64,000 nucleotides of DNA from Oscillospiraceae bacterium (GTDB taxonomy: Bacteria; Bacillota; Clostridia; Oscillospirales; Oscillospiraceae): NCBI GenBank assembly GCA_021201735.1, contig JAJQEJ010000064.1:1-64000 (forward strand), given 5' to 3'. Of the stretch, positions 1-64,000 are shown in pieces (the first letter of the stretch is position 1; each line of letters begins with the position of its first letter). The notes below the pieces were generated by a model. That model searched no databases. It saw only the letters and a list, made by a program, of their open reading frames with translations, and was not told where the DNA came from. Position numbers and translations under genes: made by a program.

Positions 1-59
1 AGCGTATCAACCTGCGTAGCCTTTGGGGCTATGACATTATTATACTAGGAGGTGCCTTT

Positions 60-866
60 TTGGGGAAATTTGACGGTGTGCTTTTGGTGAGCGATTTTGA
101 CGATACGCTCTACACGCAGGACGGCCTCCTGCCGGAGGCAAACCGGCGGGCGGCAGAGTATTTCGTGTCCGAGGGCGGCTATTTTACCGTTGCGACCGGC
201 AGGGCGCACCCGACCTTCGCCCCCTGTGCCCATCTTGTCCCCATCAATGTGCCCGTGGTGCTCTCGAACGGGTCGGCGCTCTATGACTTTCAGAAGGATT
301 ACATGGTCTACGAGACCTTTCTCCCCATGCGCGTTGCCGAGGATATGGCGCAGGTGGCTGGAAACTTTCCCGCGCTGGGCTTTGAGGCCTACCACGGGGA
401 CGATATCTATGCCTACAACCCGAATCTTGTGACGCAAAATCATCTGGCGCGCTCCAACAGCAGCTGCAAAATCTGCCCGATTGAAGACATTCCACTGCCA
501 TGGAACAAGGCGATTTTGCAGCAATATAACCATTTGCTGCGGCAGGTACAGGAATATATGCTCGCGCGCTGGAGTGAACACTATGAAGTTATTTTTTCCA
601 ACGAGGTGCTCCTTGAGCTGACAAGAAAGGGGAGCAACAAGGGCGGCATGGTGCGCTATCTCGCCGATCTGCTGGGGGTTACAGCGCCGCATATTTACTG
701 CGTGGGGGATAATCAGAACGATTTGCCGATGCTGGAAATTGCGGCGGTTGCGTTTGCACCGGTGAACTGTGCCGATGAGGTGAAAAAGCACGGCGTGAAG
801 CTTCTGCGCCCCTGCGAGGAGGGGTGCATCGCCGAGGTGGTGGAGTTTTTGGATCGGCGTTATTAA
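60..866 (+). CDS. Cof-type HAD-superfamily phosphatase
   Basis: A 268-residue HAD hydrolase, probably a cytosolic sugar-phosphate or nucleotide phosphatase of the Cof/YidA type. Motif I is DFDDTLY at residues 12-18, where D12 would be the nucleophile and D14 the acid/base. Motif IV is GDNQNDLPML from residue 216, which supplies the Mg-binding Asp pair. The central part between them is a C2-type cap. The start is TTG at 60, supported by AGGAGG about 7 bases upstream; no ATG is better placed. Second motif residue is Phe-Asp-Asp rather than the commoner DxDGT. The substrate cannot be read from sequence. Confidence 0.9.
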   Translation: MGKFDGVLLVSDFDDTLYTQDGLLPEANRRAAEYFVSEGGYFTVATGRAHPTFAPCAHLVPINVPVVLSNGSALYDFQKDYMVYETFLPMRVAEDMAQVAGNFPALGFEAYHGDDIYAYNPNLVTQNHLARSNSSCKICPIEDIPLPWNKAILQQYNHLLRQVQEYMLARWSEHYEVIFSNEVLLELTRKGSNKGGMVRYLADLLGVTAPHIYCVGDNQNDLPMLEIAAVAFAPVNCADEVKKHGVKLLRPCEEGCIAEVVEFLDRRY

Positions 867-914
867 AATCGCACCGTTTCCAGCCACTTTTTGCTATGAT
901 TTCAAAAAGCTTTG

Positions 915-923
915 TGATATAAT
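915..923 (+). promoter_or_regulatory. Extended -10 promoter for the ABC-F gene
   Basis: TG-A-TATAAT forms a consensus extended -10 element 36 bases before the ATG at 959. A clear -35 is not seen at the usual distance, which is normal for extended -10 promoters. AAGGAG at about 943 provides the ribosome binding site. Confidence 0.6.
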
Positions 924-958
924 AATAAATCAATCACGTTATAAGGAGCACAGCAGCA

Positions 959-2557
959 ATGATTACAGTTTCGGATTTAGGCTTACAGTACAGTGGGCAG
1001 GCGCTGTTTACCCATGTGGACTTACAGTTTGTCAAGGGCAATTGCTATGGCGTAATCGGCGCAAACGGCGCGGGCAAATCGACGTTTTTGCGCATCCTGT
1101 CCGGCACGCTGGAGCCGACCTCCGGTGAGGTGTCCATCCTGCCGAAGACGCGCATGTCGGTATTAAAGCAGGATCAGAATGCATACGACGCATATTCCGT
1201 TATGGACGCGGTCATTATGGGCAACCCCCGCCTGTACGAGATCGGCGTGCAGAAGGAGGCGCTCTACGCCAAAGAGGAGATGACCGAGGAGGACGGTATT
1301 CTCGCCTGCGAGCTGGAGGAGGAGTACGCCGAGCTCGGCGGCTGGGAGGCGGAGAGCGAGGCGTCGCGTATTTTGCAGGGTCTTGGTATTCCGACGGACT
1401 ATCATCAGACGGTGATGCAACATCTGGACGCCCGCATGAAGGTGAAGGTGCTACTGGCGCAGGCGCTGTTCGGCAACCCCGATATCCTGCTGCTTGACGA
1501 GCCGACGAACAACCTTGATATCAACGCTGTCAACTGGCTGGAGGATTTCCTGTTGGACTTTGAAGGCACCGTAATCGTGGTGAGCCATGACCGCCATTTT
1601 CTCAACACCGTCTGTACCCATACGGTGGATATTGATTTTAATAAGATTAAAATGTACGTCGGCAACTACGACTTCTGGTATGAGTCCTCCCAGCTGATGC
1701 AAAACCTCATGAAAAACCAGAACAAGCGCAATGAGGATAAGATCAAGGATTTGCAGGAATTTATCACCCGCTTTTCCGCGAACAAGTCCAAGAGCAAGCA
1801 GGCGACCTCTCGCAGGAAGCTGCTTGAAAAGCTGACGGTGGAGGAGATGCCCGCCTCCTCGCGCCGCTACCCGTGGGTGGGCTTCAGCCCCGACCGCGAG
1901 GTGGGGAAGGACATTTTGTTTGTCACCGACGTCTCCAAGACGGTGGACGGGGTCAAGGTGCTCGACAAGGTGAACTTCTCCGTGGAGCACGGGGATAAAA
2001 TTGCGCTGGTCGGCGACAATGAAAATGCACACACGGCGCTGTTTCGGATTCTGGCGGGAGAAATGGAGCCGGATGAGGGTACAGTCAAGTGGGGCCAGAC
2101 GGCGACTTGCTCCTATTTTCCCAAAGACAACACGCTCTATTTCCAGGACTGTGACGACAATCTGGTGGAGTGGTTGCGGCAGTATTCGCCCGACCCGCAC
2201 GAGGCGTATCTGCGCGGATTTTTGGGCCGGATGCTCTTTTCGGGCGATGACGTCTATAAGCCGGTCAAGGTGCTCTCCGGCGGCGAAAAGGTGCGCTGTA
2301 TGCTCTCTCGCATGATGCTCTCCGGCGCGAACGTACTGATGCTCGACCAGCCAACGAACCATCTCGATCTTGAATCCATCGCCGCGCTCAACAATGGGCT
2401 GGAGGCGGTGCGCTGCAATATCCTCTTTGCCTCACACGACCATCAGCTGGTGCAGACGGTGGCAAACCGGGTGTTTGACTTTACCGCCGACGGCAGGCTG
2501 ATCGACCGGAAGATGACGTATGACGAATATCTTGAGCGTGCGGCGGCGGAGGCCTGA
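959..2557 (+). CDS. ABC-F family ATPase (YkpA/YbiT-like)
   Basis: A 532-residue soluble protein with two tandem ATP-binding cassettes and no membrane segment, as in ABC-F translation factors that act at the ribosomal E site. Cassette 1 has Walker A GANGAGKST (residues 34-42) and Walker B LLLDEPTNNLD (177-187), but its signature is LDARMKV (156-162) in place of LSGGQ. The linker (about 240-300) is Lys-rich and helical. Cassette 2 has a good signature LSGGEK (439-444), but Walker A reads GDNENAHT with His358 where the Lys should be, and Walker B reads LDQPTNHLD with Gln464 instead of the catalytic Glu. ATP hydrolysis at one of the two composite sites is therefore doubtful. Family assignment is firm; whether it is a housekeeping factor or an antibiotic-resistance protein cannot be told. 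Confidence 0.9.
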   Translation: MITVSDLGLQYSGQALFTHVDLQFVKGNCYGVIGANGAGKSTFLRILSGTLEPTSGEVSILPKTRMSVLKQDQNAYDAYSVMDAVIMGNPRLYEIGVQKEALYAKEEMTEEDGILACELEEEYAELGGWEAESEASRILQGLGIPTDYHQTVMQHLDARMKVKVLLAQALFGNPDILLLDEPTNNLDINAVNWLEDFLLDFEGTVIVVSHDRHFLNTVCTHTVDIDFNKIKMYVGNYDFWYESSQLMQNLMKNQNKRNEDKIKDLQEFITRFSANKSKSKQATSRRKLLEKLTVEEMPASSRRYPWVGFSPDREVGKDILFVTDVSKTVDGVKVLDKVNFSVEHGDKIALVGDNENAHTALFRILAGEMEPDEGTVKWGQTATCSYFPKDNTLYFQDCDDNLVEWLRQYSPDPHEAYLRGFLGRMLFSGDDVYKPVKVLSGGEKVRCMLSRMMLSGANVLMLDQPTNHLDLESIAALNNGLEAVRCNILFASHDHQLVQTVANRVFDFTADGRLIDRKMTYDEYLERAAAEA

Positions 2558-2591
2558 GCGCGTCGTGAGACGAAAGGACGGAACGTAAACT

Positions 2592-3440
2592 ATGCGGAAA
2601 GAAATTGTTTTGCCGGTGATTGCGGCCGCGGGCGGTGTGGCGGGATTTTTCCTGCGCCGGTGGGAGCTCGCCACCGCCTTTGAAAGTGACTCCGGACTAC
2701 AGATAACAGGTATGCCCGCAACCTATGCGCTCATTTTACTCTCTGCTGTGATGGTGGTTATTTCCCTGTTGCTCGGGCGCAGTAAGGTGCCCTTTCAGGG
2801 CGGGTATTATGAGGCGTTTGATGTGAAGGGGAATTGGGCTTTTGCCGTGGTGAACACAGTAGCGGCGTTCCTGCTGCTCATCTCAGGGGTTCTGAATCTG
2901 TACGGCTACGTGCGCCACACGCACGACTCCGTGATCCGTGTGCTGCTGGGGATTCTGTGTATTATCACCTTTGTTTTTGTCCTTGTACTCACGCGGGATA
3001 ATCTGCGCCGCACGGGCAACGGTAGGTTCCGCTTTTCCCTGCTGGTGCCGGCGTATAATTTCTGCCTGTGGCTGATCTGCGCCTATCAGGAGCGGGCGAT
3101 TGACCCGGTTATCGGCGACTATGTCTACCAGATGTTTGCCATTATCGCCTCCCTTTTGGGCCTGTACTTTATCGCAAGCTTTTCCTTTGGGCGCGGCAGG
3201 GTGGCGTTAACCGGCATTTTGTCCGGCCTCGGTATATATTTTTCCATCGTCGCGCTGGCAGATCATACGGACGCTGCCACAAAGCTGCTGCTCGGGTTTG
3301 CCATTCTCTATCTGCTGGCCGGGATGGTAGCCATGTATGCAAATATCCGCTGCCGCGCAGGGGCACCTGTGACGGGGGCAACGGAGCCGGAAATAACGGA
3401 GCCGGAAATAACGGAGGAGGCGCCTTCCCATGAATCGTAG
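2592..3440 (+). CDS. Multi-pass membrane protein of unknown function
   Basis: A 282-residue protein with about eight hydrophobic segments spread from residue 5 to about 250 and a short hydrophilic, acidic tail. I do not recognise the family. The tail contains a duplicated EPEIT unit made by a 15-bp direct repeat at 3381-3410. The gene overlaps the start of metG by 11 bases, so the two are probably translated together, but nothing in the sequence links it to tRNA charging. The ATG at 2592 follows GGACGGAACG, a weak ribosome binding site. Confidence 0.8.
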   Translation: MRKEIVLPVIAAAGGVAGFFLRRWELATAFESDSGLQITGMPATYALILLSAVMVVISLLLGRSKVPFQGGYYEAFDVKGNWAFAVVNTVAAFLLLISGVLNLYGYVRHTHDSVIRVLLGILCIITFVFVLVLTRDNLRRTGNGRFRFSLLVPAYNFCLWLICAYQERAIDPVIGDYVYQMFAIIASLLGLYFIASFSFGRGRVALTGILSGLGIYFSIVALADHTDAATKLLLGFAILYLLAGMVAMYANIRCRAGAPVTGATEPEITEPEITEEAPSHES

Positions 3441-5367
3441 GCAATATTATATCACAACACCCATCTACTACCCCTCCGACAAGCTGCACATCGGGCATGC
3501 GTACTGCACCGTCGCGGCGGATGTCATGGCGCGCTATAAGCGCCTGCAGGGCTATGACGTGATGTTTTTGACGGGGACGGACGAGCACGGGCAGAAGATT
3601 GAGCAGAAGGCGCGCGAGGCGAAGGTCTCCCCGCAGCAGTTCGTCGACAAGGTTGTCACGGGCAAGGGCGGTGTGCTCGACCTGTGGGAGCTGATGAATA
3701 TCAGCAACGACCGCTTTATCCGCACGACAGACGACTACCATGTGGAGTCGGTGCAGAAGATATTTCGTAAGCTGCACCAGCAGGGGGACATCTATAAGGG
3801 GAAATACGTCGGGAAATACTGCACCGATTGTGAGGCGTTCTGGACGGAGACACAGCTGCAGGACGGGAAATGCCCCGACTGCGGCCGCGCCGTCAAGGAC
3901 GCCGAGGAGGAGGCGTACTTTTTCCGCCTGTCCAAGTATCAAAACAGGCTCGAGAAGCTGTACGAGGAGAATCCGACGTTTCTGGAGCCCGCCTCCCGCC
4001 GCAACGAGATGATCAATAACTTTTTAAAGCCTGGGCTGGAGGATCTGTGTGTCTCGCGCACCTCCTTTTCGTGGGGGATCATGGTGGACTTTGACCCAAA
4101 ACACGTGGTCTACGTCTGGGTGGACGCGCTGACCAACTATATTACAGCGCTCGGGTACCTGAACGGGAAATATGAGGATTTCCACGCCTTCTGGCCTGCC
4201 AACGTCCACTTTGTGGGCAAGGAGATTGTCCGCTTCCACGCCCTCATCTGGCCCGCGCTTCTGATGGCGCTGGATCTGCCCCTGCCGGAAAAGGTGTTCG
4301 GCCACGGCTGGCTGCTGCTTGACGGCGGGAAGATGTCCAAGTCCAAGGGGAACGTGGTAGACCCTTATCTGCTCGCCAAGCGCTACGGGGTGGACGCACT
4401 GCGCTATTTCCTGCTGCGTGAATTCCCCTTTGGGACGGACGGGAATTTCTCCAACGAGGCGCTCATCTCCCGCATTAACGTGGATCTTGCGAACGATCTG
4501 GGCAATCTGGTTTCCCGCACCATTGCGATGGTGGACAAATACTTTGGCGGTCAGTTGCCTGCGGAACAGGCGGAGGATGCGGCGGCGGACAGGGAACTGA
4601 CGGAGCTGGGGCGTGCGCTGCGGGACGCCTATGAAAAGCAGATGGAGGCGTTTGCCTTCCAGAATGCGCTTGTGGAGGTTTTTCAGGTTATCGGGCGGGC
4701 CAATAAATATATTGATGAGACGGCCCCGTGGGTGCTCGCCAAGGATGAGGCAAACCACCCCCGGCTTGCGCGTGTGCTCTATAATCTGTTGGAGAGCATC
4801 CGCGTTTGCGCGGTACTGCTCAAACCCTTTATGCCAAAAACCGCGGAGGAGATATTCCTTGAAATCGGTGCCGCGCCGGGAAATACAACGTGGGAAGCGG
4901 CCGCGGAATGGGGGCTTTTGCCGCACAATGTCATCATCGTAAAGGGTCCCTCCCTCTTCCCGCGTATTGACGCGGAGCAGGAGCTCGCCGCACTCTCGGA
5001 GCTCGCACCGGCCTCCGGTGCGGCGGAAGACACGCACGTGGAGGAAATCAGCTTTGATACGTTTGAAAAGGTGGAGATGACGGTCTGCAAGGTGCTCGCA
5101 TGCGAGCGGGTGAAAAAGAGCGACAAGCTGCTGAAATTCACGTTGGACGACGGCACGGACAAGCCGCGGCAGATCCTTTCCGGTATTGCAAAGTACTACA
5201 CGCCGGAGGAGCTGGTGGGAAAAACCGTCGTGGCGTGCACCAATCTAGCCCCCCGCAAGATGATGGGACAGCAGTCCTGCGGTATGCTGCTCTCGGCGGA
5301 GCAGGGGGAAAGCCTCACACTGCTGCTGCTTGACGATGCGATCCCGGCGGGTGCAAAGCTGTGCTGA
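3430..5367 (+). CDS. metG: Methionine--tRNA ligase with C-terminal tRNA-binding domain
   Basis: Charges tRNA-Met with methionine in the cytosol. The class I signature appears as HIGH-like LHIGHAY (residues 19-25) and KMSKS at 301-305. A zinc knuckle is formed by C131-x2-C134 and C148-x2-C151. The anticodon-binding helical domain follows, and residues from about 538 to 645 form a Trbp111/EMAP-II-like oligonucleotide-binding domain used for dimerisation and tRNA affinity. At 645 residues it is full length for the long form. GGAGGAGG precedes the ATG, inside the end of the upstream membrane-protein gene. A strong terminator follows. Confidence 0.98.
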   Translation: MNRRQYYITTPIYYPSDKLHIGHAYCTVAADVMARYKRLQGYDVMFLTGTDEHGQKIEQKAREAKVSPQQFVDKVVTGKGGVLDLWELMNISNDRFIRTTDDYHVESVQKIFRKLHQQGDIYKGKYVGKYCTDCEAFWTETQLQDGKCPDCGRAVKDAEEEAYFFRLSKYQNRLEKLYEENPTFLEPASRRNEMINNFLKPGLEDLCVSRTSFSWGIMVDFDPKHVVYVWVDALTNYITALGYLNGKYEDFHAFWPANVHFVGKEIVRFHALIWPALLMALDLPLPEKVFGHGWLLLDGGKMSKSKGNVVDPYLLAKRYGVDALRYFLLREFPFGTDGNFSNEALISRINVDLANDLGNLVSRTIAMVDKYFGGQLPAEQAEDAAADRELTELGRALRDAYEKQMEAFAFQNALVEVFQVIGRANKYIDETAPWVLAKDEANHPRLARVLYNLLESIRVCAVLLKPFMPKTAEEIFLEIGAAPGNTTWEAAAEWGLLPHNVIIVKGPSLFPRIDAEQELAALSELAPASGAAEDTHVEEISFDTFEKVEMTVCKVLACERVKKSDKLLKFTLDDGTDKPRQILSGIAKYYTPEELVGKTVVACTNLAPRKMMGQQSCGMLLSAEQGESLTLLLLDDAIPAGAKLC

Positions 5368-5386
5368 ATTTGATATAGAACGGCCG

Positions 5387-5425
5387 GTGCGGCGTCTGGA
5401 TGATAAGGCCAGACGCCGCACTTTT
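5387..5425 (+). terminator. Rho-independent terminator after metG
   Basis: A perfect 13-bp stem (GTGCGGCGTCTGG / CCAGACGCCGCAC) with a 9-base loop, followed by TTTTG. It separates metG from the rny promoter. Confidence 0.9.
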
Positions 5426-5467
5426 GTACATTTTGTATGATGGATTGCCATAATAGGGCAAATTTGC

Positions 5468-5496
5468 TTGACAGGGACGCAGATGGGCTATAAAAT
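5468..5496 (+). promoter_or_regulatory. Sigma-A promoter for rny
   Basis: TTGACA (5468-5473), exactly 17 bases, then TAAAAT (5491-5496). It lies between the metG terminator and rny, leaving a 5' untranslated leader of about 130 bases. I see no recognisable riboswitch in the leader. Confidence 0.8.
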
Positions 5497-5632
5497 AGAT
5501 ATGTATAGAGCTTTTTGTGAATTTGGCATAGCATAAAGTAAGCTGTACATAGTTGCATGAAAGGGGAAACGGGAAATTCCCCTTGTTTTTTACGAAAAAA
5601 CAGAAAAGAAAAATGGAGGTGTTCTTAATATA

Positions 5633-7171
5633 ATGTGGTGGCTGTGCATTCCCGTGGGCATTATTGCCCTTATTATAGGCGTACTAGTCGGGATACAGTA
5701 TAGAAAACGTGTTGCGGAAAAAGAGATATCAAGCGCGGAAGAGGAAGCGAAACGCATTATCAATGATGCCATCAAAAGCGCGGAGAGCAAAAAACGCGAA
5801 GCGCTGGTGGAGAGTAAGGAAGAAATATTACAGGCGCGCACCGAGTATGAAAAAGAGGTGAAGGAGCGCCGCGCAGAGGTGCAAAGGCAGGAAAACCGGC
5901 TTCAGCAGAAGGAGGAAACTCTGGATCGCAAACTCGAAAGCGTGGAGAAGAAAGAGGAGCAGATGCAGGCAAAGACCGCCGCGCTCGAAGAGGAACGCGC
6001 GCAGGTAAGTCGCATTCAGGAGGAGCAGACGGCAACGCTTGAGCGCATCTCCGGCCTGACGGTAGAGGAGGCGAAGCATTACCTCATTTCAGAGCTGGAA
6101 GCCGAGGTGACGCATGAGTCGGCGATGAAGGTGCGCGAAATTGAAGCGCAGTTTAAAGAAGAGGCCGACACAAAGGCGAGAGAAATTATTTCCCTTGCCA
6201 TCCAGCGCTGTGCGGCGGATCATGTGGCGGAGGCGACCGTGTCGGTTGTCCCGCTGCCGAATGATGAGATGAAGGGCCGGATTATCGGACGAGAAGGGCG
6301 CAATATCCGAACCCTTGAAACCATGACGGGCGTGGATTTGATCATTGACGACACGCCGGAGGCGATTACGGTCTCCTGCTTTGACCCAGTGCGGCGTGAA
6401 ATTGCCCGCCTTGCGCTGGAAAAGCTCATTCAGGATGGGCGGATTCATCCCGCGCGCATTGAAGAGATGGTGGAGAAGGCCAAGCGTGAGGTGGACGCGA
6501 CGATCAAGGCCGAGGGCGAGCGCGCGGTCTTTGACACCAACGTGCACGGGCTGCATCCGGAAGTGATTAAGCTGCTCGGGCGGCAGCATTACCGTACAAG
6601 CTACGGGCAAAATGTGCTTAACCACTCCATTGAGGTATCGCACCTTGCCGGTCTGATTGCCGCGGAGATCGGTGCCGATGTCGCGCAAGCCAAGCGCGCG
6701 GGGCTGCTCCACGATCTGGGCAAGGCGATTGACCACGAGGTCGAGGGCTCCCATGTGCAAATCGGCGTGGAACTGGCCAGAAAGTACCACGAGAGCGATG
6801 AGATTGTGCACGCCATCGAGGCGCATCACAACGATGTGGAGCCGAGAACGGTCGTCGCGTGCCTCGTACAGGCGGCCGATGCGATTTCCGCCGCGCGGCC
6901 CGGCGCGCGGCGTGAGAATCTGGAAAACTATATCAAGCGGCTGGAAAAACTGGAGGAGGTCACAGCCTCCTTCCCCGGCGTCGAAAAATCGTATGCCATT
7001 CAGGCGGGCCGGGAAGTGCGCATCATTGTGGCGCCGGATCAGGTATCGGAGGATCAGATGGTGCTGCTCGCGCGGGATATTACAAAGCGCATTGAGGAGG
7101 AACTCTCCTATCCCGGTCAAATCAAGGTACATGTGCTGCGCGAGACAAAGGTCATTGAATACGCGAAGTAG
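5633..7171 (+). CDS. rny: Ribonuclease Y
   Basis: Membrane-anchored endoribonuclease that starts mRNA decay in Firmicutes. Residues 2-22 are a single hydrophobic anchor; about 30-190 is a charged coiled coil; a KH RNA-binding domain with [12 protein letters not shown] follows; then an HD domain with [12 protein letters not shown] supplying the metal-binding His-Asp; then the conserved C-terminal tail. Length 512 residues is standard. GGAGGT about 14 bases upstream and the hydrophobic start MWWLCIPVG support the ATG at 5633. It is the first gene after its own promoter and is followed by the NfeD/SPFH pair. Confidence 0.97.
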
Positions 7172-7209
7172 GGGAAGATGCAACCAGAGCCCGCATAGGA
7201 AAGGAGCTG

Positions 7210-7671
7210 ATGGTTATGAACCCCACGGTTATTTGGGTTATCTTACTGATCATTTTTTGTGTTTTCGAAGGTATGACGGCGGGGCTGGTGTCGATCTGGT
7301 TTGCCGCGGGCGCGGCGGTCGCGCTGATCGCCTCCGGCTTGACCGACAATATCTGGGTACAGATTATTCTCTTTTTGGTGGTGTCCTGTGTGGTGCTGCT
7401 GCTGTTGCGCCCAATCGTGCGCAAGCGCCTGAGCCCGAAACAGGAGGCGACCAATGCCGACCGGGTGATTGGCGCGGAGGGCATCGTCAAGGAGGAAATC
7501 TGCAACCTGAAAAATGAGGGACAGATATCCGTTCTGGGCAGTGTGTGGACGGCACGCACGCAGGAGCAGGATCAAACCATTCCGGTGGGTGCAATTGTCA
7601 GGGTACTGCGCATTGAGGGCGTGAAGCTCATCGTTGTACCCGAACCGGGACAGAGAGAAGAGAAGTGTTAA
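7210..7671 (+). CDS. NfeD-like membrane protein
   Basis: A 153-residue protein with two or three membrane segments at residues 5-70 and a C-terminal soluble OB-fold of the NfeD type (about 85-148, ending in a beta-rich region with LRIEGVKLIVVPE). Short NfeD proteins work with SPFH proteins in membrane microdomains, and the next gene is an SPFH protein 26 bases away. AAGGAG lies just before the ATG at 7210; an in-frame ATG at 7216 is also possible. Confidence 0.85.
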   Translation: MVMNPTVIWVILLIIFCVFEGMTAGLVSIWFAAGAAVALIASGLTDNIWVQIILFLVVSCVVLLLLRPIVRKRLSPKQEATNADRVIGAEGIVKEEICNLKNEGQISVLGSVWTARTQEQDQTIPVGAIVRVLRIEGVKLIVVPEPGQREEKC

Positions 7672-7697
7672 CGTAAGCGGAAAATGGAGGTTTTATT

Positions 7698-8603
7698 ATG
7701 CCGATTGTCATTGTGATCGTAGTCATCATTATTTTATTGATCGTCGTCACCAATATCCGAATTGTGCAGCAATCCAGAGCGTATGTTATTGAGCGGCTCG
7801 GTGCGTTCCACACCATCTGGGGCGTTGGTATCCACTTTAAGATGCCGTTTTTTGAGCGCATTGCCAAGGTTGTCTCGCTCAAGGAGCAGGTGGTGGATTT
7901 TGCGCCCCAGCCTGTCATTACGAAAGATAACGTTACCATGCAGATTGATACCGTAATCTATTTTCAGATTACCGACCCAAAGCTCTATACATATGGCGTG
8001 GAGCATCCCATGAGCGCCATTGAAAACCTGACCGCCACGACCCTGCGTAATATCATCGGTGATCTGGAGCTCGATCAGTCCCTGACAAGCCGGGACATTA
8101 TCAATTCCAAGATGCGGGCCATTCTGGACGAGGCGACCGACCCGTGGGGCATTAAGGTTAACCGCGTGGAGCTGAAGAATATTATTCCGCCGCGTGAAAT
8201 TCAGGACGCCATGGAAAAGCAGATGAAGGCCGAGCGCGAACGCCGCGAGGCGATTCTGCAGGCGGAAGGGCAGAAGGCCAGTCAGGTTCTGGTTGCGGAA
8301 GGCGACAGGCAGGCCACCATTCTCCGTGCCGAGGCCGACAAGCAGGCCGCCATTATGCGCGCGGAAGGTGAGGCGGAGGCCATCGTGAAGGTGCAGAACG
8401 CGACCGCGGAGGCGATCAAGCTCCTGAACGTGGCGAACCCGAACGAGCAGGTGATCAAAATCCGCGCGCTTGAGGCATTCCAGACAGCGGCGGACGGAAA
8501 AGCAACCAAGATCATTATCCCCTCCGAGATTCAAGGGCTTGCTGGTCTGTGCGCGTCCGCCAAGGCGGTTTTCGACGGCACGGAGCCGAAGCAAAAGCAA
8601 TAA
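7698..8603 (+). CDS. SPFH/Band 7 protein (QmcA/stomatin-like)
   Basis: A 301-residue SPFH protein: a single N-terminal membrane segment (residues 1-20, almost all Ile/Val), the SPFH/Band 7 domain (about 25-195), then a long Ala/Glu-rich coiled coil with repeated AEGxxQAxILRAEAxxQA units. These proteins form large ring- or cage-like oligomers on the cell membrane and organise proteases and other partners. It pairs with the preceding NfeD gene, a common two-gene unit. GGAGG precedes the ATG. Confidence 0.93.
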   Translation: MPIVIVIVVIIILLIVVTNIRIVQQSRAYVIERLGAFHTIWGVGIHFKMPFFERIAKVVSLKEQVVDFAPQPVITKDNVTMQIDTVIYFQITDPKLYTYGVEHPMSAIENLTATTLRNIIGDLELDQSLTSRDIINSKMRAILDEATDPWGIKVNRVELKNIIPPREIQDAMEKQMKAERERREAILQAEGQKASQVLVAEGDRQATILRAEADKQAAIMRAEGEAEAIVKVQNATAEAIKLLNVANPNEQVIKIRALEAFQTAADGKATKIIIPSEIQGLAGLCASAKAVFDGTEPKQKQ

Positions 8604-8616
8604 TTCCTACTATGAC

Positions 8617-8664
8617 AATCAGGGGCTGGTACCGTTGCGTATTCAGCCCCTGATTTTATTTTTT
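8617..8664 (+). terminator. Rho-independent terminator after the SPFH gene
   Basis: A 12-bp perfect stem (AATCAGGGGCTG / CAGCCCCTGATT) with a 15-base loop, followed by TTATTTTTTG. It ends the rny-nfeD-SPFH unit. Confidence 0.9.
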
Positions 8665-8693
8665 GCTGGCATGAAAAAATCACCAAGGAATTT

Positions 8694-8720
8694 GGAACTT
8701 TTTTGAGGACGAACCGTCTA
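8694..8720 (+). promoter_or_regulatory. ECF-sigma-type promoter for the alpha-2-macroglobulin-like gene
   Basis: GGAAC (8694-8698), exactly 16 bases, then CGTCTA (8715-8720). This is the classic pattern read by Firmicute ECF sigma factors, and it lies 47 bases before the start codon. No sigma-A-like pair competes in this gap. The matching sigma/anti-sigma genes are not in the window. Assignment is by motif only. Confidence 0.65.
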
Positions 8721-8766
8721 ACAGGTATCACCAGGAGGAACGCAGGAGAAGGGGAAATAGGAGGTT

Positions 8767-11700
8767 ATGATGAAAAAATTTGTTGCGCTACTGATTCTGG
8801 CCGCATTGGTTTTGGGCAGTATTCCCGTGTTCGCTGCCACGGAGAAGGATGGGTATGCCCTCACGCCGACGAGCGCTGGCGCAGACGGTGTGAATGTGGC
8901 AAGCACGTTCCAGCTCACCACGCCGGAGGATTTTACGCCGGAGGACATCGGTGCCAGACTCACGCTCGACGGACAGGCGGCTCCCACGGTGGAGAAAACA
9001 GGCGACCGGACCTTTTTGATCACCCCGGCGGCTCAGCTCTCCGCCAACACCCTCTACACCTTCCGGCTCACCCGACCGGAGGCGGCAGAGCTGACGTGGG
9101 TATTCCAGACGGCAAAAAAGTTTGCGGTGACATCCGTCTTCCCCGCAAATCAGGCCACCAACGTGCCGATTAACAGCGGCATTGAGATCACGTTTTCTAC
9201 CGAGGGATACGGCGAGATTGACAGCTATTTCAGCATTTCCCCGGCGGTGAAGGGGACATTTGAATACCACAAAAATACCGCCGTCTTTGTGCCGGAGGCG
9301 CTGGCATACAAGACGATGTACACCGTCACGCTCCAGGGCGGCATTGCGCTGGCGAGCACAGGGGAGGCCATCACAGAGGACACGGTGTTTTCCTTTGAGA
9401 CGCAGGCGAAAAAGGAAAAGGAGGCCGTGGAAGCACAGGAATCAATATGGTTCTCTCCGACCTATACTGAATACGGCACCACCGACCCGCCCAGTCTTTA
9501 TCTCTACGCATATGATTCCGCAAATAAGCAGTATTTAAGCCCCAAAATCAATGTTTATCAGTTTAAAAGCGATGCGCAGGGGTTAGAGGCGGCGCTGAAA
9601 CGTCAAGGAGCCCCTTACTGGAGCAATTACGCCAGGGAGGAGAGCTATACATCTGTCTCCAGCCTCAGCCGCGTGTTGTCCTTTCAGGCGGAGATGGACG
9701 GTAAGAATCATATGCTGACGCTGCCGGAAACACTATCGGCGGGCTTTTATGTCATCGAGGCGGTATCCAATGACGCCTACGACCAGATGATCATTCAGGT
9801 CAGTGACCTGCCGGTGCAGGTGATCGCGGATAACGACAAGGCCATCGTCTGGGTCAATGACATCCAGACGGGTACTGCGGCGACGGGTGCCACCGTTTAT
9901 GATGTTAATGGCAAAGCCACCTACAAGACCGATGAATACGGCATTGCCGTCATCAATCGGGCGCTCTGTACCACCGACGGCGTAGAGCAGCTGCTCGTCA
10001 CCGCCAAGGACGGGCGGACGTGTACGTGGTTCCGCAGCAGCATAAGCATCAGCAGCGGCGAAAACAGCGACGACTACTGGAAATACCTCCAGCTCGACCG
10101 CAGCCTCTTCCAGCGGGACGATGACGTCTTGTTCTGGGGCTTTGTGCAAAACCGCAACGAGGAGGAGTCGGTGCAGAGCGTCCGGGCGGTGCTGACGCAG
10201 GGGTACTACTTCTACAGCGGTTCGGACAGGGACATCCTCCAGAGCCAGACGGTGCCGGTTACAGAGGGCACCTATTCCGGTGCGCTCTCCCTGCCCAATC
10301 TGGACGCGGGAACCTACTGCCTGACGATCTATCACGGGGATATTCTGCTCACCTCCACCTATTTTTCGGTGGAGGAGTATGAAAAGCCCACCTATAAGCT
10401 TGAGATTACAACGGAGAAAAAGGCGGTCTTTGCCGATGAGACGGTTCCCTTTCATATCAGCACCGCGTTTTTTGAGGGGACGCCCGTCCCCGGACTGGAG
10501 CTCTCCTACCGGTTCAGCGGATATCAATCGCGCAGCGGCACGGTGACGACGGACGCCGCCGGGAAAGCGGTGGTAACAGAAGCGCTTGCGCCAAATGACA
10601 GCAATAGAACCACGCTCTCGTTTTCCGCGGGGGCAACCCTGCCCGAGATCGGCGACATATCGGACAGCGCTTCGGTACGGGTATTTACAAATGACATCGA
10701 CCTTGGTATACAGGTCAAACGGACCGGCGGCAATGCTACACTCACAGTTGACGTCAACACCATCACGCTCGACCGACTCAACGACGGCACGGCCACGGGC
10801 TATTACGACTATCTGGACGCGCCTGTCGCGGGCAGAGCAGTCACCGCCGAGGTATTTCGGACGTATTATACCAAAACAGAGAGCGGCACATATTATGATT
10901 ACATTGAAAAGAAGAGCAAGCAGTGTTATACCTATGAGCGTCAACAGGAGGCGCTGGAGCAGTATACGCTGACAACGGATGAGGGAGGCCATGCCCAGCT
11001 GCAATTTACCGTCCCCGACGTAAAGGGTGAGTCGTATTATGTAACGCTCACCTGTCTGGACAACAACGGGCGGAAAGTCTCACACACCGTGTACATCGGA
11101 CGGGACTATGCCAGCTATTATAACAGTATCGAGACCGATCGCTATATGCTGCAAACCGAAAAGACCAGGTATGACGTGGGTGAGGCGGTAGAACTGACGC
11201 TCCAGCGCGGTGAGGACACCGTGCCCGGCGGTAATGTCCTGTTTGTCCAGGAACGGAACGGCATCACGGCGTATCAGGCGGGGGAAAACCCCTATACCTT
11301 TTCCTTCTCGGAACAGCACATTCCGAATATCTATATCTACGCCTATTGTTTTGATGGTATGCAGTACCAGTGTACATACTACATGTACGAGATTTTGACC
11401 TACCAGCCCGACAGCAGAGCGCTGGCGCTGACGATCACGCCCGATCAGGATTCCTACGCGCCGGGAGATACATGCACCGTCCGGGTCACGGCAACGGATG
11501 TAAACGGTGCGCCGAAGCAGGCAAGCATCAATCTCAGTGTAGTGGATGAGGCGCTGTTCGCCCTGAAGAACTACACGGTCGATCCGCTGCAGGCGCTGTA
11601 CACAGCGGTGCGGGTGCGCGGTACCTTTTCGTATGCAACTCACGCCTATACGATAAGCGTCAGAGAAAGTGCAGGCGGCGGTTCTGCAACAACCATTACG

Positions 11701-13629
11701 GGGGATGCCGACATACCGCTAGGCATTGCCAGTGAGTCCAACCTGCGGGAAACCTTTTTGGATACGGCCTTCTTTGACACCATCCAGACCGACGCCCAGG
11801 GGCAGGCCGTCTACACCTTTGGCCTGCCGGACAACATTACGTCCTGGCGTCTCACGGCCGCCGGTATCAGCAAGGATCTCTACGCGGGCAGCGCCACCGG
11901 CAATATTGCGGTCACACAGCCCCTCTTTCTCAGCTACACCCTCAGCGACACCTTCCTGACGGGGGATACCCCGACGGTGGGGATTACTGCCTACGGCTCC
12001 GGGCTCACAGGCAGTGAACCGGTGACCTTCACCGTATGGGATGAGGCGGACCCAGACCGGAAATATACCGCCGATGGTACCGCGCTCTCGCGCACCGACG
12101 TCCCGCTCTGGAAGATGACGGACGTGGGGGAACACGCCCTTATCCTGCAGGCATCGGTGAATGGCGGACAGAGCGATATGGTCAAGCACACCTATGAGGT
12201 GCTCAGCAGCTACCGGCAGGTCACCACCGCGCAGTATTATGACCTGACACGCGACACGGTGCTGCAGACCGGCACGAGCGGACTCACGAACATCACCTTC
12301 ACCGATCGCAGCCGCGGGCAATACCTCAGCGAGCTCTTCCGGATGCGGTGGGGCAGCGGCGACCGCGTGGAGCGGATGCTGGTGCGCCGGGAGTCCGCCG
12401 CGCTGATCGCCGCGTACTTCCCCGATCTGAGTACATGGACGCGGCAAGAGGACGCGTTTGACCCACTGCAATACCAGCGGGGCGACGGCGGTATGGCCAT
12501 TCTCCCCTATGCAGAGAGCGACGTTGTCACAACGGTGAAGCTCATGCCCTATGTGCTGGATGAGGTGAACAAGAGCGCCCTGAAAAACTACCTCTATGAC
12601 ATCTACGAAGGGGACAGCGGACAGCCAAAGACATGCGCCCTTTACGGTCTGGCGCAGCTAAAGGAGCCGGTGCTTCTGGAGCTGGATGCCTACGCGCAGC
12701 TGGAAGACCTCTCTATTCAGGACGCGGTTTATGTGGCCCTGGGCTACTGCGCGCTGGGAGAGACCGCATCGGCAAACGCGCTCTACAGCGCCCACGTCGC
12801 GCCGTCACTGGAGCAGATAGCGCCATACTACCGCGTGAACACGGGCGCAGATAACGACGATATTCTGGAGGCCACCTCCGCCGCGGTGCTGCTCGCGGCC
12901 ACGCTGGATCAGCCGGAGTGGGAGGGACTCTATCAGTACTGCGTCAAAAATCAGACGGTGGATATCCTCATCACACTGGAAAAATTCCGATATATCGAGA
13001 TGCAGATGGAGAAAACCACGGCAGAGGGCGGGAGCGTCACCTATTCGCTCTACGGTGAGACGTACACAAGGGATTTAAGCGGTGGCAGGAGCTATACCCT
13101 GCGCATCCCCGCGCAGAATATGAGCGCGTTTGCGCTACAGTCCGTCGAGGGCGCTGTGGGCGCGGTGTCCTCCTACGAGATCCCCATGACCGATGGAACC
13201 ACCGCCGAGACGGGTATCTCCGTGACGCGTAAATACTATAACGCCAACGGCGGCGCGCTGGAGAATAACAGTATGAAGCAGGGGGATCTGGTGCGCGTGG
13301 AGCTCACTGTGAATTACGCGCCCAAAACCGTGCAGGGGTCTTACAGCGTGACCGACTATCTGCCCGCGGGCCTTGCCTATGTGTCGAACTCCGCAAAGAT
13401 TGAGAACGCGGCCCGCTTCGGGTACGGTTACTCCTGCTATGCGACCACCGAGGGGCAGAAGGTTCTTTTCTACGACTACAACAGAGCGGACAGTAACCAG
13501 AGCGTGTACTATTACTACGCACGGGTCATCTGTCCCGGCACATTCCGAGCGGAGGGTACTGTGGTACAGAACCTGGCCGCCACGGGCTATATGACGCTGG
13601 GAGCGGACGATACCATCACGATTTCGTAA
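8767..13629 (+). CDS. Secreted alpha-2-macroglobulin-like protein lacking the thioester
   Basis: A 1620-residue exported protein. Residues 1-24 are a signal peptide ending PVFA-A. Two Ig-like Big_5-type domains follow (about 30-112 and 118-215, the second with VFPANQATNVPINSGIEI), then a run of macroglobulin-type beta domains. The A2M core is recognisable near 997-1030 (FGLPDNITSWRL after a TDAQG turn). The region where the CxEQ thioester should stand (about 1187-1240, WGSGDRVERML) has no Cys and no EQ. A helical thioester-domain-like part follows, including RGDGGMAILPYAES, and the C-terminus has DYLPAGLAYVSNS, as in the final A2M domain. The role is probably surface defence or protease trapping without covalent capture. 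ATG ATG at 8767/8770; TAGGAGG fits either. Confidence 0.85.
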   Translation: MMKKFVALLILAALVLGSIPVFAATEKDGYALTPTSAGADGVNVASTFQLTTPEDFTPEDIGARLTLDGQAAPTVEKTGDRTFLITPAAQLSANTLYTFRLTRPEAAELTWVFQTAKKFAVTSVFPANQATNVPINSGIEITFSTEGYGEIDSYFSISPAVKGTFEYHKNTAVFVPEALAYKTMYTVTLQGGIALASTGEAITEDTVFSFETQAKKEKEAVEAQESIWFSPTYTEYGTTDPPSLYLYAYDSANKQYLSPKINVYQFKSDAQGLEAALKRQGAPYWSNYAREESYTSVSSLSRVLSFQAEMDGKNHMLTLPETLSAGFYVIEAVSNDAYDQMIIQVSDLPVQVIADNDKAIVWVNDIQTGTAATGATVYDVNGKATYKTDEYGIAVINRALCTTDGVEQLLVTAKDGRTCTWFRSSISISSGENSDDYWKYLQLDRSLFQRDDDVLFWGFVQNRNEEESVQSVRAVLTQGYYFYSGSDRDILQSQTVPVTEGTYSGALSLPNLDAGTYCLTIYHGDILLTSTYFSVEEYEKPTYKLEITTEKKAVFADETVPFHISTAFFEGTPVPGLELSYRFSGYQSRSGTVTTDAAGKAVVTEALAPNDSNRTTLSFSAGATLPEIGDISDSASVRVFTNDIDLGIQVKRTGGNATLTVDVNTITLDRLNDGTATGYYDYLDAPVAGRAVTAEVFRTYYTKTESGTYYDYIEKKSKQCYTYERQQEALEQYTLTTDEGGHAQLQFTVPDVKGESYYVTLTCLDNNGRKVSHTVYIGRDYASYYNSIETDRYMLQTEKTRYDVGEAVELTLQRGEDTVPGGNVLFVQERNGITAYQAGENPYTFSFSEQHIPNIYIYAYCFDGMQYQCTYYMYEILTYQPDSRALALTITPDQDSYAPGDTCTVRVTATDVNGAPKQASINLSVVDEALFALKNYTVDPLQALYTAVRVRGTFSYATHAYTISVRESAGGGSATTITGDADIPLGIASESNLRETFLDTAFFDTIQTDAQGQAVYTFGLPDNITSWRLTAAGISKDLYAGSATGNIAVTQPLFLSYTLSDTFLTGDTPTVGITAYGSGLTGSEPVTFTVWDEADPDRKYTADGTALSRTDVPLWKMTDVGEHALILQASVNGGQSDMVKHTYEVLSSYRQVTTAQYYDLTRDTVLQTGTSGLTNITFTDRSRGQYLSELFRMRWGSGDRVERMLVRRESAALIAAYFPDLSTWTRQEDAFDPLQYQRGDGGMAILPYAESDVVTTVKLMPYVLDEVNKSALKNYLYDIYEGDSGQPKTCALYGLAQLKEPVLLELDAYAQLEDLSIQDAVYVALGYCALGETASANALYSAHVAPSLEQIAPYYRVNTGADNDDILEATSAAVLLAATLDQPEWEGLYQYCVKNQTVDILITLEKFRYIEMQMEKTTAEGGSVTYSLYGETYTRDLSGGRSYTLRIPAQNMSAFALQSVEGAVGAVSSYEIPMTDGTTAETGISVTRKYYNANGGALENNSMKQGDLVRVELTVNYAPKTVQGSYSVTDYLPAGLAYVSNSAKIENAARFGYGYSCYATTEGQKVLFYDYNRADSNQSVYYYYARVICPGTFRAEGTVVQNLAATGYMTLGADDTITIS

Positions 13630-13633
13630 TTGT

Positions 13634-13674
13634 AAGGGCGTGTTGCAGATTTTTACATTCTGCAACACGCCCTT
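13634..13674. terminator. Long hairpin after the alpha-2-macroglobulin-like gene
   Basis: A 16-bp perfect inverted repeat (arms 13634-13649 and 13659-13674) starts 5 bases after the stop codon. There is no T-run on either side of the kind expected for a classic terminator, so it may act as an mRNA-stabilising 3' stem or a weak terminator. Confidence 0.6.
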
Positions 13675-13768
13675 CAAATGATTGGCATCTACTAGGGGTC
13701 ATATTGTGTTCATTTTACCATATACTAAACAATATGACAAGCGGTAAATGTCAAACAAGAGGTGCTTT

Positions 13769-14017
13769 ATGTTTAAAAATAAATATGAAAACGGGAAATT
13801 GAATCTATGCGGGGCTGTTATCGCAACGCTTAGAAAACAGAACGGGCTTTCCCAACGTGCGCTTGCTGACCAAATGCAGCTTTTGGGAATTGACATTAAT
13901 AAAAATGCGATTCAAAAAATTGAAAGGGAACAGCGTTTCGTTACAGATATTGAAGTAAAAGCATTTGCTGCATATTTCAAAGTGACCACGGACTATCTGT
14001 TAAATTGCAATTGGTAA
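13769..14017 (+). CDS. Small XRE-family HTH regulator
   Basis: An 82-residue DNA-binding protein with a Cro/CI-type helix-turn-helix (LSQRALADQ ... INKNAIQKIEREQ). It is little more than the domain itself, ending after FKVTTDYLL. AAGAGGT sits 5 bases before the ATG at 13769; an upstream in-frame ATG at 13748 has no such site. It is AT-richer than its neighbours, which suggests it was acquired. The target is unknown; the next gene has its own promoter. Confidence 0.75.
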   Translation: MFKNKYENGKLNLCGAVIATLRKQNGLSQRALADQMQLLGIDINKNAIQKIEREQRFVTDIEVKAFAAYFKVTTDYLLNCNW

Positions 14018-14056
14018 TGGAGTAAAAAGTGTAACAAAGGTGTAATCTGGGGATGC

Positions 14057-14085
14057 TTTACAAACAATTTAGGCTTTGTTATAAT
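14057..14085 (+). promoter_or_regulatory. Sigma-A promoter for the SLH/WG-repeat gene
   Basis: TTTACA (14057-14062), 17 bases, TATAAT (14080-14085). The transcript would start near 14092, 75 bases before the ATG at 14167, which rules out the GC-poor upstream in-frame start at 14113 as the better choice. Confidence 0.8.
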
Positions 14086-14166
14086 GAGCACAGGAATATA
14101 AATACAGCTTAATTGTTATTATTCGGTAGATTAATCAAGGAATCACCGGAAGGGGGCGGTGCCGTT

Positions 14167-16041
14167 ATGAAAAAAAGAATGCTCGCGATATTACTCGCGC
14201 TGGCGATTTGCGTTGGAATGATAACGGGTACGGTCTTTTCCGCGTCGGATGAAGCGCAGCAGGCGGCGGAGGAGCTGTATGATCTTGGCATATTCCAAGG
14301 TGCCGGAACAAAGACGGATGGAACGCCGGATTTCAGGCTGGATGAAAAGCTGACACGCGCCGAGGCGGTGACGCTATTGGTGCGCCTGCTTGGCAAGGAA
14401 AATGAGGCGGTATCCAAGAGCTGGGCTACGCCGTTTACCGATGTGGAGGATTGGGCGATGCCGTATGTTGGGTACGCATACGCGAATGGACTCACGAGCG
14501 GCGTCGCGGCGACGGAATTTGGAAGCTGGCGCTCGGTGAGTGCGACGCAGTATCTCACCTTCCTCCTGCGCGCGCTCGGCTATACGTCCGGTTCGGATTT
14601 TGCGTGGGACAGCGCATGGACGCTGACCGACCAGCTGGGGATCACCAAAGGGGAATATGTCGCTGCCGCTACCTTTACCCGCGGCGACGCGGCTATTGTA
14701 TCCTGCCGGGCGCTGGACACCTCCCTCAAAAATGAGACAAAAACCCTGCGGAAGGTGATCAGCGATACGCTGGACGATACGACGGCTGCGGTAAAACGCG
14801 TGATGCTTCTGGGCGGGACAAGTTATTACGACTACGCGGAGAGCTTCAAAAATGGCTATGCCTTTGCCATCCGTGACGGTGTGTGCGGATATGTCAGCGC
14901 CATCGGGGTGTTTACACCCTGCTATACGGTGGACTTTTACACCTCCGACTACAGCGGAGATCAGTACTATGCCCTTATCCAGCTGCTTGGCGCGTCGACA
15001 ACGCCGCAGTTTGCGGTGTCGGAAGACGGCATCTATCCATACTATGATAACGATGCCGGCGCATGGGGGTACAAAAATATTTATAACGGCGAGATCGTAC
15101 TTGAGCCGGTATATGCCGAGGCGTGTCCGTTTTCGGAGGGCCGGGCCATTGTCCGCTATACGCAGGTAAGCGCAGAGGACGCGCGCTACTGGGTCATCAA
15201 CACGAAAGGCGCGGATATGTTTGATACGGCGTATGTCTTTGAGCTCCACTATCAGGATGGGCTGCTGAACGCGACGGCGGAGAGCGGCGGCGTCTTGTAT
15301 AACTGCCTGTATGACACAGATGGAACGGTGATTGTATATTTGGCCGAAGCCACCGATATTGTGCGCAGTATCGACTTTCATGCCTCCGCCTCTTGCCGCA
15401 ACGGCTACGCGCTGCGCGACGAGAGTACCGACCCGAATCATATTGGCGTCTTCATCGACGGAATAGAGACCAGCCAGTTATTTTACTATATCAATACCGC
15501 CGGGGCAATTACGGCGGTTCTCCCGTCGGGTGCGGAGACCGGTCTGGGCTGGAACAGGGACTCCAACGCTGCCTTTTATAAGGCCAATGGGAAATATGGA
15601 CTGTTTAACGCCGACGGGAAGATTACCGAGGCGATCTATACCGCGGTGACGCCGCTGCAAAATGGTATTTCATTTGTCAGTGAGGACGGCGTGACCTATT
15701 ATCCAATCAAGGCAAACGGCAGCCGGATTGGAACGGAAGATTACAGCGGAGGCGGCGCATGTGGCGATAACAAGTTGATTCCCGCGGCCCAAGAGGGGGC
15801 ATATGGCTATATCAGTACCACCGGTGCAACGGTGATCCCGTTCCAGTATGCCGCCGCCGAACCCTTTTCGGAGGGCATCGGCTTCGTCAGGGAGACGGAG
15901 GACGGCATGAAAACACTCATCAACACAGATGGGGATGTGATCACGGGAAGTCTCACGGTGTTGGACAGCAGCACCGCGTCGGAAGGGTTTTATCTCATTT
16001 CCACGCCGCAGGGGTACTGCCATATTTACGCAGTCTATTAA
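14167..16041 (+). CDS. Exported surface protein with S-layer-homology and WG repeats
   Basis: About 624 residues. An N-terminal signal peptide (MKKRMLAILLALAICVGM..., cut near FSA-S) is followed by S-layer-homology-like segments (AEELYDLGIFQG, KLTRAEAVTLLVRLLG, WAMPYVGYAYANGLTSG) that would hold it on the cell wall. The rest (about 230-620) is a set of WG/KWG repeats, recognisable as NGKYGLFNADGKI, EGAYGYISTTGATVIPFQYA and PFSEGIGFVRE. These form beta-structures, usually for binding, with no known enzyme activity. AAGGGGG lies about 9 bases before the ATG. Function beyond surface display is unknown. Confidence 0.85.
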   Translation: MKKRMLAILLALAICVGMITGTVFSASDEAQQAAEELYDLGIFQGAGTKTDGTPDFRLDEKLTRAEAVTLLVRLLGKENEAVSKSWATPFTDVEDWAMPYVGYAYANGLTSGVAATEFGSWRSVSATQYLTFLLRALGYTSGSDFAWDSAWTLTDQLGITKGEYVAAATFTRGDAAIVSCRALDTSLKNETKTLRKVISDTLDDTTAAVKRVMLLGGTSYYDYAESFKNGYAFAIRDGVCGYVSAIGVFTPCYTVDFYTSDYSGDQYYALIQLLGASTTPQFAVSEDGIYPYYDNDAGAWGYKNIYNGEIVLEPVYAEACPFSEGRAIVRYTQVSAEDARYWVINTKGADMFDTAYVFELHYQDGLLNATAESGGVLYNCLYDTDGTVIVYLAEATDIVRSIDFHASASCRNGYALRDESTDPNHIGVFIDGIETSQLFYYINTAGAITAVLPSGAETGLGWNRDSNAAFYKANGKYGLFNADGKITEAIYTAVTPLQNGISFVSEDGVTYYPIKANGSRIGTEDYSGGGACGDNKLIPAAQEGAYGYISTTGATVIPFQYAAAEPFSEGIGFVRETEDGMKTLINTDGDVITGSLTVLDSSTASEGFYLISTPQGYCHIYAVY

Positions 16042-16058
16042 TGGGCAATGACGGAGAA

Positions 16059-16100
16059 GGGGGGCTTGCTGCCGGAGGCGCGGTGGCAGGCCCCCGCTTT
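16059..16100 (+). terminator. Probable terminator after the SLH/WG gene
   Basis: A GC-rich stem (GGGGGC...CTGCC / GGCAG-GCCCCC) with a small bulge, followed by a short GCTTT. The T-run is poor, so termination may be partial. Confidence 0.5.
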
Positions 16101-16104
16101 GGGC

Positions 16105-16133
16105 TTTACATTGCGGCGGACTTTTTATATAAT
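16105..16133 (+). promoter_or_regulatory. Sigma-A promoter for prfB
   Basis: TTTACA (16105-16110), 17 bases, TATAAT (16128-16133), 44 bases before the prfB start codon. The two hexamers and spacing are identical to the promoter at 14057. Confidence 0.85.
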
Positions 16134-16176
16134 GGAGAAACCGCAAGGATATCATGATGTTATGTGAGGGAGATTC

Positions 16177-17298
16177 ATGCTGCAATTTGATGAATATAAG
16201 GTAAAACTGGGCAATCTGCGCGCCCCGCTCGACGATTTGGAGCAGGCGCTGAATCTGGAGAGCGCCGCGCGTGAGGTGGATATGCTCGAGTCGGAGAGCG
16301 CGTCGGACGGATTCTGGGACAATCTGGAGAAGGCGCAGAAGGTACAGCAGCGCGTCAAAAACCTGCGTGACAAGCTAGAGGGGCAGGAAAAGCGGCGTTC
16401 ACTCTGGTCCGACCTCCTTACACTCTGCGAGATGGGGAATGAGGAGGAGGACGAGAGCATTCTGCCGGAGCTGGAGAGCGGCTTTGCAACGCTGGAACAG
16501 GAGATTGAGGAGGCAAAGCTCGCCACCCTTCTCACAGGCGAATACGACAACTCCAACGCCATTTTGACCATCCACGCCGGTGCGGGGGGGACGGAGGCGC
16601 AGGACTGGACGCAGATGCTCTACCGCATGTATACCCGGTGGGCGGAGCGGCACGGACTGAGCTGCACCACACTCGACTATCTCGACGGGGATGAGGCGGG
16701 GCTAAAAAGCGCGACCATTCTCATTGAGGGGGAGAATGCGTACGGCTTTTTGCGCAGTGAGCATGGCGTGCACCGGCTGGTGCGCGTGTCCCCCTTTGAC
16801 TCGAACGCCCGCAGGCATACCTCCTTTGCTGCGCTGGAGGTGATGCCGGAAATCCCTGACGACGTGGAGGTGGATATCCGCCCGGAGGATATTGAAATGC
16901 AGGTGTTCCGGTCTTCCGGCGCGGGCGGGCAGCATATCAATAAAACCTCCTCCGCCGTGCGCCTGATCCACAAGCCCACGGGCGTTGTTGTGGCCTGCCA
17001 GACCGAGCGCAGTCAGTTTCAAAACAGGGACACCTGTATGCGGATGCTGCGCTCCAAGCTTGTGGAGCTTAAAATGCAGGCGCACGCCGAGAAGATTTCC
17101 GATATCAAAGGGGTACAGATGAAGATCGAATGGGGCAGCCAGATCCGCTCCTATGTGTTTATGCCCTATCAGCTTGTGAAGGACACGCGCTCCGGCTATG
17201 AGACGAGCAATGTAAACGGCGTGATGGACGGGGATCTGGACGGATTTATCAATGCCTACCTCCGCTGTGAGGCGAATGGTTCCTTTCTGTCAAAATAA
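16177..17298 (+). CDS. prfB: Peptide chain release factor 2
   Basis: Releases finished proteins at UGA and UAA stop codons. The 373-residue protein has the stop-codon-reading SPF motif at residues 205-207 and the peptidyl-hydrolase loop GGQ at 250-252, in the usual places. Unlike E. coli and many other bacteria, the reading frame is continuous from the ATG through the N-terminal domain: there is no in-frame UGA near codon 25 and no need for the +1 frameshift that normally autoregulates RF2. GAGGGA lies 5 bases before the ATG. It has its own promoter. Confidence 0.97.
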   Translation: MLQFDEYKVKLGNLRAPLDDLEQALNLESAAREVDMLESESASDGFWDNLEKAQKVQQRVKNLRDKLEGQEKRRSLWSDLLTLCEMGNEEEDESILPELESGFATLEQEIEEAKLATLLTGEYDNSNAILTIHAGAGGTEAQDWTQMLYRMYTRWAERHGLSCTTLDYLDGDEAGLKSATILIEGENAYGFLRSEHGVHRLVRVSPFDSNARRHTSFAALEVMPEIPDDVEVDIRPEDIEMQVFRSSGAGGQHINKTSSAVRLIHKPTGVVVACQTERSQFQNRDTCMRMLRSKLVELKMQAHAEKISDIKGVQMKIEWGSQIRSYVFMPYQLVKDTRSGYETSNVNGVMDGDLDGFINAYLRCEANGSFLSK

Positions 17299-17329
17299 GC
17301 CGTGCGGATGACCCGCCGGAGGAACGGGG

Positions 17330-18064
17330 GTGGTAAGCAGAATGGATCGCAAAGCGCTGGCGGCCGCCTTTCCGGCGACCATGCCCGTTCTGGCGGGCTA
17401 TCTGTCAATCGGTATCGCGTTTGGGCTGATGCTACAGCGCATCGGATTTAATTTTATCTGGGCTTTTTTCATGAGCGTATTTATCTATGCGGGTTCCTGC
17501 CAGTATATGGCGGTCGGCCTGCTCGCCTCCTCGGCGACGCTTACCACGGTTGCGCTGATGACGTTTCTAATTAATTTCCGCCATTTGGTCTATGGGCTTT
17601 CCATGCTGGAGAAATTTCGCGGCATGGGCGCGCGTAAGCTCTACATGATCTTTTCGCTGACGGATGAGACGTATGCGTTGCTCAGCGCGGTGCAGGCACC
17701 GGTCGGGGTCAACGCGAAGAACTTTTATTTTGCCATTGCCCTCTTAGACCAGTGCTACTGGATTGTCGGCGCGGTGATCGGCGCGGTGGCCGGGGCGCTG
17801 ATTCCGCTGGATATCACCGGCATTGATTTTGCTATGACCGCACTGTTTCTGGTGATCGCGGTGGATCAGTGGAAGGCGTGCAAAAAGCACATCCCCGCCA
17901 TTCTGGGCGCGGCAGCCGCGGTGCTCTTTTTGGTTCTGGTGGGCGCGGAGCAGTTTCTCTTGCCGTCACTTGCGGTCATTGTGCTGGTGCTGGTACTGAC
18001 GCGCACCTTTCTGGATGAACACCCGGAGGAACAGGCCGGTGGACAGGAGGAGCGTGAAGCATGA
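17330..18064 (+). CDS. azlC: AzlC-family branched-chain amino acid exporter, large subunit
   Basis: A 244-residue membrane protein with about seven hydrophobic segments and the AzlC signature (PVLAGYLSIGIAFGLML, then FINFRHLVYGLS-like FLINFRHLVYG). Together with AzlD it forms a BrnFE-type exporter for branched-chain amino acids or methionine. The start is GTG at 17330, with GGAGGA 6 bases upstream; the ATG at 17342 is too far from that site. Its last four bases overlap the start of azlD (ATGA), implying coupled translation. Confidence 0.9.
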   Translation: MVSRMDRKALAAAFPATMPVLAGYLSIGIAFGLMLQRIGFNFIWAFFMSVFIYAGSCQYMAVGLLASSATLTTVALMTFLINFRHLVYGLSMLEKFRGMGARKLYMIFSLTDETYALLSAVQAPVGVNAKNFYFAIALLDQCYWIVGAVIGAVAGALIPLDITGIDFAMTALFLVIAVDQWKACKKHIPAILGAAAAVLFLVLVGAEQFLLPSLAVIVLVLVLTRTFLDEHPEEQAGGQEEREA

Positions 18065-18390
18065 CAGCCGGACAAGCCGTCGCGGCCATTGCGGTGATGG
18101 CAGCCGTCACCTTTTTGACCCGCGCCATTCCGTTTCTCCTTTTTGACCGGGGGGAGCAGCCGCCAAAGCTTATTCTCTACCTCGGGCGGGTGCTGCCGCC
18201 CGCCGTCATCGCCATGCTGATTATATACTGTCTGCGCAATGTGCAGGTGACAGAAGTGACCAGCTGGGCCCCGCAGCTGATCGCCATGGCGGCGGTTGTG
18301 CTGTTGCACGTTTGGAAGAAGAATAATTTGCTCTCCATCTTTGGCGGGACGATTCTCTATATGGTATTGGTGCAGGCGGTGTTCGCCTGA
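18061..18390 (+). CDS. azlD: AzlD-family exporter, small subunit
   Basis: A 109-residue protein with four hydrophobic segments, including the typical TFLTRAIPFLLF start and RVLPPAVIAMLIIY. It is the partner of AzlC, whose stop codon overlaps its ATG. Specific substrate is not readable from sequence. Confidence 0.9.
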   Translation: MTAGQAVAAIAVMAAVTFLTRAIPFLLFDRGEQPPKLILYLGRVLPPAVIAMLIIYCLRNVQVTEVTSWAPQLIAMAAVVLLHVWKKNNLLSIFGGTILYMVLVQAVFA

Positions 18391-18396
18391 CAATAT

Positions 18397-18443
18397 GAAA
18401 AAAGTTGGGGCGCTGTATCAATGTAGTAATGATACAGCGCCCC
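18397..18443. terminator. Shared terminator between azlD and the SLH-FMN gene
   Basis: A 14-bp perfect stem (18407-18420 / 18430-18443) between two converging genes. On the minus strand it is followed by a run of six T (read as AAAAAA at 18397-18403), so it is a strong terminator for the leftward flavin operon; on the plus strand the T-run is short. Confidence 0.85.
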
Positions 18444-18480
18444 AGTTTGCAGTGATATGTGTTCTGCCGGGTTGTGTGGC

Positions 18481-21400
18481 TTACAACGACTCGGCGGATT
18501 CTGTTTCCTCGGCTTCTTCCGGCTCCTTCGCCTGTGTGGCATCTGCGTTGGCGTCGGCGTCATTTTCCTGCACGTCGTCCTCCTGTGCGTCTTCCTCCTC
18601 TAGTACAGGCTCTTCCTGTTCGGAGTCTTCCTCCTCCAGTACAGGCTCTGCCTGCTCAGTGTCTTCCGCCGCCTGTCTGTCTTCGACGACAATGGAATCC
18701 TCCGTGCTTTCATCGCTCAGGTTTATGAGCAGGGAGGTGCTGCTGGTACTGCTCAGCGTAAAGTCGAACTCGTAATTCACGTAGCCCGGAACGACAATCT
18801 CAATGACGTAGACAGGGTCTGCGTTGTCCTCAGTTTCTTTGACGGGAGTAAAGCAAGAGGCACTCGTGTTGACTGAACCATCTGAATTGATGACAGTCAC
18901 CGGATTGCGCCCGGATAGGGCATAGCTCGTGCCGTCAACGTTAACACTGGTGATTGCGGCAACGTAGTCTGTTACAGCGGCATCGCCGGAATAGCCTCCA
19001 TCCGTGTTGGTGACCAGTTTCCCTTGGGTCGCATCAAACACCACCGGGAGATTGGAAGTGTACAGATTGAAGGTTGTGGAGAGATCCGTCCAGCCATTCT
19101 TGCTGTCGCCACCGTCTGAGAGGGTCAGCGTGTAGGTGCCGGTAGGAATCGTCGCAGTGCTGTCCCAAGAGATTGTGCCTGCAGCGGCATCGATGGTGAA
19201 CAGGGAGCTGTCACCCGGGCCGCTGATGGCGTAGACCTTCTCATAGTCGTCGAGACCAGTCGCTGTGATCGTGGTCGAGGTGCTCGAGCCTATGTCCGCA
19301 TCTACAACAGCGAATGCATAATTCGTGGGGATCTTTGCGAGATATTCTTCCCACGCCAGCGTGTAGTAGCCCTTATCGGTGATGAAGACCACCTTCTGCA
19401 TGGTTTCACCCTGCATGTTGACGTAGCTCGTATTATCCAGCAGGGAGCTGCTGTGGACGTATTCCTGTACGCCGGACGACCATGCGATCTCCAGACCGTA
19501 ACGGCTGCCCCACCAGATGTTTTCCATGTGGCGCATGGCGTAATATCCGCCGTCGGCATCGTTGTTCGTGTTTGTCGTCTGAACCATCATGCCGTAGATT
19601 TGGAAGAAAGCCCTGCTTTGATCTGTAAGCTCAATCCCGATTTCATCATCAGATGTGTTGGGGATACCGGCGTATCCACCCCCGCTCACGGGGAAGTTAT
19701 TGGTGTTGTGAGAAGTATCGCTAAAGTCGAGCTCATAGTCGCCATAAGTGCTCTCGTCACCTGTTTTGAGCACGAATTCAGCTGTATAGGTCTGCGCGTT
19801 ACCATCTTCATCGGTAGCATATCCAGTTGCGTCAGGATTAATTTCATACGTGGGCGCGTCAGCTCCGCCGGATTTTACTGCGGAGAAGGAAATCTCCCCG
19901 TTTGTAAAGCTGGCAACCTTATAGGCCGTCGGCTGATCGGCGGAAATGTCGGTCATGGCATAGGAGTACGTATCCTCCAGCGCATCGACATAGTTATCTC
20001 TGGGCGTGGCGCCACCCGCGTTGGGATTGTAAAGGTTCACTGTTTTCAGGCTCTCTCTCAGATCCTCCAGATCCGCAAGCATCTCCGCATATTCGTCAAA
20101 CGTTATGGCCACCGGGTAGGTAATACCCAAAATTGCGCCATAGTCCTCGTCCTGATCGGAAAGATAAGCACCGGTCACCATAGAACCGCTTTTCCATTTG
20201 CTGGTGCTCGCGGTGGTAACGGCGTCAACGCCCTTGCTGATGCCGTTGCTGCCCTCGGCGGCGTAGAAATCGGCATACGGGATGCTCATCGTTCCATAGA
20301 GGTAGCCGTCCGTTGCAATCGCCTGCGTGGTCGTCTCCGCGGCGTAATCTGACAAGATGACTTTCACGAAGTAGGAGCCGGAGTATGTCCCGAGGTTCAC
20401 GTAGGAGAGCCCCTCCGTGTCAATAACCGCTCTTGTCGCCACGCCGGTTGCGTTGTCGGTAATCTTGAGGATAGCCCCTTCCAAATCCTTGGAAGAGTTG
20501 ATGACAACGCCGCCGTCCATGACAGAGATGTCTATCGCCGTCTCCGTCAGCACAATTTCATAGTCGGTTTCCACCAGAATCTCTTCGATAGACCCGGTGG
20601 GCATAGAATAGCCGTTTGCAAGCAGCAGCTTATCGAGCGCGTTATAGGAGAGGGTAGCGCCGCTGTAGGTGTCGACCAGGGCAGTGCTGCTCGGTGTAAC
20701 CCTTCCGCAGAGGATGTCGGAGAGATACGTTGTTAGGTCGTCGACCAGATCCTCAACGTACTCGTGGTTCACAGTCTGCTTTGCGCCGCTGTCCATACCG
20801 CCATTGGCGGGCTCATAGTAGGAGTCGTGTTCGAAATCGAGCGCGACCACGACCTCGTTGCCCCCATAGGTGTAGGACCAGACGTAGATGTCAATGGTGT
20901 AGTCATAGAATATGCTGTCCGACTCCAGCTTTGCGCTCGCGTCCTTCGGCACGGAGAGCGAGAGGGTGGTCTTCGTGATACCGGTGGCGTTCAGATCAAC
21001 ACTCAACTTGTCGAGCGGATCAATCGCCTGCGGCGTCATCACGAGCAGATACGCGCCGGAGCTTTCGACGGAGGCCGCCGCATAATAGGTACCGTCCATA
21101 TAAAGCACCTGCGTAGCCAAAGCGCTCGCCGCTGTCCCGTCTATGTAGTAATAGGTAAAGTCCATATTACTGTCATACGTCGGAATCGGCACCAGAACCA
21201 GCCCGCTCGCGGTCTGTGCCACGTCGTAACACGCGAGGAGATGATCCGCTGCAGTGAGCGTATCGCCGTAGATTTCCGCGGCGTATCCGAGATAGCTCGT
21301 GAGCGACGTGGTGTCTGTAACCGCTGTCGCAGACGTGATACCGGCCTCAGCGTAGACGTCGCCCAGCTGGGACAGGGTCACCGCGCTTTTCTCCGCGATG

Positions 21401-22671
21401 ATCGCGCTGTCAAGGGCGTTTTCGATTGATGACAGCATCGCCAAAGACGTGTATGTAGCACCGGATACCGTGTCCGCCGTTGTCGCGTTGTTCTCCGCGG
21501 CGTCGCTGATTAAATACTTCACATTGTTGTAATAGTCGATGGTCTCTTTGTGGTCCGTCACTTTGATATCGTAAATTTCTCCGCCGGACACGATGACAGT
21601 CACATACATCATGCCGCCATAACCGGGCGCGCTGCCGGAATAGGTTCCATCGGCAAGGTAGTAGTCATCGTAGGCGAACTTCTGATAGGTCGCGCGGCCA
21701 TAAGCGCCGCTGCCACCGCCGCTGCTGCCGGCGCTGCCGGTTTTACCGGTGGATGCGTTCCCCAGCGCTTGCCCGAGCGCATCGTTCACGGCGTCCAGAA
21801 TCGCATTGCAGCTGACGGTCGCGCCGGACACTGTATCAACGCCATCGGTTGACTGCGTGGACAGAATGGTGTCAATGATTTTTTTCGCCCGGTTCCAATA
21901 CGCGGTGGTCTCATTGTGGCTCACAACCTCAATGGCCGTGATTTTCCCGTCCAAAATGGTGACGGAAAGGGTTACCGTACCGCCGTATCCTTTGCCGGTA
22001 CCGATATAGGTGCCGTCCTGATAGGTGCCGGTGCTGACCACATCCTCCGACGCAGTCAGATCCAGATGCTCCGACGTCGCCAGGCGCTCAATGACAACCA
22101 CACTCTGTGCGCGGGTGGCATTTTCCAGCGGGGTCAAGCGGTTGTTATCCCCCTGTAAAAGCCCGGCGGCCACAACAGCGCCGGCGGGGCCCGCCGCCCA
22201 ATCGGCAAAGTCGGACGCGTCGCTATAGTCCGCGAGGGCGTCTGCGTTGTCCTCCAGCGCGCATACGCGCGCCATGATCACCGCCATCTCCTGCCGGGTG
22301 ATCGGACTATTCGGTGACATCGTCGTGCTGCTTGTGCCGGTCAGGTAACCGGCGGCCACGCCGATGGCCACATCGTCATGAAACCAGTCGTCGGCGGAGA
22401 CATCGGAAAACGCGCTGATATCCGCTTGCTCGCTGTAGCCAATGCGGCGGTTCATCATGGTCATAAACTCTGCACGGGTGACCGCGCTGTCCGGCAGAAT
22501 ATCCCCGTTCTGGTTGCCCTTTAAGTATCCGGCGTCCACCCATTCGGTTAGGCTGTCCTCCGCCCAGTGCCCGGATAGCTCTGATTCGTTTGCGAGCGTG
22601 ACCGCGCTCATGCTGAGTACCATAGAGGCGGATAACCCCATTGCGATGATACGACTTGCTAATGTTTTCAT
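18481..22671 (-). CDS. SLH-anchored multi-flavin (FMN-binding) surface protein
   Basis: A 1396-residue exported protein. A signal peptide (residues 1-28) is followed by three S-layer-homology domains (about 33-205; GHWAEDSLTEWVDAGYLKG, VTRAEFMTMMNRR, ITRQEMAVIMARV). Two FMN_bind domains follow, each with a DGTYxGxxxGYGG start and a DTVSGAT motif in which Thr is the ApbE attachment residue: T285 and T406. A third motif, DTYSGAT with T673, stands on a less complete domain. The rest is beta-rich and unassigned. The C-terminus is very acidic, with an EPVLEEED unit repeated. It likely carries covalently bound FMN across the cell wall and passes electrons outward. AGGAAGG precedes the ATG. Last gene of a three-gene leftward operon behind apbE. 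Confidence 0.88.
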   Translation of the reverse strand: MKTLASRIIAMGLSASMVLSMSAVTLANESELSGHWAEDSLTEWVDAGYLKGNQNGDILPDSAVTRAEFMTMMNRRIGYSEQADISAFSDVSADDWFHDDVAIGVAAGYLTGTSSTTMSPNSPITRQEMAVIMARVCALEDNADALADYSDASDFADWAAGPAGAVVAAGLLQGDNNRLTPLENATRAQSVVVIERLATSEHLDLTASEDVVSTGTYQDGTYIGTGKGYGGTVTLSVTILDGKITAIEVVSHNETTAYWNRAKKIIDTILSTQSTDGVDTVSGATVSCNAILDAVNDALGQALGNASTGKTGSAGSSGGGSGAYGRATYQKFAYDDYYLADGTYSGSAPGYGGMMYVTVIVSGGEIYDIKVTDHKETIDYYNNVKYLISDAAENNATTADTVSGATYTSLAMLSSIENALDSAIIAEKSAVTLSQLGDVYAEAGITSATAVTDTTSLTSYLGYAAEIYGDTLTAADHLLACYDVAQTASGLVLVPIPTYDSNMDFTYYYIDGTAASALATQVLYMDGTYYAAASVESSGAYLLVMTPQAIDPLDKLSVDLNATGITKTTLSLSVPKDASAKLESDSIFYDYTIDIYVWSYTYGGNEVVVALDFEHDSYYEPANGGMDSGAKQTVNHEYVEDLVDDLTTYLSDILCGRVTPSSTALVDTYSGATLSYNALDKLLLANGYSMPTGSIEEILVETDYEIVLTETAIDISVMDGGVVINSSKDLEGAILKITDNATGVATRAVIDTEGLSYVNLGTYSGSYFVKVILSDYAAETTTQAIATDGYLYGTMSIPYADFYAAEGSNGISKGVDAVTTASTSKWKSGSMVTGAYLSDQDEDYGAILGITYPVAITFDEYAEMLADLEDLRESLKTVNLYNPNAGGATPRDNYVDALEDTYSYAMTDISADQPTAYKVASFTNGEISFSAVKSGGADAPTYEINPDATGYATDEDGNAQTYTAEFVLKTGDESTYGDYELDFSDTSHNTNNFPVSGGGYAGIPNTSDDEIGIELTDQSRAFFQIYGMMVQTTNTNNDADGGYYAMRHMENIWWGSRYGLEIAWSSGVQEYVHSSSLLDNTSYVNMQGETMQKVVFITDKGYYTLAWEEYLAKIPTNYAFAVVDADIGSSTSTTITATGLDDYEKVYAISGPGDSSLFTIDAAAGTISWDSTATIPTGTYTLTLSDGGDSKNGWTDLSTTFNLYTSNLPVVFDATQGKLVTNTDGGYSGDAAVTDYVAAITSVNVDGTSYALSGRNPVTVINSDGSVNTSASCFTPVKETEDNADPVYVIEIVVPGYVNYEFDFTLSSTSSTSLLINLSDESTEDSIVVEDRQAAEDTEQAEPVLEEEDSEQEEPVLEEEDAQEDDVQENDADANADATQAKEPEEAEETESAESL

Positions 22672-22691
22672 TTTACACCTTCCTACTTTCG

Positions 22692-23777
22692 TTAATATGA
22701 TTGCATGGCGATGGTCTGAACCTGCTCAAAGCCCTCCGACGGCTCATATAGGGCACAAAGCCCTTCGGTGATATATACCGCGCCGTCGTCGGTGACAAAT
22801 ACCGCTTCAAACCCGCCTTGTGCACGCCAGTATTCGGTTGCCTCATCTAGCCCCATCACAAAAAGTGAGGTGGAGAGCGCATCCCCCAAAAATCCGTCGT
22901 CGGTTACAATCGTGACCGAACTCAGGCCAGAATCGGCAGGGAGCCCCGTATCGGGGTCAAGAATGTGGTGGTAGCGTACCGTTTTGCCGTCTTCCTCCAC
23001 GTCAAAAAACCGCTGATAGCCGCCGGATGTGATCACCGCGCAATCCGTCACAGAGAGCACGCCGACATATCCGCTGTCGGTAAACGGGTCCTGCACCGCG
23101 ACCTTCCACGGCGAGCCGTCCGGCTTTGCCCCGACGGCCTGAATGTTCCCGCCGAGGGTGAGCAGCGCCGAGTCAATTCCATACCCGCGCAGGAGATCCG
23201 CCGCCTGTTGGGACGCATAGCCTTTTGCCACAGAGCCAAGAGAAAGTCCCATGTCCGGCTGTTCCAATGTCATGGTGCTGGCGGACGCGTCCACCGTGAC
23301 TGCCTCATAATCCACCGACGCCAGCAAATCCAGCCGTTCTTCCGCAGAAAGGACGGTATAATTGCCTGTCGGAAAGCCGTATGCTGCGACAAGCGGGTAA
23401 ACCGTCAGATCCAGTGCGCCGTCTGTCGTTGCGCAGATATCCAGCGCCCTTGCCGTCAGGCTTGCCGTCTCCTCTGAAACCGTAACCGGCGCGCCTCCGG
23501 CTGCATTGACTGCGCTGATATCGCTCTCCTCCAATGTGTGGGAGAATATCTGCTCCAGACGGTAAATTTCAGCTTCCGCCGCCTGTAGGCCGTCCGCCGC
23601 ATGTGCTCCGTAGGCTTTCATCTGCATGAGGGTATCCATGGCGAAAAAGGCGGTCTCGTGCGGCTCGCTGGCTTCGGGCGGCGACAGCGTGGGCGTATTC
23701 GCCTGTGCTGTACACCCACATAGCACGAGCAGTGCGAGCAGTGCGGGTGCGCACTTTAGGGCTTGTTTCTTTTTCAT
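22692..23777 (-). CDS. apbE: FAD:protein FMN transferase (lipoprotein)
   Basis: Attaches FMN from FAD to Thr in (D/S)xxSGAT motifs of exported proteins. The N-terminus is a lipoprotein signal (KKKQALKCAPALLALLVLCGC, Cys at the cut), placing the enzyme on the outer face of the membrane. Family motifs are present: FFAMDTLMQMKAYG, GSVAKGYASQ, LLTLGGNIQAVG, HHILDPDTGLPA and the metal-binding DALSTSLFVMG near the C-terminus. The likely substrates are encoded on both sides of it. The ATG at 23777 gives the best signal peptide; a GTG at 23783 overlaps the upstream stop codon and is an alternative start. Confidence 0.94.
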   Translation of the reverse strand: MKKKQALKCAPALLALLVLCGCTAQANTPTLSPPEASEPHETAFFAMDTLMQMKAYGAHAADGLQAAEAEIYRLEQIFSHTLEESDISAVNAAGGAPVTVSEETASLTARALDICATTDGALDLTVYPLVAAYGFPTGNYTVLSAEERLDLLASVDYEAVTVDASASTMTLEQPDMGLSLGSVAKGYASQQAADLLRGYGIDSALLTLGGNIQAVGAKPDGSPWKVAVQDPFTDSGYVGVLSVTDCAVITSGGYQRFFDVEEDGKTVRYHHILDPDTGLPADSGLSSVTIVTDDGFLGDALSTSLFVMGLDEATEYWRAQGGFEAVFVTDDGAVYITEGLCALYEPSEGFEQVQTIAMQSY

Positions 23778-23782
23778 CGGCA

Positions 23783-24535
23783 CTAATTCTTCGCCGACTT
23801 CAGGGCGTTTGCGACCGCTTCCATAATACCCTCGGAGCTAAAGGTCGCGCCGGAAACGGCGCTCACATTGGCGGATTGCGCGGATATCATCTTGCTGATC
23901 ACGCCCTTGGCGTCGTCTATGTACGGTGAGTCGTCGGAGTGCTTGGTCACCTTGATGGACGTGATTTTGTCGCTTGCGATGGTGACGGAAACTGTAATTT
24001 TGCCGTTGTAGCCGTCTCCCGTCCCGGTATACGTCCCGTCTTTATAAACGGTCTTCACCACAGGTGTTGGGGTCGGCGTTGCCGCCGCGGTCGGCGTCGG
24101 GGTCGCGGTTGCGGCTGGAGATGGCGACGGCGTCGCTGTCGCGGTTTGCGTACCCGCCGCAGTGGACACGGTTTGTTCCTGTTGCGCGGTGACCGTTGTA
24201 CTCGCGCTGCCTGAGCCGGATGATCCCGCGGCCGTCACAGTAGATGAGGCTTCGGATGTCTTCGCGCTGGTCACAGCGCTGCTTGGCGCAGCGGATGCGG
24301 TGTTCCCTGCGGTTGTGGTCTCCTGGCCTGTAGTGTCTGATTCCGTGCCGTCCGGCTCGCCCGTCTCTTCGACCGGTGCCGTTTCCGTCGGCGGGGCAGA
24401 GTCGAGCGGCATTTCCGAAACCGGCGGCGAGCTTTCCGGCGGGGTACTGCTCTCCTCATCACCTCCTCCACAAGCTGTCAAAAGCAGCATGGCTCCGGCG
24501 AGTACGCCGGGCAGGATTGTGCGCATTGGTTTCAC
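23783..24535 (-). CDS. FMN-binding lipoprotein with long low-complexity linker
   Basis: About 250 residues. A lipoprotein signal (GVLAGAMLLLTAC) is followed by roughly 135 residues of Ser/Thr/Pro/Ala/Glu-rich linker, then one FMN_bind domain (YKDGTYTGTGDGYNG to the end). The flavinylation motif is SAVSGAT with T231 as the attachment residue; the usual leading Asp is Ser here. The architecture resembles the Listeria electron-transfer lipoprotein PplA, with a tether long enough to span the cell wall. The GTG at 24535 has AAGGAGG 8 bases upstream. First gene of the leftward operon; its stop codon abuts apbE. Confidence 0.88.
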   Translation of the reverse strand: MKPMRTILPGVLAGAMLLLTACGGGDEESSTPPESSPPVSEMPLDSAPPTETAPVEETGEPDGTESDTTGQETTTAGNTASAAPSSAVTSAKTSEASSTVTAAGSSGSGSASTTVTAQQEQTVSTAAGTQTATATPSPSPAATATPTPTAAATPTPTPVVKTVYKDGTYTGTGDGYNGKITVSVTIASDKITSIKVTKHSDDSPYIDDAKGVISKMISAQSANVSAVSGATFSSEGIMEAVANALKSAKN

Positions 24536-24581
24536 TCTGCATTCCTCCTTGATCAATAATAAAGATGTTTGCCGTTGCCAA

Positions 24582-24617
24582 TGCACCATAAGTTAGTCAC
24601 GGCTAACTTATGGTGCA
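24582..24617. promoter_or_regulatory. Palindromic operator O1 / hairpin in the leader of the flavin operon
   Basis: A perfect palindrome with 15-bp arms (24582-24596 and 24603-24617) centred on GTTAGT-CACG-GCTAAC (24592-24607). It shares its core with two other sites in this intergenic region. It lies in the 5' leader of the leftward operon, 47 bases upstream of the GTG. Confidence 0.75.
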
Positions 24618-24660
24618 AAAATAACTCACTCCACCTCGATTGGGGTCCTGTCGCAATGAG

Positions 24661-24676
24661 GTTAGCGAGAGCTAAC
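24661..24676. promoter_or_regulatory. Palindromic operator O2
   Basis: GTTAGC-GAGA-GCTAAC, a perfect 6-4-6 palindrome. It lies just downstream of the expected transcription start of the leftward promoter (24689-24717), a typical repressor position. Confidence 0.7.
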
Positions 24677-24688
24677 TGACACGGGAAC

Positions 24689-24717
24689 AGTTTATCATTA
24701 TTTTATCTCATTGGCAA
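24689..24717 (-). promoter_or_regulatory. Leftward promoter of the FMN lipoprotein-apbE-SLH operon
   Basis: Read on the minus strand: TTGCCA (24717-24712), 17 bases, TAAACT (24694-24689). The start of transcription would fall near 24682, placing operator O2 at about +6 to +21. Confidence 0.6.
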
Positions 24718-24816
24718 GATGTTTTTGTAAAATTTTTATATTTTCATGTAAGCCTTGCGCTGCAATGGAATAGGGAGATAGAAAAACAAAATTCATATTT
24801 TCTGGCCCGATAGGGC

Positions 24817-24846
24817 TTGACAAATGGGCCTCTTTTTTGATACTTT
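24817..24846 (+). promoter_or_regulatory. Rightward promoter of the NusG-II/Gx/heme operon
   Basis: TTGACA (24817-24822), 18 bases, then TG-A-TACTTT (extended -10, hexamer 24841-24846). Operator O3 starts 12 bases further on, at about +6, mirroring the arrangement on the leftward side. Confidence 0.6.
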
Positions 24847-24858
24847 AAACCGGACGAG

Positions 24859-24874
24859 GTTAGCTATCGCTAAC
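24859..24874. promoter_or_regulatory. Palindromic operator O3
   Basis: GTTAGC-TATC-GCTAAC, the same 6-4-6 palindrome as O2 with a different spacer. It lies between the rightward promoter and the AAGGAGG ribosome binding site of the NusG-II gene. Confidence 0.7.
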
Positions 24875-24891
24875 TTCGAAGGAGGCCTTTC

Positions 24892-25272
24892 ATGATGAAA
24901 CTGCACACGCGGATCCTGATTCTCGTGGTACTGGTTGCCGCCGTCTGTGCGGGCGCTGCATTTGCCTTGCAGCATTCCTCCGGCGGCACGATTGCCTGTG
25001 TCACGCGGAATGGCGAGGTGATAGAGCGGATTGACCTGTCGGCGGTGTCGGAGCCGTATTCCTTTGTCATCTCCTGCGCGGAAGGGGACAACACGGTGGA
25101 GGTAAAGCCCGGGGCGATACGTATCGCACACGCCGATTGCCCCGATCAGATCTGTGTGTCCAGCGGCTGGAGCGGCGCGGGTTCTCTGCCCATTGTCTGC
25201 CTGCCGCACAAGCTCGTGATATCCTTTGAGGCGGATACACCGGCGGAGATTGACGGGGTGAGTGGACGATGA
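24892..25272 (+). CDS. NusG domain II-containing membrane-anchored protein
   Basis: A 126-residue protein with one N-terminal membrane anchor (about residues 7-26) and an exported NusG_II domain. The hallmark Cys pattern is present: C83-PDQI-C88 in HADCPDQICVSSGW and C103 in IVCLPHKLVI. Proteins of this type are half of the EetA/EetB-type pair of Gram-positive extracellular electron transfer systems and of many flavinylation-linked loci. The next gene, the Gx-type partner, overlaps it by ATGA. AAGGAGG lies 6 bases before the ATG. Confidence 0.92.
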   Translation: MMKLHTRILILVVLVAAVCAGAAFALQHSSGGTIACVTRNGEVIERIDLSAVSEPYSFVISCAEGDNTVEVKPGAIRIAHADCPDQICVSSGWSGAGSLPIVCLPHKLVISFEADTPAEIDGVSGR

Positions 25273-25850
25273 AATTTGCCGGTCAGACAAAGCGCCTTGC
25301 GGCGCTCGCCATGCTCAGCGGCATTGCCCTCATCATTTTTACAATTGAAGCGCAAATTCCAACCCCGCTGCCCGGCGTGAAGCTGGGGCTTGCCAATATT
25401 ATTACCCTGTTTACCCTCTACCGCTGCGGAAGGCGGGAGGCGCTGGCCGTTTTGATCGTGCGGGTGCTGCTCGGCGCGCTTGTGACAGGGCGGCTGATGA
25501 CGCTGGGCTACAGTCTGGCCGGTGGCCTGCTCTGCCTCGCCGTGTGCTCCCTGCTGCGCCCCGTGCTCAAGCGAAACGTCTGGGCCTGCAGCATGGTGGG
25601 CGCGGTGTTCCACAACATCGGGCAGCTTCTGTGCGCCTGCGTGATCACCAAGAGCATGGCGGTGTTTGCCTATTTCCCCATCCTGCTCGTTGTGGGGCTT
25701 GCAACGGGCCTGTTTACCGGCCTTTGTACCTACGTGCTCCTGCCCCGGCTCGATCACATCTTTTCCGCCATCCCCTTTTCCGAGCCGAATCCATTTGTGA
25801 GCAGGCGCGTTATGGAAAAAAGCAAGCAGACGTCCGATTCAGAAAGGTAG
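25269..25850 (+). CDS. Gx transporter-family membrane protein (EetA/B-type, HepS-like)
   Basis: A 193-residue membrane protein with five or six hydrophobic segments and the family start LSGIALIIFTIEAQIP...LPGVKLGLANIIT, often labelled heptaprenyl diphosphate synthase component I or Gx transporter. It is not an enzyme by sequence. With the preceding NusG-II protein it is the conserved membrane module of flavin-based extracellular electron transfer. Start and the previous stop overlap (25269-25272). A cytosolic-facing tail is charged. Confidence 0.9.
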   Translation: MKFAGQTKRLAALAMLSGIALIIFTIEAQIPTPLPGVKLGLANIITLFTLYRCGRREALAVLIVRVLLGALVTGRLMTLGYSLAGGLLCLAVCSLLRPVLKRNVWACSMVGAVFHNIGQLLCACVITKSMAVFAYFPILLVVGLATGLFTGLCTYVLLPRLDHIFSAIPFSEPNPFVSRRVMEKSKQTSDSER

Positions 25851-25858
25851 GTTGAACC

Positions 25859-26575
25859 ATGTTATTTATCATCGCGCTCTGTATCGTCGCCGTTTTCCTG
25901 CCCCTCCTGCGGGGGAGCATCAAAAAGCATGCCCACATCTACTATGCCGTTACGGTTGCCCTTTGTGCATTCACGATTGTGGCGACCTATACCTCCGCGT
26001 TTACCGCCGCGCCCACATGGGTGCGGACGTATGTCTTTGGCCTTCTGGAGCGCGGCGCGCTGAGCACCGCCATTTTTACCGCCGTGATGTGCCTTGGGGC
26101 GTTGCCGAAGACGTCCTCGCTGCTGCGCAAATATATGCCCATCCGCGCGGAGCTCTCCATCATCGCGAGCATTCTCGTCTTTGGACACAATATTGCGTAT
26201 GGCAGGACGTATTTCCGGTTTCTGTTTACAAATCCCGGGCGGTTATCTGTGCCCGTGCTGATTGCCGCCATCTTCACGATCATCATGCTCGCGATGCTGA
26301 TTCCCCTGTTCATTACCTCCTTTCCCACAGTACGCCGCAGATTCAAGGCGAAATCATGGAAAAGGTTGCAGCGCATGGCCTATCCCTTCTATATGATGAT
26401 CTATGGCCACGTATTGTTACTCACCATCCCCAATATCATCACAAGTGGTGCGGTCAGCTCCATTATCAATCTGGTCGTCTATTCCGTTGTGTTCGTCGGC
26501 TACGCCGGTGCGCGCATCCGCAAAGCGGTCAAGCAACACCAGCCGCAGACGGTGGAGGGCGCGAAGCTTGCATAA
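25859..26575 (+). CDS. Ferric reductase-like transmembrane heme protein
   Basis: A 238-residue protein with six hydrophobic segments, resembling the ferric reductase-like/MsrQ heme b membrane domain. Candidate heme ligands are H110 (LVFGHN, after the family-like RAELSIIASI) and H184 (MIYGHVLLL). The expected LHR before the last His reads LQR (Q171) in KRLQRMAYPFY. In flavinylation-linked loci such proteins move electrons across the membrane to exported flavoproteins. It is 8 bases downstream of the Gx gene and probably the last gene of the rightward operon. The heme assignment is inferred. Confidence 0.8.
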   Translation: MLFIIALCIVAVFLPLLRGSIKKHAHIYYAVTVALCAFTIVATYTSAFTAAPTWVRTYVFGLLERGALSTAIFTAVMCLGALPKTSSLLRKYMPIRAELSIIASILVFGHNIAYGRTYFRFLFTNPGRLSVPVLIAAIFTIIMLAMLIPLFITSFPTVRRRFKAKSWKRLQRMAYPFYMMIYGHVLLLTIPNIITSGAVSSIINLVVYSVVFVGYAGARIRKAVKQHQPQTVEGAKLA

Positions 26576-26582
26576 CTGGAAA

Positions 26583-26622
26583 AATTTTGAGGGTATGTGC
26601 TGATTTTCAGCACATACCCTCA
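26583..26622. terminator. Terminator between the heme protein and the nucleoside kinase-like gene
   Basis: A 15-bp perfect stem (26590-26604 / 26608-26622) with a 3-base loop between converging genes. On the minus strand it is followed by AAAATTTTT, so it should end the leftward hemZ/kinase transcript; it begins 14 bases after the heme-protein stop on the plus strand. Confidence 0.8.
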
Positions 26623-26706
26623 CGCATGTTTGCAGTAAAACCGTCTTGCACATCTTGCGCAGGGGGAACCCCCATGGCAAGCAGTACAGGCAAATAACCC
26701 AGGCAC

Positions 26707-27654
26707 TTACTTATATTTATAAATTCCGCCGCCAATAAATTCCCGTAACATGGAGTCCCCCGGGACGAGGGCCTCGTCGATGGGGGGGAACTGTGCAAAA
26801 GCGTCCACGAGCTGATGGAGCTCGGCATAGCGCGGGTTATCGGGCGTGAGTTGCTCCACCGCCTTACGCAAAGTCTCCGCGTAGTTTGCAAACAGGGAGA
26901 CCTCGTAGGCGAGAGCTGAATCAATGGTGATGTTCGCCCGATCCCGGTAGGGGGAGATATACCGCTTTTCCCCCCGGCGAACATTGTACCACATGTGGAA
27001 GGTTTTGGAGGGGTCAGTACCGCGAAAATTGACGTCCCGCACGGCGCGGCGGGTAATGCGCATCCACGTGCCCTTAAAGAGGCAGGTGCCCCCACTGTAA
27101 ATATCGGAGTGGGCAGAGATATAAAGCGTCATCGCCGCGTGGTTGCGCCCGGCGATATCATCGTTGAGCGCGTGAATGCCCTCATAGATAGCGACTTCAT
27201 TTTTGCCGAGCCGCAGCTGGCGGCTTTTCGCGGGGTTTCGCTGCTGGGAGGCAAAGTCAAAACGGGGGATGGTGACCTCCTCTCCGGCGGAGAGCTTGTG
27301 AAAGGTCTCGTTGAGCAGCTCCATATCGAGCAGCAGGGGGGACTCATAGTCAATCATACCCTCCGGCGTGCGTGGGGCTTGCGCTTCATCCAGGGACAAG
27401 AAATAGTTGTCGAGGGAGACGGTGTGCGCGATAATGCCACGCGCATGCAGCGCCTGCTCTATTTTCAGAGCCGAGGTGGTCTTCCCCGAGCCGGACGGAC
27501 CGGCCAGGAGCACAATGGGGCTGAGGGGGAGATTGGCGACAATCGCATCGACCGCATGCGTGACCTGCGCCTGATAGGCGCTTTCGCACTGCGCGATCAT
27601 GGCGGGCGCATCCTCCTGCAACCGGCGGTTAATTTCCTGAATCTGATAGGCCAT
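26707..27654 (-). CDS. Uridine kinase-like nucleoside kinase
   Basis: About 315 residues, a P-loop kinase of the phosphoribulokinase/uridine kinase type. Walker A is AGPSGSGKTT, followed by SLDNYFLSLDEA (the nucleoside-site DNYF) and YEGIHALN. Clostridial proteins of this type often carry an N-terminal TGS-like part fused to the kinase; that part is absent here. The ATG at 27654 is preferred, giving a 26-base overlap with the end of hemZ; the reading frame extends further upstream but inside hemZ. Substrate is inferred from the family. Confidence 0.85.
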   Translation of the reverse strand: MAYQIQEINRRLQEDAPAMIAQCESAYQAQVTHAVDAIVANLPLSPIVLLAGPSGSGKTTSALKIEQALHARGIIAHTVSLDNYFLSLDEAQAPRTPEGMIDYESPLLLDMELLNETFHKLSAGEEVTIPRFDFASQQRNPAKSRQLRLGKNEVAIYEGIHALNDDIAGRNHAAMTLYISAHSDIYSGGTCLFKGTWMRITRRAVRDVNFRGTDPSKTFHMWYNVRRGEKRYISPYRDRANITIDSALAYEVSLFANYAETLRKAVEQLTPDNPRYAELHQLVDAFAQFPPIDEALVPGDSMLREFIGGGIYKYK

Positions 27655-29137
27655 AAAGTGATGGTTCACCCTTCCCGGCGTAGAACGCTGCGATACGCGC
27701 CCACTTGCCGTTAAAATTTGGGGAGGTGCCGATGTATTCATACGGGTATTTTGGGTTTATAACGCGAAAAATATGCCCATTGTCAACCAATTTTGTCACG
27801 CCGCCGCCGCCGAGGGCTAGGACGGTGTGCAGCTCCTCCATCATGCAGAGGTTATAGAGGCTCTGGAAGCCGTCCTTTGTCCAGCCGACATTTTCGAAGG
27901 AGCCGGACATATATTTCTGGCGGTAGAGATAGTAAGGGGAATAGGCAGCGGCGGAGAGACACGCCCAGGCACTGTCGAGCATGTGTGCGACGTCCGCACC
28001 GGCGAGCAGCTGCACCTGCGTGCGGAGCAAATCCGCCCCTTTTTTCAGCGCCAGCGTGTGCACCGTAATATTTTCCGGCGCGAGCGCCAAAATCTGCTCC
28101 ATTGTATGCGCGAACCCCGCAACAGTGTCGGTGGGCAGGCCCGCAATGACGTCCATATTGACGCAGGGGATGCCGGATTCCCGCGCGCGTGCAAACGCCC
28201 GGCGGACGTCCTCGCTCCGGTGGGCCCGGCCCATGGCGGCGAGCACCGTGTCGGACATGGACTGCGGGTTGACCGACACCCGCCCCACCCCGTGGCTGTG
28301 CAGGACGCGGAGCTTTTCGGCGGTGATGGTGTCCGGCCTACCCGCCTCAACGGTGTATTCCGTGCAGCGGGAGAGGTCGATTTTTTCCGCGATACAGCCA
28401 AGCAGCGCGTCAAGCTGCGTGGCGGAGAGGGTCGTCGGCGTGCCGCCGCCGATGTAGACAGTGCGCACGGTGTGCCCCAGCGTCCGCAGCAGGTTCCCCG
28501 CTTGGGCGATCTCCGTATGCAGCGCCTCCAGAAATGGCGTGACCAGCTGCAAACTGCGCTGCACGTCGGCGGAGACGAAGGAGCAGTAGGTGCAGCGTGT
28601 GGGACAAAACGGGATGCCGATATAGAGGGAGATGTCGCGCGCGGAAAGCTGTGCTTGCGCGCGCAGACTCTCCCCCGCGCACGCAATGGCAAGCGCCCGG
28701 CGCGGTGGCGATACGCGGTAGGCGTCGCGTAAAAGGGCGTCCGCCTGCCGTAGTGTGGCACCGCACTGCATGGCCTTGGTGGGGACTTTCACGGGGCGCA
28801 CCCCCGTCATCGCGCCCCAGGGCGGCTCTTTGCCTATGGCGGCGACGCCTGCGCGGTAAAAGGCCATTTTCACGATCCGCCGCCGCAGCTGCTCGGCCTG
28901 CTCCGGGTCGTCGGGCAGCGCATGGCGGCTGACGCGGCACTGCCCGCGTGTGCGCTTCCCGCCGCGGGTGAGCAGGGCGGTCGCGGTGAGGTACTGCGTC
29001 CCTTCCCGGAGACTGAGGCGCAGGGTGTCCTGCGCGTTATCCGGCTGTCCATAGACCGGCTTTTCGCCGGGAAAGAGGGTAAAGAGCATCTGCTCGGCTG
29101 CGTATTGATAGTCGTGCCCGTCGAAGATCAGGTGCAT
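27629..29137 (-). CDS. hemZ: Oxygen-independent coproporphyrinogen III oxidase-like radical SAM protein
   Basis: A 502-residue radical SAM protein. The iron-sulfur motif CxxxCxxC is CPTRCTYCSF (about residues 180-190), followed by the SAM-binding YIGGGTPTTL. The upstream GAMTGVRPVKVPTKAM is typical of HemZ and absent from HemN. HemZ converts coproporphyrinogen III to protoporphyrinogen in heme synthesis, or acts as a related HemW-like heme chaperone. This fits with the heme protein nearby. Start codon is 1 base from the upstream MBL stop codon, so the genes are coupled. Confidence 0.92.
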   Translation of the reverse strand: MHLIFDGHDYQYAAEQMLFTLFPGEKPVYGQPDNAQDTLRLSLREGTQYLTATALLTRGGKRTRGQCRVSRHALPDDPEQAEQLRRRIVKMAFYRAGVAAIGKEPPWGAMTGVRPVKVPTKAMQCGATLRQADALLRDAYRVSPPRRALAIACAGESLRAQAQLSARDISLYIGIPFCPTRCTYCSFVSADVQRSLQLVTPFLEALHTEIAQAGNLLRTLGHTVRTVYIGGGTPTTLSATQLDALLGCIAEKIDLSRCTEYTVEAGRPDTITAEKLRVLHSHGVGRVSVNPQSMSDTVLAAMGRAHRSEDVRRAFARARESGIPCVNMDVIAGLPTDTVAGFAHTMEQILALAPENITVHTLALKKGADLLRTQVQLLAGADVAHMLDSAWACLSAAAYSPYYLYRQKYMSGSFENVGWTKDGFQSLYNLCMMEELHTVLALGGGGVTKLVDNGHIFRVINPKYPYEYIGTSPNFNGKWARIAAFYAGKGEPSLYGLSDSGN

Positions 29138-29138
29138 G

Positions 29139-29747
29139 TCACCCTCGCATTGACTGCAGCATGTAGGGGTTCGACACCCGCTCCTGCGCGAGGGTGCTGC
29201 CCTCCATATGCCCGGGCAGCACGGCGTAATCCCCCTCCAATTGGCCGAGGCGGCGGACGGACTGCATGATGGCGTCGTAGTCGCCGCCGGGAAAGTCGGT
29301 GCGTCCGATGGAGCCGTAAAAGAGGGTGTCGCCCGTAAAGAGGGTTCTGCCCGTTTGGAGGGTCACGCCGCCCGGCGTATGCCCCGGCGTCTCAAGCACC
29401 TTGACGGAGAGCTGCCCGACCGGCAGGGTGTCGCCCTCCTGATAGGGTATGGTCTGTCCGATGGGCGGCATGAGCGGAACCTGCCCCAGCATCGCAGCGT
29501 CGGCAGGATGGAGATAGACGGCGGCGGCCGGGAAGTGCTCCCGCAGCGGGCGCACAGCGCCCGTGTGGTCATGGTGCGCGTGGGTGAGCAGAATGGCCGC
29601 GACCGTCACCCCGTCCGCCTGAATCTGGCGCAGAATGACGTTCTCATCCCCGCCGGGGTCGATGACGGCGCACTGCTTTGTCGCATCGTCAATGAGCAGG
29701 TAGCAGTTGGTCTCTAGCTGGCCAACCGGAAGTGTTCGTATGGTCAT
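29139..29747 (-). CDS. MBL-fold metal-dependent hydrolase (glyoxalase II-like)
   Basis: A 202-residue metallo-beta-lactamase-fold protein. The metal-binding motif is THAHHDHTG, with further ligands in LETPGHTPG, FTGDTLF and the final LPGHMEGS. It is shorter than true glyoxalase II and matches the small YcbL/YqgX group. ATG at 29747 has AAGGAAGGA 9 bases upstream, better than an in-frame start 30 bases earlier. It lies in the common Firmicute order dtd-MBL-hemZ. Confidence 0.9.
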   Translation of the reverse strand: MTIRTLPVGQLETNCYLLIDDATKQCAVIDPGGDENVILRQIQADGVTVAAILLTHAHHDHTGAVRPLREHFPAAAVYLHPADAAMLGQVPLMPPIGQTIPYQEGDTLPVGQLSVKVLETPGHTPGGVTLQTGRTLFTGDTLFYGSIGRTDFPGGDYDAIMQSVRRLGQLEGDYAVLPGHMEGSTLAQERVSNPYMLQSMRG

Positions 29748-29862
29748 ATAAATGGTCCTTCCTTTCGCTGTGCGCATGGCACAAAACGGTCATGAAAAGG
29801 AATGACCATTTTGCGCATCTGCCGCGGTTCCCACAGGGGAGCGGCAGGCGCTTTTGTTAAAT

Positions 29863-29889
29863 TTAGTTTGAAAGGAACTTTCAAACTAA
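29863..29889. repeat. Hairpin after dtd
   Basis: A 12-bp perfect stem (29863-29874 / 29878-29889) with a 3-base loop, 16 bases past the dtd stop codon. A second, imperfect hairpin lies at 29764-29797. With only a short T-run (AAATTT on the minus strand) termination is probably partial, allowing dtd and the MBL gene to be read together. Confidence 0.55.
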
Positions 29890-29905
29890 TCCTCCTGATC
29901 GCATT

Positions 29906-30346
29906 TCATAGGGTGTCGGTGTCCAAAAGCAGGGTTACGGGTCCGTCGTTCTGGGAAAAGACCTGCATATCCGCGCCGAACTCCCCGTGTGCAACAGGGA
30001 AGCGCGCGGCGCAGGCAGATAGAAACGCGTGATAAAGCGGCAGCGCCTGTTCTCCGCGGGCGGCGGCGGTGAAGCCGGGCCGCCTGCTTTTGCAGTCTGC
30101 GTAGAGGGTGAACTGCGAGACGACCAGAATACTGCCGTCCACCTGCGCGAGGCTCCGGTTCATCTTCCCGTCCTCGTCTTCAAATACCCGGAGATTGCAG
30201 ACCTTGTCGGCGAGCTTCTGCACCTGCGCCTGCGTATCCGCCGTCGAAATGCCGAGCAAGACCAGATAGCCCTGCGCGATGGCGGCGATTTTCTGTTCCG
30301 CCACCGTGACGAAGGCGTTTTTTACCCTTGTAACAACCGCGCGCAT
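29906..30346 (-). CDS. dtd: D-aminoacyl-tRNA deacylase
   Basis: A 146-residue enzyme that removes D-amino acids from wrongly charged tRNAs. It starts MRAVVTRVKNAFVTV and carries the two active-site motifs SQFTLYAD and NDGPVTLLLDT (the NxGPxT loop). The ATG at 30346 has GAGGGG 9 bases upstream and gives the standard family length; longer in-frame versions are not supported. The usual partner relA is not present in the window. Confidence 0.96.
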   Translation of the reverse strand: MRAVVTRVKNAFVTVAEQKIAAIAQGYLVLLGISTADTQAQVQKLADKVCNLRVFEDEDGKMNRSLAQVDGSILVVSQFTLYADCKSRRPGFTAAARGEQALPLYHAFLSACAARFPVAHGEFGADMQVFSQNDGPVTLLLDTDTL

Positions 30347-30463
30347 TGGAGCCATCCCCTCTACTTCCCAAGTGCAATTACAATAAATTATACACGCACC
30401 GGATACAAACGTCAAATGTGAGTGTCATGGGGTGCCTTTTTGCTTAGAAGCAGGGGAACGGTG

Positions 30464-30492
30464 TTGTGTTTTCTCCAAAAAAGTGGTACAAT
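30464..30492 (+). promoter_or_regulatory. Promoter of miaB-mutS-mutL
   Basis: TTGTGT (30464-30469), 17 bases, TACAAT (30487-30492) with an upstream TG making it an extended -10. The transcription start near 30499 lies before the TTG start of miaB and after any earlier in-frame start. Confidence 0.75.
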
Positions 30493-30528
30493 TCTAGACA
30501 AGACTGTAAACTCGACGGAGGAACGCGC

Positions 30529-31941
30529 TTGAGCCAGGATACAACACGCATTGCAGCGGAAGCGGTGGCGCGCCAAATGGCGTATTGCGACCGGATGCTT
30601 GCGCTTAACGAAGGAAGGGCCGTGCCGCCGCGCGCTCTGGTGGATACCTATGGCTGCCAGCAGAATGAGGCGGACTCGGAGCGCCTGCGCGGCTATTTAC
30701 GCGCGATGGGCTATGATATGACAGAGCGGGAGGATGAGGCGGACGTCATTGTTATCAACACCTGTGCCATTCGCGAGCATGCGGAGGACAGGGTGTTCGG
30801 GAACATCGGCGCGCTCGTGCACACAAAGCGCCGCAATCCGGCGCAGATCATCTGCCTTTGCGGTTGTATGGCGCAGGAGGAGCATGTGGCAGAGCGCATC
30901 CGTGGTTCCTTCCGCCATGTCGATCTGGTCTTTGGCCCACACGCCCTGTGGAAATTCCCGGAGCTTCTGTGGCGCGTCGTGAGCCGCCGGGGGCGGGTGT
31001 TTGAAACCACCGATGAGCCGGGTTCCATCGCCGAGGGCATCCCGCTTTTGCGCAAAGAGGGGGTAAAGGCGTGGGTATCCATCATGTACGGATGCAACAA
31101 TTTCTGCACCTACTGCATTGTGCCGCACGTGCGCGGGCGGGAGCGCAGCCGCGCGCCGGAGATCATTCTCGACGAGGTGCGCGCCCTCGTGGGGCAGGGG
31201 TACCGGGATATCACCTTTCTGGGGCAAAACGTCAATTCGTATGGGAAGGATCTGGGGCTTGCCGTCGACTTTGCCGACCTTTTGCGTATGGCAAACGAGA
31301 TACCGGGGGAGTTTCTGCTCCGCTTTATGACAAGCCACCCGAAGGACGCGTCGCAGAAGCTTTTTGAGACTATGGCCTCCTGTGAAAAGGCGGCGCCGCA
31401 CTTCCACCTGCCGGTGCAGGCGGGAAACGACCGGGTGCTGCGCGCAATGAACCGAAGCTACACGCGGCAGGGGTATCTCGACAAGGTCACAGCGCTGCGC
31501 GCCGTGATCCCGGACGTCGTCATCACATCCGACGTGATTGTCGGCTTCCCCGGTGAGACGGCGGAGGAATTTGAGGACACCATGACGCTTATCAAGCAGG
31601 TGCGGTACGACGCGCTCTTTACCTTCCTTTACTCCCCGCGCAAGGGGACGCCCGCTGCCGAGATGGAAGACCCCATGCCGCGAGAGGAGAAGATGACGCA
31701 CTTCCAGCGGCTGGTGGATACACAAAATGAGATTTCCGCCGAGAAGCATCAGGCCTATGTCGGCCAAACGGTGCGCTGCCTGATTGACGGCAAGGGAGAG
31801 GACGCGCGCAACAACCTCACCGCGCGCACGCCGGGGAACCGGCTGGTGCATCTCAGCGGGGACGCGGCGCTGATCGGCACGCTTCAGGAGATACAGATTA
31901 CCTCCGCGTCCACATGGGCGCTGTTTGGCGAGATACGATAA
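30529..31941 (+). CDS. miaB: tRNA-2-methylthio-N6-dimethylallyladenosine synthase
   Basis: Radical SAM methylthiotransferase that modifies A37 of tRNAs reading U-initial codons. Domains in order: N-terminal UPF0004 part with VDTYGCQQNEADSERL and CGCMAQEE (ligands of the second cluster), radical SAM part with GCNNFCTYCIVPHVRGRERSR, and a C-terminal TRAM domain. TTG at 30529 with GGAGG 7 bases upstream is the likely start; the reading frame opens earlier at 30466, but that lies within the promoter. 470 residues. First gene of a run with mutS and mutL. Confidence 0.95.
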   Translation: MSQDTTRIAAEAVARQMAYCDRMLALNEGRAVPPRALVDTYGCQQNEADSERLRGYLRAMGYDMTEREDEADVIVINTCAIREHAEDRVFGNIGALVHTKRRNPAQIICLCGCMAQEEHVAERIRGSFRHVDLVFGPHALWKFPELLWRVVSRRGRVFETTDEPGSIAEGIPLLRKEGVKAWVSIMYGCNNFCTYCIVPHVRGRERSRAPEIILDEVRALVGQGYRDITFLGQNVNSYGKDLGLAVDFADLLRMANEIPGEFLLRFMTSHPKDASQKLFETMASCEKAAPHFHLPVQAGNDRVLRAMNRSYTRQGYLDKVTALRAVIPDVVITSDVIVGFPGETAEEFEDTMTLIKQVRYDALFTFLYSPRKGTPAAEMEDPMPREEKMTHFQRLVDTQNEISAEKHQAYVGQTVRCLIDGKGEDARNNLTARTPGNRLVHLSGDAALIGTLQEIQITSASTWALFGEIR

Positions 31942-31965
31942 CCAGAGGGGAGAGAAAGAGAATTT

Positions 31966-34557
31966 ATGGCTGAATGGACGCCCATGATGCAGCAGTATCT
32001 GAAGACGAAAGAGGAGCATCCGGACTGCATCCTGTTTTTCCGCCTGGGCGACTTTTATGAGATGTTTCAGGACGACGCGAAGCTTGTCTCCGAGGAGCTC
32101 GACCTCACGCTCACCACGCGCGACCGCAACAAGCCGGAGGAGGAGCGCACCCCCATGTGCGGTGTGCCCTACCACAGCGCCGACGCGTATATCGCCCGCC
32201 TGATTGAAAAAGGATATAAGGTCGCCATCTGCGAGCAGATGGAGGATCCCGCCACGGCGAAGGGGCTGGTCGAGCGGGAGGTGGTGCGCATCATCACCCC
32301 CGGCACAGTCATCGCCGAGACGATGCTCGACGAGGGGAAAAACAACTTTATCTGCGCTATCTGCCGGACGGAAACGGAGATCGGGCTATGCCTCTGCGAT
32401 ATCTCCACCGGTGAGGTGCTGGTGACGGGCTTTTCCGGTGCCTGCGCGGAGGAGCAGCTCTATAACGAGCTGGGGCGGTTTGGGCCGCGGGAGGCGGTAC
32501 TGTCGGAGGAGGCGCTCCGCTCCGGCGCGCTCTGTGCGTTTCTGCATGACCGGCTGGAGTGCCGGTGTGAGGACGGCACGGCGCGGTTTGACGTGGATAG
32601 CGCCGCGCAGCTCGCGGCAAAGCAGTTCGGCGCAGAGCTGGAGCAGATCCCGTCCGGGCAGGGTGCCGCCGTGCGCGCGGTGGGGGGGCTGCTCTCCTAT
32701 TTATATGAAACGCAGAAGAGCGACCTCTCACATCTCACAAAAATCACGTACTTCTCCGCGGGGCAGTTTATGGAGCTGGATCTCACCGCGCGGCGCAATC
32801 TGGAGCTGAGCGAGACGATGCGCACCAAGGAGAAGAAGGGTTCCCTCCTGTGGGTGCTCGATAAGACCAAAACCCCTATGGGCCACCGGACGATACGCAC
32901 ATGGCTCGAGCGCCCCCTGCTCAGCCCCGCCCAAATCGGCAAGCGGCTCGACGCGGTGGAGGAGCTCAAAGAGAACGCCATCGCGCGGGAAGAGCTGACC
33001 CTCGCCCTGCGCGAGGTGGGGGATCTGGAGCGCCTCATCGGGCGCATCTCCTACGGGACGGCGGGCGCGCGTGATCTGGTCGGCCTCGCCGGGGGGCTGG
33101 GGCGGCTGCCGGAGATCAAAGAGCAGCTTGCGCCGATGGGCGCGTCCCTCCTGTGCGTGCTGCGCGAGGAGATGGACGACCTGCCCGAGCTACGCTCGCT
33201 CATCGGGCGCGCCATCACGGATGAGCCGCCCTTTTCGGTGCGCGAGGGCGGGATGATCCGCGCGGGCTTTGACGCGGAGGTGGACCGCCTGCGCGATATC
33301 TTAGCCAACGGCAAGGGAACCGTTGCGGCGATAGAAGCGCGAGAGAAGGAGAAGACAGGCATCAAGAGCCTCAAGGTCGGCTATAACAAGGTATTCGGCT
33401 ATTACATAGAGGTCTCCAAGTCCTACTACGATCAGGTGCCGGAGGGGTACATCCGCAAGCAGACGCTCGCAAACTGTGAACGCTTTATCACGCAGGAGCT
33501 CAAGGATATGGAGCACGAGATCCTCTCCGCGCAGGACCGGATCACGGCGCTTGAGTTCCAGCTGTTTTCCGATGTGCGCGCCGCCGCGGCGGAGCAGGTG
33601 GGCAGGATTCAGCGCACCGCGTCGGCGGTGGCGCAGCTCGACGTGCTCGCAAGCCTCGCGTCCGTCGCCGCAAACAACGGCTATTGCAGGCCGGAGGTCA
33701 CACTGACCGATCAATTGGAGATCACCGAGGGGCGGCACCCCGTGGTGGAATGCGTCCTCAAGGACGGGCTTTTCGTGCCCAACGACACGCTGATGGACGG
33801 CGGGGAAAACAGCCTTGCCATTATCACCGGCCCCAATATGGCGGGGAAGTCGACGTATATGCGGCAGGTCGCGCTCATCGTCCTGCTCGCGCAGATGGGC
33901 TCCTTCGTTCCGGCAAAGGCGGCGCGCGTCGGGATTGTCGACCGGGTCTTTACCCGCATCGGGGCGAGCGACGACCTGTCGGCAGGGCAGAGCACCTTCA
34001 TGGTGGAGATGACCGAGGTGGCGGAGCTCCTCAAAAACGCCACGGCGCAGAGCCTGATCATTCTCGATGAGATCGGTAGAGGCACATCGACCTATGACGG
34101 TATGGCAATTGCCCGCGCAGTGGTGGAATACTGCGCCGATAAAAAACGGCTCGGCGCGCGCACCCTCTTTGCAACGCACTATCATGAGCTGACCGCGCTG
34201 GAGGGCGAGCTGCGGGGCGTACGCAACTATAATATCGCCGTCAAGAAGCGGCAGGACGACATCATCTTCCTGCGCAAGATTGTGCGGGGTGCCGCCGACC
34301 GGAGTTACGGCGTGGAGGTCGCGAAGCTCGCCGGGGTGCCGGACAAGGTCATCCGCCGCGCCCGCGCGCTGCTGGAGGATTTGGAGAAAAACGGGCACAC
34401 CGCGCCGCCGCAGCGAGAATATGAGGCGCAGGAGCAGGTCTCCCTCGCGGATATGAGCGCGCTGGAGGTGGCGGAGCGCTTGCGGCAGGTGGACGTCAAC
34501 ACCCTGACGCCGATTGAGGCGATGAATCTGGTGTTTACACTGAAGAATATTCTATAA
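31966..34557 (+). CDS. mutS: DNA mismatch repair protein MutS
   Basis: 863 residues, full length. The mismatch-recognition start is intact (MMQQYLKTKEEHPDCILFFR and RLGDFYEMFQDDA, with the Phe-x-Glu pair). The C-terminal ATPase has Walker A GPNMAGKST (from residue 622), LIILDEIGRGTSTYDG for Walker B and signature, and ATHYHEL. It recognises mispaired bases and recruits MutL, encoded 18 bases further on. It begins 24 bases after miaB. Confidence 0.98.
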   Translation: MAEWTPMMQQYLKTKEEHPDCILFFRLGDFYEMFQDDAKLVSEELDLTLTTRDRNKPEEERTPMCGVPYHSADAYIARLIEKGYKVAICEQMEDPATAKGLVEREVVRIITPGTVIAETMLDEGKNNFICAICRTETEIGLCLCDISTGEVLVTGFSGACAEEQLYNELGRFGPREAVLSEEALRSGALCAFLHDRLECRCEDGTARFDVDSAAQLAAKQFGAELEQIPSGQGAAVRAVGGLLSYLYETQKSDLSHLTKITYFSAGQFMELDLTARRNLELSETMRTKEKKGSLLWVLDKTKTPMGHRTIRTWLERPLLSPAQIGKRLDAVEELKENAIAREELTLALREVGDLERLIGRISYGTAGARDLVGLAGGLGRLPEIKEQLAPMGASLLCVLREEMDDLPELRSLIGRAITDEPPFSVREGGMIRAGFDAEVDRLRDILANGKGTVAAIEAREKEKTGIKSLKVGYNKVFGYYIEVSKSYYDQVPEGYIRKQTLANCERFITQELKDMEHEILSAQDRITALEFQLFSDVRAAAAEQVGRIQRTASAVAQLDVLASLASVAANNGYCRPEVTLTDQLEITEGRHPVVECVLKDGLFVPNDTLMDGGENSLAIITGPNMAGKSTYMRQVALIVLLAQMGSFVPAKAARVGIVDRVFTRIGASDDLSAGQSTFMVEMTEVAELLKNATAQSLIILDEIGRGTSTYDGMAIARAVVEYCADKKRLGARTLFATHYHELTALEGELRGVRNYNIAVKKRQDDIIFLRKIVRGAADRSYGVEVAKLAGVPDKVIRRARALLEDLEKNGHTAPPQREYEAQEQVSLADMSALEVAERLRQVDVNTLTPIEAMNLVFTLKNIL

Positions 34558-34574
34558 GAAAAGGAGTGAGAGAT

Positions 34575-36422
34575 ATGCCGCAGATATTGCAGCTGGAGGC
34601 GCATATTGCAGACCTGATCGCCGCGGGCGAGGTGGTGGAGCGCCCCGCATCTGTCGTGAAGGAGCTCGTGGAAAACGCCATCGACGCGGGTGCCACCAAG
34701 GTAACGGTGGAGATTCAAAACGGCGGTATGTCCCTCATCCGCGTGACCGATGACGGCTGCGGGATCGCGGCGGAGGACGCGGAGACCGCCTTCCTGCGCC
34801 ACGCCACCAGTAAAATTAAAAATCAGTATGACCTTGAGGCCATCGGTACCCTCGGCTTTCGCGGTGAGGCACTCGCCGCCATTGCGGCGGTCGCCCGGGT
34901 GGAGCTGCTCACCCGTCCGCCGGAGGCGGCGCTTGGGACATCCCTTTCCGTCACGGGCGGCGTAGTGCAGGGCAGGGAGGAGGCGGGTTGTCCCGCCGGT
35001 ACCACGATGGTGGTGCGCGATCTGTTCTTCAATACCCCTGCGCGCCTCAAATTCATGAAAAAGGACGCCGCTGAGGGGGCGAGCGTCTTTGCGGCGGTGC
35101 AGCGGCTCGCGCTTTCCCACCCGGAGGTGGGCATCACCTTTCTGCGCGACGGCAAGCGGGAGATGCAGACCCCCGGCAGCGGGATCCTGCGCGACGCGGT
35201 GTACAGCGTGCTCGGGCGCGACCTCGCGCTCGGTCTCATTGAGGTGGATGCAGAGTTTGACGGCGACATGCATGTCTCGGGCTTTGTGAGCGTCCCGACC
35301 TGCTGCCGTGGGACGCGGGGCTACCAGCACTTTTTTGTCAACGGCAGGTATGTGAAAAACCCCACAATGACCGCCGCGGTGGAGGAGGCATACAGCAACC
35401 AGAAGATGGTGGGAAAATTCCCCGCCTGTGTGATCCATCTCGGTGTCAGGCCCAACAGCGTGGACGTCAACGTACACCCCGCGAAAACCGAGGTGAAGTT
35501 CGGTGCGGACCGGGATGTATTCCGCGCGGTATACGGCGCGGTGAAGCAAGCGCTGGAGGGGGACAATACCCGCCCGACAGTGGTGCTGACCGATGTGAAA
35601 CCGCCGGTGCAGGACAGCGTCACGCCCAATCAGATGCCGGTTTCCATCTATCGCCGGACGGAGCCGGTGCCGCAGGAATTGCCGCTGTACGATGTGACCG
35701 CGCGGACGGAAGTGCCCGCGCCCCCTCCAGTGCCAGTGCGGCATGAGGCGGCGCCCACGCACGTGGAGGAGGAAAAGCCTGTGCCGCCGCAGGAGGAAAT
35801 CCGGGAGACCGCGCGGCAAGCAGAAAGTCCGCCTACGCCGCCGGAACCGGAGGAATTACCCCCGTGGCGGCTGGTGGGGGAGGTGCTGCATACCTATATC
35901 ATAGTAGAGCAGGGGGAGACTATCCTGCTCATCGACAAGCACGCGGCGCACGAGCGGATGCACTTTGACCGCATGCAGGCGCAGGACTACACCCCAATGA
36001 TGCAGGGGCTGCTTTCCCCCATCGTACTCACCCTTCCCGCCGAGGCAGGGGCGGCGCTGCTACAAAACGGGGCGTTACTCGAGCGGTTTGGGTTTGAGCT
36101 GGAGGAATTCGGCGGCGGCAGCGTTCTGGTGCGCGGCGCCCCCGCCGATCTGGATCTGGCAGATGTGGAGGATACCCTTGCCGGGATCGCTGCGGCCATT
36201 CTGGAGACGGGAACCGCGCGTCCCGACGCGCCGCGCGACGTGTTGCTGCACACCATGGCGTGCAAAGCGGCCATTAAGGCGGGGCAGAAAAACGCGCCGG
36301 AGGAGCTGCGCCGCGTGGCGGAGGCGGTGCTTTCGGGCCGGGTGCGGTATTGCCCGCATGGCCGCCCGGTTGCGATTGCGCTTACGAAAGGGCAATTGGA
36401 GCGGCAGTTTAAACGCACGTAA
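34575..36422 (+). CDS. mutL: DNA mismatch repair protein MutL (endonuclease type)
   Basis: About 615 residues. The N-terminal GHKL ATPase shows ENAIDAGA, DDGCGI and GFRGEAL. After a Pro/Glu-rich linker (about 370-430), the C-terminal domain retains the nuclease metal-site motif DKHAAHERMHFDRM (D454), ACKAAIKAGQ, and CPHGRP (C593), so this is the nicking type of MutL found in bacteria without MutH. ATG at 34575 has AAGGAG 8 bases upstream; a GTG at 34566 sits inside that site. Confidence 0.97.
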   Translation: MPQILQLEAHIADLIAAGEVVERPASVVKELVENAIDAGATKVTVEIQNGGMSLIRVTDDGCGIAAEDAETAFLRHATSKIKNQYDLEAIGTLGFRGEALAAIAAVARVELLTRPPEAALGTSLSVTGGVVQGREEAGCPAGTTMVVRDLFFNTPARLKFMKKDAAEGASVFAAVQRLALSHPEVGITFLRDGKREMQTPGSGILRDAVYSVLGRDLALGLIEVDAEFDGDMHVSGFVSVPTCCRGTRGYQHFFVNGRYVKNPTMTAAVEEAYSNQKMVGKFPACVIHLGVRPNSVDVNVHPAKTEVKFGADRDVFRAVYGAVKQALEGDNTRPTVVLTDVKPPVQDSVTPNQMPVSIYRRTEPVPQELPLYDVTARTEVPAPPPVPVRHEAAPTHVEEEKPVPPQEEIRETARQAESPPTPPEPEELPPWRLVGEVLHTYIIVEQGETILLIDKHAAHERMHFDRMQAQDYTPMMQGLLSPIVLTLPAEAGAALLQNGALLERFGFELEEFGGGSVLVRGAPADLDLADVEDTLAGIAAAILETGTARPDAPRDVLLHTMACKAAIKAGQKNAPEELRRVAEAVLSGRVRYCPHGRPVAIALTKGQLERQFKRT

Positions 36423-36456
36423 CGAAAGACTATAAATTGAGGTGGGCAGCCGAAAT

Positions 36457-36487
36457 TCGACAAAGAATTGGGAATAAATGGTATAGT
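36457..36487 (+). promoter_or_regulatory. Promoter for hfq
   Basis: TG-G-TATAGT is an extended -10 (hexamer 36482-36487), with TCGACA at 36457-36462 as a loosely spaced (19-base) -35. It lies between mutL and hfq. Confidence 0.55.
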
Positions 36488-36523
36488 ATGAGTGCATTCT
36501 AAAGAGAAATGGAGTGCATGAAA

Positions 36524-36769
36524 ATGCAGAAATCATCAAGTTTACAGGACAGCTTCCTCTCTCGCGCAAAGAAAGACCGTGTCCATGTCACATGTTACCT
36601 CATGAATGGGTACCAGATGCATGGCTATATCGGCGGGCATGATCCGTTTGTCGTCATTCTCAATACGGATGGACGGCAGCAGGTGATCTATAAGCACGCC
36701 ATTTCTACCATAGCCCCTGAGCGGCCGATTCCTCTGGATGAAGAGGAAGACGTACCGCCGGAGGCCTGA
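36524..36769 (+). CDS. hfq: RNA chaperone Hfq
   Basis: An 81-residue Sm-like protein that forms hexamers and binds small RNAs and mRNAs. Sm1 is SSLQDSFLSRAKKDRVHVTCYLMNGYQ (read in parts), with GYIGGHDPFVVIL; Sm2 is YKHAISTI. The tail is short and acidic. ATG at 36524 has GGAG about 8 bases upstream; in-frame ATGs at 36509 and 36518 are less well placed. Position after mutL is typical, though the usual miaA between them is missing. Confidence 0.95.
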   Translation: MQKSSSLQDSFLSRAKKDRVHVTCYLMNGYQMHGYIGGHDPFVVILNTDGRQQVIYKHAISTIAPERPIPLDEEEDVPPEA

Positions 36770-36790
36770 TAAAAAGGATGAGCGGTAACT

Positions 36791-38068
36791 ATGAAGCAGG
36801 GTACGTGGATCAATCGAATTGTCATTCTTATCATCGCGGCCGCGGTGGTGGTTTATTTGGCCGTCTCCGCGTGGCGTAGCTTTGCAGACCCGTATGACAC
36901 CGTGCTTTCCTATGCATATACGGTGGAGGACACGGTGGAGGCGACCGGACTCATCGTGCGGCAGGAATCGGTGTTTCCAACGGTAGACGGCATGGTGGAT
37001 CTCGTCCCGGCGGAAGGTGCGCGGGTGGCCAAGTCGGAAACGGTGGCGATGATTTATCAGAGCAGCGATGCCCTCTCACGCAAGCAGGAGATTCAGCGCC
37101 TGACGCTCGAGCTTGAGCAGCTGCAGTATGCCAGAGACAATTTCGGGACAAGCGGGGACAGCTCGAACATGACCCAGCAGGTGCTCACCGCCCTCACGGC
37201 GCTGCATAGCGCTGTGCAGTCGCACGCCCTGACGGGGGTGGACGAGCAGGCGCAACAGCTCAAGCTTCTGGTTGCCAAGCAGGGCTATTCGGGCACGGGT
37301 GAAGATACCGTGGCCGCGTTGGATGCTGCCTTGGCGGAAACGCAGGCGAGCATACAGACGCTCGAAGCGCAGGCGGGACAGGACACGGGAAAGGTCAGCG
37401 CAAGCCAAAGCGGTATCTTTTCCGCCCAGGTGGATGGATTCGAAACCCTGATTACGCCCGATATGCTGGAGAGCCTTACCCCCAGCACGCTGGACAAGCT
37501 TTTAAAGCAGGAGGTCTCGGCCCCTGAGGAAGGCGTGGTCGGAAAGCTCATCACGGCGACGACATGGTACTATGTGTTTTCGCTCGACGAAGATGAGGCG
37601 GGGCGGATATGGGAGGGCGGGAGCGTAACGGCCCGCTTTTCCAGAGACTGGTCTGGAGCGATTGCTATGACGGTGGAGCAGATTGGCGAAGTGGAAGATG
37701 GGCGGAGCGTTGTGGTACTCTCCACGAACCGTTTCCTATCGGAGACCACACTGCTCCGCCGCCAGACCATTGAGCTGGTGTTTGACAGTATTACCGGGGT
37801 GCAGGTGCCCAAAAAAGCACTGCGCATGGAAGAGACAGTGCAGACGGATGAGGAGACGGGCGAAGAGACGACCGTGCAGCAGATCGGCGTTTACGCGCTG
37901 GTCGGCGAGCAGGCGGAGTTTAAGCCGGTGACCGTGCTCTATGAACAGGGCGACTATTGCATTGTGAATCCCGAAACACCATCCGGCAGTGAGAAGAAGA
38001 TTTTGCGCGCGGGGGATGACATTATTGTCACCTCGGGCGAGCTTTTTGACGGCAAGGTGATCCGCTGA
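36791..38068 (+). CDS. HlyD-like membrane fusion/adaptor protein
   Basis: A 425-residue protein with one N-terminal membrane segment (about residues 10-30) and an exported part. A lipoyl-like half (EATGLIVRQESVFPTVDGMVDLVPAEGARV) leads into a coiled coil (about 90-200), then a second barrel-like half and a beta-rich tail. This is the layout of HlyD-family adaptors, but no transporter gene lies nearby. In clostridia such genes are often found beside yggS-sepF-divIVA, as here, so a cell-envelope or division role is possible but inferred. Confidence 0.75.
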   Translation: MKQGTWINRIVILIIAAAVVVYLAVSAWRSFADPYDTVLSYAYTVEDTVEATGLIVRQESVFPTVDGMVDLVPAEGARVAKSETVAMIYQSSDALSRKQEIQRLTLELEQLQYARDNFGTSGDSSNMTQQVLTALTALHSAVQSHALTGVDEQAQQLKLLVAKQGYSGTGEDTVAALDAALAETQASIQTLEAQAGQDTGKVSASQSGIFSAQVDGFETLITPDMLESLTPSTLDKLLKQEVSAPEEGVVGKLITATTWYYVFSLDEDEAGRIWEGGSVTARFSRDWSGAIAMTVEQIGEVEDGRSVVVLSTNRFLSETTLLRRQTIELVFDSITGVQVPKKALRMEETVQTDEETGEETTVQQIGVYALVGEQAEFKPVTVLYEQGDYCIVNPETPSGSEKKILRAGDDIIVTSGELFDGKVIR

Positions 38069-38208
38069 GCATGCCGGATTCATGTTAGCCACGGTTAAAA
38101 ACATCAAAGATGTTTTGATAGCACGAAGCGCGTCAGTGCTTTATGAGACGTGCCGCATCACTGATGAAAGCATTTAAGCAGTGATCAATATCAGAAAGGA
38201 AGCAGCAT

Positions 38209-38913
38209 ATGTCTTTGCAAGAGAATATTCACACGGTGAGAGAGAACATTGCCGCCGCTGCGCGCGCGGCAGGGCGAGACCCGGCGGATATTACCCTTGC
38301 CGCCGCGACAAAGACGCAGAGCAGCGAGACCATTCAGGCGGCGATTGTGGCGGGCATTACGGTGTGCGGAGAAAACCGCGTGCAGGAGATGGCCGCCCAC
38401 TTGGCGGACAATGCCTATGAGGGCGCGCGGCTGCATTTTATCGGCCATTTGCAGACCAATAAGGTCAGGCACGTGGTCGGACGGGCCGACCTGATTGAGT
38501 CGGTGGACTCCCTCCGCCTTCTGGAGGCCATCAACGCGCAGGCGGAGAAGCTGCAGATTGTGCAGGATATCCTGCTGGAGGTCAATGTGGCGGGGGAGGA
38601 GAGCAAGGGCGGCGCTGCGCCGGGTGAACTGCTGCAGCTCGCCGAGGGTGCGGCAGCGCTTTCGCACATTTCCCTGCGTGGACTGATGGCGATTCCGCCG
38701 ATTGCCATAAAAAAAGGCGATAATCGGAAATTTTTTTTGCAAACTTATCAGCTTTTTGTTGACATAAGAACAGTTTTGAGGGATAATAACGCTAATATGA
38801 ACTGTCTATCCATGGGTATGAGCGGAGATTACGAGGACGCGGTGCAAGCGGGCGCGACAATGGTTCGTGTCGGATCGGCGCTGTTTGGGCCGCGTTTGCC
38901 TGTTGTATACTGA
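38209..38913 (+). CDS. YggS/YlmE-family pyridoxal phosphate homeostasis protein
   Basis: A 234-residue PLP-binding protein of the YggS/YlmE/PROSC family, which buffers pyridoxal phosphate rather than catalysing a known reaction. The PLP lysine is K35 (AAATKTQSSE). Further motifs are GENRVQEM, FIGHLQTNKVRHVV and LSMGMSGDYEDAVQAGATMVRVGSALFG (in parts). Directly upstream of sepF, the usual Firmicute division-cluster order. The 140-base gap before it holds a short hairpin (38097-38116) but no clear promoter. Confidence 0.93.
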   Translation: MSLQENIHTVRENIAAAARAAGRDPADITLAAATKTQSSETIQAAIVAGITVCGENRVQEMAAHLADNAYEGARLHFIGHLQTNKVRHVVGRADLIESVDSLRLLEAINAQAEKLQIVQDILLEVNVAGEESKGGAAPGELLQLAEGAAALSHISLRGLMAIPPIAIKKGDNRKFFLQTYQLFVDIRTVLRDNNANMNCLSMGMSGDYEDAVQAGATMVRVGSALFGPRLPVVY

Positions 38914-38953
38914 GATAAGTGGAACGGCAGCATACAGGAGGGATTGATTCGCA

Positions 38954-39427
38954 ATGGGATTGCTTGATGAGATCAGGAGACTGGCACGGCCATACGAGGA
39001 TGAAGAGGAAGACGAGTTCGAAGACGATTTTGAGCCGCCGGCACGCGCCGAACGGTCGGAACGCACCGAGCGCCGCAGGGCAGATACGGGGAGCATCTAC
39101 GCGCAGGAGCCGGAGCGGAGAAACAATAAGGTAGTAAACATCCACACGACAACGCAGCTTCAGGTCGTGCTTGTAAAGCCGGAGCGGTTTGAAAACGCTT
39201 CTGAGATTGCAGATCACCTGAGGGAGAAGCGTACGGTTGTGCTCAACCTGGAATCCACCAACAAGGATATTGCCCGCCGTCTGCTGGACTTTCTGTCCGG
39301 CGTGGCCTATGCCAATGAGGGTAAGATTAAAAAAGTAGCGCTCTCCACGTACATCATTACGCCGTACAACGTCGACATTCTCGGCGACTTGATTGATGAG
39401 CTGGAGAACAACGGATTATACTTTTAA
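38954..39427 (+). CDS. sepF: Cell division protein SepF
   Basis: A 157-residue protein. The N-terminal amphipathic helix (MGLLDEIRRLARPYED) anchors it to the membrane; a charged linker (about 16-75) follows, and the SepF/DUF552 domain (VVLVKPERFENASEIADHL ... VVLNLE ... RLLDFLSGVAYA) polymerises and holds FtsZ filaments. It works at the division site in Gram-positive bacteria. Located between yggS and divIVA. Confidence 0.95.
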   Translation: MGLLDEIRRLARPYEDEEEDEFEDDFEPPARAERSERTERRRADTGSIYAQEPERRNNKVVNIHTTTQLQVVLVKPERFENASEIADHLREKRTVVLNLESTNKDIARRLLDFLSGVAYANEGKIKKVALSTYIITPYNVDILGDLIDELENNGLYF

Positions 39428-39451
39428 TCGACGATTGCGAGGGGATTACAT

Positions 39452-40168
39452 ATGCTAACTCCACAGGAAGTTGCAGAGCGCTCGTTTGCAAAGGCATCCT
39501 TTGGCGGCTATAATATGGCCATGGTGGATGAATTTCTGGATTTGCTGACGACGGATTACACAACGCTTTATAAAGAGAATTCCACGCTCAAGAGCAAGAT
39601 GAAGGTGCTCGCGGAAAAGGTTGAGGAATACCGCTCGACAGAGGATGCGATGCGCAAGACCTTGCTCACCGCGCAAAAGATGGCCGATGATCTGCTGGCA
39701 GAGGCGGAAAGCAGGAAAGCAGAGCTGATGGGCAAAGCGGAAGAAGAGGCGCGCGTGCAGCTCGACAAGCTGCGCCAGGACATTGAAAACGAGCGGGGCC
39801 GCCTTGCAGCCGCACAGCATTCGGTGAATGCATATGTCGGAAAGCTCAAGGGACTCTATCAGCATGAATATGAATACCTCAGTAATCTGGGCTCCATGAC
39901 GGTGCCGCAAAGCGCCGCTAAGGAGGACGCAGCGGTAGACGAGGCAGTCAAGGATATTGAAGATACGGTAAAGCGCATGGTGGAGGATATCCCGGCGCAG
40001 GAGCCGGATCGCGACGACACTCTGATCGGCGTCTCCGCGAAAGGCGGCGCACCGTCCGAGCCGCAGTTGTCTGCATCTGCAAAAGCGCGCCGGATGGAGG
40101 ACACGTCTCCGACCCGGCGGATTGATTTTGATCATTTGCAATTTGGCAAGGATTACGAGATTACATAG
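39452..40168 (+). CDS. divIVA: DivIVA-family protein
   Basis: 238 residues. The N-terminal DivIVA domain (MLTPQEVAERSFAKASFGGYN ... VDEFLDLL, read in parts) binds curved membrane; a long coiled coil follows (about 30-150), then a variable acidic tail. It marks the cell poles and septum and recruits partners. It ends the yggS-sepF-divIVA set with a strong terminator behind it. Confidence 0.93.
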   Translation: MLTPQEVAERSFAKASFGGYNMAMVDEFLDLLTTDYTTLYKENSTLKSKMKVLAEKVEEYRSTEDAMRKTLLTAQKMADDLLAEAESRKAELMGKAEEEARVQLDKLRQDIENERGRLAAAQHSVNAYVGKLKGLYQHEYEYLSNLGSMTVPQSAAKEDAAVDEAVKDIEDTVKRMVEDIPAQEPDRDDTLIGVSAKGGAPSEPQLSASAKARRMEDTSPTRRIDFDHLQFGKDYEIT

Positions 40169-40179
40169 TGAATACGAAA

Positions 40180-40227
40180 CAGCGCACGTGTGAAGCAGAC
40201 CAGACTTCACGCGTGCGCTGTTTTTTT
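40180..40227 (+). terminator. Rho-independent terminator after divIVA
   Basis: A 16-bp stem (40180-40195 / 40205-40220) with one G-T pair and a 9-base loop, followed by seven T. It lies between the converging divIVA and D,D-carboxypeptidase genes. Confidence 0.92.
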
Positions 40228-40232
40228 ATGTA

Positions 40233-41618
40233 TCAGCGCCGCCGCCGCCCGCCCTTATAGCGGGATGTTCCGTTCCCCGTATACGCGTGGTGGCGGTTCC
40301 GGCGCGGGCGCAAAATGGTGCGGCGCAGCACCATGACAACAATGAGGATGATGATCACGGCGATGATGACAATGGTCACCGGATGCGTAAAGAACTTCTG
40401 GATGCGGTCAAAGGTATACAGTACGCTGGAGCGCTCGACACTGTTCAGCGCGACCAGATCGAGCGTGCCGTACGTCCTGCCGTTGTAGCTTGCGGTGACG
40501 GTACCGAGCACCTGCCCTTCCTCTACGGGCGCTTCGAGCGTCTCAGCGGTGAGCGTTGTTGTAATATCAAATGCGGAGAGATCCAAATCGTTGGGAAGAG
40601 AAGCCTCCAGCGTGCCGCTGGGATGGACGGTCACACAGTCGGCGTCCTTACCGAGGGTCACCGGAACGGTGGCGAGCATGGCGGTGGAATCCAGAATGGA
40701 CCTGCGGCTGAAATTTTTGAATCCCCACTCCAACAGCCGCTTGCTTTCGGAAAACTGCAGGCGGTCTGTAGTGCCGTTCGTGGTAGGATTCTCCGCGCCA
40801 AGCACCACCGCAATCAGGTGCCTGTTCTCCTTTGTCGCGGAGGAGGCGAGACAGTAGCCCGCTTCGGGGGTGGAGCCGGTTTTGATCCCGGTGGCGTACT
40901 CATAGCGGTAATTTTCTACATAATACCAGCTGGAAAGCAGCGCGTTGGTGTCGTGCAGGACCCGCTCATCGGAGATGTTGGTCGCGGGTACGGTATAGAC
41001 CGAGGAGGATACAATCTCAGCAAACAGCGCGTGCGACATTGCCTCCTCACACATCAGCGCGATATCATACGCGGTGGTGTAGTGGTTTTCATCGTGGTAG
41101 CCGTGTGTGTTGACAAAATGCGTGTTCTCCATGCCCAGTTCCTGCGCGCGCTGGTTCATCAGGGCGACAAAGGTGTCGATGTCGCCGGAAACCGTGACGG
41201 CAATCGCGTTACATGCCTCGTTTGCCGACTTGATGAGTGCGCAGGCGAGCAGATCCTTCAGGCCGATCTCCTCCCCAGTCTTCAAATCGGCGGTGGAGCC
41301 GCCCTCGCCGATGCCCGCGTTTAAGTCGGAACCCAGAGTAACCACCTGCGTCTCGGAGAGCTCGCCCCGCTCAATGGCCTCGACGGCCAGCAGAGCGGTC
41401 ATCACCTTGGTGATGCTTGCGGGGTAGCTCTTTTCGTCCGCCCCCTGCTCAAAGAGCACCTCGTGGTAGTCTGCATCATATAAAATAGCCGATTGCGCCG
41501 CAATCTCCATCTCGTCCAATACGGTGCTGCCGCTGCTTTCGGCGGCTGAGACAAAGCCGGATAGGGAGAGCGAGACAGCGAGCAAAAGCAGAGTCGCGGC
41601 AAAGCGTGTTTTTTTCAT
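40233..41618 (-). CDS. dacF: D-alanyl-D-alanine carboxypeptidase (low-molecular-weight PBP)
   Basis: A 461-residue penicillin-binding protein that trims peptidoglycan stem peptides. It has a signal peptide (residues 1-25), active-site S68-ITK (SxxK), S131-AN (SxN) and K246-TG. The C-terminal part is a beta domain, then a membrane segment (about 420-443) and an Arg-rich cytosolic tail. The dacF/dacB distinction cannot be made with certainty. Transcribed away from the comEA-like operon; the 60-base gap between them is AT-rich. Confidence 0.9.
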   Translation of the reverse strand: MKKTRFAATLLLLAVSLSLSGFVSAAESSGSTVLDEMEIAAQSAILYDADYHEVLFEQGADEKSYPASITKVMTALLAVEAIERGELSETQVVTLGSDLNAGIGEGGSTADLKTGEEIGLKDLLACALIKSANEACNAIAVTVSGDIDTFVALMNQRAQELGMENTHFVNTHGYHDENHYTTAYDIALMCEEAMSHALFAEIVSSSVYTVPATNISDERVLHDTNALLSSWYYVENYRYEYATGIKTGSTPEAGYCLASSATKENRHLIAVVLGAENPTTNGTTDRLQFSESKRLLEWGFKNFSRRSILDSTAMLATVPVTLGKDADCVTVHPSGTLEASLPNDLDLSAFDITTTLTAETLEAPVEEGQVLGTVTASYNGRTYGTLDLVALNSVERSSVLYTFDRIQKFFTHPVTIVIIAVIIILIVVMVLRRTILRPRRNRHHAYTGNGTSRYKGGRRRR

Positions 41619-41735
41619 AGGAAACTCCCGTTCAATATGTTATAATAGTAAAATGATGTTATATAGCAGTTATGTGAATTGCTTATAATTATAGCAGAGA
41701 ACGCTATGCCACGCAACCGGGGGAGAGGGATATTT

Positions 41736-42164
41736 TTGAAAGATATAAAGATCGGACATATCGCGCTGCTCCTCTTTGTCGCCTGTGTCGCCTTCTGCGG
41801 CGGCTGGTTTTCCCGCGGAAGCAGCGGCGCGTCTGTAGAGGTTGAGACGCAGCTTGCCTACCAGACGCAGGCCATTGCGGAGACGGCGGAGCCTGCGCCC
41901 ACGGTGGTGCCCGCAACGCAGACGCCGGAGAGCACACAGGAAGCAGCGCCCGTGTCCGGGGGCAAGGTCAATATCAACACGGCGGATCTCGACACGCTGA
42001 TGACCCTTTCCGGCATTGGCGAGGCGCGGGCGAAGGCGATTATCGCCGACCGGAACGAGAACGGCCCGTTCCGTATCCCGGAGGACATCACGCGGGTGGG
42101 CGGTATTGGCGAGGGACTTTTGGCGAACATCATTGACGAAATTACGGTGGAGGATGCATCATGA
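41736..42164 (+). CDS. ComEA-like helix-hairpin-helix protein
   Basis: About 142 residues. One N-terminal membrane segment (IALLLFVACVAFCGGW), an extracellular Thr/Pro/Ala linker, then a double helix-hairpin-helix domain (VNINTADLDTLMTLSGIGEARAKAI, IPEDITRVGGIGEGLL, read in parts), the fold of the DNA receptor ComEA. It lacks the SLBB part of full ComEA and no comEC is nearby, so DNA uptake is not implied. TTG at 41736 with GGGAGAGGG upstream is the likely start; ATGs at 41679 and 41706 lack one. Its stop overlaps the response regulator start by ATGA. Confidence 0.8.
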   Translation: MKDIKIGHIALLLFVACVAFCGGWFSRGSSGASVEVETQLAYQTQAIAETAEPAPTVVPATQTPESTQEAAPVSGGKVNINTADLDTLMTLSGIGEARAKAIIADRNENGPFRIPEDITRVGGIGEGLLANIIDEITVEDAS

Positions 42165-42856
42165 AAATTCTGGTGGTAGACGACGAACCGGTTCTGGTCA
42201 AAGGGATTAAGTTTAATCTGGAGGGCGAAGGGTACACCGTGGAGGTCGGGTACGACGGCGAGAGCGCGGTGGAGCAGGCGCGCAACGGCGCATTTGACCT
42301 CATTATACTGGACCTGATGATGCCGAAGCTCGATGGACTGGAGGCGTGCATGCGCATCCGGGAGTTTTCCAATGTGCCGATTATCATGCTCACTGCGCGG
42401 ACGGAGGACAACGACAAGATCATCGGCTTTGAATACGGCGCGGACGACTACATCACAAAACCGTTTAATATTCTGGAGCTGAAGGCGCGGGTACGGGCGC
42501 TCCTGCGCCGCGCGGGGCTCGCCGAGCAGAAGGAGGACGGAAAGCGCCTGGAGGTGGGCCATATCAAGCTCGACACCCGCGCGCGCGCGGCGTGGCGGGA
42601 CGGCACACCGGTGGAGCTCACAGCCAAGGAGTTTGACCTCATGGAGCTCTTTATGCGCAATCCCGGGCGGGTCTATAGCCGCGAAAACCTGCTTAATGTG
42701 GTGTGGGGTTATGAGTATATCGGCGATTACCGCACGGTGGACGTCCATGTCCGCCGCCTGCGTGAAAAGCTGGAGTTGAGTCCCGCCGAGCCACAGTATA
42801 TTCTGACAAAGTGGGGCGTCGGCTATTACCTGAAGGACAGACCGGAGGAAGGCTGA
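42161..42856 (+). CDS. OmpR/PhoP-family response regulator
   Basis: A 231-residue two-component regulator. The receiver domain has the acidic pocket VVDDE and the phosphorylation Asp D51 (LIILDLMMP), and K at KPFN; the C-terminal winged helix (about 130-228) is of the OmpR type (TAKEFDLMELFMRNPGRVYSRENLL in parts). The cognate kinase follows 4 bases later. It resembles PhoP of Gram-positive bacteria, but what it senses cannot be read. Confidence 0.95.
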   Translation: MKILVVDDEPVLVKGIKFNLEGEGYTVEVGYDGESAVEQARNGAFDLIILDLMMPKLDGLEACMRIREFSNVPIIMLTARTEDNDKIIGFEYGADDYITKPFNILELKARVRALLRRAGLAEQKEDGKRLEVGHIKLDTRARAAWRDGTPVELTAKEFDLMELFMRNPGRVYSRENLLNVVWGYEYIGDYRTVDVHVRRLREKLELSPAEPQYILTKWGVGYYLKDRPEEG

Positions 42857-42860
42857 GGCG

Positions 42861-44309
42861 ATGGCGGAGGATACGAACAAAAAGGTGCCGTTCTGGCGGT
42901 CACTTCAGGCGCAGTTTTCCTTTGTGGTTATTGTGATTTTTGTGGCGGTTCTGATCCTGTTGAACATCTATCCGGCGCTGGTGTCGCAGGATCTGGTGTT
43001 TCAGGCCAAGCAGACCTCCCTGTTGCAGGATCAGGCGTCGGTGATCGCCTCCACACTGGCGGGGCCGGAGGCCCTGACGGCGGAAGGGGTGCAGATGGTG
43101 ATGGAAAAGCTGGGCGGCACCGGGGACAACCGCCGCGTCATGGTCACGGATCCTATGGGGCTGGTGCTCTACGACAGCGGAGAGACTGCGGTAGCGACGG
43201 GACAGTACGCCCTGCTGCGCGAGATTACAAGCGCCCTGCACGGGCAGGACGTGTTCCACGCGACCTTCCGCGACGGGGCGTTTCGCAGCCGCGCGGCGGT
43301 GCCGGTTGTGTACCGGGGTATGCATATCGGCGCGGTATGCCTCTATGAATACGACTCCGTGCAGGGGGAGTTGCTACTGGGGATTCAGAGTACCCTGCGC
43401 TCCATCTCAATTGTGACGTGTGTGGTGGCGGTGGTGGTTATCGCGCTCTTTTCCCGCACCTTCACCCGACGGATGGGGACACTGTTGCAGGCCATTCGAA
43501 ACGTGCGTGCGGGCGAGTACAGCCACCGTGTGCCGGAGGCAGGGAGGGATGAGCTTGCCCTGCTGGCGGGGGAATTCAATGAGCTGACAGGGCGGTTGCA
43601 GACGACCGATGAGGTGCGCCGCCGATTTGTCTCCGACGCGTCCCACGAGTTAAAGACGCCGCTCGCTTCCATCCGCCTGCTCACCGACTCCATCTTGCAA
43701 AGCGAGGAAATGAACGCCGCGACCACCAGAGAATTTGTCTCCGACATCGGTGAGGAGGCGGAGCGGTTGACCCGCATCACAGAAAAACTGCTCGCGCTCA
43801 CGCGGATGGACAGCGGCGGCGGGCTGGAGCGCGTGCCGGTACAGCTCGCCCCGGTGGTAGAGCGAGTGCGCCATATGCTCCTTCCACTTGCACAGGCGGA
43901 GGGAATCCAGATTCACACGGCGCTGATACCGGACGCTGTTGTATACGCCATCGAGGACGACCTCTATCAGATTATGTTTAATCTGATAGAAAACGCAATT
44001 AAGTATAATTATCCGGGCGGAGCGGTGTTCATCACGTTAGAGCAAAAGGGTGGGATGGTGACCCTGCGTGTGGAGGATACCGGCGTCGGGATTCCGGAGG
44101 ATGAGCTGACGAAGGTGTTCGACCGGTTTTATCGTGTGGATAAAGCGCGCTCCCGCGCGGCGGGGGGAACCGGACTCGGCCTCTCCATCGTCAGCGACAC
44201 GGCAAAACGGCACGGCGGCATTGTCACGGCGCGGCGGCGGGAGCCGGAGGGCACGTGCTTTGAAGTGGTATTTCAGGCGTATTTGCCGGGGGAGGAGAAG
44301 ACGCAATGA
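42861..44309 (+). CDS. Sensor histidine kinase
   Basis: 482 residues: membrane segment (about 18-38), an extracellular sensor of about 145 residues, second membrane segment (about 185-205), HAMP domain, and a kinase core. The phosphorylated His is H262 (DASHELKTPLASIRLL). ATP-binding boxes are LIENAIKYN, VEDTGVGIPEDE and GGTGLGLSIV. Partner of the upstream response regulator. The stop codon overlaps the GerMN gene by ATGA. Confidence 0.95.
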   Translation: MAEDTNKKVPFWRSLQAQFSFVVIVIFVAVLILLNIYPALVSQDLVFQAKQTSLLQDQASVIASTLAGPEALTAEGVQMVMEKLGGTGDNRRVMVTDPMGLVLYDSGETAVATGQYALLREITSALHGQDVFHATFRDGAFRSRAAVPVVYRGMHIGAVCLYEYDSVQGELLLGIQSTLRSISIVTCVVAVVVIALFSRTFTRRMGTLLQAIRNVRAGEYSHRVPEAGRDELALLAGEFNELTGRLQTTDEVRRRFVSDASHELKTPLASIRLLTDSILQSEEMNAATTREFVSDIGEEAERLTRITEKLLALTRMDSGGGLERVPVQLAPVVERVRHMLLPLAQAEGIQIHTALIPDAVVYAIEDDLYQIMFNLIENAIKYNYPGGAVFITLEQKGGMVTLRVEDTGVGIPEDELTKVFDRFYRVDKARSRAAGGTGLGLSIVSDTAKRHGGIVTARRREPEGTCFEVVFQAYLPGEEKTQ

Positions 44310-45229
44310 GGCGGAAGATTTGTATTGCGGTCTGCGCCGCGCTGTGCCTGACGCTCCTTCTACCCGCCTGCACGCAGCAGAAGGCCAACAGTGAGGAGAC
44401 GGCCCAAATCTATTTTGCAGTGTCCGAACCGGGGGCCGGTGGTACGGCGGTCGGAGCTGAGGGGCATGTCCTCACGGCGGATGAGCTGGAGAAGCCTGTG
44501 GATGCGCTGCTCTCGCTTTTGCTTGCCGGCCCCGCAGAGGAGTCGGAGCTTGTTTCACCGTTCCCCGCCGGGGTGACAGTGCGCAGCTGGCAGCTTGAGG
44601 AGGGGCAGCTGACGGTGGATCTTTCCGGGCAATACGGCGGGCTGTCCGGCGTTGACCTCACCATTGCCAACAGCTGCATTGCACTGACGCTCTGCCAGCT
44701 CGATGAGATTGCATCGGTAGGGGTTACGGTGGAGGGCGACGCGCTCGCCTTTCGTCAGATTCAGCAGATGAGTCCTTCGGACCTTATACTGGATTGGGCA
44801 GAGGAGGAGGCTGTGAGTGTCATGGTGACGCTCTGGTTCCCCCGGCAGGATGGAGACGGCTTGGGGGTAGAGACCCGGCAGGTGCTTGTGGAGGAGGACG
44901 GCACCCTTGCGCAGGCGGCGATGGAGGCGCTTTTGGCCGGACCCACCGGGGAGGATCTCGCGCCCATCCCCACAGACGTGCAGCTCCTATCGGTGACACC
45001 GGCGGAGGGTGGGTATACCCTGAATCTGTCGGAGAAATTTTTAACCGCCGTGCCGGATGGGGACAAGCAGTTTGACGCGATGGTTTACTGCATGACCAAC
45101 ACCCTTTGCAGTCTGGATACGGAGAAGATCAAACAGGTGCTGTTCCTGGTAGACGGGCAGCCGGTCGACGCTGTGGGCGATATGCTGCTCAGCGAACCCG
45201 TGACGCCGGATTTTACGTTGGAAAAATAA
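44306..45229 (+). CDS. GerMN-domain lipoprotein
   Basis: 307 residues with a lipoprotein signal (CLTLLLPAC) and two GerMN domains (about 40-150, AQIYFAVSEPG..., and 165-300, VMVTLWFPRQDGDGL... LLAGPTGEDLAPIPTDV). GerMN proteins are exported, membrane-tethered and linked to sporulation/germination or to LpqB-like two-component partners. Here it is translationally coupled to the kinase, so it may assist signalling, as LpqB does in actinobacteria. That link is inferred. Confidence 0.85.
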   Translation: MRRKICIAVCAALCLTLLLPACTQQKANSEETAQIYFAVSEPGAGGTAVGAEGHVLTADELEKPVDALLSLLLAGPAEESELVSPFPAGVTVRSWQLEEGQLTVDLSGQYGGLSGVDLTIANSCIALTLCQLDEIASVGVTVEGDALAFRQIQQMSPSDLILDWAEEEAVSVMVTLWFPRQDGDGLGVETRQVLVEEDGTLAQAAMEALLAGPTGEDLAPIPTDVQLLSVTPAEGGYTLNLSEKFLTAVPDGDKQFDAMVYCMTNTLCSLDTEKIKQVLFLVDGQPVDAVGDMLLSEPVTPDFTLEK

Positions 45230-45258
45230 TTGACAGAACCCGGCTTCTTCTGTAAAAT
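45230..45258 (+). promoter_or_regulatory. Sigma-A promoter for metY
   Basis: TTGACA (45230-45235), exactly 17 bases, TAAAAT (45253-45258), the same hexamers and spacing as the rny promoter. It overlaps the end of the GerMN gene. The leader is about 30 bases, too short for a SAM riboswitch. Confidence 0.85.
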
Positions 45259-45295
45259 AAAAGGCACTACAGAGCCATGAAAGGAAGTCAACAGG

Positions 45296-46579
45296 ATGAA
45301 AGAACAGCAGATTGCCACCCAGTCCATCCACGCGGGCTATCGCCCGGAAAACGGGCAGCCGCGCAATATCCCCATCGTCCAGAGCACGACCTTCCGCTAT
45401 GAGACCAGCGAAAAGATGGGCGCGCTGTTCGATTTGGAGGCGAGCGGATATTTCTATACCCGTCTGCAAAACCCGACCAATGATCAGGTCGCGGCGAAAA
45501 TATGCGCCATGGAGGGGGGGAGCGCCGCGATGCTGACCTCATCCGGTCAGGCCGCGAATTTTTACGCGATCTTCAACATCGCCTCCTGCGGAGATCATAT
45601 TGTCGCGTCATCCGCCATCTACGGCGGCACCTATAATCTCTTTGCCGTGACCATGAAGCGGATGGGCATCTCCTTTACGTTTGTGGACCCCGACTGCTCG
45701 GAGGAGACCCTGCGCGCCGCCTTCCAGCCCAATACAAAGGCGCTGTTTGGCGAGACTGTTGCAAACCCTGCGCTGTCGGTTTTAGATATCGAGCGCTTTG
45801 CCAGGGTGGCGCACGAAAACGGTGTGCCGCTCATTGTCGATAATACCTTTCCCACGCCGGTCAATTGCAGGCCCATAGAATTTGGTGTGGATATCGTCAC
45901 ACACTCCACCACCAAGTATATGGACGGGCACGCAAACGCGGTTGGCGGCGCGATTGTCGATTCCGGCAATTTCGACTGGACAAAGTATCCGGATAAATAT
46001 CCGGGCCTGTGCACGCCCGATGAGAGCTACCACGGCGTGACCTATACTGAGCGCTTCGGTCTGGGTGGAGCGTTTATCACCAAGGCGGTGGTGCAGCTCA
46101 TGCGCGACCTCGGTTCCATCCCCGCGCCGATGAATTCCTACCTGCTCAACGTCGGGCTGGAGACCCTCCCCCTGCGCATGGCGCAGCACTGCCACAATGG
46201 GCAGGCGGTGGCGGAATACCTTGCGCAGCACCCCAAGGTGGCGTGGGTGAAATATCCGGGATTAAAAGGGGATGCGCATTATGAACTTGCGCAGAAGTAT
46301 ATGCCGCAGGGCACCTGCGGCGTGGTCTCCTTCGGCGTCAAGGGCGGGCGGGAAGCGGCGTCCCGCTTTATGGCGGGGCTGAAGCTCGCGTCCATCGCGA
46401 CTCATGTGGCCGACGCGAAGACCTGCGTGCTCCACCCAGCCTCCAGCACCCACCGGCAGCTGAGCGACGCGGAGCTTGCCGCCGCGGGCGTTGCGCCCGA
46501 CCTCGTGCGCTTTTCCGTTGGGATTGAGGATGTTCGGGATATCATCGCTGACCTCGAGCAGGCGCTTGCGGCGATTTAA
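45296..46579 (+). CDS. metY: O-acetylhomoserine aminocarboxypropyltransferase
   Basis: A 427-residue PLP enzyme of the Cys/Met metabolism family that makes homocysteine from O-acetylhomoserine and sulfide. The PLP lysine is K207 (THSTTKYMDGH). N-terminal QSIHAGYRPENGQPRNIPIVQS, YTRLQNPT and GGSAAMLTSSGQAA are typical of MetY rather than of MetB or MetC. GGAAG lies before the ATG. Alone in its transcription unit. Confidence 0.93.
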   Translation: MKEQQIATQSIHAGYRPENGQPRNIPIVQSTTFRYETSEKMGALFDLEASGYFYTRLQNPTNDQVAAKICAMEGGSAAMLTSSGQAANFYAIFNIASCGDHIVASSAIYGGTYNLFAVTMKRMGISFTFVDPDCSEETLRAAFQPNTKALFGETVANPALSVLDIERFARVAHENGVPLIVDNTFPTPVNCRPIEFGVDIVTHSTTKYMDGHANAVGGAIVDSGNFDWTKYPDKYPGLCTPDESYHGVTYTERFGLGGAFITKAVVQLMRDLGSIPAPMNSYLLNVGLETLPLRMAQHCHNGQAVAEYLAQHPKVAWVKYPGLKGDAHYELAQKYMPQGTCGVVSFGVKGGREAASRFMAGLKLASIATHVADAKTCVLHPASSTHRQLSDAELAAAGVAPDLVRFSVGIEDVRDIIADLEQALAAI

Positions 46580-46602
46580 TAAAATCACGGGAAATGAGGG
46601 GT

Positions 46603-46636
46603 GGGTGCCCTGATCGATACGATCAGGGCACCCTTT
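46603..46636 (+). terminator. Rho-independent terminator after metY
   Basis: A 13-bp perfect stem (GGGTGCCCTGATC / GATCAGGGCACCC) with a 5-base loop and a short TTT, 24 bases past the stop codon. Confidence 0.8.
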
Positions 46637-46668
46637 GGCTATATTGTTCGCCTGTGTAAGGGGACAAG

Positions 46669-46783
46669 ATAAATGATAATACGGGAAAGGGCGGGTAAAC
46701 GCGGGGAGAGACGCGGGAAAACCGGTATTTTCAAGGGATTGAGCCGGACGGCCATGGGGCAAAACGGCTCAATTATCATTTAT
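46669..46783. repeat. Distant 12-bp inverted repeat (possible MITE or protein-binding pair)
   Basis: ATAAATGATAAT at 46669-46680 is perfectly inverted at 46772-46783, enclosing 91 bases. Just inside the right arm is a second inverted pair, ATTGAGCC / GGCTCAAT. No reading frame of note lies inside. Part of the roughly 690-base gap between metY and the prophage repressor, which otherwise holds two stem structures and the prophage-end repeats. Confidence 0.5.
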
Positions 46784-46876
46784 TTTGAGAAAAACCCGGC
46801 ACAAAGAAAAAAGAATGCCCTTTCTTTTCTTTTAGGATAGGATAGGACAGGAATATGACGCACTGGCGGCATAGTG

Positions 46877-46930
46877 AAAGCCACCCGGAAGCCCTTGAAA
46901 TTAGGGCGTTTCGGGCGGCTTTTTTATTTT
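46877..46930 (+). terminator. Orphan terminator-like hairpin
   Basis: An imperfect but long GC-rich stem (46877-46894 / 46904-46922) followed by six T and an AT-rich stretch. No coding region ends just before it, so it could end a small RNA, read-through from metY, or lie at the old host/prophage border. Confidence 0.6.
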
Positions 46931-46934
46931 GTGT

Positions 46935-46996
46935 AGGGGTTGCCAGACATCCCGGAAGTCGTAGCAGGTGACCCATGAAGATATCCAACAACCCCT
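46935..46996. other. 62-base closed stem, possible small structured RNA
   Basis: AGGGGTTG (46935-46942) pairs with CAACCCCT (46989-46996), enclosing a GC-rich loop containing CCCGGAAG. It starts right after the T-run of the preceding hairpin. I cannot match it to a known RNA family. Confidence 0.3.
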
Positions 46997-47184
46997 TGAT
47001 TTGAATTATAGCAGATGCGCCCCGCAGTTACAAGAGGGCGAAGCGTGCGCACGGGGCGTTAGAGCGTGCGAGATTGTAACGCAACGAAGCAGGAACCCCC
47101 GTTGCTTCAGGGCTTTCCGGGCATGGTATGGCGTTACTACACCGTGCGGAACAGGCCCCAAAACGCTATAAAAATAGAGAAAGA

Positions 47185-47292
47185 CAATTGGACAAAATCT
47201 GAAAAGCATTCAAGCGCTGTCCAATTGCCCCAATTCCAATGGTTTGCAGGCTTGAGTGAGCGCAAAAAACATACATGAACAATTGGACAAAA
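47185..47292. repeat. CAATTGGACA repeats near the prophage left end
   Basis: CAATTGGACAAAA occurs at 47185-47197 and again at 47280-47292, with an inverted copy (TGTCCAATTG) at 47218-47227. The position, just outside the leftward repressor gene, is where Mu carries its transposase end-binding sites (attL). The exact terminal bases of the prophage cannot be fixed from this sequence. Confidence 0.55.
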
Positions 47293-47328
47293 AATAGATA
47301 TAGAAATATATCTTTTCGGGCAAAAAAA

Positions 47329-48084
47329 TCAGGGCGTTATGCTACCAACGACCTTACCAACAACCCGAACTTCATCATACTCACAGATCGGAAGCGGTGG
47401 GTATTCTTGATTGGATGACGCTAGAAAGGCTTTTCCACCTTTTTCAATGAGCCGCTTGCAATAAGCGCTCCCGTTCAGAACGAACACGCCAACCTCATTA
47501 TGATCAAGGGTGCGTTGCTGCTTTACAAACACGATGTCTCCATCGGCATATTGAGGGGACATACTGTCACCACGTATCCGCACACCAAAGCTTGTTTCTA
47601 TTGGGACGACTTCTACAAGGAAGTCCATCAGGGTATAGGTGTCAGAATCCAAGAAGAGGCCCGTACCGGCGCTGGCTGGGAGGTCATAGACTGGGGTACT
47701 CCGGAACACGGGGACATCCATCCCGTACTCAAGTGGATTATTACCAATAAGAACTGGCGGCAAGACCTCCGGAGCAGTGCTGCCCGTGCGATCCCTTGCA
47801 TAGTACAGAGCAGCTCGCACTATGGTTCTTCCTTCCTCATCTAAAGAGTCATAAATCTTTATAAATTCTTGCTGCTCTGGACTCAAGTTATATCGTTCTG
47901 CGCCAAACAACAAGCGATCAGTAGATACGTTTAAACGCATTGCTAGTTTTATAACAACGTCAGAACTTGGAGATCTACCGTTTTTCCAGCCTGCAATGCT
48001 CCCTGTTGCACCACATTCATTAACAATAGGGGTTACTTTTAACCCTTGCTCCGCGCAAATCTGCTTTAGATTATCGTAGAACAC
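47329..48084 (-). CDS. LexA/CI-like prophage repressor (S24 peptidase)
   Basis: About 251 residues. An N-terminal helix-turn-helix (CGATGSIAGWKNGRSPSSDVV in parts) binds the operators; the C-terminal S24 self-cleaving domain has the cut site Ala139-Gly140 (PASAGTG), catalytic Ser174 (RGDSMSP) and Lys210 (YCKRL). Cleavage on DNA damage would induce the prophage. It takes the place of Mu repressor c, at the left end and read leftward. GTG at 48084 has GGAGG 7 bases upstream; a GTG at 48090 directly abuts that site. Confidence 0.93.
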   Translation of the reverse strand: MFYDNLKQICAEQGLKVTPIVNECGATGSIAGWKNGRSPSSDVVIKLAMRLNVSTDRLLFGAERYNLSPEQQEFIKIYDSLDEEGRTIVRAALYYARDRTGSTAPEVLPPVLIGNNPLEYGMDVPVFRSTPVYDLPASAGTGLFLDSDTYTLMDFLVEVVPIETSFGVRIRGDSMSPQYADGDIVFVKQQRTLDHNEVGVFVLNGSAYCKRLIEKGGKAFLASSNQEYPPLPICEYDEVRVVGKVVGSITP

Positions 48085-48103
48085 ATTCACACCTCCAAAT
48101 AAA

Positions 48104-48119
48104 ATGCGTATATAAGCAT
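48104..48119. promoter_or_regulatory. Prophage operator, repressor-proximal
   Basis: ATGCGT-ATAT-AAGCAT, one mismatch from the perfect operator at 48134. It lies 20 bases upstream of the repressor start codon, where it would allow the repressor to control itself. Confidence 0.65.
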
Positions 48120-48126
48120 TTTACTA

Positions 48127-48155
48127 TTGACTTATGCGTAAATACGCATTAATAT
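48127..48155 (+). promoter_or_regulatory. Rightward early prophage promoter with embedded operator
   Basis: TTGACT (48127-48132), 17 bases, TAATAT (48150-48155). The spacer is almost entirely occupied by the perfect palindrome ATGCGT-AAAT-ACGCAT (48134-48149), so bound repressor would block RNA polymerase. It drives the Ner-like gene and the early operon. Confidence 0.8.
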
Positions 48156-48240
48156 GGATGGGGTAGGGCAATTTAATAGTCCCATCATATCACAGGCCCA
48201 TACAAAAAGGCAATACGCTAATAAGAAGGGAGGTTATCAA

Positions 48241-48471
48241 ATGGTACCGGCAAATATCAGCGATTTCGGCGCAGCCGTGAAAAAAGCGCTCATCGACAAG
48301 CGAATGAGACAGATAGATCTTGCCGAGCTTGTTGGAATCCCTCCGGCATATATGAGCCACATCATTACCGGGCGGAAGTCTGGAGCGAAGTACAGGCCTG
48401 CCATCATCCGGGCACTAGACTTGGAAGAGTTCGGAAGCGAGGACAAGCCCCCATCCAGCCGGGCAAGCTGA
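48241..48471 (+). CDS. Ner/Cro-like small HTH regulator
   Basis: A 76-residue XRE-family protein (FGAAVKKALIDKRMRQIDLAELVGIPPAYMSHIITGRK in parts). It is the first gene behind the early promoter, the position of Mu ner, and probably shuts down early or repressor transcription by binding the same operators. GGGAGG lies 8 bases before the ATG at 48241; a longer in-frame version would begin inside the promoter. Confidence 0.85.
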   Translation: MVPANISDFGAAVKKALIDKRMRQIDLAELVGIPPAYMSHIITGRKSGAKYRPAIIRALDLEEFGSEDKPPSSRAS

Positions 48472-48501
48472 GGGTTAAACGCAATGACTATAGCAAATTG
48501 T

Positions 48502-48823
48502 TAGAGTAAATGTGTACGGCGAGAGATGTCCCCCCTTTTTGTTTTGATTTGGAGATGCGGGCACGGGCATGCCCTCTCTCTGATAGCAGTAGGTACGAGA
48601 GTTTACTGAAAAACGAGCTCGTCTGTAATGCTGATTGCATTTGGATTCTTGCTATTATCACGCCACCGCAGTACTCGCTCAAAGGCTTCATCCGACAAGC
48701 AAATCGGTATGTTGTTGATGCGAATCTCTACACTACGACGTGCTGAAAGCTGATAAGTAACTGTGAGTTTAACATGTGATGCATTTTTCATTTGTGGCTC
48801 TCTCGCCGTACACATTTACTCTA
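48502..48823. mobile_element. 322-bp element with 25-bp perfect terminal inverted repeats
   Basis: Bases 48502-48526 are perfectly inverted at 48799-48823. Both arms begin with TA at the outer edge, followed by GAGTAAATGTGTACGG, so the element can be read as a 318-bp insertion with 23-bp ends and a TA target duplication, as IS630/Tc1-type MITEs have. The 272-base interior has one small leftward reading frame and no transposase. A site-specific invertible segment is the alternative. Confidence 0.7.
48603..48791 (-). CDS. Small hypothetical protein inside the inverted-repeat element
   Basis: A 62-residue reading frame (MKNASHVKLTVTYQLSARR...) on the minus strand, lying wholly between the inverted repeats. 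Alternating hydrophobic residues suggest beta strands followed by a helix (CLSDEAFERVLRWRD). The ribosome binding site is poor (GAGAG). It may be a passenger gene or chance. Confidence 0.35.
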   Translation of the reverse strand: MKNASHVKLTVTYQLSARRSVEIRINNIPICLSDEAFERVLRWRDNSKNPNAISITDELVFQ

Positions 48824-48864
48824 GCATGTAAAGATAGGAATTGCAACCAAAGGAGGCAGTTATT

Positions 48865-49029
48865 ATGAAGCAGGGCAAGAACCCCACGCGCCGACAGAAA
48901 GGCCGACTGGAACGGGCCAGGCTCTCCCCGGCAGACTGGCTTATTGTAAGCCAGCGCGCGGACGGCAGTGTTGTCATCCAGCACAGGTACACAAACACCA
49001 CCCGCATCATCCCGGCCTCGGTCGGGTAA
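48865..49029 (+). CDS. DUF6906-like small phage protein
   Basis: 54 residues, MKQGKNPTRRQKGRLERARLSPADWLIVSQ... (read in parts), matching the small family with a conserved PTRxQK start and a WLVV core seen in Firmicute phages. Function unknown. AAAGGAGG lies upstream of the ATG. Confidence 0.7.
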   Translation: MKQGKNPTRRQKGRLERARLSPADWLIVSQRADGSVVIQHRYTNTTRIIPASVG

Positions 49030-49056
49030 CGCGAACATCAGGAAGGAGCGGTAACT

Positions 49057-49422
49057 ATGACACGAGAAAAAATTCTGAGGGACAGGCTGGAAATGGCTTC
49101 GCATAATTTGCTGTGCTACTCTGAGAACCTGCTAATGGACAAGCCGAAGGCAGGCTACGAGGCTGAACACAAGGCAGCCGCCGAAGAAGTTGAAATGCTT
49201 CAGGTTTGGCTGAAAGAATTTCAAACCGCAGAACCATCAAGCACTATAGTGGATTTATCTAGTGAGAAATTCTGGGATGATCTCAAGCAAACAAGATATG
49301 AAATTCTTCTAAGGCAAATCCACGATTTAGCCCAAAGAGATACTTATGGGGATCCCGAGCTGTGCATTCAAATTTCAAATTGTATTATCAATCTTTATCG
49401 TGCGCTGGACGAAGCAAATTAA
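49057..49422 (+). CDS. Hypothetical phage early protein
   Basis: 121 residues, mostly helical and charged (MTREKILRDRLEMASHNLLCY at the start), no recognised domain. AAGGAG precedes the ATG. Its last four bases overlap a small gene read from the other strand. Confidence 0.7.
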   Translation: MTREKILRDRLEMASHNLLCYSENLLMDKPKAGYEAEHKAAAEEVEMLQVWLKEFQTAEPSSTIVDLSSEKFWDDLKQTRYEILLRQIHDLAQRDTYGDPELCIQISNCIINLYRALDEAN

Positions 49423-49586
49423 GTGTCTTTAAGCCCATTCAAAATCTGCTTGTACATTTCCGCGATTCGTTCGGCGTTTCTCTGGGCTTTTTCCTGACTA
49501 GAGCCATAGGATAGTTTTTCGGTTGGAAGAAGGTTTTGTTCCATTGCTTTGAGAGCCAGATGAAGGGCTATTTCTTTATTATCCAT
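49419..49586 (-). CDS. Small leftward hypothetical protein
   Basis: 55 residues beginning MDNKEIALHLALKAMEQ, helical, with an AAERIAEMYKQIL-like C-terminal helix. AGGAGC lies 8 bases before the ATG. It is read against the early operon and converges on the preceding gene with a 4-base overlap. Similar short proteins are frequent in Firmicute prophages; function unknown. Confidence 0.6.
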   Translation of the reverse strand: MDNKEIALHLALKAMEQNLLPTEKLSYGSSQEKAQRNAERIAEMYKQILNGLKDT

Positions 49587-49719
49587 ATGGTACGCTCCTA
49601 ACCGCACAGCTCGGGGGGGATACAAGCGCACGAATAGAGGGCAGGTGCTGCCCTTCCTAACAACACTAACAGTTACTACCATAAAGTTCAAGAAATTTTT
49701 GAAAAAGGAGTTCGTTGAA

Positions 49720-49866
49720 ATGACATATCGCGCAATAGCTAATCCAGCCGCGTACCATTGTGGTTACCGCTGGCTGGTGGTAGATGAAAACTATAACACG
49801 ATTAGCAAACATGCAAGCCGCGAATCTGCCGAAGCAGAAGCCGAACGGCTGAACATGGGAAAATGA
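49720..49866 (+). CDS. Small hypothetical phage protein
   Basis: 48 residues (MTYRAIANPAAYHCGYRWLVV then DENYNTISKHASRESAEAEA). AAAGGAG lies 9 bases upstream of the ATG. No recognised family. Confidence 0.6.
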   Translation: MTYRAIANPAAYHCGYRWLVVDENYNTISKHASRESAEAEAERLNMGK

Positions 49867-49900
49867 ACCGAGTGGGCAGGACAGGAATGGAGGATTGAAC

Positions 49901-50143
49901 ATGGAAATGCGTCCTGACAAGATACTGCACACAGACGTGCTTATTGCGATTCACTCAGTATTTAATGGTTATTATCGGGATTTCGCACATTTAAGCCCCG
50001 AGGAGTTTAAGCAGTTTATGGATAGACTGAGTGAAGATATGAAAACACATATATGCGGATTTATTGACCTGCAAGCCCAGGCATATACAGCGCACTTTAC
50101 GGCGACAGAAGAGATAGAACTGCCTTTTGTGCTATGGCCTTGA
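49901..50143 (+). CDS. Hypothetical phage early protein
   Basis: 80 residues, helical (KILHTDVLIAIHSVFNGYY, LSPEEFKQFMDRLSEDMKTH). GGAGG lies 7 bases before the ATG at 49901. No recognised domain. Confidence 0.65.
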   Translation: MEMRPDKILHTDVLIAIHSVFNGYYRDFAHLSPEEFKQFMDRLSEDMKTHICGFIDLQAQAYTAHFTATEEIELPFVLWP

Positions 50144-50210
50144 CTACCTCTCAGAAACAAGGGAAGCGTCACTAAAATTTCATCCGCACAAATTTTACGG
50201 AAAGGGTCTG

Positions 50211-50513
50211 ATGACAATGACTGGCCTTGAATTATTGAGAAACCCTAACACCACGCCGGAGGAGATTGCGGACATCGTTTCCCCGCATTGCCCACCGACT
50301 ATACCCGATGCGTGCAAGCAGCTCTCCTGCCGGGAGTGCTGGCTTGCATGGGTCACTACCGGGGAGCCGCCGAAGGAAACGGGGCCGTCCGACTCACAGA
50401 CGGCCCCGGATGAGGATGGGCTCCACCCCAACCTCATTGAGCATCTCCGCAAACAGCGGAAAGAGGAACAGACTATGCTTAAGAATCTTGCTCATCCCGT
50501 TTCAGAATGTTAG
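50211..50513 (+). CDS. Hypothetical protein with Cys cluster
   Basis: 100 residues. A segment with HCPP...CKQLSCRECWLAW carries four Cys and ends in a CxxCW core seen in many small phage proteins, probably metal-binding. AAAGGG precedes the ATG at 50211. The C-terminus overlaps a leftward gene by 35 bases. Confidence 0.65.
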   Translation: MTMTGLELLRNPNTTPEEIADIVSPHCPPTIPDACKQLSCRECWLAWVTTGEPPKETGPSDSQTAPDEDGLHPNLIEHLRKQRKEEQTMLKNLAHPVSEC

Positions 50514-50709
50514 CGGCCTCAACGCCTTGGGCACACTTTTGATTTAAGCAGTTGTAAAACTCTTGGCGGTCAAGTACACCCTTGTACTCAAGATAAGTAA
50601 CCAGCGCCCAAAATTCCGGGAGTGTGGAAAGCCTGTGCTCTATCATAAGATCAGCGTAAGCATTTCCGGTGTCAATCTTAACGATATCGAGATTAGAATC
50701 ATCTAACAC
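50479..50709 (-). CDS. Leftward hypothetical protein next to the transposase
   Basis: 76 residues (LDDSNLDIVKIDTGNAYADL ... LPEFWALVTYLEYKG). GGAGG lies 8 bases before the GTG at 50709; an in-frame GTG at 50718 overlaps that site. It is read against the early operon, just upstream of the transposase gene, and overlaps the previous gene tail to tail. Function unknown. Confidence 0.55.
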   Translation of the reverse strand: MLDDSNLDIVKIDTGNAYADLMIEHRLSTLPEFWALVTYLEYKGVLDRQEFYNCLNQKCAQGVEAANILKRDEQDS

Positions 50710-50813
50710 AAAAATCACCTCCTCTCCGGGCCAGTGGCCTCATTACCATTGTATCAGTCCAGAGAGGGAAATAAAAGACATTAGCAATATCACAACAGAG
50801 AGGAGGAAACGGA

Positions 50814-52874
50814 GTGCCGGACATATATGTCACACTGGAGGCGGCGGCCAAGTATGAGGGGCTCGACTACTATACCTTTCAAAAGCGCGTTAAACGCAAT
50901 CCCAAGGCGTACAAGACGAAGAACGAGCCTCGCGAAGATGGCGGGAAGGATATGGTCATGGTCTCCGTTACCTCCCTGTCCGCAAAGGCGCGGCGGGCAT
51001 ACCGCGCAAAGCAGAAGGTTGATGGGAGGGATACCGTTATAGAACAGAGGACAGCGGAAACGCGCCCATGGTATGTAGATGTGGATTACAACTATTACCA
51101 TGAAAACAACAAGAAGCGATACTATGAGGCCGTGGAGCGGGCAAGCCGCCTGCAGGACTACATCGACTACGACGGCCCCGACCGCACCGGCTACGCCGAG
51201 CAGCTTGCCCTATCGCTGGGGATGTCCACGCCGACGCTATACCGGCAGGTAAAGAATGTGCTGGAGGCAAACGCTTGGGCGCTCAAGCTGGCGCAGGGAG
51301 ATGGGCAAAACCGGGACTACTTCCGGGTGCTGGCCCTGTGCCGGAAGCCGAAGGAGACGGCAACCTTCCCTTCCTTGACAGATGAACAGAAGGCACTCAT
51401 TGAAAACATCTGGTTTGATAAGGAATTTGCTAACAACCACTGCTCGAAGGAACTGCTTTATGAAGCCTTTGCAGCGGAGAGCAAGAGGCGGGGCTGGCCG
51501 GGGTACCCATCGTATAAGACGGTGCTCCGATACGTCAACCACCTCATGGAGCTGCCGGGCGCGGAATCCGCGCGGTATTGGGCGGCAAACGGTCTGCGGG
51601 AGTGGAAGAACGCGCGGCAGGTCAAGGGCAAGCGGGACGCTTCCACGCTGGATGTGATGGAGTATGTGGTCGCAGACGCGCACACCTTCGATATATGGGT
51701 CAGCTACACCGCGCCCAACGGGAAGGTCAAGGCGATCCGCCCGGTGCTTGTGGCATGGATGGATATGCGCAGCCGCCGCCTATTGGGTGTCGTCCTCTGT
51801 GAACATTCCAACGCGCAGGTGGTCAAGGAGTCCTTCGTGAAGATGGTATATGAAGCGGGATGCGCACCCAAGCATGTACATATGGACAATGGCAAGGACT
51901 TCACGCCCAAGGAGCTGCTGGGGCAAGACCGGAAGCAGCGGGAGATGGACACGGCGGCGCTCATGGACGCGGTTTTCAAGGGCTTCTATCTGGCGATGGG
52001 CGCAAAGGACTGGTCGCGCTCCAAGCCATTCCAGCCGTGGGACAAGCCCATCGAGCGGCAGTTCAGGACATTTTGCCTGCGCTTCTCCCCTAAGTTCAAA
52101 TCCTACACGGGTACGCTTACAAGTTCCAAGACGGAGGACAAGCGCCATAAGGACATCAAGCGGATGCTGGAGCGGGGCGAACTGCTGACGATGGATGAGT
52201 TTTACGACATCCTCCAGCGCTTCCTTGCTGAGGACTATGACCAGCGTGTGCATCGCGGCCTGAAGGACTTTGGAGAGGCCATTCCTACCCCCGGCGCGGT
52301 TTGGTCAGACGCGCCCCGGTGCGACCGCGCCGCGCCGCCCAGAGAATACGCCGCCATGCTGCTTATGAAGCCAGCAACAGCGCGGGTTACCAATCAGGGT
52401 ATTACCAAGTTCAAAACGCTTTACACCGCCACCGAGCTTGGCCTCTATGTAAATCAAATGGTCGGTATTCGCTGGGACGTGGATGACGTTAGAAAGCTCT
52501 ATGTCTACGACAAGAACGGGAAAAAAATCTGCGAGGCATATGCCGCCGAGCTGCTTCAGTTCGGCGACCGGGTACCGCAAGAATCCCTTGAGGCGCTGCA
52601 CAGCAAACAGAATCACAACCAGCGGGAAATCAAACGGATCTATGATGAATTCAACACACCGCACGAGCAGCGGATCAACCCGGATGCGCCTGCCGTGGTG
52701 GGCAAGGTTGATCTCATGATCGGGCACAAGCCAACCGAGAAAGTCATCGCGCTCCCTGTCGATAAGGAATTCAGCGGCGAGATGGCGGCAAAGAAGAGAT
52801 CCACAGACGGAGACGAATTCTTGAACAAAAAGGCAGAAGAAGCGCTGGCCCGCCTGAGAGCAATCGGCGATTAA
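50814..52874 (+). CDS. MuA-like DDE transposase
   Basis: 686 residues. An N-terminal Mu-type winged DNA-binding part (VTLEAAAKYEGLDYYTFQKR) leads to further HTH domains (about 90-260), then an RNase H-like integrase core. The likely catalytic triad is D288 (VADAHTFDIW), D358 (VHMDNGKDF) and E414 (DKPIERQFRTF), followed by a beta-barrel and a charged C-terminus for MuB contact. It cuts and joins phage ends during lysogenisation and replicative transposition. GTG start at 50814 with AGGAGG 7 bases upstream. MuB follows 18 bases later. Confidence 0.95.
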   Translation: MPDIYVTLEAAAKYEGLDYYTFQKRVKRNPKAYKTKNEPREDGGKDMVMVSVTSLSAKARRAYRAKQKVDGRDTVIEQRTAETRPWYVDVDYNYYHENNKKRYYEAVERASRLQDYIDYDGPDRTGYAEQLALSLGMSTPTLYRQVKNVLEANAWALKLAQGDGQNRDYFRVLALCRKPKETATFPSLTDEQKALIENIWFDKEFANNHCSKELLYEAFAAESKRRGWPGYPSYKTVLRYVNHLMELPGAESARYWAANGLREWKNARQVKGKRDASTLDVMEYVVADAHTFDIWVSYTAPNGKVKAIRPVLVAWMDMRSRRLLGVVLCEHSNAQVVKESFVKMVYEAGCAPKHVHMDNGKDFTPKELLGQDRKQREMDTAALMDAVFKGFYLAMGAKDWSRSKPFQPWDKPIERQFRTFCLRFSPKFKSYTGTLTSSKTEDKRHKDIKRMLERGELLTMDEFYDILQRFLAEDYDQRVHRGLKDFGEAIPTPGAVWSDAPRCDRAAPPREYAAMLLMKPATARVTNQGITKFKTLYTATELGLYVNQMVGIRWDVDDVRKLYVYDKNGKKICEAYAAELLQFGDRVPQESLEALHSKQNHNQREIKRIYDEFNTPHEQRINPDAPAVVGKVDLMIGHKPTEKVIALPVDKEFSGEMAAKKRSTDGDEFLNKKAEEALARLRAIGD

Positions 52875-52892
52875 AAAAGAGGAGGCATCATT

Positions 52893-53870
52893 ATGGAAGT
52901 CGTAGCAGGAAGCACAGCCCCGGCAATCACGCTTTACACCGCGAGCAAGGATCTGGCAGCACAGGTCAAAGAATATCTATCGGCCAGCAAGACCAGCATC
53001 GCAACACTGGCGCAGGAGATCAACTACAGCCGCACAACGGTATCACGGTATCTCGCGGGTAAATACGACAGCGACCCCGCCGATATTGAGATGCGGCTGA
53101 CGGACTACATCTCCGCGCATACGGGCACGGAGGTACCGCCGCCAGCCCCCGGCGCAAAGGCCGGAAAGAAGCCCCAGTTTTTTGACAGCCGGGATGCAAA
53201 GGCGATCATCGGCGTTTGCCAGAGCTGTCAGGAATACATAGGCCTCGGCATTGTAGTGGGCCGCTCCGGGTACGGCAAGACGCACACCCTCAAGGAATAC
53301 GCCAAGCTCGCCCGCGTGGCCTACATCGAATGTGACGACACCATGGCCTGCCGCGACCTTGTGGAAGCGATTGAGCGGGCGCTGGGCATACCCAGCGGGT
53401 ACGGCACCATCTGGCGCAGGGTCAACGGCATCCGGGATTTTTTCAGCACAAACAAGGGCTACCTGCTTATTATCGACGAGGCGGACAAGCTGGTCTCCAA
53501 GTACACACAAAAGAAGATGGAGATACTCCGGGCAATTTTTGACCAGAGCGATGTCGGGCTGGTCATCGCGGGAGAACCGAAGCTGGAGGTACAGATCAAG
53601 ACCTATCTTGTCCGCATGGCAAACCGGGTGGACTTTTACGCATCCCTCCGGGGGCTTACCCCCTCAGAGGTGGAAGGGTACCTCGGCGACTTTGCGATTG
53701 AAGAGGACGCGCTGCTGGAGATGAAGACCCGCGCCTGCAATGTGCAGACCGGCTGCTTCCGGCTTTTATCCCGGACACTGTCCAATGTGGAGCGGATCCT
53801 GCAGGAAAACGGCGAAAACACCATCACAGCCAAGGCCATTAAGCAGGCGTCCAGCATGATGATGCTCTGA
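52893..53870 (+). CDS. MuB-like transposition target ATPase
   Basis: 325 residues. An N-terminal HTH (STLAQEINYSRTTVSRYLAGKY-like) precedes an AAA+ ATPase with Walker A GRSGYGKT (123-130) and Walker B LLIIDEADKL. A C-terminal helical part follows. MuB coats target DNA, delivers it to MuA and keeps the phage from inserting into itself. Confidence 0.94.
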   Translation: MEVVAGSTAPAITLYTASKDLAAQVKEYLSASKTSIATLAQEINYSRTTVSRYLAGKYDSDPADIEMRLTDYISAHTGTEVPPPAPGAKAGKKPQFFDSRDAKAIIGVCQSCQEYIGLGIVVGRSGYGKTHTLKEYAKLARVAYIECDDTMACRDLVEAIERALGIPSGYGTIWRRVNGIRDFFSTNKGYLLIIDEADKLVSKYTQKKMEILRAIFDQSDVGLVIAGEPKLEVQIKTYLVRMANRVDFYASLRGLTPSEVEGYLGDFAIEEDALLEMKTRACNVQTGCFRLLSRTLSNVERILQENGENTITAKAIKQASSMMML

Positions 53871-53887
53871 CGGGAGGGACAACGAAA

Positions 53888-54250
53888 ATGAGAAAACAGA
53901 AACCAACAACTGCGGGCACCATTGGAAGCCGCTTCCGGGAAGTGCGGCTGAAACAAAATCTGACGCAGAGAGAGTTTTGCAAAATACTAGGCATTTCACA
54001 AACCCACATCGCCAGCATTGAACTAGGTAGGGACAACCCTTCTCGCACACTCAAACTGCTCCTGTCCTATTGTATGGACATCAACTATGAATGGCTGGAA
54101 AGCGGTACAGGGGAGAAGTATTGTCTGAGCGAGTTAAATGATACATCACTACTAAAAGACTTGTACAGCGAGGCTCGGAGAATGCAGGCTGAGGCATACC
54201 AGTTTGCGGAAAAACTTGGACGGTTTATCGAAGAAGGGACGGAGGAATGA
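53888..54250 (+). CDS. XRE-family HTH regulator
   Basis: 120 residues: an N-terminal Cro/CI-type HTH (GSRFREVRLKQNLTQREFCKILGIS, read in parts) and a C-terminal helical tail (SEARRMQAEAYQFAEKLGRFIEE), probably for self-association. It lies in the middle of the early operon behind MuB. Its stop overlaps the next start (ATGA). Confidence 0.8.
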   Translation: MRKQKPTTAGTIGSRFREVRLKQNLTQREFCKILGISQTHIASIELGRDNPSRTLKLLLSYCMDINYEWLESGTGEKYCLSELNDTSLLKDLYSEARRMQAEAYQFAEKLGRFIEEGTEE

Positions 54251-54633
54251 GAAAACAACGGCTTTATGGCGTTATCTTCGTTGTGATCGGCGTGATGGTC
54301 CTCATATTTGCAGCCACAGGAAAGGGGCCAGCGAGCAGTGACGCCACTGCAGCGTTCATCTTTATTCCATTGGGCCTTTGGATGATATTCACCAGACAAC
54401 ACATTTTTTACAAGGAGGAACGGAAAGTATGGCACGGAAAAGAGTTACAGAAGCCCCGGCACTCAAATCATGGGAAGAGGTCAACGACGCTTTGCGGGAA
54501 ATCGCAGAGGCGCAGATCGCCCTCGGCGACATCGAAAGCGAAATGCAGAAGCAGATGGTCGGCATCAAGAAGATCGCAGAGCAGGACAGCAAGCCGTACA
54601 ACGACCGCATCGCCAAGCTGGAGCGAGATCTGA
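54247..54633 (+). CDS. Small membrane protein running into the Gam gene
   Basis: The first 60 or so residues look real: two hydrophobic segments (YGVIFVVIGVMVLIFA and AAFIFIPLGLWMIF). The start overlaps the previous stop by ATGA with GGAGGA in front. Beyond about 54429 the frame reads through the Gam gene in another phase and gives an Arg/Ser-rich tail that looks like chance coding. Either the natural stop has been lost or the overlap is genuine. Confidence 0.45.
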   Translation: MRKQRLYGVIFVVIGVMVLIFAATGKGPASSDATAAFIFIPLGLWMIFTRQHIFYKEERKVWHGKELQKPRHSNHGKRSTTLCGKSQRRRSPSATSKAKCRSRWSASRRSQSRTASRTTTASPSWSEI

Positions 54634-54956
54634 AGGAGTTTGTGAGCGAGCACCGCGCCGATCTCGGCGACCGGAAGAACAAGCTGTTAAACTTTGGCGA
54701 GGTAGGGTTCCGGCTTTCCACGTCCGTGTCCCTGCCAAAGGCGAAGGAGAAGCTGGCGGAGATTATCCGCAGGCTGAAAGCGCGGAGCATGATGGATTGC
54801 GTTGTGGTGGAAGAGAAGGTCAGCCGGGAGAACCTCAAAAAGTACGGTGAGGATACGGTGAACGCGGTCGGGGCCACATGGAAGCAGAAGGATGAATTCG
54901 GCTATGAGGTCTTTGTGGAGAAGCTGGAGCGGCTTAACGCAACTATGGACATTTAG
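54429..54956 (+). CDS. Gam-like host-nuclease inhibitor
   Basis: 175 residues of the Mu Gam family, a Ku-like dimer that binds DNA ends and shields them from exonucleases. Long helical N-terminal part (about 20-80), then the compact core with NFGEVGFRLSTSVSLPKAKE (read in parts) and VSRENLKKYGED. AAGGAGG precedes the ATG at 54429; an in-frame ATG at 54378 is less likely. Confidence 0.9.
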   Translation: MARKRVTEAPALKSWEEVNDALREIAEAQIALGDIESEMQKQMVGIKKIAEQDSKPYNDRIAKLERDLKEFVSEHRADLGDRKNKLLNFGEVGFRLSTSVSLPKAKEKLAEIIRRLKARSMMDCVVVEEKVSRENLKKYGEDTVNAVGATWKQKDEFGYEVFVEKLERLNATMDI

Positions 54957-54967
54957 GAGGCGGGACG

Positions 54968-55417
54968 ATGGCAGCAGTACAAACCGGGCACAGGCCCGCA
55001 TCCCTGCGCACCCTCTGGGCGATTGCCAAGTCGCCGGAGCTGGGCATGGATGAGGACGACCTTCACGCGGTGGTGTACCGTGAGACCGGCAAGGAAAGCA
55101 TGCGGCAGCTGACACAGGGCGAGATTAACACGATCGCCCGTGTGCTGCAGAACATGAAGGACGGCGTCCAGCGGGACACCCGCAGCAAGCGCACCGACGA
55201 GGGCGGCAGTGAGGCCACCGTGAAGATGCGGCGCAAGATTTACGCCCTCTGTGATGCGCTGGGCTGGAACAATGACCACCGCCGCATCAACGGCTTTGTC
55301 AAGCGCATGTGCGGTGTGGAGCGTATTGAGTGGGCAACGCCCGCGCAGTGCTTCAAGATTATTGAGGCGCTCAAAAAGATGGTGGAGCGGGAGACTGCTA
55401 AGGGGGGACAATCGTGA
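54968..55417 (+). CDS. GemA (Mu gp16)-like regulatory protein
   Basis: 149 residues of the DUF1018/Mu gp16 family. Typical parts are LRTLWAIAKSPELGMDEDDLHAVVY (in parts), TGKESMRQLTQGEIN and the C-terminal ALCDALGWNN ... QCFKIIEALKKM. GemA alters host gene expression and supercoiling in Mu. The stop overlaps the next start. Confidence 0.88.
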   Translation: MAAVQTGHRPASLRTLWAIAKSPELGMDEDDLHAVVYRETGKESMRQLTQGEINTIARVLQNMKDGVQRDTRSKRTDEGGSEATVKMRRKIYALCDALGWNNDHRRINGFVKRMCGVERIEWATPAQCFKIIEALKKMVERETAKGGQS

Positions 55418-55986
55418 CAAGCAAGGATAATCACCAGAAAGCTTACTACGAGGCCAACAAAGAAAAAATAAAGGAACGAATGAGAGCTTACCGCAAGGCA
55501 AACAGCGAGAAACTCAAAGAGCAAGCTGCAAAATATCGCGCAGAGCACAAGGAAGAAAAAGCAGAAAGAGATAAAGCCTATTATGAGGCAAACAGAGAAA
55601 TCATCGCGGCATACCATAAATCCTACAGTGAGAAGAATAAGGAAAGGATTGCGATAAAGAAAAACGCTTGGTATAACGCCAATAAAAAGAAATGCGCAGA
55701 GTATGGAAAAATATACGGAAGAACGTATCGCGAGACCAACAAAGAAAAAATATACATAGCCAACAATAACTACCATAAAGCTAACAGGAAGGTCTTGGCT
55801 GCGGAGCAGGCGATAATTGCAGATACAAGAAAAGAAAGAGGGGTATCACAGAGGCATTTGGCGAAGTTAGTCGGCGTATCCCAAGCAACGATATCACTAT
55901 GGGAGCGGGGGGAAGTTCCTGCGCAATGGGATAAGATATTTCTAGCGTTCCCAGAGCTAGAGGAGCTAGGCGGGGGTGATGTGTAA
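55414..55986 (+). CDS. 15-residue-repeat protein with C-terminal HTH
   Basis: 190 residues in two unlike halves. Residues about 9-125 are seven tandem units of about 15 residues with the pattern KxYxxANxEKIxExx, predicted to form a long charged helix. Residues about 130-180 are an XRE-type HTH (RHLAKLVGVSQATISLWERGE). The DNA is much richer in A than its neighbours, a sign of separate origin. Start overlaps the GemA stop by four bases (GTGA). Such repeats occur in other phage proteins of unknown role; the fusion to a DNA-binding domain is unusual. Confidence 0.75.
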   Translation: MTSKDNHQKAYYEANKEKIKERMRAYRKANSEKLKEQAAKYRAEHKEEKAERDKAYYEANREIIAAYHKSYSEKNKERIAIKKNAWYNANKKKCAEYGKIYGRTYRETNKEKIYIANNNYHKANRKVLAAEQAIIADTRKERGVSQRHLAKLVGVSQATISLWERGEVPAQWDKIFLAFPELEELGGGDV

Positions 55987-55988
55987 GA

Positions 55989-56333
55989 ATGGAAATGATA
56001 AATGACATGGACATCTTGACCTACCTGCATAGCATCCTGCGGGCGCAGGGCAGCATACGCCGGGGCACATCGGTCGCACTGCTGGAGCTGAAGCTGGCAT
56101 ATGAGTTTCTGCCGAAACGAATATCCAAGCGCCTGACGGAGCTGCCGCCCGGCATCGTGGGGCAGGCGCGGCTGCCGCTTCCCGCCAAGGGGGCCGGTCT
56201 GGAGGAGCTTATGGCCCGGCTGACCACCGACGCGGCGGTGCAGCAGGTCATCCGGGCCGCCAACGTCTACCGCGCCCGGCTGCGTTATCCGCCGCTGAGT
56301 ATGGACGGCTGGCTAAAAGGAGGAGGCCCCTGA
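55989..56333 (+). CDS. Hypothetical phage protein
   Basis: 114 residues, MEMINDMDILTYLHSILRAQ at the start, helical with a Pro/Gly-rich middle. No recognised family. It begins 3 bases after the previous stop and overlaps the next start by one base, so it is firmly within the operon. Confidence 0.7.
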   Translation: MEMINDMDILTYLHSILRAQGSIRRGTSVALLELKLAYEFLPKRISKRLTELPPGIVGQARLPLPAKGAGLEELMARLTTDAAVQQVIRAANVYRARLRYPPLSMDGWLKGGGP

Positions 56334-56704
56334 TGGCAACACAGAAACGTAAACCATTGACGAAACGGGAAAAGGAACTGAACGCCCGGATCAAGAAGGA
56401 GCTGCAGGCCGAGGGGCGTATCCCACCGGATAAGCCGAGGCTCAACCGCAAAAAGTTTGCGGAGGAGGTGCGGGCCGAGTGGGATGCTACAGAGGATCCG
56501 CTCTTTGTTTATCTCATGCGCGGTGTCTCCGTAATGATCGGCCCCAGCTTCAAAGGGTACTCGCTGGAGAACATCGGCGTGCTGAAGGCGCTAAAAATTG
56601 CGATGGAGACGAAAAAGTTTGAAGCGTCCCTGCCGGAGGGGACCGAAAAATACAGTCCAATGGATTATTACGAAAAGGTCGTAAAGCCGATCATTGACCT
56701 ATGA
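56333..56704 (+). CDS. Hypothetical phage protein
   Basis: 123 residues, strongly basic at the N-terminus (KRKPLTKREKELNARIKKEL), then mixed. No recognised family. TGATG overlap with the preceding gene. It lies just before mor, where Mu has gp-numbered genes of unknown role. Confidence 0.7.
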   Translation: MATQKRKPLTKREKELNARIKKELQAEGRIPPDKPRLNRKKFAEEVRAEWDATEDPLFVYLMRGVSVMIGPSFKGYSLENIGVLKALKIAMETKKFEASLPEGTEKYSPMDYYEKVVKPIIDL

Positions 56705-56734
56705 AGGACTTAAAGGAAGGGGGCATGGCCGGGC

Positions 56735-57058
56735 ATGGATGAGCTTACGCGGCGAATCACCGAGGAGCTGACAGTGGATATGTTGCCGGATGGGATATGG
56801 AAAACCGTTGCGGAAGAGATCGGCGTTGTCAATCTGATCAAGATGCTGACCATCATTAACGGTGACAAGGTATATGCGCCGAAGCCAGACCGGATCCTTG
56901 CCCCTGCGCGGGACAGGATCATCAAACAGGAGTATAACGGGTATAACCACGAGGAGCTTGCCCGCAAGTACGGCCTGACAACCGGATATATCCGACACCT
57001 GTGCGGCGCTGGTATCCTGCCGGAGCAACTCACTATATTTAGCGCAACCGAAACATGA
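56735..57058 (+). CDS. mor: Mor-like middle transcription activator
   Basis: 107 residues of the Mor/C family: an N-terminal dimerisation part (LPDGIWKTVAEEIGVVNLIKML in parts), the hallmark VYAPKPDRILAPARDR, and a C-terminal HTH (NGYNHEELARKYGLTTGYIRHLC in parts). In Mu, Mor turns on the middle promoter after early expression. A terminator follows directly, dividing early from later genes. Confidence 0.93.
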   Translation: MDELTRRITEELTVDMLPDGIWKTVAEEIGVVNLIKMLTIINGDKVYAPKPDRILAPARDRIIKQEYNGYNHEELARKYGLTTGYIRHLCGAGILPEQLTIFSATET

Positions 57059-57115
57059 GGTTGGGAGAATAGAACGGGATTTTGGAAGTCCTGTCTGGTT
57101 GCGTGTAAGCCAACT

Positions 57116-57154
57116 AAAATAAGACTATGAGCTATGCTCATGGTCTTATTTTTT
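57116..57154 (+). terminator. Terminator at the end of the prophage early operon
   Basis: A stem of about 15 bp (AATAAGACTATGAGC / GCTCATGGTCTTATT, one G-T pair) with a 3-base loop, followed by six T. It falls between mor and the holin gene. Confidence 0.9.
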
Positions 57155-57176
57155 ATGCAAAGAGAGGGAATGTGAA

Positions 57177-57626
57177 ATGGAAGCAATTCAGAGTGTGGCA
57201 AGTGACGCCTTGGTCAATCTTGCAATCGGCGTGATCACCCTGCTTGCGGCGTATGCGATGTATGGCATCAACAAGCTGATCGCGAAGGCAAAGGCGCAGA
57301 CGGAGCAGATTGAGGACGAGACGAGCCGCCAGCTGCTCACCGACGCGCTGTCCGATGTGGAAAATCTTGTGGCGGTGACGGTGGGCGCTATTGAGCAGAC
57401 CACCGCGAAGGCGCTGCGGGAGGCGGTCAAAGCTGGGACGGCAAACCGTGAGGAGTTGACCGCACTGGCGGATGCTGCATTTGCGGAGATAAAAGCGGCA
57501 ATCGTACCGGAAGCGCAAGCGGTCATCACGGAAAATTTGGGCAGCTTTGATGCTTACCTGACCAAGCTGATCGAAAACACAGTGCGTCAGGTGAAGCAGG
57601 AAGACGCCGTGCTTGTCGTCGAGTAG
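57177..57626 (+). CDS. LLH-family phage holin
   Basis: 149 residues. One N-terminal membrane segment (LAIGVITLLAAYAMYGI) followed by a long Ala/Glu/Lys-rich coiled coil and a short C-terminal part. This matches the Holin_LLH group. It would form membrane lesions for lysis. It is the first gene after the early terminator. No endolysin gene is recognised next to it within the window. Confidence 0.8.
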   Translation: MEAIQSVASDALVNLAIGVITLLAAYAMYGINKLIAKAKAQTEQIEDETSRQLLTDALSDVENLVAVTVGAIEQTTAKALREAVKAGTANREELTALADAAFAEIKAAIVPEAQAVITENLGSFDAYLTKLIENTVRQVKQEDAVLVVE

Positions 57627-57640
57627 AGCGGGAGAACGAT

Positions 57641-57925
57641 ATGGACGCAACGCAAATCACCGCGATTATCGGCGCAGCCGCGTCCCTTCTCTGCACCATC
57701 GTTGTCGGCGCTCTTACTTTTTTCATTAAGAGGACGCTCGCGGGGTTCGAGGACGCGGACAAGAAAAACGAAACCGAGATCAAAACGGTTTCGGACAAGC
57801 TGAACGATTTAAAGGCGGACCTCCCGTTGATCTACGTCACACGGGAGGACTATATCCGCATTATGAACCGGGTTGAGGACAAGCTCGACCAGATACTTTA
57901 TGGAAGCAAAGGAAAGGAGGGTTAG
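57641..57925 (+). CDS. Small membrane protein with coiled coil, probable lysis accessory
   Basis: 94 residues: one membrane segment (IIGAAASLLCTIVVGALTFFI) then a coiled coil (ADKKNETEIKTVSDKLNDL). Its place next to the holin suggests a second holin/spanin-like or XhlA-like role; this is inferred from position and layout only. Confidence 0.65.
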   Translation: MDATQITAIIGAAASLLCTIVVGALTFFIKRTLAGFEDADKKNETEIKTVSDKLNDLKADLPLIYVTREDYIRIMNRVEDKLDQILYGSKGKEG

Positions 57926-57931
57926 TGCGGC

Positions 57932-58255
57932 ATGACCATCATGGATGAAGATAAGGAGCAGGAGGTCAGCAAAAACAAGTCTGTCCGGGGCTACATCATC
58001 CGGGCCCTGACGAAGGGTAGCCAGAATGCCCTGTTGGTGAAGCAGATTGTCAACGCGCTTGTCGGGGCGGGATTGATCTACTCGCCGGATATCGGAAAAT
58101 ATCTGGCGTACCTGCAGGAAGCCGGATATATCGAATTTACGGATCAGAAGGCAACGGCTTACAGTGCATACCGCCGCGACAGCGTTGTCCGTCTGACCAG
58201 AAAGGGTGTTGACCTTGTCGAAGGCACAATCGACGATCCCGGCGTCGACGTCTAA
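57932..58255 (+). CDS. Winged-helix Mu-like phage protein (VpaChn25_0724-like)
   Basis: 107 residues, a compact winged helix with a C-terminal VRLTRKGVDLVEGTIDDPGV. This ending matches the small family in Mu-like phages that lies just before the gp27 gene. AAAGGAGGG precedes the ATG. Overlaps the next gene by about 40 bases. Role unknown. Confidence 0.7.
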   Translation: MTIMDEDKEQEVSKNKSVRGYIIRALTKGSQNALLVKQIVNALVGAGLIYSPDIGKYLAYLQEAGYIEFTDQKATAYSAYRRDSVVRLTRKGVDLVEGTIDDPGVDV

Positions 58256-58820
58256 GAAGGAACGCCGCAGGACGCGGATCAACGGCACGGTCGACAGGCT
58301 CCCGGCAGATATCCGGGGACTGCTCGACATCAAACTTGCGGATACCGGCAATACGTATGTGGAGCTGTCCGATTGGCTGAAATCCGAGGGCTATGAGATC
58401 AGCAAGAGCGCGATCGGGCGGTACGCCATGCGGTCAACGCAGGCGGCGGAGCGTGTCGCGGAAACCCTGCGGCGCACACAGGCCATTGCCAAAGCGGTAG
58501 AGCAACACCCCGACCTCGACTACACAAAGGCAGCGTCTATGGTGATGATGGACGGCCTCATGCAGCGCGTCAGCACCGCCGAGGACGAATTTAACGAAAT
58601 GCCGCTGGACAAAGCCGGACGGCTCATCTCCTCTTTTGCCCGCAACGCGACCTATGAAAAGCAGGCCCGGCAGAACATGAAGCGGAAAGCCGAGCTCGCC
58701 TTTGATGAGATGGAGGCGGAGCTGATGGCGAAAATCAAGCAATACCCGGAGCTCGCGGCGGAGCTGCACAACATCCTATCCAGAGCGCGGGAGAAGGTGG
58801 TTGCCGATGTCGAAGATTGA
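58215..58820 (+). CDS. Mu gp27-like (DUF3486) small terminase subunit
   Basis: About 201 residues, helical. Family-typical parts are INGTVDRLPADIRGLLDIKL and YVELSDWLKSEGYEISKSAIGRYA (in parts), an HTH-like DNA-binding start. It would recognise phage DNA for packaging and hand it to the large subunit. TTG at 58215 with AAAGGG 8 bases upstream is the preferred start; a GTG at 58206 abuts that site. Confidence 0.82.
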   Translation: MSKAQSTIPASTSKKERRRTRINGTVDRLPADIRGLLDIKLADTGNTYVELSDWLKSEGYEISKSAIGRYAMRSTQAAERVAETLRRTQAIAKAVEQHPDLDYTKAASMVMMDGLMQRVSTAEDEFNEMPLDKAGRLISSFARNATYEKQARQNMKRKAELAFDEMEAELMAKIKQYPELAAELHNILSRAREKVVADVED

Positions 58821-60582
58821 TCTGGGCGCGTATCTGGAAACACTGAGCGAACCGGAAGACCGCGCAGTCATCGCAGACCGGCAATACCAGCGGGATCTGT
58901 TTGAGCAGTATGTGACCAAGGGGGACAATTTCCCTGCACGCCGGGCGCAGCTCCTCCGGGACCATCAGGCCGGGAGGGAGCTGACTGGGCCGAGGGGGCT
59001 GCGCCGGGCGCTTGGGGCGATTGATCTGGAGTATTTTGGACGCGCCTATCTGGCGCAATACTTTGTCCGGGATTCCCCACCGTTTCACGCAGAGCTTGAC
59101 GCAATCTGGCGGGAGGGCGTCATGAAGGGGCTTGACCCATCGGACGCGGCCCAGCGAATCAACCGGGCGGATGGATGCCGCAGAGCAATACAGGCCCCGC
59201 GCGGCCATGCGAAGAGCACAACCTTCACGTTCAAGGATGATCTTCATGCCGCTTTATACGCATACAAGCATTACATCATCATCCTCTCTGACAGCTCGGA
59301 ACAGGCGGACGGATTTCTGGCCGATCTCAAGACTGAGCTGGAGGAGAACGCCACAATCCGGGAGGACTTTGGCAATCTGGAGGGTAAGGTCTGGAAGGCG
59401 TCGGTCATCCTGCTCTCGAACGGCGTAAAGATTGAGGCGCTGGGCGCGGGCAAAAAAATCCGTGGCCGCCGCCATAAGCAATGGCGGCCTGACCTCATCG
59501 TCTGTGACGATTTGGAGAACGACGAGAACGTCAACACGCCGGAGCAGCGCCGGAAGCTGCGCAGCTGGTTTTATAAGGCGGTCAGCAAGGCGGGCGATAC
59601 ATACACCGACATTGTCTATATTGGTACGCTGCTTCATTATGATGCGCTGCTTGCCAACGTCGCCAATAATCCGAGTTACAAGTCGGTCAAGTATCAGGGC
59701 GTCATCTCCTTCGCGGAAGACGCAGCGCTATGGGCTACGTGGGAGGCAATATACACCGACCTTGCCAATGATGCCAGACAGGAAGATGCCAGAGCCTTTT
59801 ATGAAGAAAACAGGGCCGGGATGCTCAAGGGTACGGCGGTGCTGTGGGAGGAGAAGCTCTCCTACTATGACCTCATGGTTATCCGCATCTCAGAAGGTGA
59901 GGCGTCGTTCAACTCGGAGATCCAGAATGATCCGATTGATCCCGAAAACTGTACGTTCCAAGAGGAATGGTTTGATTACTACGATGACGACGGCAAAACA
60001 ATCCCGGACTTTTCGGAACCGCGCTTCATCATCGTCGGCGCGAATGCCCCTTCTTTGGGCAAGAACAAGCGGGCGGACACGTCCTCGCTCATCTTCCTTG
60101 CAAAGGACACCGCATCAGGTTATATGTACGTCATCATTGCCGACATCGACAAGCGTAAGCCGGACAGAATCATTGAGGACGCACTGGAGAGCAGCCGCCG
60201 CATTAAGCGGGATTACAAGAAGCCGCTCTATAAGTTCGGCGTCGAAACGGTGCAGTTTCAATACTACTTCGCGGAGATCATGCGGCAGCGGGCCGCCGAG
60301 GTTGGCGAGTATCTCCCCATTGAGGAGATTAACAGCGTCCAGCACAAGGACGCCCGCATCCAATCCCTGCAGCCATTCGTGAAGAACGGCTATATTAAAT
60401 TCAGCAAGAAGCACAAGGCGCTCCTGCAGCAGATGATGGAGTACCCGATGGGCAAGAACGATGACGGCCCGGACGGCCTGCAGATGGCGGTCAAGCTGGC
60501 CCTTGACATCAAGGTCAGCCGGGCGGTCGATTACAAATCAGTGCTTTCCCGCGCGTTGGGATTCGGGCGCGGAGCCTATTAA
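58807..60582 (+). CDS. Mu gp28-like large terminase, nuclease site altered
   Basis: About 591 residues. The N-terminal packaging ATPase has Walker A APRGHAKST and Walker B LIVCDDLENDE. The C-terminal RNase H-like nuclease should open with a DPSxGK motif; here it reads ANAPSLGKNKRADTSS, with Ala (codon GCC at 60046) where the metal-binding Asp (GAC) belongs. The later Asp in KRADTSS and the DGPDGLQMAV end are retained. Motor function may remain while cutting is doubtful. ATG at 58807 has GAGAAGG upstream; TTG at 58801 is possible. Overlaps the small subunit by 14 bases. Confidence 0.92.
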   Translation: MSKIDLGAYLETLSEPEDRAVIADRQYQRDLFEQYVTKGDNFPARRAQLLRDHQAGRELTGPRGLRRALGAIDLEYFGRAYLAQYFVRDSPPFHAELDAIWREGVMKGLDPSDAAQRINRADGCRRAIQAPRGHAKSTTFTFKDDLHAALYAYKHYIIILSDSSEQADGFLADLKTELEENATIREDFGNLEGKVWKASVILLSNGVKIEALGAGKKIRGRRHKQWRPDLIVCDDLENDENVNTPEQRRKLRSWFYKAVSKAGDTYTDIVYIGTLLHYDALLANVANNPSYKSVKYQGVISFAEDAALWATWEAIYTDLANDARQEDARAFYEENRAGMLKGTAVLWEEKLSYYDLMVIRISEGEASFNSEIQNDPIDPENCTFQEEWFDYYDDDGKTIPDFSEPRFIIVGANAPSLGKNKRADTSSLIFLAKDTASGYMYVIIADIDKRKPDRIIEDALESSRRIKRDYKKPLYKFGVETVQFQYYFAEIMRQRAAEVGEYLPIEEINSVQHKDARIQSLQPFVKNGYIKFSKKHKALLQQMMEYPMGKNDDGPDGLQMAVKLALDIKVSRAVDYKSVLSRALGFGRGAY

Positions 60583-60597
60583 CGAGGAGGTGGGGTT

Positions 60598-61266
60598 ATG
60601 CCCATACAGGAAAATACCATTATCCATGGTGACAGCCTCACCGTGCTGCGCAACATGGAGCCGGAGAGCGTGGACGCGATTATCACAGATCCCCCCTACG
60701 GCATCAAATACAAATCACAGACCGGGGCAAGCGTCCTGAATGACCATGCCCCATTTATCTGGTGGCTTTACGATGCATATCGGATACTAAAATCCGGGGA
60801 TTCCGGCAGGGGTACTCTGGTGTGCTTTACCCGCTGGGATGTGCAGCAGGTCTTCATCGACGCAATGAAGCTGGCTGGTTTTATTGTGAAGAGTGAAGTG
60901 ATATGGGATAAGGTCGCCCACGGCATGGGAGACATTAAGGCGGCCTTCGCCCCCGCGCATGAGAACATCATCTTTGCGATCAAGGACAAGAAGTTTTCCT
61001 TCCCCGGCCACAGGCCCAAGGATCTTATCACCTACAAAAAGCTGAACAGCTCTCAGATGGTACACCCCACAGAGAAGCCGGTGGGCATCATGGCGGAGCT
61101 GATCACAGCAGTCACGAAGCCGGGGGACCTGATTTGTGACCCGTTTGCGGGAAGCGGCTCCACGTTGGTAGCAGCGAAAAAGACCGGGCGGCGCTTCATC
61201 GGGGTGGAACAGGACGGACACCACTACGAGACAGCAAGCAGTCGTGTGGCGGAGGTGGTGCTGTGA
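60598..61266 (+). CDS. DNA (adenine or cytosine-N4) methyltransferase
   Basis: 222 residues. Catalytic motif IV is TDPPYGI; the SAM-binding motif I is DPFAGSGSTLVAA near the C-terminus, so the order is of the beta class. MVHPTEKP precedes motif I. No restriction enzyme gene is beside it, so it is an orphan enzyme that may protect phage DNA. It sits between terminase and portal, interrupting the head module, with a GTGA overlap to the portal gene. Confidence 0.92.
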   Translation: MPIQENTIIHGDSLTVLRNMEPESVDAIITDPPYGIKYKSQTGASVLNDHAPFIWWLYDAYRILKSGDSGRGTLVCFTRWDVQQVFIDAMKLAGFIVKSEVIWDKVAHGMGDIKAAFAPAHENIIFAIKDKKFSFPGHRPKDLITYKKLNSSQMVHPTEKPVGIMAELITAVTKPGDLICDPFAGSGSTLVAAKKTGRRFIGVEQDGHHYETASSRVAEVVL

Positions 61267-62834
61267 GTGTGTTGGACAGGCTGCGCCGCCGCCCCCGGCC
61301 TGACACCGGCGAGGTGGCCGTTGCGCAGACATCAGACAAATACAGTGACTACCCTTCCAATGGCCTGACGCCTGAAACGCTGGCGGCGATCTTCCGAGAG
61401 GCCGACGCGGGCGATGTGCTCCGGCAGTCGGAATTGTTTGAGGAGATGGAGGAGAAAGACCCCCACCTGTTCAGCCAGCTCCAGACCCGGAAGAACGCGG
61501 TTACAGGGCTTGACTATGAGATCATCCCCTTTGATGGAGACAATCCCAGAGATAAGGAAATCGCGGAATATGTGTCAAAGGTGATCACAAGCATAGAGGG
61601 CTTTGAGGATATCCAGCTGGATCTGCTGGACGCCATTGGGAAGGGGTTCGCGGTCAGTGAAATCATATGGGGCTATGACAGCAACGGGCATATTACAGTA
61701 AATGACATTCGATCCCGGCACCAGAAGCGGTTCTTTTGGGACGGCATAGACGACAGCTTCCGGGTGCGGACCAAGGAATCCCCACAGGGCATGTTACTGC
61801 CCGAGAACAAATTCATTGTGCATAAGTACAAGGCCCGAAGCGGGCACACCTCCCGCGCCGGTGTGCTGCGCGTGGTAGCGTGGATGTATCTGTTCAAGAA
61901 CTATAACATCAAGGACTGGATTAGCTTCGCCGAGATTTATGGCCTGCCGCTCCGGCTGGGCAAATATCAGCCGGGCGCAAGCGAGGCGGAGAAGAAAGCA
62001 CTGATGCAGGCGCTGCTCCAGTTGGGTGCGGACGCGGCGGGGATCATTCCGGACGGTACGACGATTGATTTTATCACCACAGACAAAAGCAGCTCGACCA
62101 ATCTGTATGAGCGGCTGGCGCGGTATTGCGATGAGCAGATCAGCAAGGCGATCCTCGGCCAGACACTGACCTCGGACGCGGGCAGCGGATCCTATGCCCA
62201 ATCCAAAACGCACAACGAGGTCCGGCATGACCTCACCGCCGCCGACTGCAAAAGTCTGTCCGCCACACTCCGCCGCGACCTTATCCGTCCCTTGGTGCTC
62301 TTTGAGTTCGCCGAGGAGAAGCGCATCCCGCATTTGCGCTTTGACTTTGAAGAGTCGGAAGACCTTGTGCAGCTGTCGACCATACTGGGCACGCTCATTG
62401 AGAAGACGGGACTGGAAGTGCCCATGTCCTACATCTATAAAAAGTTCAGCATCCCGGAGCCGGAGCAGGGCGAAAAAATCGCCGCGCCGCCGCGCAGTGC
62501 AGGGGGCGGCATGTTCCCCTTCCGGCGGGAAGCGCCGGAGGAGAGTATCTCACTCAAAGCCGGATCAGCGCCCGCCCCCGGAACACAGGAGCACATTGAC
62601 CGGCTTGCCGCCGCAGCCGTCAGGAAAGGCGCGGGCGCATTCAGGAACGCAATGGCCCCTGTACTCAAAATAGTTGAGAAAGCGGAAAGTCTGGAGGATC
62701 TGCGCGACCTGATGCAAAATGACAAAATGGTCGCCGACCTCTACCGGTCGATGGATGTCTCGCAGATTGAGCAGCTCCTGCAGACGGCCATGCTGTACGC
62801 TGACCTTGAGGGCCGGGTGATGGACAGTGGATGA
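61263..62834 (+). CDS. Mu gp29-like portal protein (DUF935)
   Basis: 523 residues of the DUF935 portal family, the dodecameric ring through which DNA enters the head. Family-like parts include LFEEMEEKDPHLFSQLQTRK, FAVSEIIWGYD, RSGHTSRAGVLRV and GQTLTSDAGSGSYAQ. GTG start overlaps the methyltransferase stop by GTGA. Complete and of normal length. Confidence 0.93.
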   Translation: MSVLDRLRRRPRPDTGEVAVAQTSDKYSDYPSNGLTPETLAAIFREADAGDVLRQSELFEEMEEKDPHLFSQLQTRKNAVTGLDYEIIPFDGDNPRDKEIAEYVSKVITSIEGFEDIQLDLLDAIGKGFAVSEIIWGYDSNGHITVNDIRSRHQKRFFWDGIDDSFRVRTKESPQGMLLPENKFIVHKYKARSGHTSRAGVLRVVAWMYLFKNYNIKDWISFAEIYGLPLRLGKYQPGASEAEKKALMQALLQLGADAAGIIPDGTTIDFITTDKSSSTNLYERLARYCDEQISKAILGQTLTSDAGSGSYAQSKTHNEVRHDLTAADCKSLSATLRRDLIRPLVLFEFAEEKRIPHLRFDFEESEDLVQLSTILGTLIEKTGLEVPMSYIYKKFSIPEPEQGEKIAAPPRSAGGGMFPFRREAPEESISLKAGSAPAPGTQEHIDRLAAAAVRKGAGAFRNAMAPVLKIVEKAESLEDLRDLMQNDKMVADLYRSMDVSQIEQLLQTAMLYADLEGRVMDSG

Positions 62835-63537
62835 GATTGACGCGGTGCTGAGTCGCAAGGATATGACCTTCGAGGAGGCCGTGGACTATTTCAAGGAGCG
62901 GGTGCCGGTTTCCCCGGCAAAGTTCAAGGAGCTCTGCGGGAAGTACAAGAGCCTGGCCTTTACCGTGAGCGGGTATACATCGGCGCAGATCCTCAACCGG
63001 TTCTATGAGGAGATTCTCGCGGCGCTGGAGGAAGGCAACACCCTCTCAGAGTTCAAGGCTAACATGAACGAGTTTCTTGAATCGGAGGGATATGAGGGCA
63101 TTACCCCCTTTCAGGCCGACAACATATTCCGCACCAATACGCAGACAGCGTACAACGTAGGCCACTATGAACAGATGACCGACCCGGATGTGCTGCAGTA
63201 TCGGCCCTACTGGGTGTATCGGGCGGTCGGGGACGAACGGACACGGCTGTCGCACCTCGCGATGGACGGGCGGGTGTTCGCCGCCGATGATCCCATCTGG
63301 GACACATGGTTTCCGCCAAACGGGTACCGCTGCCGCTGCACCGTATCCAGCTTGTCGGCCCGACAGGTGGAGGAGCGTGGGCTTACGGTCGAAACCAAAA
63401 TGCCGCAGGAGGTTATGCCCGACCCGAGCTTTGCAACAAACCCCGCAAAGGACCGCTTTGAGCCGGACATGACAGGCTACCCCGAAGCGCTTGTCAAGGC
63501 GTATCAGGACAGGGAAAAAGACAACAAGCCGCCGTGA
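62827..63537 (+). CDS. Mu gp30/F-like head morphogenesis protein
   Basis: 236 residues of the Mu F/SPP1 gp7 minor head family. The conserved end is VGDERTRLSHLAMDGRVFAADDPIW ... WFPPNGYRCRCTV (in parts), with the Cys pair CRC. It assists head assembly and DNA ejection. GTG start overlaps the portal stop by 8 bases. It is shorter than Mu F at the N-terminus. Confidence 0.88.
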   Translation: MDEIDAVLSRKDMTFEEAVDYFKERVPVSPAKFKELCGKYKSLAFTVSGYTSAQILNRFYEEILAALEEGNTLSEFKANMNEFLESEGYEGITPFQADNIFRTNTQTAYNVGHYEQMTDPDVLQYRPYWVYRAVGDERTRLSHLAMDGRVFAADDPIWDTWFPPNGYRCRCTVSSLSARQVEERGLTVETKMPQEVMPDPSFATNPAKDRFEPDMTGYPEALVKAYQDREKDNKPP

Positions 63538-63563
63538 GCCCGTAAAACGCCGCAGAACAGATT

Positions 63564-63628
63564 TTCAGGGCAAGGGCGGGTAGTTTCCCGCAATTGCCCT
63601 GAGACAGGCGTTATCACGCGTGATAACG
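63564..63628. promoter_or_regulatory. Hairpin plus perfect 20-bp palindrome before the protease gene
   Basis: A nested hairpin (TCAGGGCAA at 63564 with TTGCCCTGA ending at 63602; inner GCGGG/CCCGC) is followed at 63609-63628 by a perfect palindrome whose half is CGTTATCACG. The gap between head protein and protease (63538-63676) otherwise has no gene; Mu gpG is not found here. Confidence 0.55.
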
Positions 63629-63676
63629 GCGTTAGAGGGGCATTCAAACCGCACAGAAGGAAGGAGAACTGCAAAC

Positions 63677-64000
63677 ATGGAGGATTTTCTCACGCTCAAG
63701 GGCGGCGAGGTGGATGTTTCGGGTGCGCCGGAGATGATCGCCGTGCTGCCGCTGGGCCACGTCGTCAGCCAGAAGGGCGAGTTCAATGTGGATGAGGAGA
63801 GTTTCCGGGCGATGAAGGACGCGATTGCCCAGCGCGGCGTGGATCTTGTCATCGACTATGAGCACCAGACGCTCGGCGAGGGGCCAGCGCCTGCCGCAGG
63901 CTGGGTGAAAGCGCTTGTGCTGAAGGACGGTCAAATCTGCGCACAGGTGGAATGGACGCCTGCCGCAGCGCAATACCTGAAGAACCGGGAATACCGTTAT
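63677..64000 (+). CDS. Mu gp32-like protease/scaffold protein (partial)
   Basis: The first 108 residues of the Mu protease I family (MEDFLTLKGGEVDVSGAPEM at the start; LPLGHVVSQKG; RGVDLVIDYEHQTLGEGPAPAAGW in parts). Products of this gene cut the scaffold and mature the head. The gene is cut by the window end. AAGGAG lies about 10 bases upstream of the ATG. Confidence 0.88.
   Translation, partial: MEDFLTLKGGEVDVSGAPEMIAVLPLGHVVSQKGEFNVDEESFRAMKDAIAQRGVDLVIDYEHQTLGEGPAPAAGWVKALVLKDGQICAQVEWTPAAAQYLKNREYRY

Follow-up and report, generated by a model that had tools for sequence, protein, structure and literature searches.

Organization of the locus

The genes at positions 18,481-26,575 of a 64,000-nt stretch of DNA (hereafter the window; Oscillospiraceae bacterium GCA_021201735.1, contig JAJQEJ010000064.1) raise the question of which kind of flavin-based electron transfer they encode and what stands at its outer end. 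An earlier note on this DNA had described six genes in two divergent operons; the six open reading frames were found where it had placed them, and their coordinates and Pfam families agree with that layout. The leftward operon comprises an FMN_bind lipoprotein, ApbE and a 1396-aa exported protein, the rightward operon a NusG_II protein, a Hpre_diP_synt_I (Gx/EetB) protein and a Ferric_reduct membrane protein, and the two face away from a gap of 302 bp (24590-24891). The answer that we favour, and hold to be fairly probable, is an MsrQ-type flavinylated trans-envelope relay which ends in a wall-anchored Tp47-type module and responds to iron. The genes are as follows:

18481..22671, minus strand: 1396-aa exported surface protein with signal peptide, three SLH domains, two FMN_bind domains and a third motif, a Tp47-type module and an acidic tail
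22692..23783, minus strand: ApbE FAD:protein FMN transferase lipoprotein (Pfam ApbE E 2.4e-82; lipobox LCGC)
23783..24589, minus strand: FMN_bind lipoprotein with a long Ser/Thr/Pro-rich linker (Pfam FMN_bind E 1e-16; lipobox LTAC)
24892..25272, plus strand: NusG_II protein, EetA-like (Pfam E 8.4e-30)
25269..25850, plus strand: Gx/EetB-like ECF S-component, predicted FAD exporter subunit (Pfam PF07456 E 5.6e-40; function via PMC9973259)
25859..26575, plus strand: MsrQ-like one-heme membrane cytochrome, H110 and H184 (Pfam Ferric_reduct E 4.1e-8)

The Pfam matches thus agree with the identities proposed earlier for the ferric-reductase-like heme protein, ApbE, the NusG_II/Gx pair and the FMN lipoprotein. 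The real start of the lipoprotein is probably near 24535, and the NusG_II protein contains C83, C88 and C103. An Rfam scan of the window gave no match to a flavin or other riboswitch. Near the locus, at window positions 14113-16041, lies an SLH protein with WG beta-repeats, which is kept in a sister genome (L016).

The neighbourhood comparison, set beforehand as a possible refutation, found both arms united in other genera. The whole set forms one operon in L122, L080 and L083, therefore the two arms belong together, as the earlier note had assumed; the palindromes they share agree with this. The order is SLH-FMN-Tp47 / ApbE / MsrQ::FMN / NusG / Gx in L122 and MsrQ::FMN / ApbE / NusG / Gx / SLH-FMN in L080. 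Since the gene set is kept in other genera, the arrangement is not due to chance.

Comparison with Listeria-type electron transfer

The locus resembles the flavin-based extracellular electron transfer (EET) of Listeria (ndh2, dmk, eetA/B, fmnA/B, pplA) in its ApbE, its FMN lipoprotein and its EetA- and EetB-like genes, but it has no NDH-2, no quinone synthesis and no FmnA at the locus, and a heme cytochrome would act as the conduit. Under the definition in PMC8238504, the Listeria type requires an NADH dehydrogenase (NDH-2, K03885) bearing a transmembrane helix within the flavinylation cluster. No NDH-2 was found among the six genes and their neighbours by open reading frames and Pfam; on visual inspection of sequences and neighbours, the Pyr_redox_2 proteins of the genome (2.35 Mb, 97% complete) resemble other enzymes, and none of them NDH-2. 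The UbiA family (PF01040) has no match in this genome with a model that detects all 14 controls, and therefore there is no MenA route to menaquinone; taken together with the lack of an NDH-2-like protein, this means that the electron donor is not a self-made quinone. The statement that Ndh2 and demethylmenaquinone genes are missing here is accordingly correct, and membership of the Listeria type is ruled out.

The EetA/EetB pair had also been counted among the electron-transfer steps, and this part has to be given up. In Listeria, EetB (PF07456) is an ECF S-subunit that binds FAD and exports it for use by ApbE, and deletion of eetA has no EET phenotype (PMC9973259), so that the published genetics rule out an electron-transfer pair. 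An EcfA, A', T module is found elsewhere in the genome, and with the PF07456 S-component and EcfAA'T both available we predict an ECF flavin exporter of the EetB type.

It could be argued that ApbE, NusG_II and Gx chiefly serve Rnf and that the surface proteins are incidental neighbours: the genome has an Rnf complex with RnfG, and in Clostridia eetB is often located together with Rnf (PMC9973259). However, a second NusG_II-Gx pair (G000:C60:1357-2372, L169, locus coordinates; its Gx 80% identical to that of the window) and a second ApbE (G000:C15, L166:86-1186; 41% identical) lie elsewhere in the genome and possibly serve Rnf, and in relatives ApbE, NusG_II and Gx share an operon with MsrQ::FMN and the surface protein. 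We consider such a service to Rnf by the genes of the locus very improbable.

The MsrQ-like cytochrome and the flavin step

The cytochrome matches Ferric_reduct with 33.8 bits (cut-off 28), and ApbE and FMN_bind genes adjoin it. Homologues were collected by a scan of 84,980 species genomes, in which the best 80 matches represent 80 loci (81 with the window); related loci among the 81 share kinship, so the counts given here are not independent. In 58 of the 81, the cytochrome continues into a linker and an FMN_bind domain within one polypeptide. In the window it is split from the FMN_bind lipoprotein, which corresponds to the C-terminus of the MsrQ::FMN fusions; this split is probably secondary in the lineage, because the branch of the window sits within the mainly fused part of the (unrooted) tree. 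The fusions, together with a genome that lacks the UbiA family, uphold the proposal that the cytochrome replaces Ndh2 as electron entry, and an electron step from the heme protein to FMN is strongly supported as a prediction from sequence. Some MsrQ-like homologues stand without any flavin gene nearby (e.g. L095, L098, L113).

H110 is conserved in 80, and both H184 and Q171 in all, of these 81 homologues (best 80 and window). H184 falls within a peptide pattern by which homologues were recruited, so that its conservation is partly selected, and H110, Q171 and the fusions lie outside such patterns. Q171 presumably occupies the position of the other heme-ligand histidine of MsrQ (the second of TM5). 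With only H110 and H184 conserved, the two heme-binding sites of MsrQ are not found here, and the cytochrome is predicted to have one heme site. Ferrochelatase was not found in the genome, therefore heme would come from outside or by another route; a gene close to the cytochrome (window 27629-29137) is one that we take to be hemZ-like (coproporphyrinogen dehydrogenase).

PMC11334425 models an MsrQ::FMN_bind protein and describes for MsrQ-like proteins a single two-histidine heme site, so the single site of our cytochrome is compatible with the operational MsrQ-like class. PF01794 next to ApbE and FMN_bind is what PMC8238504 describes as the 'MsrQ-like' flavinylation system, and the locus shares with such systems (Meheust et al. 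2021, PMC8238504; Huang et al. 2024, PMC11334425), which include the MsrQ::FMN_bind fusions, a PF01794 cytochrome adjoining ApbE and FMN_bind. It differs from them in its split cytochrome and tethered lipoprotein, its clostridial origin and its SLH-FMN-Tp47 surface end. Since MsrQ-like systems, SLH multi-flavinylated clusters and MsrQ::FMN proteins are already described, the locus is of a known kind and is most aptly placed among the MsrQ-like flavinylation systems, as one that has a multi-flavinylated surface protein. The new part is the Tp47-type module in the C-terminal half of the 1396-aa protein.

The cytochrome is also seen in contigs that bear the labels Alistipes, Chloroflexi/Flexilinea and Fretibacterium (L078, L077, L094, L141), by gene transfer or by binning error; a Tp47-like gene stands alongside it in L077, L078 and L094.

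Anchors and flavin domains of the surface protein

The 1396-aa protein contains the following elements:

22072..22584, minus strand: SLH wall-anchoring domains, residues ~30-200 (Pfam SLH E 7.6e-22; S-layer Sap SLH structures)
21766..22047, minus strand: FMN_bind domain 1, residues 209-302, with DTVSGAT at 279-285 (Pfam; PDB 8p2b)
21403..21675, minus strand: FMN_bind domain 2, residues 333-423, with DTVSGAT at 400-406 (Pfam)
20653..20673, minus strand: DTYSGAT, residues 667-673, third flavinylation motif; the domain around it is degenerate or divergent (exact motif; weak HMM match)
20206..20226, minus strand: DAVTTAS, residues 816-822, flavinylation-like with the G replaced (motif comparison with homologous modules)
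18742..20346, minus strand: Tp47-type module, residues ~776-1310; its C-terminal end weakly matches Shr-like_HID (module: HMM E 3.6e-64; 1o75 fold match)

Anchoring of this protein in the wall, as proposed earlier, is supported by three Pfam SLH matches. The three flavinylation motifs ascribed to it are all exact, but only two of them (D279-T285 and D400-T406) lie within clear FMN_bind domains, and the third (D667-T673) shows weak domain similarity. Exported and carrying two Pfam FMN_bind stretches besides the third motif, the protein is multi-flavinylated by its domain content, and covalent FMN is predicted on the exported proteins of the locus. The best PDB relative of domain 1 is 8p2b (E 1e-9), which is domain 1 of CbFMN4, a flavinylated domain of a multi-FMN protein (PMC10339131).

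In its several FMN_bind domains and its SLH anchoring, and in the closeness of its first domain to CbFMN4-D1, the protein resembles CbFMN4 and other multi-flavinylated wall proteins (PMC10339131; PMC8238504 Fig. 6). A large wall-anchored multi-flavin protein had been called little described; this does not hold, as SLH-type multi-flavinylated wall clusters are already reported in PMC8238504. Nor is the protein a mere carrier, as the earlier note had it: unlike in the known proteins, more than half of it is non-flavin, and the C-terminal ~530 residues are the Tp47-type module that the note had missed. A 1994-aa SLH protein in another locus of this type (L122:1744-7728) has three FMN_bind stretches and two Tp47-type modules.

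The Tp47-type module

These ~530 residues match a separate secreted protein which, in many loci, is encoded just upstream of the cytochrome gene. In an AlphaFold model of the window module (pLDDT 66) the top Foldseek match is Tp47 (1o75, E 1.4e-7), and VIA-align scores it at Z 13.7 over 300 residues, with the next structure at 7.1; for a homologue from L084 (pLDDT 94) the values are Z 16.8 over 269 residues and 7.7. Plain Foldseek with the L084 model did not have 1o75 among its first 50 matches. On these models, both the window module and the L084 protein have the Tp47 fold. Equivalent genes in L091, L102 and L109 (E down to 1.7e-81), and also in L172, encode members of Pfam PBP-Tp47_a/_c, and the 1396-aa protein is matched by an HMM that was built up from the L102 gene. 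The window protein itself has no match to PBP-Tp47_a or PBP-Tp47_c at E<1; because it lies below Pfam detection and the link runs via L102-type homologues, we call the module Tp47-type and not a member of the Tp47 family. A PDB sequence search with the Tp47-type alignment did not find 1o75 and gave weak Shr/HID-type Ig matches only, and NCBIfam reported wall-anchor signals only.

Tp47 (TP0574 of Treponema pallidum, 1o75) is reported to be a penicillin-binding lipoprotein and is a well-known antigen of the syphilis bacterium. We know of no link between Tp47 and flavins, and a literature search for one found nothing relevant. The likeness consists in the fold over ~270-300 residues, in the Pfam membership of neighbouring homologues and in a D-x-V-[ST]-x-A-[ST] motif that those homologues share; in contrast to Tp47, the module here lies below Pfam detection, shares 12-18% identity with it and is fused to SLH and FMN domains. 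The passages of PMC8238504 and PMC11334425 on MsrQ-like systems that we consulted do not speak of a Tp47-type partner.

Tp47-like genes are present in 52 of the 81 cytochrome loci (best 80 and window). The separate upstream gene shares the strand of the cytochrome gene, at a median distance of 39 bp (40 of 44 between -50 and 200 bp). The module is among the commonest neighbours of the cytochrome, mostly as a separate protein, and homologues carry NPXTG or LysM anchors in place of the SLH domains of the window. Fusions of SLH, FMN and Tp47 parts are also seen in L075, L122, L176, L177, L178 and L180. In the converse test we took the two genomes in which PBP-Tp47_c occurs (a rare family, present in just these two among 391 genomes of the class) and 11 loci found within the order by the window module alone, with ~8 kb around each. 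FMN_bind or ApbE lies near 12 of these 13 independently found Tp47-like genes (the exception is L182), mostly both and often with NusG_II-Gx. Several of the loci have no MsrQ-like gene, and the three that were checked (L172, L178, L179) carry a NapH-like 4Fe-4S membrane protein (PF12801); thus the module goes with flavinylation and not with one conduit. As Tp47-type modules have no known cofactor, a redox role of the module rests on this association.

Pairing with two conduits, MsrQ-like and NapH-like, is also what a terminal enzyme would show, and the system could be an extracytosolic reductase for a specific organic or oxidised-protein substrate (like fumarate, urocanate and methionine-sulfoxide reductases) with the Tp47-type module as its substrate-binding or catalytic unit. 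MsrQ of E. coli does feed a periplasmic methionine sulfoxide reductase (PMC8238504). We regard such a reductase as quite unlikely: neither Pfam nor NCBIfam found a known catalytic domain in the module, and the regulatory context described below points to iron.

A flavinylation-like motif

The pattern D-x-[VIL]-[ST]-(not G)-A-[ST], to which DAVTTAS of the window belongs, is found in 62 of 65 Tp47-like proteins. It occurs in ~1% of background genes and in 41 of 43 modules, the modules being homologues. In an alignment of 38 sequences the D and A are invariant, position 4 is always S or T, and the last residue is T in 37 and S in one, the window. The conserved form D-x-V-S-S-A-T is one position off the ApbE motif D-x-x-[ST]-G-A-[ST]: G is replaced by S, R or T and the other positions are kept. 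With A in place of this G, flavinylation falls to roughly half (PMC12052999). It could be that Tp47-type modules are a second kind of ApbE substrate with FMN on the last residue of the motif; if a module is flavinylated, the accepted recognition motif of ApbE is too narrow. A wider proposal, which we put forward tentatively and as less probable than the relay itself, is that Tp47-family proteins, including the clostridial relatives of Tp47, are the extracytosolic ends of flavinylated electron chains, maybe a second kind of ApbE substrate (with the final residue of D-x-V-[ST]-[SR]-A-[ST] as the FMN site), and belong to an iron-responsive GTTAG-N6-CTAAC regulon.

Shared palindromes and the probable acceptor

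The gap between the operons holds three palindromes:

24592..24607, unstranded: palindrome GTTAGTCACGGCTAAC, intergenic gap
24661..24676, unstranded: palindrome GTTAGCGAGAGCTAAC, intergenic gap
24859..24874, unstranded: palindrome GTTAGCTATCGCTAAC, intergenic gap; putative operator conserved in relatives

These three copies of GTTAG-N6-CTAAC compare with 0.19 expected in the whole window (one mismatch allowed). Related loci contain 97 sites at the N6 spacing and 2 in total at the remaining spacings between 0 and 15. The 80 best-match cytochrome loci have 82 sites, of which 45 lie <=250 bp upstream of Tp47-like or cytochrome genes, in 2.6% of the DNA. Both operons are thus probably under shared control through these predicted operators.

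DtxR-type repressor genes above the Pfam cut-off are present in six loci (L082, L093, L111, L120, L178, L180), that is, they flank a minority, and no DtxR-type gene was identified in the window; feoAB is close in few. In a Butyrivibrio locus (L150, 4570-8965) GTTAG-N6-CTAAC palindromes stand between a feoA-feoB-fur operon and the divergently oriented Tp47-like and MsrQ::FMN genes. This context suggests that the palindromes exert metal-responsive control, and a DtxR-type metal-responsive repressor is likely to bind them. A literature search for the GTTAG-N6-CTAAC box found nothing relevant.

The earlier note had read the locus as extracellular electron transfer. A relay across the envelope to the wall is supported; respiration would be its less likely purpose, and iron-responsive reduction fits the regulatory context better. 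On a dissimilatory reading, the cell would respire or balance its redox state with minerals, shuttles or partners as electron sinks; the SLH protein would be the terminal carrier, and the Tp47-type part would serve just as a spacer or adhesin. The wall anchoring, the several FMN domains and the long-linker lipoprotein suit this, and multi-flavinylated cell-wall clusters are a precedent (PMC8238504). However, the module ranks with the most frequent neighbours of the cytochrome and mostly stands as a protein of its own, so that it is not a spacer; operators adjoin DtxR-type genes and feoAB in several loci, which suits assimilation; and the genome has no quinone synthesis. Dissimilatory transfer is in our judgement unlikely.

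We return to the iron-responsive relay, which is well supported by gene fusions and neighbourhoods, all of it read from sequence. Gx and the general ECF module of the cell would export FAD, the source of the FMN that ApbE would couple to the exported proteins. A donor in the cytosol or the membrane, other than self-made menaquinone, would supply the electrons; these would cross the membrane over the single heme of the MsrQ-like protein and pass to FMN on the tethered lipoprotein and on to the FMN domains of the SLH protein. From there they would go to or via the Tp47-type module, which would contact or reduce the acceptor. Given that a metal-responsive repressor of the DtxR type likely binds the operators, the likeliest acceptor would be ferric iron or an iron compound, reduced for uptake or redox balance, and the likeliest role iron-responsive surface reduction. 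We infer the acceptor and the regulator, as we do flavinylation and the direction of electron flow.

Multi-flavinylated wall proteins and MsrQ-like conduits were already known, and the component at the outer end was generally unclear before. Here one family of Tp47-related modules recurs at that end with two conduits (MsrQ-like and NapH-like) and several anchors (SLH, NPXTG, LysM). A possible role in surface electron transfer makes the function of the enigmatic Tp47 family testable in commensals. GTTAG-N6-CTAAC is a candidate regulon motif for finding further members; in another locus the palindrome precedes a flavodoxin gene. It also precedes enolase-like genes (L149:10187, L153:11249, L120:10527).
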